Made by a program: the position numbers and the translations under genes. The notes under the pieces were generated by a model. That model was not told the DNA's origin. It was given only the letters and a program-made list of their open reading frames with translations, and made no database searches. 34,487 bases of DNA from Thermoleophilia bacterium (GTDB taxonomy: Bacteria > Actinomycetota > Thermoleophilia > Gaiellales > Gaiellaceae): assembly GCA_014534415.1 (NCBI GenBank), contig JACVRM010000002.1, positions 1 to 34,487 on the forward strand. Reading direction: 5' to 3'. Of this stretch, positions 1 to 34,487 are shown one piece after another. The number at the start of each line of letters is the position of its first letter. The stretch's first letter is position 1.

Positions 1-1
1 C

Positions 2-427
2 GCCGATGCGGAGGAGGCGGCTCAGGACGGCTTCCTGAAGGCCTATCGCGCGCTCGGTCGCTTTCGCAGCGGCGCGCCGTTTCGCCCGTGGCTGCTCGAG
101 ATCGTCGGCAACGAGGCTCGCAACCGCCGGCGCTCGGCAGGGCGCCGCGAGCGTCTGGCGCTGCGCGTGGCAGCCGAGAGTCTCTCGGGGGACGCGGCCC
201 CGTCCCCCGAGGGGATGCTCCTGGCGACGGAGCGCCGCACGGAGTTGCTCGCGGCCGTCAACGCACTGCGCGACGAGGACCGGCTCGCGATCGGCTGCCG
301 GTACTTCCTCGACCTCTCCGAGGAGGAGACGGCGGCGGCGCTCGGCTGGCCGCGCGGTACCGTCAAGTCGCGGCTGTCGCGCGCGCTCGAGCGCCTGCGG
401 GAACGGATGGAGGAGCCCGATGAATGA
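2..427 (+). CDS. ECF-type RNA polymerase sigma factor, 5'-truncated by window edge
   Basis: Frame 2 is open from base 2: ADAEEAAQDGFLKAYRALGRFRSGAPFRPWLLEIVGNEARNRRR (region 2) followed by LSEEETAAALGWPRGTVKSRLSRALERLRERM (region 4 HTH). Confidence 0.9.
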   Translation, partial: ADAEEAAQDGFLKAYRALGRFRSGAPFRPWLLEIVGNEARNRRRSAGRRERLALRVAAESLSGDAAPSPEGMLLATERRTELLAAVNALRDEDRLAIGCRYFLDLSEEETAAALGWPRGTVKSRLSRALERLRERMEEPDE

Positions 428-1145
428 GCTCGAGCTCGAGCTGCGCGAGCTCGGCGCGACGCTCGAATTTCCGGAGACGCCGGCGCTGGCGGCGCGCGTG
501 CGTACGCGGCTCGAGACCCGGTCGCGCCGACCGTTTCGGTTCGACCGCCGCGCTGTGGCGATCGGCTTCGCGGTCGTGGCCGTCGCGCTCGCCGGCGTGC
601 TCGCCGTTCCGCCCGCGCGCACGGCGATCCTCGAGTGGCTCGGGATCAAGGGCGTCGAACTCGAGTTCGTGGACGAGCTGCCGAACGTCGCCGTCACCGA
701 GGATCTCAACCTCGGCGAGCGCACGACGCTCGAGCAGGCGCGTCGGCGGGCCGGGTTCCGCGTCCACGGCCCGGGTGAACTGGGCGAGCCGAGCCGCGTG
801 TACTTCCGCGAGCCACCCTCTGGCGGCCAGGTCGCGTTCGTATACGGGACACGCGAGCGCGTCCGCCTGCTCGTCACGCAGTTCGTGGGCGAGTACGAGC
901 CGTTCATCCGCAAGTTCCTCGAGCCCGGCGTGACGGTCGAGGAGGTCGACGTCGACGGCGCCCACGGCGTCTGGATCGAAGGCGCTCACCTCCTGGCGTA
1001 CGAGGACGAGACGGGCTACTTCCAGGAGGAGCCGGTCCGGCTCGTCGACAAGGTGCTGCTGTGGCGCCGCAGCGGCGTCACGTTCCGCATCGAGGGCGAC
1101 CTGACGAGAGAGCGCGCCGTCCAGATCGCCGAGTCGCTGGATTAG
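420..1145 (+). CDS. Single-TM protein, putative anti-sigma/sigma-regulatory partner
   Basis: Overlaps the sigma factor stop; N-terminal cytosolic segment, one TM (AVAIGFAVVAVALAGVLAV), large extracytoplasmic domain. Confidence 0.75.
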   Translation: MNELELELRELGATLEFPETPALAARVRTRLETRSRRPFRFDRRAVAIGFAVVAVALAGVLAVPPARTAILEWLGIKGVELEFVDELPNVAVTEDLNLGERTTLEQARRRAGFRVHGPGELGEPSRVYFREPPSGGQVAFVYGTRERVRLLVTQFVGEYEPFIRKFLEPGVTVEEVDVDGAHGVWIEGAHLLAYEDETGYFQEEPVRLVDKVLLWRRSGVTFRIEGDLTRERAVQIAESLD

Positions 1146-1196
1146 GGACCGCGTGGAGCACCGGCCCCGTACAAGACATACGACAAAGGAGGCGGC

Positions 1197-1691
1197 ATGC
1201 GTTTCTTCCTGGCACTGATCGTAGGCGTGCTCGGGTTCGTCGCCGTCGCGCCCGCCGCGGCGGGCGGCGGCTTCGCAACGGCGGGGCTGGCACCTCCGCC
1301 GGACGACGTCCGCGCGGGCGAGACGTGGGTCGCGCAGGTGACCCTGCTCCAGCACGGCCGCACGCCGCTCACGGGCGTCTCGCCGACGGTGAGCATCGTC
1401 AACGACGAGACCGGCGAGCGGCGCGCCTTCCCGGCGCGTGAGACGAACACGCCGGGCGTGTACGAGGCGCGGGTCGAGCTTCCGTCGGCAGGCATGTGGC
1501 GCTACGAGGTGGACGACGACTTCAGCCAGAGGCACACGTTTGCGCCGTTCGACGTGTCGTCGCGCACCCCAGGCGGTTTCCCGCTCGCACGAGCGGCCAT
1601 TGCCGCCGCTGCCGCGCTCGCGGCCGTCGCCCTCGCGGCGTTCGCGGTTGCGCGTCTTCGGCGCGGGCGGGCCGTTCCGGCACTTCGCTGA
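1197..1691 (+). CDS. Secreted/membrane-anchored FixH/YtkA-like protein
   Basis: N-terminal signal peptide, Ig-like middle (AGETWVAQVTLLQHGRTPLTGVSPTVSI), C-terminal TM; AAAGGAGG about 5 nt before the ATG. Confidence 0.7.
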   Translation: MRFFLALIVGVLGFVAVAPAAAGGGFATAGLAPPPDDVRAGETWVAQVTLLQHGRTPLTGVSPTVSIVNDETGERRAFPARETNTPGVYEARVELPSAGMWRYEVDDDFSQRHTFAPFDVSSRTPGGFPLARAAIAAAAALAAVALAAFAVARLRRGRAVPALR

Positions 1692-1702
1692 CCGGCTCGT
1701 AA

Positions 1703-1733
1703 GGCGGGCGTCCGCTCTCTCGCGGCGCCCGCC
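1703..1733 (+). terminator. Probable intrinsic terminator hairpin
   Basis: GGCGGGCG-T-CCGC-TCTCTC-GCGG-CGCCCGCC, 12 bp with one bulge, just after the stop at 1691. Confidence 0.5.
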
Positions 1734-1844
1734 GCTCCGGCCTGGATTAGCCGCCGTCGCGCCGCGGAAGTTAAGTCTCCGTAAAGGTCGCGGGGAGCGG
1801 CTAACCGGCAATCCAACCGGCTCGTTTCAGCGAACGAGAGTCAG

Positions 1845-2042
1845 ATGTCGACAGCAGACGTCCAGTTCGAGACCGAGACTGAGCGCATCGAGCACTGGCG
1901 CTACGAGGCACTCGTTCGCGCCGGCTACGAGCCCACGGCGGCGCGGCGGCTGGCCGCCCGCCAGGACGTCGACCTGCACATCGCCGTCGGGATGCTCGAG
2001 AAGGGCTGCTCCGAGGACCTGGCTCTGGCGATCTTGCTCTAG
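1845..2042 (+). CDS. Small uncharacterised protein (65 aa)
   Basis: ATG ORF MSTADVQFETETERIEHWRYEALVRAGYEPTAARRLAARQDVDLHIAVGMLEKGCSEDLALAILL; plausible helical soluble protein between lgt and a terminator. Confidence 0.65.
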   Translation: MSTADVQFETETERIEHWRYEALVRAGYEPTAARRLAARQDVDLHIAVGMLEKGCSEDLALAILL

Positions 2043-2174
2043 TCGCCCGCGTGCGGCGCCGGGTTCGACGCCCGCGCCTCGGCGCGCGCGGGTCGCCCCG
2101 TAGAGCGGTCGCGGAACGCCTTGGGTCTTGTTAGCGCGGAGCCGGCCGGCGCCGCCGTGCAGAATCCGCGACTG

Positions 2175-3089
2175 ATGCCGCTGCTCTCGATCCCATCGCC
2201 GAGCCAGGGCACGTTCGAGCTTGGGCCGTTGTCGCTGCACATGTACGGGCTGATGCTCCTGCTCGCGATCGCCGCCGCGATCGCGCTAACCGGGCCGCGC
2301 TGGTCACGCGGCTGGGCCTGGCGGCCGGCGTTCGACACGGCGACCGAGCCGCGGCGCGACTTCGATCTCGTGCTGCGCGTGGCGGTGTGGGGCGTGGGCG
2401 CGGGCGTGGTCGGCGCGCGGCTCTACCACCTGGTCACGAGCTGGGACGAGGTGCCGGACGAATGGTGGGGGCCATTCGCCGTCTGGAAGGGCGGCCTCGG
2501 CGTCTGGGGCGGGATCCTGTTCGGGACGCTCGCCGGCGCGTACGTCGTGCGGCGCTCGGGACACAGCGTGCGCCTGTTCCTCGACGCGGCGGCGCCGGGG
2601 CTGATGCTCGCCCACGGCGTGGGGAGGTGGGGCAACTGGTGGAACCAGGAGCTCTTCGGCAAGCCGACCGACCGGCCTTGGGGGCTCGAGATCGACCCGG
2701 AGAACCGCCCGGCCGAGTACCTCGCATCCGAGACGTTCCATCCCACGTTCCTCTACGAGTCGCTGTACACGATCGCGATGGCGGGTCTGCTCGTCCTGGT
2801 CGGGTGGCGGTTCCGCATCCGGCCGCCCGCGCTCTTCGCCCTCTACGTCGCGCTGTACACGTTCGGCCGCTTCTGGGAGGAGCTGCTGCGTGTCGATCCG
2901 TCGCACGAGCTGGGACCGTTGCGGCTGAATGCGTGGGTATCGGCCGTCGTCTTCGTGGCAGCGGCCGCGTTCTTCCTCTGGTGGCAGTTCCGGGGGCGGA
3001 GGGAACGCCCGCGGAAGGAGAGGCGGCGGCCGGTGCAGAAGAAGCCGGCCATGGCCATTCCGAAGAAGCGCGTCCGCCCCTCCCGTTAG
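2175..3089 (+). CDS. lgt: Prolipoprotein diacylglyceryl transferase
   Basis: LPLSLHMYGL-type N-terminus, GKPTDRPWG, HPTFLYES motif and multiple TM segments. Start could be 2121, 2157 or 2175. Confidence 0.92.
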   Translation: MPLLSIPSPSQGTFELGPLSLHMYGLMLLLAIAAAIALTGPRWSRGWAWRPAFDTATEPRRDFDLVLRVAVWGVGAGVVGARLYHLVTSWDEVPDEWWGPFAVWKGGLGVWGGILFGTLAGAYVVRRSGHSVRLFLDAAAPGLMLAHGVGRWGNWWNQELFGKPTDRPWGLEIDPENRPAEYLASETFHPTFLYESLYTIAMAGLLVLVGWRFRIRPPALFALYVALYTFGRFWEELLRVDPSHELGPLRLNAWVSAVVFVAAAAFFLWWQFRGRRERPRKERRRPVQKKPAMAIPKKRVRPSR

Positions 3090-3099
3090 CGTCCCGTCG

Positions 3100-3852
3100 A
3101 TGGAGGTAGGCGAGCTCGAGCTCGACCTCGACGCGTTCGAGGGTCCGTTCGACCTGCTGCTGACGCTCGTGCTGAAGCAGGAGCTGGAGCCGGCGGACGT
3201 CGACGTGGCCGAAATCGTCCTGTTGTTCGTCGAGCGGCTCGCTGAGCGCGGCGAGCTCGATCTCGATGTCTGCGGCGAGTTCCTTGTGCTCGTCGCCGCG
3301 CTGCTCGAGCTTAAGGCGCGGGGGCTCTTCGCCGACGAGAGCGGTGACCTGGACGACCTCGACGCCGAGGAGGCGGCCGAGGAGCTCGCGCGGCGGCTGG
3401 CCGAGTACCGGCGAATCCGCGAGGCGGCGGCATGGCTCGCGGAGCGGCTCGGCGCGGAGGGCGGGCGCTTCTTCCGCGTCGGGCCCGCGCCGCTCGCCCC
3501 GTCGCCCGAGCGGCGCTTGGCGCGGCAGGATGCCGAGCAGCTGGCCGCGGCGATGCGCTCCCTGGCCGCGGAGCCGGCGGCGCTCTCGCTGTCGCACATG
3601 GCGCTGCAGTTTCCGCCGGTCTCCCAATTCCTCGATCGCTTCCGGGCGCTGCTCACCCGGCGCTCGCGCTTCGACTTCGACTCGGAGGTCGCGCGACTGT
3701 CGCGCCCCGAGCAGGCTGTGGCGTTCCTGGCGCTGCTCGAGCTGCGCAAGGTCGGCGAGGTGGCGCTCGCGCAGGCGGCGCCGTTCGCGGCGATCCGCGT
3801 CGCGCGCGCCGACCCGCTGGAGGAGAGGGAGTGGATCGCCCGCTCCGCCTGA
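3100..3852 (+). CDS. scpA: Segregation and condensation protein A
   Basis: LDAFEGPFDLLLTLVLKQELEPADVDVAEI N-terminal signature; followed by scpB. Confidence 0.93.
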   Translation: MEVGELELDLDAFEGPFDLLLTLVLKQELEPADVDVAEIVLLFVERLAERGELDLDVCGEFLVLVAALLELKARGLFADESGDLDDLDAEEAAEELARRLAEYRRIREAAAWLAERLGAEGGRFFRVGPAPLAPSPERRLARQDAEQLAAAMRSLAAEPAALSLSHMALQFPPVSQFLDRFRALLTRRSRFDFDSEVARLSRPEQAVAFLALLELRKVGEVALAQAAPFAAIRVARADPLEEREWIARSA

Positions 3853-4433
3853 TCACGTCGAACCCGGTCGACCGGCTCGCCCGCACGGTGGAGGCGCTGC
3901 TCGTCGTCGCGTCGCAACCGCTGTCTGTCGAGGAGCTGGCCGCCGCGGCGGACGACGACTCGGAGCGGGTGGAGACGGCGCTCGGGCTGCTCCGCGAGCG
4001 GTACCGCGAGGGGCGCAGCGGCATCGTGGTCGAGCACGTGGCAGGCGGCTGGGCCTTCCGCGCCGCGCGCGAGGCGGCGGAGTCGTGCGGGCGTCTGTTC
4101 GAGCGCCCGGTGGAGCGCGGGCTGTCGGCAGCAGCGCTCGAGACGCTCGCCGTCGTCGCGTATCTCGGCCCGTGCACGCGCCCCGAGATCGCGCGCCTGC
4201 GCGGCGTCGCGGCGGATTCCGTCGTCGCGGGCCTGCTCGAGCGCGGCCTGATCGCGGAGGCGGGCCGGGGCCATGATGCGGGCGGCGCCGTCCGCTACCG
4301 AGTGACGCCGCTCTTCGAGCGCGTGTTCGGGCTCGAGAGCCTTTCGGCGCTGCCGCGGCTCGACGATCTCGACGGCGGCGAGGTCGATCTCCGCGCGCGC
4401 CTGGAAGCCGTCGCCGAGCGCCGCCCGGCGTAG
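3831..4433 (+). CDS. scpB: Segregation and condensation protein B
   Basis: GTG start inside the scpA 3' end; VEALLVVASQPLSVEELAAA and ALETLAVVAYLGPCTRPEIARLRGV signatures. Confidence 0.93.
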   Translation: MDRPLRLITSNPVDRLARTVEALLVVASQPLSVEELAAAADDDSERVETALGLLRERYREGRSGIVVEHVAGGWAFRAAREAAESCGRLFERPVERGLSAAALETLAVVAYLGPCTRPEIARLRGVAADSVVAGLLERGLIAEAGRGHDAGGAVRYRVTPLFERVFGLESLSALPRLDDLDGGEVDLRARLEAVAERRPA

Positions 4434-4597
4434 CGGCGCCGGCCGCCGCCGCTCGTGCGGGTCGTGCGATTGCCGAGCCCGCCGGCCGTGTCCACTCCGG
4501 ACGGGTGGACGCAGGCGCGATCGTAGCGGCGAGAATCGCGCGTCCGGGTGGCGAAGCGGTGCCGAAAGGCGCCGCGCGCGGCACGGATAATCGGCGC

Positions 4598-5296
4598 GTG
4601 CGGCTGAACGCTTACCTCGCCCGCGCCGGCGTCGCCTCGCGGCGCGGGGCCGACGAGCTGATCCGGACGGGGCGTGTGCTCGTCAACGGCGAGCCGGGAC
4701 GGCTAAGCATGCAGGTCGGCCGACGTGACGTCGTCGAGCTGGACGGCCGACGGCTGGCGCCGCAGCGGCTCGCGCACATCCTGCTCCACAAGCCGGCCGG
4801 CGTAGTGACAACCGCGCGCGACCCGTACGGGCGCCGCACCGTCGTCGACCTCGTGGACCATCCGGCGCGCGTCGTGCCTGTCGGTCGGCTGGACGCTGAC
4901 ACGACGGGTGCGCTGCTCCTGACGAACGAGGGCGACCTCGCGCACCGGCTCGCCCACCCTCGCTACGAGGTCGAAAAGGTCTACGAGGCTGAGGTGGAGG
5001 GCGATCCGACGCGCGACGCGCTGCGACGCCTCTCGCACGGCGTCGTCCTCGACGACGGGCGGACGGCGCCGGCCCGAGCCCGCCGCGTCGCGCCCGGTCG
5101 GATCGAGCTCCGCTTGCATGAGGGCCGAAAGCACCAGGTCAAGCGCATGTGCGCCGCGGTCGGACATCCGGTTCGTCGCCTCCACCGCATCCGCTACGCG
5201 GGACTGACGGTCGACGACCTTGCGCCCGGGCGCTGGCGCGAGCTGACCGCCGACGAGGTACAGGCGCTCCGGAGAAGTGTCGGCCTCGCCGGCTGA
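4598..5296 (+). CDS. rluB: 23S rRNA pseudouridine synthase, RluB/RsuA family
   Basis: S4 domain (RLNAYLARAGVASRRGADELI) plus VVPVGRLDADTTGALLLTNEG and HEGRKHQVKRM. GTG start chosen at RLNAYLA. Confidence 0.9.
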   Translation: MRLNAYLARAGVASRRGADELIRTGRVLVNGEPGRLSMQVGRRDVVELDGRRLAPQRLAHILLHKPAGVVTTARDPYGRRTVVDLVDHPARVVPVGRLDADTTGALLLTNEGDLAHRLAHPRYEVEKVYEAEVEGDPTRDALRRLSHGVVLDDGRTAPARARRVAPGRIELRLHEGRKHQVKRMCAAVGHPVRRLHRIRYAGLTVDDLAPGRWRELTADEVQALRRSVGLAG

Positions 5297-5810
5297 CGGC
5301 CTCATCGTCCGGGTGGCCGCGCCCGCCGACGCCGAGGCGCTTGCGCGCGTGCACGTCGAATCATGGCGCTCGGCCTACCGTCGCCTCCTGCCGCCTGACT
5401 ACCTGGACGCGCTGACCGTGGCGGCCCGAACACCCCGTTGGCGGCAGCGCCTGCGGCACGTCGGGCCGCGCGAGAGCGTGGTCGCCGCCGAGCGCGACGG
5501 CGTTGTCGTCGGCTTCGCCTCCGCGGGGCCGTCGCGCGATCCCGACTGCGACGGCCGCGTCAGCGGCGAGCTGTACGCGATCTACCTGCTCGAGCACGAG
5601 TGGGGGCGGAGCACCGGCCGAGCGCTCCACGACGCGGCGATCGAGGCGCTGCGCGACGCGCGCTTCGCGGACGCGATGCTGTGGGTGCTCGCAGCAAACG
5701 AACGCGCGCGGCGTTTCTACGAACGGCAGGGGTGGGCGGCGGACGGCACGACGAAGGTCGAGAGCTACGGCGTGCGAGTGACGGAGGTGCGCTACCGGCG
5801 CGCGCTGTGA
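5277..5810 (+). CDS. GNAT-family N-acetyltransferase
   Basis: RVAAPADAEALARVHVESWRSAYRRLLP and LWVLAANERARRFYERQGW motifs; overlaps the rluB 3' end by 20 nt. Confidence 0.85.
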   Translation: MSASPADGLIVRVAAPADAEALARVHVESWRSAYRRLLPPDYLDALTVAARTPRWRQRLRHVGPRESVVAAERDGVVVGFASAGPSRDPDCDGRVSGELYAIYLLEHEWGRSTGRALHDAAIEALRDARFADAMLWVLAANERARRFYERQGWAADGTTKVESYGVRVTEVRYRRAL

Positions 5811-5828
5811 GGCCGATGCCTCGGCCTC
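5809..5828. terminator. Perfect 8-bp stem-loop at the GNAT stop codon
   Basis: GAGGCCGA-TGCC-TCGGCCTC, between convergent GNAT and trpS genes. Confidence 0.4.
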
Positions 5829-6117
5829 GGCCGGCTGGCGCGGACCGCGACGCGCGTACCGCGCGGCGCGCGATTTCCGCCAAGTCTTCGGGCAAGCCCT
5901 ACACCTCAGGGCAAGCCCCACCCTCCCGAGGGGTCCTTCGTCCACCACCTCCCGCCCGCGGTCGACGGTATCGCGGAACAACGCGCGTGTCTGTGTCGGA
6001 GCTGGGTCGAAGCGGTAAAACGATGCGAGTCGCGCTCGACGGAACGAGCGCGCAGCGCGCTCGGATGGTGCCACTGCGACCGGTTCGCGTGCGTGGGCGC
6101 CGGAACGCACCCGCGGG

Positions 6118-7116
6118 CTACTGCGGCCGGGCGAAGCCCATGCGCTCGTACATGGTCTCGAGCACCGGCGCCGCCTCGCCACGCGCCTTCTCCGCGCCGA
6201 TGGCGAGCAGCCGGTGGAGCTCCGTCTCGTCCGCGCGCAGCTCCTCGTAGCGCGCCTGGATCGGCACGAGCAGCTCCACGAGCGCCTCGGCCACGTCCTG
6301 CTTGAACGGCCCGTAGCCCTGCCCGTCGTAGCGCGACTCGACCGCCTCGGGCGGCTCGCCCGTCGCGACGGAGAGGATCTCGATCAGGTTCGTCACTCCC
6401 GGCTTCTCCGGCGAGCGCACGACGTCGCGGCCCGAGTCGGTAACGGCCGATCGCACCTTTCTGCGAATCACGTCGGGTGCGTCGAGCATGCGGATCGTGC
6501 CCGCCTCCGAGGAGCCGGTCTTGCCCATCTTGTCGCCCGGGTCCTGGAGATCCATGATGCGCGCGCCGACTTCGGGAAATACGCCCTCCGGGAGGACGAA
6601 CGTGTCGCCGAAGCGCGCGTTGAACCGCGCCGCGATGTCGCGCGCCAGCTCGAGGTGCTGCCGCTGGTCGTCGCCGATCGGCACGGTCGTCGTGCGGTAG
6701 AGCAGGATGTCGCCCGCCATCAGCGTCGGGTAGCTGAACAGTGCCGCGGACACGAACTCCTGGCCCTCGCGCTTCTCCTTGAACTGCGTCATCCGCCCGA
6801 GCTGCCCGTAGCTCGTCACCGCCGAGAGCAGCCAAGCAGCCTCGGCGTGCGCCTCGACATGGCTCTGGACGAAGACGATCGAGCGCGCCGGATCGAGTCC
6901 CGTCGCGAACAGCATTGCCGCGATGTCGAGCGTCCGGCGCCGCAGCTCGGCGGGCTCGTACTCGACCGTGATCGCGTGCAGATCGACGATGCAGAAGAAC
7001 GCCTGGCCGCCCTCCGCGGCGGCGATGTCCTGTGTCGCGGCGTACTGGCGAAAACCGCCGCTGTAGTTGCCGAACGTCGGATCGCCCGACGGCTTGATTC
7101 CCGAGAAGACGCGCAT
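6118..7116 (-). CDS. trpS: Tryptophanyl-tRNA synthetase
   Basis: MRVFSGIKPSGDPTFGNYSGG, GDDQRQHLELARDIAARFN, DPGDKMGKTGSSEAGTI (KMSKS-like). AAAGGAGGG precedes the ATG at 7116. Confidence 0.95.
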   Translation of the reverse strand: MRVFSGIKPSGDPTFGNYSGGFRQYAATQDIAAAEGGQAFFCIVDLHAITVEYEPAELRRRTLDIAAMLFATGLDPARSIVFVQSHVEAHAEAAWLLSAVTSYGQLGRMTQFKEKREGQEFVSAALFSYPTLMAGDILLYRTTTVPIGDDQRQHLELARDIAARFNARFGDTFVLPEGVFPEVGARIMDLQDPGDKMGKTGSSEAGTIRMLDAPDVIRRKVRSAVTDSGRDVVRSPEKPGVTNLIEILSVATGEPPEAVESRYDGQGYGPFKQDVAEALVELLVPIQARYEELRADETELHRLLAIGAEKARGEAAPVLETMYERMGFARPQ

Positions 7117-7174
7117 GGTCACGATTGTCCCTCCTTTCGACACGGGTCGACGACACCTCCCGGGGAGGCGTTGA

Positions 7175-7226
7175 GCGCGCGGAACGGGCTGCTGCGCCGG
7201 CTAGCGCAGGCTCCCGCACCGCGCGC
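7175..7226 (-). promoter_or_regulatory. Candidate attenuator: nested stem-loops in the trpS leader
   Basis: Outer arms GCGCGCGG (7175-7182)/CCGCGCGC (7219-7226) enclose CTGCGC (7192-7197)/GCGCAG (7204-7209). The outer arm lies next to the leader ORF Trp codons. Confidence 0.4.
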
Positions 7227-7266
7227 GCGGCCACGACCAGAGCCTCGTGCGGAGAGCGGGAAGCAT
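7201..7266 (-). CDS. Candidate 21-aa Trp-containing leader peptide (MLPALRTRLWSWPRARCGSLR)
   Basis: Minus-strand ATG at 7266-7264 to TAG at 7203-7201, containing TGG-TCG-TGG; starts 7 nt after a -10-like TACCTT. Confidence 0.4.
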   Translation of the reverse strand: MLPALRTRLWSWPRARCGSLR

Positions 7267-7302
7267 TGAACGCAAGGTAGCCGCTGCGGAAAACGCCCGC
7301 AA
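7264..7302 (-). promoter_or_regulatory. Putative trpS leader promoter
   Basis: Minus strand TTGCGG (7302-7297)-N17-TACCTT (7279-7274)-N7-ATG (7266). Confidence 0.4.
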
Positions 7303-7303
7303 C

Positions 7304-7309
7304 TAGACT
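7304..7309 (+). promoter_or_regulatory. Putative -10 element of leaderless aroF
   Basis: TAGACT-N7-ATG(7317). Confidence 0.4.
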
Positions 7310-7316
7310 GCTCGCG

Positions 7317-8156
7317 ATGGCCGGCACCGACGTGCTCACGCCCTTCCGCGTGCTGAACGGCATCCACGAGGCGTCGCCGACTGTGATCTCGGTGCGCGGA
7401 CGACGGCTCGGCAACGGGCACTTCGGGCTGATCGCGGGGCCGTGCACCGTCGAGTCGCGGGATCAGACGCTGTCGAGCGCTCGCGCGGTCGCGGAGGCGG
7501 GCGCGACGATGTTGCGTGGAGGCGCGTTCAAGCCGCGCACGTCGCCGTACGCGTTCAGCGGCCTGGGCCTCGAGGCGCTCGAGATCCTGCGCGAGGCCTC
7601 CGACGAGACGGGGCTGCCCGTCGTCACCGAGCTCCTCGACCCTCGCCACGTGGAAGAGGTCGCCGCCATAGCCGACGTCGTCCAGGTCGGCGCGCGCAAC
7701 ATGCAGAACTACCCGCTGCTGGTCGAGGTCGGGCGACTCGACCGGCCGGTCCTGCTGAAGCGCGGTAGCTCGGCGTCCGTCGACGAGCTGCTCAACGCCG
7801 CCGAGTGCGTTGCCAAAGAGGGAAACGAGCGGATCATCCTCTGCGAGCGCGGTATCAGGACGTTCGAGCGGGCGACGCGCTACACGCTCGATCTCGGCGC
7901 GGTCGCGGCGCTCAAGCAGCGGACGCACCTGCCGGTCGTCGTCGACCCGTCGCACGCGGCCGGAGAACGGTCGCTCGTGCTGCCGCTCGCGCGCGCCGCG
8001 GCGGCGGTGGGCGCCGACGGGATCATCGTCGAGGTGCACCCGCGCCCGGACGAGGCGCTCTGCGACGGCCCGCAACAGCTCGCCGCCGGCGAGTTCCGGG
8101 CGTTCGCCGCCGAGATCGCGGCGATCGCCTCGCTGCTCGGCAAGCAGATCGGGTAG
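7317..8156 (+). CDS. aroF: 3-deoxy-7-phosphoheptulonate synthase (DAHP synthase, KDO8PS-like type I)
   Basis: GLIAGPCTVESRDQ, MLRGGAFKPRTSPYAFSGLG, LPVVVDPSHAAGERSLV, EVHPRPDEALCDGPQQL. Confidence 0.94.
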   Translation: MAGTDVLTPFRVLNGIHEASPTVISVRGRRLGNGHFGLIAGPCTVESRDQTLSSARAVAEAGATMLRGGAFKPRTSPYAFSGLGLEALEILREASDETGLPVVTELLDPRHVEEVAAIADVVQVGARNMQNYPLLVEVGRLDRPVLLKRGSSASVDELLNAAECVAKEGNERIILCERGIRTFERATRYTLDLGAVAALKQRTHLPVVVDPSHAAGERSLVLPLARAAAAVGADGIIVEVHPRPDEALCDGPQQLAAGEFRAFAAEIAAIASLLGKQIG

Positions 8157-8165
8157 GCGAGATCT

Positions 8166-9455
8166 GTGCGGTTCGTGGCGCCGGCGAGCTCCGTCGTCGG
8201 GCACATCGGCCTGCCCGGCGACAAGTCCATCTCGCACCGCGCCGTGCTGCTCGCGGCCGTCGCAGACGGGGAGACGCGCATTCGCGGCTTCGGGCGCTCG
8301 CTCGACACGGAAGCGACGGTTGCTGCGGTGCGGGTGCTCGGCGTCGGCGTGGACGAGCCGGCGCCGGATGAGCTCGTCGTCCACGGCGTGGGACTGCGCG
8401 GGCTGCGCGTGCCCGCGGGCCCGATCGACTGTGGCAACTCAGGAACGCTCATGCGGCTGCTCGCGGGCCTGCTCGCCGGGCACGGCGGCCGCTTCGAGCT
8501 GACCGGCGACGCTTCGCTGCGCGCGCGGCCGATGGACCGGGTCGCCGACCCGCTCGGCGCGATGGGCGCACGCGTGGAGACGACTGCCGGCGGCGCTCCG
8601 CTCGCCGTGGAGGGCGGAGAGCTGCGCGGTGTCGAGCACGAGCTCCCGGTGGCGAGCGCTCAGGTCAAGTCGGCGCTGCTGCTCGCCGGGCTGTACGCCG
8701 ACAGGCCGACCGCGGTCGTCGAGCCGCACAGCACCCGGGATCACACCGAGATCCTGCTGCGTCACGCCGGCGCGCACGTCGCGCGGCGCGGCCGCCGGGT
8801 CGACGTGCGGCCGACGGAGCGGCTCTCGCTCGGCGAGGTGACGGTGCCGGGCGATCTGTCGAGCGCGGCGCCGTTCCTGGCCGCCGCCATTCTGCTCGCC
8901 GGCTCCGAGCTGACCGTCCATGAGGTCGGCCTCAACCCGACGAGGACCGGCTTCGTCGACGTGCTCGCCCGGATGGGCGCCCGGCTGACGGTGCTCCACC
9001 GGCGGCGCGCCGGCGGCGAGCCGCTCGGCGACCTCGACACGCGCTCGAGCGAGCTCGTCGCCACGCGCGTCACGCCGCGAGAAGTGCCGCGGCTCGTGGA
9101 CGAGCTACCGCTCGTCGCACTCGTGGCCGGCCTCGCGCGCGGCACGACGACGGTGCGCGGCGCGGGCGAGCTCCGTCTCAAGGAGACGGACCGTGTCGAG
9201 GCGGTGACCGGGGCGCTCCGCCCGCTCGGGATCCACATCCTGCCTGCCGACGAGGGGTTTCGCGTACGCGGCGTGCCCACGCGGCCGCGCGGAGGCGGCG
9301 TCGTCCGGGCTCGCGGCGACCACCGCGTGGCGATGCTCGGCGGCGTCGCCGGGCTCGTGTCCCGGGAGGGCGTGCGCATCGAGGACGACGAGGCCGTCGC
9401 CGTAAGCTTCCCTGGATTCTTCGATCTCCTCGAAGCTGTCGCTCAACGGAGCTGA
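8166..9455 (+). CDS. aroA: 3-phosphoshikimate 1-carboxyvinyltransferase (EPSP synthase)
   Basis: GLPGDKSISHRAVLLAAVADGET, DCGNSGTLMRLLAG, RLKETDRVEAV, DHRVAM. Confidence 0.96.
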   Translation: MRFVAPASSVVGHIGLPGDKSISHRAVLLAAVADGETRIRGFGRSLDTEATVAAVRVLGVGVDEPAPDELVVHGVGLRGLRVPAGPIDCGNSGTLMRLLAGLLAGHGGRFELTGDASLRARPMDRVADPLGAMGARVETTAGGAPLAVEGGELRGVEHELPVASAQVKSALLLAGLYADRPTAVVEPHSTRDHTEILLRHAGAHVARRGRRVDVRPTERLSLGEVTVPGDLSSAAPFLAAAILLAGSELTVHEVGLNPTRTGFVDVLARMGARLTVLHRRRAGGEPLGDLDTRSSELVATRVTPREVPRLVDELPLVALVAGLARGTTTVRGAGELRLKETDRVEAVTGALRPLGIHILPADEGFRVRGVPTRPRGGGVVRARGDHRVAMLGGVAGLVSREGVRIEDDEAVAVSFPGFFDLLEAVAQRS

Positions 9456-9569
9456 GCGCGACCTGCGAGGAAATCGATAGGCAATGAGTGACGACCACCT
9501 GAGAGCAACGGGACAGTGCGCCTGCCGACCCCGCCGTCGCGCCGGCGCTCGGGCCGAGGGCGCGAGACC

Positions 9570-10202
9570 GTGATCGTCGCGATCGACGGGCCGGCCGGCG
9601 CAGGCAAGAGCACGGCCGCACGCCGCCTCGCCGAGCGCCTGGGGTTTCGCTACCTGGACACGGGCGCGATGTACCGGGCGCTGACCTGGCTGGCCCGCCA
9701 GCGAGGCGTGGCGGACGACGACGGTGCGGCGCTGGCCGATCTGGCCCGTAGGCATCCGATCGAGCTCGAGTCCGGCGGCGTCGTGCGGATCGCCGGGACG
9801 GACGTCACGGAGGCGATCCGCAGCGCCGAGATCGACCGCGCCGTTCCGGTGGTCGCGCGCCAGCCGGGCGTCCGCGAGGTCATGCGCCGGCGACAGCGGG
9901 AGCTCGCCGACGCAGGCGACGCCGTGATCGAGGGCCGCGACATCGGCACAGTCGTCGTGCCGGACGCGGAGGTCAAGGTGTACTTCGTGGCCAACACGCG
10001 CGTTCGCGCGTGGCGGCGGCAGGCGGAGCGGCCCGAGATCGGCTCCGACGCGCTCGTCACCGACCTGCGGCTGCGCGACGAGAGCGACGCCGAGCGGACG
10101 CTGAAGGCCGACGACGCGGTCGAGATCGACACGACGCGGCTGAAGATCGACGAGGTCGTCGCGATCATCGAGGAGCTCGTGCGCGAGCGGCTGCCCGCAT
10201 GA
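9570..10202 (+). CDS. cmk: Cytidylate kinase
   Basis: VIVAIDGPAGAGKSTAARRLAERLGFRYLDTGAMYRALTW; EGRDIGTVVVPDAEVKVYF. Confidence 0.95.
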   Translation: MIVAIDGPAGAGKSTAARRLAERLGFRYLDTGAMYRALTWLARQRGVADDDGAALADLARRHPIELESGGVVRIAGTDVTEAIRSAEIDRAVPVVARQPGVREVMRRRQRELADAGDAVIEGRDIGTVVVPDAEVKVYFVANTRVRAWRRQAERPEIGSDALVTDLRLRDESDAERTLKADDAVEIDTTRLKIDEVVAIIEELVRERLPA

Positions 10203-10876
10203 GGGCCGCCGAGGCTGCCTGGGTTGTCGGTCGCCTGACCCTGGCGCCGGCCGTCAAGGCAACCGCGCTGCTCAGAACCTACGGGCTGGAGCGCGTGCCA
10301 CGCGAAGGCGGGGTCGTGCTCGCGTTCAACCATTTCTCGTGGCTCGATCCGCTCGCGTTCGGCGCCGTCTCGCCGCGGGTCGTCTACTACATGGCGAAGA
10401 TCGAGCTGCACCGCGTGCCGGCGTTGGGTGCCTTGGTGCGCGGCTTCGGCGCGTACTCCGTGCGGCGCGGCGAATCGGATCGTGAGGCGATCCGGCTGTC
10501 GCGTGAGCTGGTTCGGGAAGGCCGCGCGCTCGGCTTCTTCGTCGAGGGAACGCGACAGCGCAGCGGCGTGCCCGGCGAGCCGAAGCCCGGCGCCTCCATG
10601 ATCGCGCTGCAGGAGCGCGTGCCGGTCGTGCCGGCCGCGATCCACGGGAGCCAGTTCTGGCGAGTCGGCAACTTCCAGCCCGTGTCGATCGCGTGGGGGG
10701 AGCCGCTGCACTTCGACGGCCTCGCCGCCAACGCGCGCGGCTACCGCGAGGCGTCGGCCGAGATCGGCCGCTCGATCCGCACGCTCTGGGACTTCCTCGT
10801 CGACATGCACGAGCTCGACCGGCCAGAGGCCACTCCGCCCGCTCTCGCGGGCGGAGTGGTTAGACCGAAAGCGTGA
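10199..10876 (+). CDS. plsC: 1-acyl-sn-glycerol-3-phosphate acyltransferase (PlsC family)
   Basis: [13 protein letters not shown] (NHxxxxD-type) and [11 protein letters not shown] motifs; ATGA overlap with cmk. Confidence 0.88.
10830..10859 (+). promoter_or_regulatory. Perfect 13-bp stem-loop in the plsC 3' end
   Basis: CCACTCCGCCCGC-TCTC-GCGGGCGGAGTGG. Confidence 0.7.
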
Positions 10877-12222
10877 GCGAGGATTCCAGCCATCCTGCTA
10901 ACCAGGCTCTCGCCACAGGCGAGAGCCTGGCGGGAACGGTGGCGGTGGTGGGCTTCCCGAACGTCGGGAAGTCGACGCTCGTGAACCGCCTGACGCAGAC
11001 GCGCGCCGCGGTCGTGCACGAGACGCCCGGCGTGACGCGCGACCGCAAGGAGCTCGTCTGCGAGTGGGCCGGGCAGCGCTTCCTGCTCGTGGACACCGGG
11101 GGCGTCGACATCGCCGACCCGTCGCCGATCACGCGAGGGGTCGCCGACCAGGCGCGCGCGGCGGTCGCCGAGGCCGACCTGGTGCTGTTCGTGCTCGACG
11201 CGCGCGCCGGCCTCACGCCCGGCGACGAGGAGATCGCAGCGATCCTGCGCAGCTCTCGCAAACCGGTGCTCGTGCTGGCGAACAAGATCGACGATCCAGC
11301 GCAGGACGCGCTCGCGCTCGAGTTCCACCGGCTCGGGCTCGGAGACCCAGTGCCGCTCTCCGCGCTCCACGGCCACGGCACCGGCGACCTGCTCGACGAG
11401 ATCGTCGAGCTGCTGCCGGGGCGCGGCCGCCCGGCGGTCGGCGACGAGGCGATCCGTGTGGCGATCCTCGGCCGGCCGAACGTCGGCAAGTCGAGCCTGC
11501 TGAACGCGCTCGTCGGCCAGGAGCGCGTGCTCGTCTCCGAGGTCCCGGGGACGACCCGCGACGCGATCGACACGGTGCTGGAGCGCGACGGGCGCACCTT
11601 CGTGCTCGTCGACACGGCCGGCCTGCGGCGGAAGCGCCGGCAACGCCAGGGGATCGAGTACTACTCGGAGTTGCGCGCGCTCCAGGCAGCCGACCGGGCC
11701 GACGTCGCGCTCGTGCTGGTGGACGCCGCGGAGGGCCTCGTGGAGCAGGACGTGGCCGTGGCCGAGACCGCGCGAAAGGCGCAGTGCTCGACGCTGGTCG
11801 TCCTCTCCAAGTGGGACGTCGGCACGGTCGAGATCGACGAGATCCGCGCCGAGCTCCGGCGTCGGCTGCGGCAGCGCCCGCCGCTCGTCGCAGTCTCGGC
11901 GAGGACCGGCCGCGGGATCGGCCGCCTGCTCGAGCGGGTGGTCGAGCAGTACGAGAAGCACTCGGCCCGGATTCCGACGCCGGAGCTGAACCGCTTCCTG
12001 GGGGAGCTGCGGCAGGCGCGTCAGCCGCCGTCGCGCAACGGAAAGCGGCTCAACCTCCTGTACGGCACGCAGGTGCACGCGCGGCCGCCACGGATCCGGA
12101 TCTTCGTGAACGACCCGAGCCTGCTGACGCGCGACTACGGCTACTGGGTCGAGAACCAGCTGCGCGAGCGCTTCCAGCTTGCCGGTATCCCGGTCGCGAT
12201 CGATTTCGTGCGACGCAGCTGA
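10873..12222 (+). CDS. der: GTPase Der (EngA), tandem GTPase domains
   Basis: Two G1 motifs ([30 protein letters not shown]), two NKxD/SKWD motifs, C-terminal KH-like domain. GTG start overlaps the plsC stop (GTGA). Confidence 0.96.
10902..10930 (+). promoter_or_regulatory. Perfect 13-bp stem-loop in the der 5' end
   Basis: CCAGGCTCTCGCC-ACA-GGCGAGAGCCTGG. Confidence 0.7.
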
Positions 12223-12236
12223 GCGGACGCGTCCGC
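12223..12236. repeat. 14-bp perfect palindrome directly after the der stop codon
   Basis: GCGGACGCGTCCGC, starting one base after TGA. Confidence 0.6.
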
Positions 12237-12368
12237 GTCCGACGCGGGTGCCGTCCGACGTCGGCTGTAGCTTCTGTCTCAAGCATCGGCCGGTTCGAGC
12301 CGATGCAAGCGGCGATGAACAGGCGGCTCCAGACGACGGGCAACCAGGGCGCGAACGGGAGGTTTGCG

Positions 12369-12482
12369 ATGGAGATCGGCGAGCCCGAGACCGAGCGCGA
12401 GATCGAGATCTTCCCGCTCGAGGAGCCGGTGCCCGACGCAGTGCCCGTCGAGGTGCCGGCGGAGGAGCTCGAACCGGCGTGA
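12369..12482 (+). CDS. Small acidic proline/glutamate-rich protein (37 aa)
   Basis: MEIGEPETEREIEIFPLEEPVPDAVPVEVPAEELEPA; GGGAGG RBS 5-10 nt upstream; GTGA overlap with the next gene. Confidence 0.6.
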   Translation: MEIGEPETEREIEIFPLEEPVPDAVPVEVPAEELEPA

Positions 12483-12949
12483 CGCCGGGCGGCGAGACGT
12501 TCAGCGAGCCGCTGCTCGGGTGGCGGCTGTGGCACGTCCGGCCGCACGCCGACGGCTACCGGCTCGAGTCGTTCACCCGCCATCACGTGAGCTGGCCGGC
12601 GCAGCGGCGGCTGGAGGCCGGGTGCCCGGTGCACGGCCGCGAGGCGCCGTCCGGCGCGCACGAGTGCGGTATCTACGCGTTTCGCACGCGGGAGCTCGCC
12701 GAGACGTTGCTTCGGCGGTACACCGGCGTCCGGCAGTGCTACGCATCCCAGACCGCGGAGCTACCGCCGGCCCGGCCCGGGCGTCCACTCGCGCTGGGCA
12801 CGGTCTCGCTTTGGGGCCGCGTGCTCGTCCGCGAGCACGGTTTTCGAGCGCAGTACGCGTATCCGTACGCGCTCGAGCTGCTGGGCGGCGACGCCGAAAT
12901 CGCGCGCGCGCTGCGCGGCTTGTACGCGGTCGACGTGCTCGAGAGATAG
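12479..12949 (+). CDS. Uncharacterised protein with a Cys/His cluster
   Basis: GWRLWHVRPHADGYRLESFTRHHVSWP, CPVHGREAPSGAHECGIYAF, VSLWGRVLVREHGFRAQYAYPYAL; coupled to the upstream acidic ORF. Confidence 0.75.
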   Translation: MTPGGETFSEPLLGWRLWHVRPHADGYRLESFTRHHVSWPAQRRLEAGCPVHGREAPSGAHECGIYAFRTRELAETLLRRYTGVRQCYASQTAELPPARPGRPLALGTVSLWGRVLVREHGFRAQYAYPYALELLGGDAEIARALRGLYAVDVLER

Positions 12950-12987
12950 CAGCACCGCCGCTCGCCGCCGAGCGGCCTGAGCTCGAG

Positions 12988-13048
12988 TTCGCAAAGAGCG
13001 CCAATCCGTTCCCGCTTGACTTCGCAACGAGCGAGTTTTTTAGTTGCG
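12988..13048. promoter_or_regulatory. Putative glpF promoter with operator-like repeats
   Basis: Direct repeats TTCGCAAAGAGCG (12988-13000) and TTCGCAACGAGCG (13021-13033); TTGACT (13016-13021)-N17-TTTAGT (13039-13044); inverted repeat CGCAAC (13023-13028)/GTTGCG (13043-13048). Confidence 0.5.
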
Positions 13049-13105
13049 CACCGGCCTCGTTTCTCTGGGCGCGGTCATTGGGCGAGTGTCGACCAAGGAG
13101 GTGCG

Positions 13106-13906
13106 ATGGAGATCTTCACGTCCGAGCTGATCGGGACGGGCATCCTGATCCTGTTCGGAGACGGTGTCGTGGCTGCGGTCCTGCTCGCGCGCTCGAAGGC
13201 CGAGAACGCGGGCTGGATCGTGATCACGTTCGGCTGGGCGATGGCGGTCGCGATGGCGGTCTACGCCGTCGGGCAGTTCAGCGGCGCGCACATCAACCCA
13301 GCGGTGACGATCAGCTTCGCGCTGACGGACTCCTTCGGCGTGGGCTGGGATGACGTTCCCAAGTACCTGCTCGGTCAATTCACCGGCGCCTTCCTCGGGG
13401 CGGTGCTCGTCTTCCTGGCGTACTTCCTGCACTGGCGCGAGACGGACGATCCGGGCCTGAAGCTGGCCGTGTTCTCGACGGGGCCCGCCATTCGCAACTA
13501 TCCGGCGAACCTCGTCACCGAGATCATCGGCACGTTCGCCCTCGTGTTCGGCGTCCTTGCGATCGTCGGCCACTTCGCGGAGGACGTGATCGGTGACGCG
13601 GCCCTGACGAGCGCTCTCGGTGCGGCGTTCCCGCCGCTGCTGATCGGCCTGCTCGTATTCGTGATCGGGCTCTCGCTCGGAGGACCGACCGGCTACGCGA
13701 TCAACCCGGCCCGCGACCTCGGGCCGCGCATCGCGCATGCCGTTCTGCCGATTCCCGGCAAGGGGACGTCGGACTGGGAGTACGCGTGGGTTCCGGTCGT
13801 CGGCCCGATCGTCGGTGGGTCGCTCGGCGCGATCGCGTACCACCTGCTCTTCGCTCCCGGCGCCGGAAACCTCGAGGTACTTCGTGCGGTAGTGCCGTTC
13901 GTCTAG
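13106..13906 (+). CDS. glpF: MIP-family glycerol facilitator/aquaporin
   Basis: Two NPA motifs (SGAHINPAVTIS, GYAINPARDLGPR), six TM segments; AAGGAGG RBS. Confidence 0.93.
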   Translation: MEIFTSELIGTGILILFGDGVVAAVLLARSKAENAGWIVITFGWAMAVAMAVYAVGQFSGAHINPAVTISFALTDSFGVGWDDVPKYLLGQFTGAFLGAVLVFLAYFLHWRETDDPGLKLAVFSTGPAIRNYPANLVTEIIGTFALVFGVLAIVGHFAEDVIGDAALTSALGAAFPPLLIGLLVFVIGLSLGGPTGYAINPARDLGPRIAHAVLPIPGKGTSDWEYAWVPVVGPIVGGSLGAIAYHLLFAPGAGNLEVLRAVVPFV

Positions 13907-13922
13907 CGAAAGGAGGTGAGTC

Positions 13923-14924
<1,002 letters not shown>

Positions 14925-14928
14925 CGGC

Positions 14929-15591
14929 GTGACGGTCTCGTACGACGACGTCCTGCGGTGGATCCAGACGTTCGCCGCGACGATGGCGGAGCAGAGGCAG
15001 TACCTGACCCGCCTCGACTCGGCGATCGGCGACGCGGACCACGGCATCAACATGGACCGCGGCATGCAGGCCGCGCTGGCGAAGGTCGACGGCCTGGCGG
15101 ACGGCGACATCGGCGCGCTCCTGAAGACGGTCGGCATGGCGCTCGTTTCGACGGTCGGCGGGGCCGGAGGCCCGCTCTACGGGACGCTCTTCCTGCAGAT
15201 GGGAATGGCTACCACCAACAAGAGCGAGCTCGGCCCCGACGACTGGCGTGCGGCGCTCGACGCGGGTCTGCAAGGCGTCCAGATGCGCGGCAAGGCCGAA
15301 CCCGGCGACAAGACGATGGTGGACGCGCTGACGCCGGCGCGGGACGCGCTCTCGGCGGCGGTCGCCGACGGTGCCTCGTTCGACGAGGCGCTGCGGCGCT
15401 CCGCCGCTGCGGCGGAGGACGGCATGCAGGCCACGATCCCGCTCGTCGCCAGGAAGGGCCGCGCGAGCTACCTGGGCGAGCGCAGCGCCGGCCACCAGGA
15501 CCCCGGCGCGACGTCGTCGTACCTGCTGCTCAGGACTGCGGCCGACACATGGGGCGGTGCTGCCGCCCCGACCGATAAGGAGGAGAGCTGA
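14929..15591 (+). CDS. dhaL: Dihydroxyacetone kinase subunit DhaL
   Basis: [45 protein letters not shown]. Start 14917 also possible. Confidence 0.94.
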
Positions 15592-17087
15592 TGGCGGACT
15601 ACGTAGGCGCGCTCGACCAGGGCACCACGAGCACGCGCTTCATGATCTTCGACCATTCCGGCCAGGTGGTCGCGATCGACCAGAAGGAGCACGAGCAGAT
15701 CTACCCGCGGCCGGGCTGGGTCGAGCACGACCCGCTGGAGATCTGGGAGCGCTCGCAGTCGGTGATTCGCACGGCGCTCGACAAGCAGGGCCTGAAGGCG
15801 AGCGACCTCGCCGCTGTCGGCGTCACGAACCAGCGCGAGACCACGGTCGTCTGGGAGCGTTCGACGGGCAAGCCGGTCTACAACGCGATCGTCTGGCAGG
15901 ACACGCGTACGGACACGTACGTCAACGAGTTCTCGAAGGACGGTGGCCAGGACCGGCTGCGCGCGAAGACCGGCCTGCCGCTCGCCACCTACTTCTCCGG
16001 CCCCAAGGTGAAATGGATCCTCGACAACGTCGAGGGCACCCGGGCGAAGGCCGAGAGCGGTGACCTGCTCTTCGGCAACATCGACACCTGGTGCATCTGG
16101 AACCTGACCGGCGGTCCCAACGGCGGCGTCCACATCACGGACGTGACGAACGCGAGCCGCACGCTGCTCATGGACCTCCAGACGCTCGACTGGGACGACG
16201 AGATTCTCGACCTGATGGGGATTCCGCGCGCGATGCTGCCGGCCATTCGGCCCTCGAGCGAGGTGTACGGCAACGCGGTCGGCGACCTGAACGGCATTCC
16301 CGTGGCCGGCGACCTCGGCGACCAGCAGGCGGCGATCTTCGGACAGACCTGCTTCTCGGTCGGAGAGGCGAAGAACACGTACGGGACGGGCAACTTCCTG
16401 CTCCTCAACACGGGCACCGAGGCGGTCGCGTCGAAGAGCGGCCTGCTCACCACGCTCGGCTACAAGATCGGCGACCAGCCGGCCGTCTACTGCCTCGAGG
16501 GCGCCATCGCCATTACCGGCGCGCTCGTGCAGTGGCTGCGCGACAACATCGGCTTGATCACGCAGTCCGCCGAGATCGAGACGCTGGCGAGCACGGTCAA
16601 GGACAACGGGGGCTGCTACTTCGTGCCCGCGTTCTCGGGCCTGTTCGCGCCGTACTGGCGGAACGATGCCCGCGGCGTGATCGCCGGGCTCACGCGCTAC
16701 GTCAACAAGGGCCACATTGCCCGGGCGGCGCTCGAGGCGACGGCCTGGCAGACGCGCGAGGTCGTGGACGCCATGAACCAGGACTCGGGCGTCGACCTGA
16801 CGTCGCTGAAGGTTGACGGCGGCATGGTCTACAACGAGGTGCTCATGCAGTTCCAGGCCGACGTGCTCGGCGTGCCGGTCATCCGGCCGACCGTCGCCGA
16901 GACGACCTCGCTCGGGGCCGCCTACGCGGCGGGCCTCGCCGTCGGGTTCTGGGCCGAGGTCGAGGACCTGCGCGCCAACTGGGGCAAGGACAAGCAGTGG
17001 GAGCCGCAGCTGGACAAGGCGGAGGTCGAGAAGGAGTACGGCTTCTGGAAGAAGGCCGTCACCCGCACGTTCGACTGGGTGGAATAG
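15591..17087 (+). CDS. glpK: Glycerol kinase
   Basis: [44 protein letters not shown], full-length FGGY kinase. Confidence 0.97.
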
Positions 17088-17089
17088 GC

Positions 17090-17118
17090 AGCCATCGCGC
17101 GCTGCGCGCCCGATGGCT
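17090..17118. terminator. Stem-loop after glpK
   Basis: AGCCATCG ... CGATGGCT, GC-rich interior. Confidence 0.4.
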
Positions 17119-17125
17119 AGAGAGG

Positions 17126-17153
17126 GAGAGGGCCGGCGCGAGCCGGCCCTCTC
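17126..17153. terminator. Probable bidirectional terminator between glpK and the convergent repeat gene
   Basis: GAGAGGGCCGGC-GCGA-GCCGGCCCTCTC, perfect 12-bp stem with GNRA-type loop, followed by TTAT. Confidence 0.75.
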
Positions 17154-17175
17154 TTATCGGGCACAGTCCCCGCGA

Positions 17176-17436
17176 TCAGTCGTTCCGCTTGCTCTCGAGA
17201 TTGCGCTCCTGACCCTCGGCGAAGTCGCCCTCTACCTCGAGTTCGGGATGGTGCTCGGCGTGCTCCTGGCCCTTCGCGAACGTGCCTTCGTGCTCGTGCT
17301 CTTCGCCGCGCTCGTGGGCGCGCCGCTCCTGGCCGCGCGCGAAGTCGCCGGACGGCTCCGCTTCCGGGTGGTGCTCCTGGGACTCCTGGCCTTCGGCGAA
17401 CGTGCCCTCGTGCACGTCCTCGTGCTCGGTTGCCAT
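17176..17436 (-). CDS. Small charged repeat protein with four G[TD]FAxGQE motifs (86 aa)
   Basis: MATEHEDVHEGTFAEGQESQEHHPEAEPSGDFARGQERRAHERGEEHEHEGTFAKGQEHAEHHPELEVEGDFAEGQERNLESKRND; AAGGAGG RBS upstream of the ATG. Confidence 0.85.
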   Translation of the reverse strand: MATEHEDVHEGTFAEGQESQEHHPEAEPSGDFARGQERRAHERGEEHEHEGTFAKGQEHAEHHPELEVEGDFAEGQERNLESKRND

Positions 17437-17531
17437 CTTGCCTCCTTAGGCTCGATCTCTCGATAACAGTCGCAGAAACGCCAGCCTCGTCGCTGGTTCG
17501 TCACCCCCGCCGGCGCTGCGATACTCGGGTC

Positions 17532-19088
17532 GTGGCTGCTCTCCAGACCGACGTGCTGGTCATCGGAGGCGGCTCCACGGGCGCGGGCGTGGCGCGTGAC
17601 GCCGCGATGCGCGGGCTCGGCACGGTGCTCGTCGAGCGCCGCGATCTCGCGGACGGGACGACAGGCCGTTTTCACGGCCTGCTGCATTCAGGCGGCCGCT
17701 ACGTCGTCAAGGACCCGCCCGCCGCGCGCGAGTGCGTCCCCGAGAACGCGATCCTGCGTCGCATCGCGGCCGACTGCATCGAGGATACGGGCGGCCTGTT
17801 CGTGACCACGCCGCCGGACGACCCGGCGTACGCCGAGCAGTTCCTCGCCGGCTGCCGAGCGACCGGCGTACCCGTCGAGGAGCTACCGGTCGGCGAGGCG
17901 CTGCAGCGCGAGCCGCGCCTCAATCCGCGCATCTCTCGCGCGTTTCTGGTTCCGGATGCCGCGATCGACCCGTGGAAGACCGTGTGGGCGTGCGCGCGTT
18001 CCGCGCAGGCGTACGGAGCGCGCATTCTCACCTACCACCGAGTCGTCGACCTCGTACGCTCCGGCGACCGAGTCGTCGGCGCGCGGCTCGCCAACGACCT
18101 GACCGGCGAGGAGGTCGGGGTCGAGGCCGCGGTCGTCGTCAACGCGTCGGGCGCCTGGGCCGGGCAGATCGCGCGCATGGCGGGCTGCGACGTCGAGATC
18201 CAGCCCGGCAAGGGGATCATGATCGCGATGAACCACAGGCTCGTGCAGACGGTGATCAACCGCTGCAAGATGCCGGCAGACGGCGACATCCTCGTCCCGA
18301 TCCGGACGGTCTCGGTGATCGGTACGACGGACGTGCGCGTGCCGGATCCCGACGAGGCCCCGGTCACGCAGGGCGAGGTCGAGCAGATGCTCGACGAGGG
18401 CGAGGTGCTCGTGCCGGGGTTCCGGCGCGCGCGTGCGCTCCGCGTCTGGGCCGGCGTGCGACCGCTCTTCCAGGAGACGAAGCCGGGGCTGGTGAGTGAC
18501 ACGCGTGACGTGAGCCGCTCGCACACGCTGCTCGACCACGCGAGGCGCGACGGTGTCGAAGGCCTCCTGACGATCACGGGCGGCAAGACGACGACGTTCC
18601 GGCTAATGGCGGAGGTGACCGTGGATGCCGTTTGCGAGCACCTCGGCGTGAAGCGGCCCTGCCGGACACACGAGGAGTCGCTGCCCGGCTCGCAGGACGG
18701 AGGCCACTACTGGCTCGGCGCGCGACTGGCGTCGCGCGAGCCGGTGCCGCGCTCGGAACAGATCGTCTGCGAGTGCGAGCTGATCACGCGCCGGAAGCTC
18801 GAGGAAGCGATCGACCGCCGCCGTACCGTCAACCTCGACGACATCCGCCGCACCCTGCGCCTGGGCATGGGCCCCTGCCAGGGCGGCTTTTGCATCTACC
18901 GCGCCACGGGCATCCTGCACGCGCGTCACGGCGTCGACGCGGAGACCGCCAACGGCTCGCTGCTCTCGTTTCTCCAGGAGCGGTGGAAGGGCGTGCATCC
19001 GATCCTGTACGGCGACCAGCTGCGTCAGGCGCACCTCGACGACTGGATCTTCCAGGGCGTCCTCAATGTGCGCGAGCTGGCGCGGTGA
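17532..19088 (+). CDS. glpA: Anaerobic glycerol-3-phosphate dehydrogenase subunit A (FAD, C-terminal BFD-like domain)
   Basis: TDVLVIGGGSTGAGVARDAAMRGLGTVLVERRDLADGTTGRFHGLLHSGGRYVVKD; C-terminal CECELITRRKLEEAI...GMGPCQGGFC. Start inferred at GTG 17532. Confidence 0.92.
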   Translation: MAALQTDVLVIGGGSTGAGVARDAAMRGLGTVLVERRDLADGTTGRFHGLLHSGGRYVVKDPPAARECVPENAILRRIAADCIEDTGGLFVTTPPDDPAYAEQFLAGCRATGVPVEELPVGEALQREPRLNPRISRAFLVPDAAIDPWKTVWACARSAQAYGARILTYHRVVDLVRSGDRVVGARLANDLTGEEVGVEAAVVVNASGAWAGQIARMAGCDVEIQPGKGIMIAMNHRLVQTVINRCKMPADGDILVPIRTVSVIGTTDVRVPDPDEAPVTQGEVEQMLDEGEVLVPGFRRARALRVWAGVRPLFQETKPGLVSDTRDVSRSHTLLDHARRDGVEGLLTITGGKTTTFRLMAEVTVDAVCEHLGVKRPCRTHEESLPGSQDGGHYWLGARLASREPVPRSEQIVCECELITRRKLEEAIDRRRTVNLDDIRRTLRLGMGPCQGGFCIYRATGILHARHGVDAETANGSLLSFLQERWKGVHPILYGDQLRQAHLDDWIFQGVLNVRELAR

Positions 19089-20329
19089 CGTACGACGCGG
19101 TGGTCGTCGGCATCGGCGTGGCGGGCCTGACGGCTGCGCTTCGGCTCGCCGAGCACGGCCGGCGCGTCCTCGTGGTGGCCAAAGGCGTGGGCTCTACGCA
19201 CCTCGCTCCCGGCCGCCTCGACATTCTGGGCTACGCGGCCGGCGGACAACGGATCGAGCGGCCCGCCGCTGCGCTCGGCGCCTTTCTCGCGGAGCGCCCC
19301 GACCATCCCTATGCGCGCGTCGGTGCCCGCACGCTCTCCGAGTCCGCCGAGTGGTTTCGTGCGCGGCTGGGCTACGTCGGCTCGGCCGACGAGAACTTCT
19401 TGCTGCCGACCGCGCTCGGAGCTGTCAAACCGACCGCCGTCGTACCGCCCAGTGCGGTGGGCGGCGATCTGCGTACGGGCGGGCGCTTCTTGATCGTCGG
19501 CCTCCAGGGGCTCAAGGACTTCTTTCCGGCGCTCTGCGCGGCCAACCTTCAGAACGCCGCGCCGGTGCGCGCGCGCGCCGTCGAGCTGCACCCGCCGCTC
19601 GGCGGCGAGCATGACGTGAATGGACTCGGCTTTGCCGGTCGCTTCGAGGACGAGCCGTTCCGCGAAGCGGTCGTTCGTGAGCTGCGCATCACGTTCGCTC
19701 CCGGCGAGCGGGTCGGCTTCCCGGCCGTCCTCGGGCTGCGCGAAGCGGAAGGCGTCTGGCGCGAGCTTGAGGAGCGCGTGCGTACGCGGGTGTTCGAGAT
19801 ACCGACGCTGCCTCCCTCGGTGCCCGGGATCCGCATGTTCGAGTCGCTCCGCTCCGCGCTGCGCGCGGCGGGGGCGCGCATCGTTGTCGGCGACGCCGTC
19901 GTCCGCGCGCGCACGAGTGGGCGGAGAGTCGAGGCAGTCGTCGCCGAGGCGGCGGGGCGCACCGTCGAGTACAGCGGGGAAAGCTTCGTGCTCGCGACCG
20001 GCGGCTTCGCGTCGGGCGGGCTGGAGCTCGGCTCGGACGGAGCGGCGCGCGAGACCGTTCTCGGGTTGCCGATCGCCGGCTTGCCGCCGCACGGCGAGCG
20101 TTTCTCGCCGGAGTACCTGGGCGTGCAGCCGTTCGCCCGCGCCGGGCTGGCGGTCGACGAGCGACTCCGTCCGCTCGGCGAGGACGGCAACGTCGCCTAC
20201 GAGAACCTGTACGCGGCGGGCGCGACGCTCGGCGGCGCCGAGCCCTGGCGGGAAGCGTCGGGCGAGGGAATCAGCGTGGCCACGGGCTTTGCGGCCGCCG
20301 AGGCGATCGTCCAGAGTACGGCCCGATGA
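19085..20329 (+). CDS. glpB: Anaerobic glycerol-3-phosphate dehydrogenase subunit B
   Basis: YDAVVVGIGVAGLTAALRLAEHGRRVLVVAKGVGSTHLAPGRLDILGY; GTGA overlap with glpA; between glpA and glpC. Confidence 0.88.
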   Translation: MTYDAVVVGIGVAGLTAALRLAEHGRRVLVVAKGVGSTHLAPGRLDILGYAAGGQRIERPAAALGAFLAERPDHPYARVGARTLSESAEWFRARLGYVGSADENFLLPTALGAVKPTAVVPPSAVGGDLRTGGRFLIVGLQGLKDFFPALCAANLQNAAPVRARAVELHPPLGGEHDVNGLGFAGRFEDEPFREAVVRELRITFAPGERVGFPAVLGLREAEGVWRELEERVRTRVFEIPTLPPSVPGIRMFESLRSALRAAGARIVVGDAVVRARTSGRRVEAVVAEAAGRTVEYSGESFVLATGGFASGGLELGSDGAARETVLGLPIAGLPPHGERFSPEYLGVQPFARAGLAVDERLRPLGEDGNVAYENLYAAGATLGGAEPWREASGEGISVATGFAAAEAIVQSTAR

Positions 20330-21525
20330 GCAGCGTTCGCGAGACGCTCGACCACTGTGTCAAGTGCACGATCTGCGAGACGTTCTGCCCGTACTCCAAG
20401 GCGACGCCGCTGTTCCCCGGACCGAAGTACGTCGGCCCGCAGGCGGAGCGCTTCCGCGGGACGGAGGGCTCCCCGGACTACTCGCTCGACTACTGCTCGG
20501 GGTGCGGCATCTGCACGCAGGTGTGCCCTCAGGGCGTGAAGATCGCGGAGATCAACTCGCAGGCCCGCGCCGAGCTCTGGGAGGAGCGCGGCATTCCGCT
20601 CCGGAACCGTATCGTTGCCCGTCCGAGCGTTACGGGGGCACTCGGCACGCCCGTCGCGCCGCTGGCAAACCTGACGCTGCGCGCGCGTCCGGCGCGCTGG
20701 GCGCTCGAGCGCACGCTCGGCATCGACCGGCGTGCGCCGCTGCCGCGCTTCGCGGGGCGCACGTTCCAGGCCTGGGCTCGGCGCAGGCGGGGCCCGCAAG
20801 CCGCGAGCGGCACGGTCGCCTACTTCCACGGCTGCAGCACGAACTACTACGAGCCCGAGACGGGCGAGCGTGTCGTGGAACTGCTCGAGCACAACGGCTT
20901 CCGCGTGGTCGTGCCGCGCCAGGGCTGCTGCGGTCTGCCTCTCCAGTCGAACGGAGACTTCCCGGCGGCGCGCCGGTACGCCAGCCGTCTCGCCGCAACG
21001 CTCGACGCCGCCGGGGAGGGGGCACCGATCGTCTCCAACTCGACGAGCTGCAGCCTGATGCTGAAGCGCGAGGCGCTCGAGATCCTCGAGGTCGACGACG
21101 AGGCGCTGCGGCGGGTCAGCGAGCGGACGTACGACGTCTGCGAGTTCCTGCTCGGCCTCCACGAGCGCGGCGAGCTGCGCACGGACTTCCAGCCGCTGCC
21201 GCTCACCGTGCCGTACCACGCTCCCTGCCAGCAGCGCGGCCACGGCATCGGCAAGCCGGCGCTCGACCTGCTCGCGCTCATTCCCGAGCTCCGCCTCGTC
21301 GAGCTGGACGCGGCCTGCTGCGGGATCGCCGGCACGTACGGCCTCAAGCGCGAGAAGTACGAGATCTCGATGCGGGTCGGCGAGGAGCTCTTCGCGCAGG
21401 TCCGCGACGCCGAGCCAGACCTGACGGCCTGCGACAGCGAGACGTGCCGCTGGCAGATCACGCACGGGACGGGCGTCCCGAGCGTGCACCCGGTCGAGCT
21501 CCTGCACCGCGCCTACGGCCTGTAA
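20326..21525 (+). CDS. glpC: Anaerobic glycerol-3-phosphate dehydrogenase subunit C (Fe-S, CCG domains)
   Basis: CVKCTICETFCPYSKATPLFPGPKYVGPQAERFR, CSGCGICTQVCPQGVKI, two CCG-type motifs (GCCGLPLQSNGDF, ACCGIAGTYGLK). Confidence 0.94.
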   Translation: MSSVRETLDHCVKCTICETFCPYSKATPLFPGPKYVGPQAERFRGTEGSPDYSLDYCSGCGICTQVCPQGVKIAEINSQARAELWEERGIPLRNRIVARPSVTGALGTPVAPLANLTLRARPARWALERTLGIDRRAPLPRFAGRTFQAWARRRRGPQAASGTVAYFHGCSTNYYEPETGERVVELLEHNGFRVVVPRQGCCGLPLQSNGDFPAARRYASRLAATLDAAGEGAPIVSNSTSCSLMLKREALEILEVDDEALRRVSERTYDVCEFLLGLHERGELRTDFQPLPLTVPYHAPCQQRGHGIGKPALDLLALIPELRLVELDAACCGIAGTYGLKREKYEISMRVGEELFAQVRDAEPDLTACDSETCRWQITHGTGVPSVHPVELLHRAYGL

Positions 21526-21531
21526 CGCGCC

Positions 21532-24024
21532 ATGGTCGGCATCGTCCTCGTCTCGCACAGCGCCGCGCTCGCGGAAGGCGTGGCGGAGCTCGCTCGCGGC
21601 ATGGCCGGCGACGTGGCCGTCGAGGCGGCGGGCGGGCTGGACACGCAGGAGCCCGCGCTCGGCACCGATGCGGCGCGCGTGCTGGCGGCCGTCGAGCGGG
21701 CGGACACGGGCGACGGCGCGCTCGTGCTCATGGACCTGGGTAGCGCCGTGCTGTCTGCCGAGCTGGCGCTCGACTTCCTTCCTGAGGACCGGCGCGCGCG
21801 AGTGCTCCTCTCGGCGGCGCCGCTCGTGGAGGGCGCAGTCGCCGCCGCCGTCGCCGCGCAGGCCGGCGCGCCGCTCGAGCAGGTCGCGGCCGAGGCCCGA
21901 GGCGGGCTCGCGCCGAAGGCGGCGCACCTCGGTGAAGAGCCGGCGGAGGCGGCGCCCGTCTCTCCCGCGCGGAGCACGCACGAGCTGCGGCTCGACGTGC
22001 GAAACCGGCTCGGACTGCACGCGCGGCCGGCCGCGCGCTTCGTGCGCACCGCCGCCGGCTTCGACGCCGACGTGACGGTCGTCAACGTCACGACCGGACG
22101 CGGGCCGGCCAGCGCACGCAGCCTCAATGCGCTGGCCACCCTGGGGGTGCGGCAGGGACACCAGATCGCCGTCGCGGCGAGCGGGCCGGATGCGGAACGC
22201 GTCCTGGACGCACTCCGCGCGCTCGCCGAGCGCGACTTCGACGATCTCGAGGACGAGCTTCCGGCGGCTCCCGTCGTGGCGCGGGTGGCGCCGTCGGCGG
22301 CTCGCCGCGACGGCGCGCTGGCCGGCCTGCCGGTCTCGCCTGGCACGGCCGTCGGTGAAGTCGCGCGACTGCGGGTCGAGCTCCCACCCGCGCCGTTGGA
22401 TCCCGCGCAGGACCGCGACGCCGAGCTCGTCGCGCTCGACGTGGCGCTCGCGAACGCACGTCGCGAGATCACGACGGCTCGCGACAGCGTCGCGGTCCGC
22501 GCGTCGGCGCAACAGGCCGCGATCTTCGACGCGCACCTGCTGCTCCTCGAAGACGAGGCGCTCGTCGGTGCGGCGCGACGCCGCGTCGCCGAGGACGGCG
22601 TCCGCGCCGCGCGCGCGTGGGAGCTCGCACTGGCCGACGCCGAAGCCGCCTGGGACGCGGTGGACGATCCGTACCTGCGCGAGCGCGCGGGCGACGTCCG
22701 CGCCGTCGGGCGGCATGTGCTCGCGCACCTGCTCGGCGTCCAGGCTGCGCCCGTTGCGGCCGCGGGCGTCGTGGTCGCGCCCGATCTCACGCCGGCGGAA
22801 ACGGCCACGCTCGACCCCGGCTCCGTGCGCGGCATTGCGACGGCGTACGGGGGTCCGACCTCGCACAGCGCCATCCTCGCGCGCTCGCTCGGCGTGCCGG
22901 CGGTCGCCGGTCTGGGTGCCGAGCTGCTCGAGCTGGCGGAGGGCACGGTCGTGGCTCTGGACGGCGACGAGGGCCTTCTCATTCCCGACCCGCCGCCCGG
23001 CGTGACGGCGGCGTTCGAGGCGCGGGCCGTGGCTCGCGCGGAGCGTCAGCGCTCGCTGCGTGATGCGGCCCAGCAGCCGGCGCGGACGCTCGACGGAACG
23101 CACGTCGAGGTCGCCGCCAACGTCGGCTCGGAGGCCGATGCCGCAGCCGCGCTGGCGGCCGGCGCCGACGCCGTCGGACTGCTGCGGACCGAGTTCCTGT
23201 TCGTGGGACGCTCGGCGATGCCCGACGAACTCGAGCAGGCAGCCGCCTACGGGGCGGTGGCGCGCGCGCTGGACGGCCGGCCGGTCGTCCTGCGCACTCT
23301 CGACGTCGGTGCCGACAAGCCGCTCCCGTACGTCGAGCAGCAGCCCGAGGCGAACCCGTTCCTCGGAACGCGCGGCATCCGGCTCGCGCTCGCACGGCCG
23401 GAGCTGCTGACGACGCAGCTGCGCGCGCTGCTGCGGGCTGCGGCCGACCACCGCTTCCGCGTCATGTTTCCGATGGTCGCCTCGCTCGCCGAGTACCGCG
23501 AGGCGGTCGCGCTGCTCGCGCGCTGCCGGGACGAGCTCGCCGCCGAAGGGACGGTCACGGGCGAGGTCGAGGTGGGCGTGATGGTGGAGGTGCCGGCCGC
23601 CGCGCTGACGGCCGGAGCCTTCGCGCGAGAGGTCGACTTCTTCTCGATCGGAACGAACGACCTCTCCCAGTACACCGCCGCGGCAGAGCGCGGCAACCCC
23701 AACGTCGCGGCGCTCGCCGACGCGCTCACCCCGCCCGTCCTGCGGCTGATCGCCCTCGTCGGCGATGCGGCTGAGCGGCACGGGCGCTGGGCCGGTGTGT
23801 GCGGCGAGCTCGCCGCCGACCCGGCCGCCGTGCCCGTGCTCCTCGGGCTCGGCGTCCGCGAGCTCAGCGTCGCGCCGCCGTTCGTGGCCGCCGTCAAGGA
23901 CGCCGTTCGCGCCGTCGACCTCGACGAGGCGCGACGCCTCGCGGCCGCGGCCCTCGAGCTCGACTCGGCGCACGCGGTGCGCGAGCTCGTCGCGCGCCGG
24001 ACGCGGGAGGCCGCGCCGGCATGA
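21532..24024 (+). CDS. dhaM: DhaM-HPr-Enzyme I fusion (PTS-dependent dihydroxyacetone phosphotransferase subunit)
   Basis: DhaM EIIA (IVLVSHSAALAEG, LVLMDLGSAVLSAE), HPr (VRNRLGLHARPAARFV), EI (GGPTSHSAILARSLGVPAV, SIGTNDLSQYTAAAERGNPNVA, GVCGELAADP). Confidence 0.95.
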   Translation: MVGIVLVSHSAALAEGVAELARGMAGDVAVEAAGGLDTQEPALGTDAARVLAAVERADTGDGALVLMDLGSAVLSAELALDFLPEDRRARVLLSAAPLVEGAVAAAVAAQAGAPLEQVAAEARGGLAPKAAHLGEEPAEAAPVSPARSTHELRLDVRNRLGLHARPAARFVRTAAGFDADVTVVNVTTGRGPASARSLNALATLGVRQGHQIAVAASGPDAERVLDALRALAERDFDDLEDELPAAPVVARVAPSAARRDGALAGLPVSPGTAVGEVARLRVELPPAPLDPAQDRDAELVALDVALANARREITTARDSVAVRASAQQAAIFDAHLLLLEDEALVGAARRRVAEDGVRAARAWELALADAEAAWDAVDDPYLRERAGDVRAVGRHVLAHLLGVQAAPVAAAGVVVAPDLTPAETATLDPGSVRGIATAYGGPTSHSAILARSLGVPAVAGLGAELLELAEGTVVALDGDEGLLIPDPPPGVTAAFEARAVARAERQRSLRDAAQQPARTLDGTHVEVAANVGSEADAAAALAAGADAVGLLRTEFLFVGRSAMPDELEQAAAYGAVARALDGRPVVLRTLDVGADKPLPYVEQQPEANPFLGTRGIRLALARPELLTTQLRALLRAAADHRFRVMFPMVASLAEYREAVALLARCRDELAAEGTVTGEVEVGVMVEVPAAALTAGAFAREVDFFSIGTNDLSQYTAAAERGNPNVAALADALTPPVLRLIALVGDAAERHGRWAGVCGELAADPAAVPVLLGLGVRELSVAPPFVAAVKDAVRAVDLDEARRLAAAALELDSAHAVRELVARRTREAAPA

Positions 24025-24052
24025 GCAGGATGCAGTCCCCTCTGGAGCGATC

Positions 24053-24616
24053 GTGAGCGGCGCCTCGTTGCTCGTCCGGCTGACCTCGCTTCGCATCGCG
24101 CTCGTCCCGGCGGTCATGGGGCTGATCCTTCTCGAGGGCGACTGGACTCACTGGGAGCCGGTCGCCGCGGCCGTCTTCGCGGCCGCCGCAGCAACGGACT
24201 TCCTGGACGGGTACCTCGCGCGCAGATGGCAAGTCACGTCTGCGCTCGGCTCGTTTCTGGATACGACCGCCGACAAGCTGCTGGTCTCCGGCGCCCTCAT
24301 CGCACTCGTCGCGGTCGACCGGACGTCCGCGTGGATCGCGATGGTCGTCGTCGGCCGCGAGCTCGTCATTCTCGCGCTGCGCGGAATGGTCGCCTCGGAG
24401 GGCTCCTGGCTCGAGCCGTCCGTCTGGGGAAAGCTGAAGACGAACGTCCAGTTCGTCGCCGTCCTCCTCGCCGTCCTGCGGCCCGGCGAGCCGCTCGGCC
24501 CGCTCTACCTGGACGAGTGGGTGATGCTGGCCGCCGCGTTCGTGACGGTCATGTCGGCCGTCGAGTACCTGACGCGCTTCGCGGGGGTGCTCGGCTCGGC
24601 GGGTTCGTCGCGGTAG
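24053..24616 (+). CDS. pgsA: CDP-alcohol phosphatidyltransferase (PgsA-like)
   Basis: Motif DFLDGYLARRWQVTSALGSFLDTTADKLL; multiple TM segments. Confidence 0.88.
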   Translation: MSGASLLVRLTSLRIALVPAVMGLILLEGDWTHWEPVAAAVFAAAAATDFLDGYLARRWQVTSALGSFLDTTADKLLVSGALIALVAVDRTSAWIAMVVVGRELVILALRGMVASEGSWLEPSVWGKLKTNVQFVAVLLAVLRPGEPLGPLYLDEWVMLAAAFVTVMSAVEYLTRFAGVLGSAGSSR

Positions 24617-24634
24617 GCGAGTACGATTCGACGG

Positions 24635-26146
24635 ATGGCCGCCGCGTCCGGACGCCGCGTGAGCCGTGCCGGCCGAGTGGCCGCTCTCTGTGCGCTCTCC
24701 GTCGTGTTCGTCGCCTGCAGCGGCGGCGACGACGGCGACGCCCCGGCCCTTCCGGAGGCGGCCACGCTCGCGCCGGCGGACACGGCGTTCTTCATCTCGG
24801 TGGAGACGGATTTCGACGGCGAGCGGTGGCAGCAGGCCGAGGCGCTGCTCGAAGAGTTCCCGGACGGCGACGAGCTGCTCGGCACGATCCAGGACGAGCT
24901 CGAGGCAGAGGACGTCGACTTCGAGCGGGACGTCAAGCCGGCGCTCGGGCCGGAGGTCGGCGTCGCCGGCTTCGATCTGCCGGCCGACGAGCCGCCGGTC
25001 GTGGTCTACACCAAGCCGCCCGACCGGGCCAAGTTCGACGCCCTCCTCGAGAAGTCGAGCGACGACGAGGAGGTCGTCACGCGCGAGGTCGACGGCTGGG
25101 TCGTGGCGGCGGAGAACCAGGCGGACCTCGACCGGTTCCTCGCAGGCCGCGAGGAGGGCAGCCTGGCCGATCAGGACGACTTCCGAGACGCGCTCGAAGC
25201 CGTGGAAGAGGACGCGCTTGTCTTCACTTACTTCGGCGGGCGGGGGGTCCAGGAGGCGTTCAACGAGGGACTCGAAGACGAGGGTGCGCCCAGGTCGCTC
25301 ACCGCGAAGCTCGGCGCTTTCCGCTCGCTCGTCTCGTCGACGACGGCCGAGGAAGACGGCGTGCGCTTCGACTCGTTCGCCACGTACGACGGCGAGCTCG
25401 GAGTCGGCTCGTACACGCCGGAGCTCGCGGAGACGCTGCCTGCGCAGCCGCTCTTCTACTCCTCGGTCGCGAATCTCGACGAGCCTGCGCGAAAGCTGCT
25501 CGAGGTCGTGCGGGAGACGATCCCGGGGTTCAGCCGGCAGCTCCGGCAGGCAGAGGCCGCGCTCGGCTTCTCGGTCGAGGACGACCTGATCGCGCTGCTC
25601 GACGGCGAGAGCGCGCTCGCTGTCTACGCGAACGACGGCGGCGAGCTGCCGGTGGTCGTCGACTACGTCCTCGACGTCGACGACGAGGCGAAGGCGCGCC
25701 GCCTGATGCAGCGGTTCGGCGGACTGCTCGAGCTCGCCGAGAGCGGCCGCTCGGTCAAGACGAAGGTCGGCGAGCTGGACGCGACCCGGCTGGAGTTCAC
25801 CGACGAGGATTTCTCGCTCTACTGGGCCGTGTTCGACGGCAAGCTCGCAATCTCGACGGAGGGCGAGCGCGGGCTGGGCGCCTTGCGGGGCGAGAGGGCG
25901 CGGCTCGCCGACGACGACGCGTACACCGCCGCGCTCGACGGGGCGGGCGCGCCGGACGACGTGGCGGCCGTCGTCTACTCGGATCTGGCGACGGCGATTC
26001 CGTACTTCATCGAGGTCGCCGAGGACGAGGGCGACGACGTCGACGCGAAGACGCGGCGCAATCTCGAACCGCTCAAGTCGTTCGTCGCGTACGCGACGGA
26101 GGAGGACACCGGCCTGCGCGTCGCCGGGTTCGTCGGCATCGAGTAG
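24635..26146 (+). CDS. DUF3352-like lipoprotein
   Basis: Lipobox-like [13 protein letters not shown] after a signal peptide; [36 protein letters not shown] typical of DUF3352. Confidence 0.75.
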
Positions 26147-26156
26147 CGTTTTCGCC

Positions 26157-27407
26157 GTGTCCAGCCGCGAGTTCCTGTTCACGTCCGAGTCGGTGACGGA
26201 GGGTCATCCCGACAAGATGGCCGACCAGATCTCCGACTCGATCCTCGACGCCGTGCTCGAGCAGGACCCCGACGGTCGCGTCGCCTGCGAGACGCTGATC
26301 ACGACCGGGCTCGTCGTCGTCGCCGGCGAGATCACGACCGAGTGCTACGTGGACATACCGCGGCTCGTACGCCGCAAGGTACGCGAGATCGGCTATGACC
26401 GCGCGAAGTACGGCTTCGACGCCGAGACGTGCGGCATCGTGGTCGCGATCGACGAGCAGTCGCCCGACATCGCCCAGGGCGTCGACGCCTCGTACGAGAT
26501 CCAGCACGACCCGGGCGACGACGACCCGCTCGACCAGTTGGGCGCGGGTGACCAGGGGATGATGTTCGGCTACGCGACGCGCGAGACCGACGAGCTCATG
26601 CCGCTCCCGATCATGCTCGCGCACAGGATCTGCCGGCGGCTCGCCGAGGTGCGCAAGGCGGAGGTGCTGCCCTACCTGCGCCCCGACGGCAAGGCACAGG
26701 TGACCGTTCGCTACGAGGTCGACGCGGAGGGCCGGCAGACGCCGGTCGAGATCGAGCGGGTGCTCGTCTCGGTGCAGCACCGCGAGGGGCTCGACGCCGA
26801 CACGCTCATCAAGCCGGACGTGGCCGAGCACGTGCTCCACCCGATCCTGCCCGGCCACATGTACGACGACCGGCGCCTGCTCGGCGACAAGGAGTTCTTC
26901 TACTGCAACCCGACCGGCAAGTTCGTGGTCGGCGGGCCGATGGGGGACACGGGGCTGACGGGCCGCAAGATCATCGTCGACACGTACGGCGGTGCGGCGC
27001 GCCACGGCGGCGGCGCCTTCTCCGGGAAGGACCCGACCAAGGTCGACCGCTCGGGTGCGTACGCGGCCCGCTACGTCGCGAAGAACATCGTGGCCGCCCA
27101 GCTCGCCGATCGGTGCGAGGTCAACGTCGCGTACGCGATCGGCGTCGCGCATCCAGTGTCGGTCGCCGTGCGCACGTTCGGCACCGAGCGGATCTCGGTG
27201 GCGCGGATCGAGGAGCTGGTGGGCGAGCACTTCGACCTGCGGCCGGCCGCCATCCTGCGCGACCTCGACCTGCGCCGGCCGATCTACGCGAAGACCGCGG
27301 CGTACGGCCACTTCGGCCGCGACGACCACGACTTCACCTGGGAGCGCGTCGACAAGGCGGGCGCGCTGCGGGCGGCGGCTGGGCTCGAGGCGAAGACGCC
27401 GGCGTAG
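26157..27407 (+). CDS. metK: S-adenosylmethionine synthetase
   Basis: [67 protein letters not shown]. Confidence 0.97.
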
Positions 27408-27415
27408 GTAGCTCG

Positions 27416-27431
27416 CGGCGATGCTTCGCCG
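27416..27431. terminator. Short stem-loop between convergent metK and the 27440 gene
   Basis: CGGCGA-TGCT-TCGCCG. Confidence 0.35.
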
Positions 27432-27439
27432 GCCCCTGG

Positions 27440-27997
27440 TTAGGGCGCCGAGGCGGCTCGCAGACACCGGAGGAGTTGGCCCTCGGTGCGGGCGCTCGGG
27501 CAGATGCCCTCGCGAATCAGCAGCCGGCGTGACGAGCCACCGAGGCTCAGCGCTACCCGGGGTGGGAACGCGCGGAGTTGGTGCGTTCGTGTCGTCGACA
27601 CCGCGGAGCCGGCCTGCCTCTCGGCCGGCGAGAAGGAGGGCCCGACGCGGACCCATGCGTTCCGCAGCACGCGCAGCTCGTACGCCGCGTCTCCGAACAC
27701 TGCGACGCGATATGGCGCATCGGCCGTGATGGTCGGGGACGCGGTAGTGGGAGCGCGCAGACGGAGATCGTCGTCGGAGGCCAGCCAGTCGCGGCCGACG
27801 ACGACGATGACGGCTACCAGGCCAGTCGCCGCCGCGACGAAGAGTCCGTCTCGCAGCACCTTCCGGATCACGCGTGGGTCGGCCGGATCGTCCAGCGCCT
27901 GCTTGCCCAGGCGGAAGCCCCGCTTGAAGTCCGCTTTCGCGGTGCGGAGCCGTGCCGCGAGCCCGTCGTCCGGTCGCTCCTCGCGGCTCAACGTCAC
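27440..27997 (-). CDS. Hypothetical single-TM protein
   Basis: GTG ORF with hydrophilic N-terminus, TM segment GLFVAAATGLVAVIVVVG and extracytoplasmic C-terminus; preferred over the Arg/Ser-rich plus-strand ORF. Confidence 0.6.
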   Translation of the reverse strand: MTLSREERPDDGLAARLRTAKADFKRGFRLGKQALDDPADPRVIRKVLRDGLFVAAATGLVAVIVVVGRDWLASDDDLRLRAPTTASPTITADAPYRVAVFGDAAYELRVLRNAWVRVGPSFSPAERQAGSAVSTTRTHQLRAFPPRVALSLGGSSRRLLIREGICPSARTEGQLLRCLRAASAP

Positions 27998-28066
27998 TGC
28001 CTCGAGTCAGCGCGGAAAGCCGGTGAGCCCCTGCCGCGTCTCAGGCGAGGCCCGTCGACCCGCGGA

Positions 28067-28115
28067 AAGAAGACGCTTCTTCATCGGCGCGCGCTGAGTG
28101 TAGCCGCGCGCCGAT
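28067..28115. repeat. Two adjacent inverted repeats
   Basis: AAGAAG-ACG-CTTCTT (28067-28081) and ATCGGCGCGCG-N11-CGCGCGCCGAT (28083-28115). Confidence 0.6.
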
Positions 28116-28171
28116 CGGGTGCCGCCGCCCGCCCGCCGCGTCGCCCCCGTTAATGCGAGCGCCCGTCAAAC

Positions 28172-28216
28172 GAGACTCGGGGCGAAGCCTCGCCCCGAGT
28201 GTCTTAGGCTCCTAAG
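28172..28216. promoter_or_regulatory. Stem-loop plus CTTAGG-CT-CCTAAG dyad upstream of the LuxR-type gene
   Basis: ACTCGGGGCGA (28175-28185)-AGCC-TCGCCCCGAGT (28190-28200), then CTTAGGCTCCTAAG (28203-28216), ending 7 nt before ATG 28224. Confidence 0.55.
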
Positions 28217-28223
28217 CGCCACG

Positions 28224-28517
28224 ATGTCGGCGGCGAACGGTTCGTCTACCCGCGCCACCGCGCAGGCAGGCGTCCTTGAGTTGCTCGAGCGGGCGGCTCG
28301 CGGCGAGCAGATAGCGGACGACGTGCTGACCCCGCGTGAGCGCGAAGTTGTCAAGCTCGTCGCCGAGGGGCACAGCTCGAAGGAGATCGCGCAGACGCTC
28401 GTGATCAGCACGAAGACCGTCGAGCGCCACCGCTCGAACATCAGCGAGAAGCTCGGCGTGCGCGGTCAGGCCGGGCTGACGAGGTACGCGATCCGCAGCG
28501 GCCTTATCGAGGCGTAG
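28224..28517 (+). CDS. LuxR/NarL-type HTH regulator lacking a receiver domain (97 aa)
   Basis: LTPREREVVKLVAEGHSSKEIAQTLVISTKTVERHRSNISEKLGVRGQAGLTRYAIRSGLI. Confidence 0.92.
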   Translation: MSAANGSSTRATAQAGVLELLERAARGEQIADDVLTPREREVVKLVAEGHSSKEIAQTLVISTKTVERHRSNISEKLGVRGQAGLTRYAIRSGLIEA

Positions 28518-28544
28518 TCCGCCGAAGTTCGCCTTCTCGTGCGA

Positions 28545-28576
28545 ACGGTCAGGGCGGCGTCCGCCGCCCTGACCGT
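28545..28576. terminator. Strong intrinsic terminator, probably bidirectional
   Basis: ACGGTCAGGGCGGCG-TC-CGCCGCCCTGACCGT, perfect 15-bp inverted repeat between convergent genes. Confidence 0.8.
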
Positions 28577-28606
28577 CTGTCTCGAATCGCAGGTTGTCAG
28601 CGATCG

Positions 28607-29014
28607 TTACGGATACTGAGCCAGCAATTCTCCCGATGAAGTGTCGAAGACCTTGACGCTGATCAGCGTCCACTGGACCGTCATCGGCGGGCTGCATGAC
28701 GGCTGGAACGTCGCCGTCAACCCGAGCGAGAAGATCGCCTTCCCGTTCTGTACGGGGGTGATGCCTTCAGCGGAGACCGTCTGCTTGTTGGCGGCCTGAG
28801 GCTTGTTGTTGCCACGGTTCTCGCAGGCAGCTTCTGCCTCTGCTACGACCCGGACGTCCGGGATGTTGCCGAGGCCCGCCACCTTGCCGCTTACGGTAGC
28901 CGTGCTCCCGGACGTGCTGATCTTCGGCGCGCCGATGAAGTGAGCGTTTCCAGCGAGTGCTGCCGGAACCGTGACCACCGCAGCCGCGACCATGAGTAGC
29001 AGAATCTTTCGCAT
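28607..29014 (-). CDS. Small secreted protein
   Basis: Signal peptide MRKILLLMVAAAVVTVPAALAG; AAGGAG RBS upstream of the ATG on the minus strand; extracellular domain with two Cys. Confidence 0.85.
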   Translation of the reverse strand: MRKILLLMVAAAVVTVPAALAGNAHFIGAPKISTSGSTATVSGKVAGLGNIPDVRVVAEAEAACENRGNNKPQAANKQTVSAEGITPVQNGKAIFSLGLTATFQPSCSPPMTVQWTLISVKVFDTSSGELLAQYP

Positions 29015-29175
29015 TATTCTCCTTGTTCGTCTGTCAGGGCGCAGTCGGTCCCTCCGCTAAGGGCGTCCGATCCCCTGTCCATGCTTCGCTCGCTGAATCC
29101 ACGCGCGAACCTTTATTGGCCGGAGTTACACCGGTCATGTACGGCGCAGAAGAAACGAGCCGAGCCAATGCAGTT

Positions 29176-29219
29176 CGGCGCTATGCGCGGAGATTCTTCG
29201 AGTCTGCCGCTTAGCGCCG
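29176..29219. other. Long imperfect stem-loop in the intergenic region
   Basis: CGGCGCTA-TGC-GCGG-AGATTC-TTC-GAGTCT-G-CCGC-T-TAGCGCCG: 18 pairs with small internal loops. Confidence 0.5.
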
Positions 29220-29311
29220 TAGGTCGAGTGTGGCCGCAGTCACCTCCCCTTTTCTCGACCCCTGGCTAGAACCGGTCGAGTCCATCATACGCAGGATGTT
29301 GGACGTTTTCA

Positions 29312-29337
29312 ACAGCGTTTAGACACTTCAACGCTGT
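29312..29337. repeat. 8-bp inverted repeat
   Basis: ACAGCGTT-TAGACACTTC-AACGCTGT. Confidence 0.4.
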
Positions 29338-29474
29338 AAGTCGGACCCGCGGATTCGTGGCCGCATTCCGAGCGCGCTCTCGCACAACGAGTACCGGCGA
29401 GCGCCACGTACCGGCGGCGGCGCGCTGCGCGGCGGCCGGGAGGACTACTCAGCCCCATTCCGAAACATGACGCC

Positions 29475-29594
29475 GTGCCCGCCGCCGCGTCGACGCCTCA
29501 GCAGCTCGCTCTCATTGCCGCGCTCGCGCGGAATCGCGGCGAGCTGAACGCCGCCGCGCTCGAGCGCGTCCTGCAGCGGCTGAAGCGCGCCTAA
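29475..29594 (+). CDS. Candidate 39-aa small protein (not in ORF track)
   Basis: GTG...TAA: VPAAASTPQQLALIAALARNRGELNAAALERVLQRLKRA; amphipathic-helix-like; ends in the last codons of dtxR on the other strand. Confidence 0.35.
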   Translation: MPAAASTPQQLALIAALARNRGELNAAALERVLQRLKRA

Positions 29595-30277
29595 CCGGCC
29601 GCCGGCCGGACGAACAGCCCGGTCGCCGCGCGCTCGCCCACGGCGCGCTCGCCGCCGTTCAGGCGCACGGTGAACTGGCCGGCAGCCGGCTGCACGGCCT
29701 GCACCTCGATCTCCGCGCCCGGAACGAGCCCCTCGTCGTAGAACCAGTGCAGGAGGTCGCCGTCGTGCTCGGCGAGGCGGACGATCGTGGCGCGCGTGCC
29801 CGGCTCGAGCTCGGCAAGCGGCGCGAGGTCGCGGTTCTCCTCCTGCTCGACAGCAGGATCGACCGGCCAGCCGTGCGGACAGCGCTCGGGGTTGCCGAGC
29901 CGCGCCGCGATACGGTCGACCATCTCCTCCGTGAACGTGTCGCCGAGCTCGTCGGCGTGGACGTGCGCCTCGGCCGCCGTGTAGCCCATGAAGTCGGTCA
30001 ACAGGCGCTCGATGATGCGGTGCTTGCGGACGACCCGCTCGGCGCGCTCGCGGCCCGACTCGGTCAAAAGCGCCTCCTTCTGGCGGCCGCGCTCGACCAG
30101 TCCCTCGGCTTCGAGGCGCTTCAGCATCTCGCCCGCCGACGCGCGTGAGACGCCGAGCATCTCGGCGACGCGCGCCGCGAGCGTCGGGGAGCGGTTCGTC
30201 GCGGGGCGGTACTCGCCGATCGGGAAGGCCAGGAAGTAGATCGTCTCGAGGTACTCGTCCACCGAGTGGCCGGCCAC
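29591..30277 (-). CDS. DtxR/IdeR/MntR-family metal-dependent transcriptional regulator with FeoA-like C-terminal domain
   Basis: SVDEYLETIYFL, RVAEMLGVSRASAGEMLKRLEAEGLVER, RKHRIIERLLTDFMGY, HADELGDTFTEEMVDRIAARLGNPERCPHGWPV. Confidence 0.93.
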   Translation of the reverse strand: MAGHSVDEYLETIYFLAFPIGEYRPATNRSPTLAARVAEMLGVSRASAGEMLKRLEAEGLVERGRQKEALLTESGRERAERVVRKHRIIERLLTDFMGYTAAEAHVHADELGDTFTEEMVDRIAARLGNPERCPHGWPVDPAVEQEENRDLAPLAELEPGTRATIVRLAEHDGDLLHWFYDEGLVPGAEIEVQAVQPAAGQFTVRLNGGERAVGERAATGLFVRPAAG

Positions 30278-30286
30278 GCCGTCACT

Positions 30287-31891
30287 CTACCCCGGTGCGG
30301 CGGCTTCCCACGGCAGGCGCGCAGCGAGCGCGTAGACGAACGGCGCGGCGACCCCGATCAGCAGCAGCGCGGCCGGCGCAGCCTCGGAGTACGCGTCGAC
30401 CGAGGTGGCGGTCCAGATCTCGACGGCCAGGGTGTCGAAGCCGATCGGCCGCAGCAGCAGCGTCGCCGGCAGCTCCTTCATGGCACTGAGGAAGACGAGC
30501 GCCGCGCCGGTGAGGACGCCGGGCGCCGCGAGCGGCAGTGTGACGGACACCAGCACGCGGGCGCGGCCGCGCCCCAGCGTCCGGCCGGCCTCTTCGACAC
30601 GCGGGCTGACCGCGCCTAGCCCGGCCGACACGGCGGCGAGCGCCTGCGGGAGGAAGCGCACGACGTAGGCGAAGATCAGAATCGCGAGCGTCTGGTAGAG
30701 CACACCGCCGTACCGCGCGCCGAAGAAGACGAGTGCGAGCGCGACCACGATCCCCGGTAGCGCGTTGGACACGTACGCGAGCCGCTCGAGAGCGCGCGTC
30801 CAGAGAGCCGGGAAGCGCTGCGCGAGCACGGCGAGCGGGACGACGGCCACGACCGCCGCGCCTGCAGCGAGCCCGGACGCGAACACCGAGTTGCCCGCCT
30901 CGCTCCACGGCAGATCGACGGGCTTGCCGAGCTCGAGCCCGCGCGCCGTCCAGTACGCGAGCACACCGACGGGCAGCGCCAGAAACGAGCCGACCACGAG
31001 CGCGCAGAAGGCGAGCGCCGCCCACCGCCAGCGGCCGAGCGCGATGGGCGCCGGCCGGCGTGCGGAGCCGGGCGACGTGCGCACCGTGCGCGCCCGCCGC
31101 ACCCAGCCCTCCGCAAGCACGACCGCGGCAGTCAGCGCAACGAGGACGAGCGCGAGCGCCGCCGCGGAATTGCGGTCGAAGAGCGCCTGGTAGCGCAGGT
31201 ACACGGAGCGTGTCAACGCGTCGTACTGCATCAGCGAGACGGCGCCGAAGTCCGACAGCGCGTACAGCGCGACGAGCAGAGCGCCCGCCGCGATGGACGG
31301 TCGCAGCGACGGCAGCGTCACGCGGAAGAAGACGCCGGCCCGCGAGCTGCCGAGCGACTGTGCCGCCTCCTCGAGCGCCGGATCGAGCCCGCGCAGCGCG
31401 GCCGCCGTCAACAGGAAGACGTAGGGGTACGTCGAGATCGTCAGTGCCAGCAGCGCGCCCGGAAACCCGTAGATCTCGGGCAGGCGTTCGACCCCGAACG
31501 GCTCCTCCAGCACGTCCTGGAGCAGCCCGCGAGGTCCGAGCGCTCCGAGCAGGGCGAGCGCCGAGACGTAGCTGGGGATCACGAGCGGCAGGGCGGCCGC
31601 GACTGCCCACAACCGTCGGCCGGGCAGATCGGTACGGGCGACGAGCCAGGCGAGTGGCACGCCGACCGCCACCGTGGCGGCGACCACGGCGCAGACGAGC
31701 AGCGCGGTCGCCGCGACGAGGTCGGCGGTCGGCCCCGGCTCGACGAGCTCCCATGCGGCCGAGCCCGGCGGCCCCGCGCGGAGGGTGAGGTAGACGAGCG
31801 GGAGGAGAACCGCGCCGACGGCGAGGAGCGCGGGAAGCGCCAGAAAGAGTGGCGCGCGGCGGCCGAAGACGGCCGCTCGGCCGGAAGTCAC
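30287..31891 (-). CDS. fbpB: Iron(III) ABC transporter permease, fused two-domain FbpB-like
   Basis: Many TM segments; two BPD-type permease repeats (EEAAQSLGSSRAGVFFRVTLPSLRPSIAAG; EEAGRTLGRGRARVLVSVTLPLAAPGVLTG). Confidence 0.9.
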   Translation of the reverse strand: MTSGRAAVFGRRAPLFLALPALLAVGAVLLPLVYLTLRAGPPGSAAWELVEPGPTADLVAATALLVCAVVAATVAVGVPLAWLVARTDLPGRRLWAVAAALPLVIPSYVSALALLGALGPRGLLQDVLEEPFGVERLPEIYGFPGALLALTISTYPYVFLLTAAALRGLDPALEEAAQSLGSSRAGVFFRVTLPSLRPSIAAGALLVALYALSDFGAVSLMQYDALTRSVYLRYQALFDRNSAAALALVLVALTAAVVLAEGWVRRARTVRTSPGSARRPAPIALGRWRWAALAFCALVVGSFLALPVGVLAYWTARGLELGKPVDLPWSEAGNSVFASGLAAGAAVVAVVPLAVLAQRFPALWTRALERLAYVSNALPGIVVALALVFFGARYGGVLYQTLAILIFAYVVRFLPQALAAVSAGLGAVSPRVEEAGRTLGRGRARVLVSVTLPLAAPGVLTGAALVFLSAMKELPATLLLRPIGFDTLAVEIWTATSVDAYSEAAPAALLLIGVAAPFVYALAARLPWEAAAPG

Positions 31892-32922
31892 CGCGTGAAG
31901 CCGACCTCGTTCAGCATGCGCAGCGTCGCTTCGAGCTCGCGCCCGAGGCGGCCGATGTTGACGCCCGCGCCCTGGATCTTCGCGAGCGCCGGCAGGCCGG
32001 CCCGCGGCTGCACCCCGCGGACGAGCGGATACTCGGCGCGGCCGGGGCTCGTCGCAAAGAACTGCTGGGCGCCGCGCGAGAGCAGGAAGTTGATGAACCG
32101 CGTGGCCTGCACGCGCCGCTCGCTGGCGCTCACGACGCCCGCGCCCGCGACGTTCAGGAGCGCGCCGGGGTCACGCCTGGTCAGGAAGTAGTTCGCGACC
32201 GGCGCGTTCGGCTGCTCCTCCTTCAGCTGGTACAGGTAGTAGTGGTTGACGAGCCCGACCTCGATCTCGCGCCGGGCGAGCGCGGTCAGGATCTGCGAGT
32301 TCCTCGCGTAGAGCTTCGGCTCGTTCTCGCGGATCGCGACCAGCCACGCGCGCGTACGCTCGTCGCCGACCTTGAGTCGCATGGCGGTCACGAAGGCCTG
32401 GAAGGAGGCGTTCGTGGGCGGGAGGCCGATCCTGCCCTTCCAGCGGCGCTGCGTGAGACCCCAGATGGTCTTTGGGAGTTCGCTGCGCTTCACGGCGTCG
32501 GTGTTGAATGCGATGACGCGCGCGCGTCCGGTGACGCCGATCCAGCGCTTGCCCGGCGCGCGGAACCGCTTCGGGACGCGGTTGAGGGTCGTGGCCGGAA
32601 GGACGGCGAGGCGCCCTTTGGCCGCGACCGCGCCGAGCGCGCCCGCGTCCTGAGCGAAGAAGACGTCGGCCGGGCTGTTGCTCCCTTCCTCGAGCAGGGT
32701 CGCCGCCAGCTCGGCGCTGTCGCCGTAGCGGATCTCGAGCTCGATGCCCGTAAGCCGCGTGTACGTCTCGAAGAGCGGCTTCACGAACCTCTCCTCGCGG
32801 CCGGAATAGACGACGAGCTTCGTCGCTTGCAGCGCGGCGGGACGGCCGGCCGCCGTCACCGACGCCGTCAGCGACGCGGCGAGGACCGCAACGACGAGTC
32901 CGAGGCGGACGAGCGCTGTCAT
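31888..32922 (-). CDS. fbpA: Iron(III) ABC transporter substrate-binding protein, FbpA-like
   Basis: Signal peptide; LVVYSGREERFVKPLFETYTRLTGIELEIRYGDSAELAATLLEEG, ADVFFAQDAGALGAV, VNHYYLYQL (Tyr pair). Start set to ATG 32922. Confidence 0.9.
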   Translation of the reverse strand: MTALVRLGLVVAVLAASLTASVTAAGRPAALQATKLVVYSGREERFVKPLFETYTRLTGIELEIRYGDSAELAATLLEEGSNSPADVFFAQDAGALGAVAAKGRLAVLPATTLNRVPKRFRAPGKRWIGVTGRARVIAFNTDAVKRSELPKTIWGLTQRRWKGRIGLPPTNASFQAFVTAMRLKVGDERTRAWLVAIRENEPKLYARNSQILTALARREIEVGLVNHYYLYQLKEEQPNAPVANYFLTRRDPGALLNVAGAGVVSASERRVQATRFINFLLSRGAQQFFATSPGRAEYPLVRGVQPRAGLPALAKIQGAGVNIGRLGRELEATLRMLNEVGFTR

Positions 32923-32938
32923 GCGGCGCGCAACGATA

Positions 32939-32956
32939 TGTAAGGCAACCCTTACA
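32939..32956. promoter_or_regulatory. Putative DtxR-family operator 1, upstream of fbpA
   Basis: TGTAAGG-CAAC-CCTTACA, perfect 7-bp arms, 17 nt upstream of ATG 32922. Confidence 0.65.
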
Positions 32957-32962
32957 GTCAAG

Positions 32963-33988
32963 TTACGGCGCGCCGAACACCGTCACCTCGTCGCCGTGCG
33001 CGCGCAGCAGGACGCGCTCGCCCAGGCGGACGATCTCCGTCGAGGGGCGCTGGGAAACGAGCGTCGTGCCGTCACCGAGTCGCACGCGGTAGAAGACGTC
33101 GTGGCCGCGGAACTGGCGGTCGACGACCTCGCCGCTCCCCTGGGCGTCGGGCAGCAGCTCCAGGCGCTCGGGACGGATCAGGACCTCGACCGCCTCGCCG
33201 TGTCCGTTCGGCGTGACCGCGAACGAGCCGATCGGAGTGTCGACTCGGTCGCCGGCCAGGCGGCCCGGAACGAAATTCGCCGCGCCCGCGAACTCGGCCG
33301 TCCACCGGTCGGCCGGCCGCAGATAGACGTCTTCAGCGCTGCCGGCCTGCACGACGGCGCCGTCGTGCATGAGCGCGATGCGGTCGGAGAGCGAGAACGC
33401 CTCCTCGCGGTCGTGCGTGACGAGCAGCACCGTGACGCCCGCCCGGCGGAGGATCTCGGCGAGCTCCTCACGCATCGCCTGACGGAGCAGCGGGTCGATG
33501 TTGCTCCACGGCTCGTCCAGCAGAATCGTGCCCGGCTCCGGGCCGAGCGCGCGGGCGAGCGCCACGCGCTGCTGCTGTCCGCCGGACAGCTCGTGCGGGT
33601 AGCGCTGCTCGTAGCCGGCGAGCCCCACGAGCCCGAGCACCGCGGCAACGCGCCGCGCGCGTCCGCTCCGCTCGACCCCGTATCCGACGTTCTGCGCGAC
33701 GGTGCGGTGCGGAAAGAGCGCGTAGTCCTGGAACACGATGCCCACGTTGCGGCGCTCGGGAGGAACCCACGCGCGCCGGCCGGCGACCAGGCTGCCCTCC
33801 ACCTCGATCTCGCCGGTGTCCGGTGCTTCGAGCCCCGCGATCAGTCGGAGGAGCGTCGTCTTGCCGCACCCGCTCGGCCCGAGCAGAGCGACGAACTCGC
33901 CGCGTCCGGCCGTCAGGCTGGCGTCGCGCACGGCGGGAACTTGTCCGAACGACTTCGAGACGCCGGTGAGGCGGATCGTCTCCGACAT
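32963..33988 (-). CDS. fbpC: Iron(III) ABC transporter ATP-binding protein, FbpC-like
   Basis: Walker A LLGPSGCGKTTLLRLIAGL, signature ELSGGQQQRVALARAL, Walker B TILLDEPWSNID, C-terminal TOBE-like domain. Confidence 0.93.
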   Translation of the reverse strand: MSETIRLTGVSKSFGQVPAVRDASLTAGRGEFVALLGPSGCGKTTLLRLIAGLEAPDTGEIEVEGSLVAGRRAWVPPERRNVGIVFQDYALFPHRTVAQNVGYGVERSGRARRVAAVLGLVGLAGYEQRYPHELSGGQQQRVALARALGPEPGTILLDEPWSNIDPLLRQAMREELAEILRRAGVTVLLVTHDREEAFSLSDRIALMHDGAVVQAGSAEDVYLRPADRWTAEFAGAANFVPGRLAGDRVDTPIGSFAVTPNGHGEAVEVLIRPERLELLPDAQGSGEVVDRQFRGHDVFYRVRLGDGTTLVSQRPSTEIVRLGERVLLRAHGDEVTVFGAP

Positions 33989-34005
33989 GCAAGGTGAACC
34001 TTACA
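33988..34005. promoter_or_regulatory. Putative DtxR-family operator 2, abutting the fbpC start codon
   Basis: Minus strand TGTAAGG-TTCA-CCTTGCA, one arm mismatch; ends at the A of the fbpC ATG. Confidence 0.6.
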
Positions 34006-34031
34006 ACCGCCCCGCGGTACGCTCGGCGACC

Positions 34032-34487
34032 GTGCCGTTCGCCGACGTCCAGCCGCTCGTCACGCCGCGGGCGCTGACGCGGCGCTTCACGTACTCGGTG
34101 CCGGAGGGCGTCGGCAAGGGTGCAGTCGTGGCGGTCCGCTTCGGCGGTGCACGCACTCGCGGCGTCGTGGTCGGTACCGTGGCCGAGGCGCCGCCGGGCG
34201 TCGAACCCGTGGACGTCGAACGCGTGGTCGAGACGCTGCCGCCCGCGCTGGTCGACCTGGCGCTCTGGGTGGCCGACTACTACGGGTCGACGGCCGGGCG
34301 CGCGCTTGGGCTGGTCGCCCCGCACACGCGCCGCCGCCGCGTCGAGAAGCCGTCGCCGGTCGCCCGTGAGTCGCTATCGGCAGCGGCGGAGACGCCGCCG
34401 AAGCCGACGCAGGCTCAGGAGGCGGCTGTGGTCCGCATCGAGGCGGCGCTCGACGGGGGCGGCGGCAGGTTCCTCCTCTACGGCGCG
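34032..34487 (+). CDS. priA: Primosomal protein N' (PriA), N-terminal part, truncated by window edge
   Basis: Open from GTG 34032 to the end: VPFADVQPLVTPRALTRRFTYSVPEGVGKGAVVAVRFGGARTRGVVVGTV...LALWVADYYGSTAGRALGLVAPHTRRRR...PTQAQEAAVVRIEAAL. Not in the ORF track. Confidence 0.85.
   Translation, partial: MPFADVQPLVTPRALTRRFTYSVPEGVGKGAVVAVRFGGARTRGVVVGTVAEAPPGVEPVDVERVVETLPPALVDLALWVADYYGSTAGRALGLVAPHTRRRRVEKPSPVARESLSAAAETPPKPTQAQEAAVVRIEAALDGGGGRFLLYGA

Follow-up and report, generated by a model that had tools for sequence, protein, structure and literature searches.

The small gene and its setting

The window analysed here, the whole stretch of 34,487 nucleotides from a Thermoleophilia bacterium (assembly 71% complete, 1.9 Mb), contains a glycerol/dihydroxyacetone (DHA) cluster in which an open reading frame for an 86-residue repeat protein is lodged between glpK and glpA. 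Is this frame a gene, and what could its product do among the enzymes of glycerol use? According to Pfam the cluster on the plus strand is complete, its gene names having been assigned from Pfam domains and gene order (Table 1). One of its products unites DhaM, HPr and EI in a single 830-aa protein and constitutes a self-contained phosphorelay for the DHA kinase. The small gene is transcribed opposite to both of its neighbours, glpK and glpA, as the initial annotation had described.

Table 1. Features in and around the glycerol/DHA cluster (positions are those of the window)
Feature	Position	Strand	Basis
glpF-like aquaglyceroporin (MIP, PF00230)	13106..13906	+	Pfam domain
dhaK (Dak1, PF02733)	13923..14924	+	Pfam domain
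dhaL (Dak2, PF02734)	14917..15591	+	Pfam domain
glpK glycerol kinase (FGGY_N + FGGY_C)	15591..17087	+	Pfam domains
Perfect 12-bp inverted repeat GAGAGGGCCGGC-GCGA-GCCGGCCCTCTC, located where the 3' ends of glpK and the small gene face each other	17126..17153		read directly
Gene of the 86-aa four-motif GxFAxGQE protein, unnamed family; ATG start	17176..17436	-	ORF translation and homologues
Motif 4 codons (GDFAEGQE, residues 70-77)	17206..17229	-	
Motif 3 codons (GTFAKGQE, residues 51-58)	17263..17286	-	
Motif 2 codons (GDFARGQE, residues 30-37)	17326..17349	-	
Motif 1 codons (GTFAEGQE, residues 11-18)	17383..17406	-	
Ribosome-binding site TAAGGAGG, 5' of the small-gene ATG	17441..17448	-	read from sequence
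CTGCGATACT just upstream of glpA (candidate -10 region)	17516..17525	+	kept in window, G019, G013, G021 (window, L027, L058, L059)
glpA-like glycerol-3-phosphate dehydrogenase (DAO + BFD-like [2Fe-2S]); GTG start	17532..19088	+	Pfam domains
glpB-like FAD protein	19085..20329	+	Pfam scan
glpC-like iron-sulfur/CCG protein	20326..21525	+	Pfam scan
DhaM-HPr-EI fusion (EIIA-man, PTS-HPr, PEP-utilizers)	21532..24024	+	Pfam domains

The start of the small gene carries TAAGGAGGCAAG directly before the ATG, and the ribosome-binding site, already called strong in the initial annotation, has Shine-Dalgarno-like counterparts upstream of nearly all relatives. The window gene and its homologue in the genome G019 differ at 19, 16 and 36 sites in codon positions 1, 2 and 3, respectively, and 19 identical residues are encoded by different codons. 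Judged from such sequence comparison, the small ORF is a real coding gene, since the differences among its homologues fall mostly at third codon positions and leave the protein conserved. A spurious ORF is ruled out by the homologues in two phyla, the third-position bias of the changes and the good ribosome-binding sites.

The inverted repeat beyond its 3' end is likely to be a bidirectional terminator, predicted although it lacks the T run which the scanner needs; indeed, a scan of positions 17050-17620 for consensus promoters and terminators returned no match, including at the repeat. On the other side of the small gene, the 3' end of CTGCGATACT is 6 nt from the GTG of glpA. This sequence may be the -10 region of a promoter that gives glpA an almost leaderless transcript, in which case transcription of glpA could be independent of that of glpK. 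In the genome G013, the glpK-glpA gap (L058 9980-10170) is full of palindromic GGGGACTGTCCC-type repeats, and in the window a similar sequence, CACAGTCCCCG, is found at the small gene's 3' end.

A family of four-motif proteins

The initial annotation had recognised four G[TD]FAxGQE motifs arranged in a two-fold duplicated unit. Translation bears out the four matches to G.FA.GQE (pattern G[TD]FA[ERK]GQE, with spacings of 19, 21 and 19 residues), and in 200,000 shuffles of the protein one match occurred in 16 and more than one in none. The duplication is also apparent, as the two 29-residue halves (HEGTFAEGQE...GDFARGQE and HEGTFAKGQE...GDFAEGQE) are identical at 22/29 residues and 62/87 nucleotides. 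The product had further been described as extremely rich in Glu, His and Gln, which is true of the first two (22 E, 10 H) and only mildly so of Gln (5 Q); it contains 9 Gly and neither Cys nor Trp, with a net charge of -18.

The distribution and neighbours of the repeat, which the initial annotation had proposed to check, were surveyed by tblastn and profile searches. Relatives were detected at 44 loci, spread over 31 genomes from two phyla, namely in the order, class and phylum of the window and in Chloroflexi-titled records. For these counts, G400 and G1016, which have identical contig coordinates, were counted once, two loci whose match is interrupted by a stop and which yielded no motif ORF were excluded (L005 of G052 and L016 of G061), and two weak compositional matches in the window's own genome (L002, L003) were set aside; a remote two-motif relative (G040:C82, L126) is not in the four-motif count. 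If an additional F/Y-Pro of three proteins is disregarded, exactly four motif aromatics are present in 30 of the 31 representative members, and they are nearly the only aromatics in the 31 sequences. The modal spacing is 19 residues (46 of 94 intervals are exactly 19). Column by column, the motif reads G (82%), D/S/R/T, F or Y (99%), A/S (92%), any residue, G (94%), Q/E (82%) and E (65%), with a common core of G-x-F-A/S-x-G-x-E. The linkers vary in charge and His: most are strongly acidic, with a few neutral or basic exceptions (G019:C7, G808, G910:C131), the His content of relatives ranges from 0 to 19% with no His conserved family-wide, and Cys is absent from all 31 members. The conservation of motif, number and spacing while linkers differ argues that selection keeps the design and not the His and Glu of the linkers.

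We propose to define a four-motif GxFAxGxE family by its architecture (a protein of about 70-115 residues containing four F-centred motifs at intervals of about 19), to which the window protein belongs. As far as sequence alone can tell, it is an unnamed bacterial family of small, mostly acidic and apparently disordered proteins. The initial annotation had likewise recognised no named function. Pfam and NCBIfam gave no match above cut-off for the window protein or the other members scanned, the best matches being far below the cut-offs, and a PDB profile search gave no relative of the family; these searches rule out a known curated family, membership of which had been named as what would refute the first reading. 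The window protein had no match in plasmid and phage records either, and a mobile-element or phage gene is ruled out on that ground. Literature queries with the motif strings, or on the glycerol cluster in Thermoleophilia or Chloroflexi, found no paper, and a wider one yielded nothing beyond general papers on small proteins and a lead to KGG proteins. Repeat units of the KGG/YciG type are about 20 residues long and contain G-x-F. These proteins (PF10685) are the nearest known kind by look, being small, hydrophilic and repeat-built like the window family. However, the window family is mostly acidic and fixed at four repeats, an hmmscan of 15 members had no match to the PF10685 model at E values up to 10, and the KGG tripeptide (as defined in PMC9262955) occurs in 0 of 31 members.

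Association with glycerol and dihydroxyacetone genes

In the initial annotation the glycerol cluster was no more than a setting. The location is correct, and in addition the association recurs across genomes and phyla and is, as read from gene neighbourhoods, the main clue to the function of the small protein. Indeed, 26 of the 44 family loci are within about 2.2 kb of genes of a glpF-dhaK-dhaL-glpK-glpABC-dhaM/HPr/EI cluster, as scored by tblastn of the eight cluster proteins of the window against 43 loci and by neighbour reading. These loci show at least six arrangements on both strands. Briefly, the small gene lies between glpK and glpA, either flipped (window, G019:C14) or on the same strand (G040, G400, G712, G836, G859, G900, G910, G939, G949, G1026); beside glpA at a contig end (G561:C5, a copy with an in-frame TGA); upstream of glpF (G399, G402, G485); directly upstream of dhaL with a 4-base overlap (G401); beside an IclR-type regulator, glpF and glpK (G308, G367 with two copies, G371); beside a plsC-like gene and glpF (G817, G867:C245); or downstream of glpC or dhaM/EI (G1004, G831, G352). 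That place and strand change yet the linkage stays argues for selection on the association and not for passive descent. The gene is nevertheless accessory and dispensable for the cluster as such, because the close relatives G013 and G021 keep the same cluster without it, with a short glpK-glpA gap and no remnant.

The remaining 18 loci are outside the cluster or not visibly in it, so some members may act on something other than glycerol enzymes; neighbours of some of these copies, named by eye and not by profile search, are formate dehydrogenase, sigma/anti-sigma, MarR and groEL genes.

Co-occurrence with dhaK extends the association beyond immediate neighbours. In a sample of 397 genomes of the phylum, the family is present in 15 and dhaK in 127, with both in 14 of the 15 (Fisher p 8e-7, not phylogeny-corrected), and in 61 genomes of relatives dhaK is present in 3/3 family-positive genomes as against 7/61 overall (Fisher p 0.001, not phylogeny-corrected). 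The samples are phylogenetically non-independent, the family matches of the phylum sample being nearly all in families f13 and f19; other dhaK-bearing families of that sample are without the small gene. In the Chloroflexi group dhaK is found in 33/111 genomes, but in all family-positive genomes checked. Taken together, 30 of the 31 family-positive genomes contain dhaK (the exception is G808), compared with about 30% generally, and G170, G525, G659 and G759, whose family copies are unlinked to the cluster, have dhaK nonetheless. This pattern, not phylogeny-corrected, points strongly to a tie between the family and glycerol/DHA metabolism.

In one bacterial family (L114 9073-9938, L112, L113), a DJ-1/PfpI-like gene follows the small gene with a 4-base overlap. 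In other bacteria, proteins of the DJ-1/PfpI type have been connected with methylglyoxal damage, and this neighbour is possibly a tie to DHA phosphate.

Predicted disorder and composition

Predictions indicate that the 86-aa protein is intrinsically disordered, in agreement with the initial annotation. In the charge-hydropathy plot it lies well within the disordered region (0.304, the boundary being 0.488). No confident fold for the motif came from AlphaFold2: the single sequence yielded a mean pLDDT of 61 and a pTM of 0.18, with an uncertain helix beginning at each of motifs 2 and 4, and four added homologues yielded 59 and 0.13 without helices. Such low confidence is compatible with disorder and not proof of it, and it speaks neither for nor against folding on binding. 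The composition is that of a hydrophilin, a class for which a hydrophilicity index above 1 and more than 6% glycine are required (PMC7448490). The window protein has 10.5% glycine and a hydrophilicity of 1.76 (GRAVY -1.76); relatives have 7-17% glycine and GRAVY values from -0.87 to -2.18, a few of them at or just below the hydrophilin line. The window protein thus resembles LEA proteins, RMF and other hydrophilins. However, these form a class defined by composition, whereas the present family keeps a design of four conserved motifs and is linked to a catabolic cluster.

Proposed function and alternatives

The explanation that we favour, while giving it somewhat less than an even chance, is an acidic disordered accessory protein whose four docking motifs act on the glycerol/DHA pathway. 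We infer it from the conservation of the motif against drifting linkers, the fixed valence, the cluster linkage and the co-occurrence with dhaK; linkers that vary freely are as expected for docking motifs on a disordered chain. The docking motif would be G-[DST/R]-F-[AS]-x-G-[QE]-E, borne in four copies by a flexible, charged chain at intervals of about 19 residues. Its four Phe would bind the surface of an oligomeric partner (candidates are GlpK, glycerol-3-phosphate dehydrogenase, DhaK/DhaL and the GlpF tetramer), or the motifs may bind each other, and binding would tether, cluster or protect the enzymes of the pathway during glycerol use. A D, S or T ahead of F-A-x-G would suit a helix N-cap, which would fit folding on binding. 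Comparable multivalent disordered enzyme linkers are EPYC1, CsoS2 and CP12, in which short motifs repeated on a flexible chain act with a metabolic pathway. The likeness is one of mode only: the family may work like these proteins and is not a member of them, and the PDB profile search returned no sequence relation.

What was an orphan small ORF is now a family of strict design with a strong genomic lead to one pathway, and its recurrent placement in glycerol-using clusters makes a role in glycerol metabolism testable. A conserved repeat number is unusual in a disordered protein and points to a defined valence. Docking as proposed here predicts a glycerol-dependent phenotype, a partner among a handful of neighbouring enzymes and a loss on Phe-to-Ala change. 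A bolder extension, which we regard as improbable, is a four-sticker scaffold of fixed valence that would gather tetrameric GlpK, GlpF or glycerol-3-phosphate dehydrogenase into a glycerol assembly or condensate, the unlinked paralogues doing likewise for other enzymes, e.g. formate dehydrogenase, as a general bacterial scaffold family.

The main rival, rather unlikely in our view, is a protectant of hydrophilin/LEA type, an abundant disordered shield of enzymes or membranes in drying, osmotic or solvent stress, which would have no specific partner and would accompany glycerol genes because glycerol uptake accompanies stress. The stress/hydration role suggested in the initial annotation is of this kind and is partly supported by the predicted disorder and the hydrophilin-like composition. 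Both composition values given above suit such a shield, as does the position of a relative after groES-groEL (L032) and of others beside MarR, sigma or anti-sigma genes, and KGG proteins, small repeat proteins reported as stress-induced (PMC9262955), are a precedent. However, a general shield would not need a fixed set of four strictly conserved Phe motifs, hydrophilins being a composition class and not a family, and general stress leaves the linkage to one catabolic cluster unexplained.

That the small gene is a passenger of general function that travelled with the glycerol cluster, its linkage being uninformative, is quite improbable. The 18 unlinked loci are in line with such a passenger, and the paralogues beside groEL, sigma/anti-sigma, MarR and formate dehydrogenase genes suit a broader function; the cluster may itself move between phyla, as DhaK of the Chloroflexi loci is 75-80% identical to that of the window. 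Against this, the linkage persists through widely differing positions and strands, and unlinked copies are still in dhaK-bearing genomes.

In some bacteria glycerol kinase is under the control of HPr phosphorylation, and the DhaM-HPr-EI fusion is encoded in the cluster, so that a small regulator, as modulator or phospho-target of this phosphorelay through its many His and acidic residues, was considered. It is very unlikely: no His is conserved across the family and many members are beside glpK/glpA and not dhaM. Finally, the metal buffering through His/Glu raised in the initial annotation is hardly credible and unsupported as a family-wide function, given the non-conserved His, which lie outside the conserved motif in a family free of Cys and whose examined loci showed no noticed metal transporter or metal regulator, despite the 10 His of the window protein and the HDHDHHHDHD-type N-termini of Chloroflexi members.

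Paralogues outside the cluster

The unlinked paralogues beside formate dehydrogenase, MarR and sigma-factor genes offer parallel cases to the docking proposed for the glycerol enzymes. A near-perfect four-repeat paralogue (GPDFARGERTKPTPDE) adjoins a formate dehydrogenase-like gene in two genomes (L115 9198-9407, L116 3438-3629). Paralogues of a GRFSxGxE type are beside related MarR-type regulators in three genomes (L028 ~1400-1780, L033 8380-8592 and L126 6105-6317, the last with two motifs only). At L107 (7802-8407, minus strand), an ORF with a receiver-like N-terminal part is continuous and in frame with a four-motif protein, no stop lying between them, which represents either a fusion or an overlapping start.
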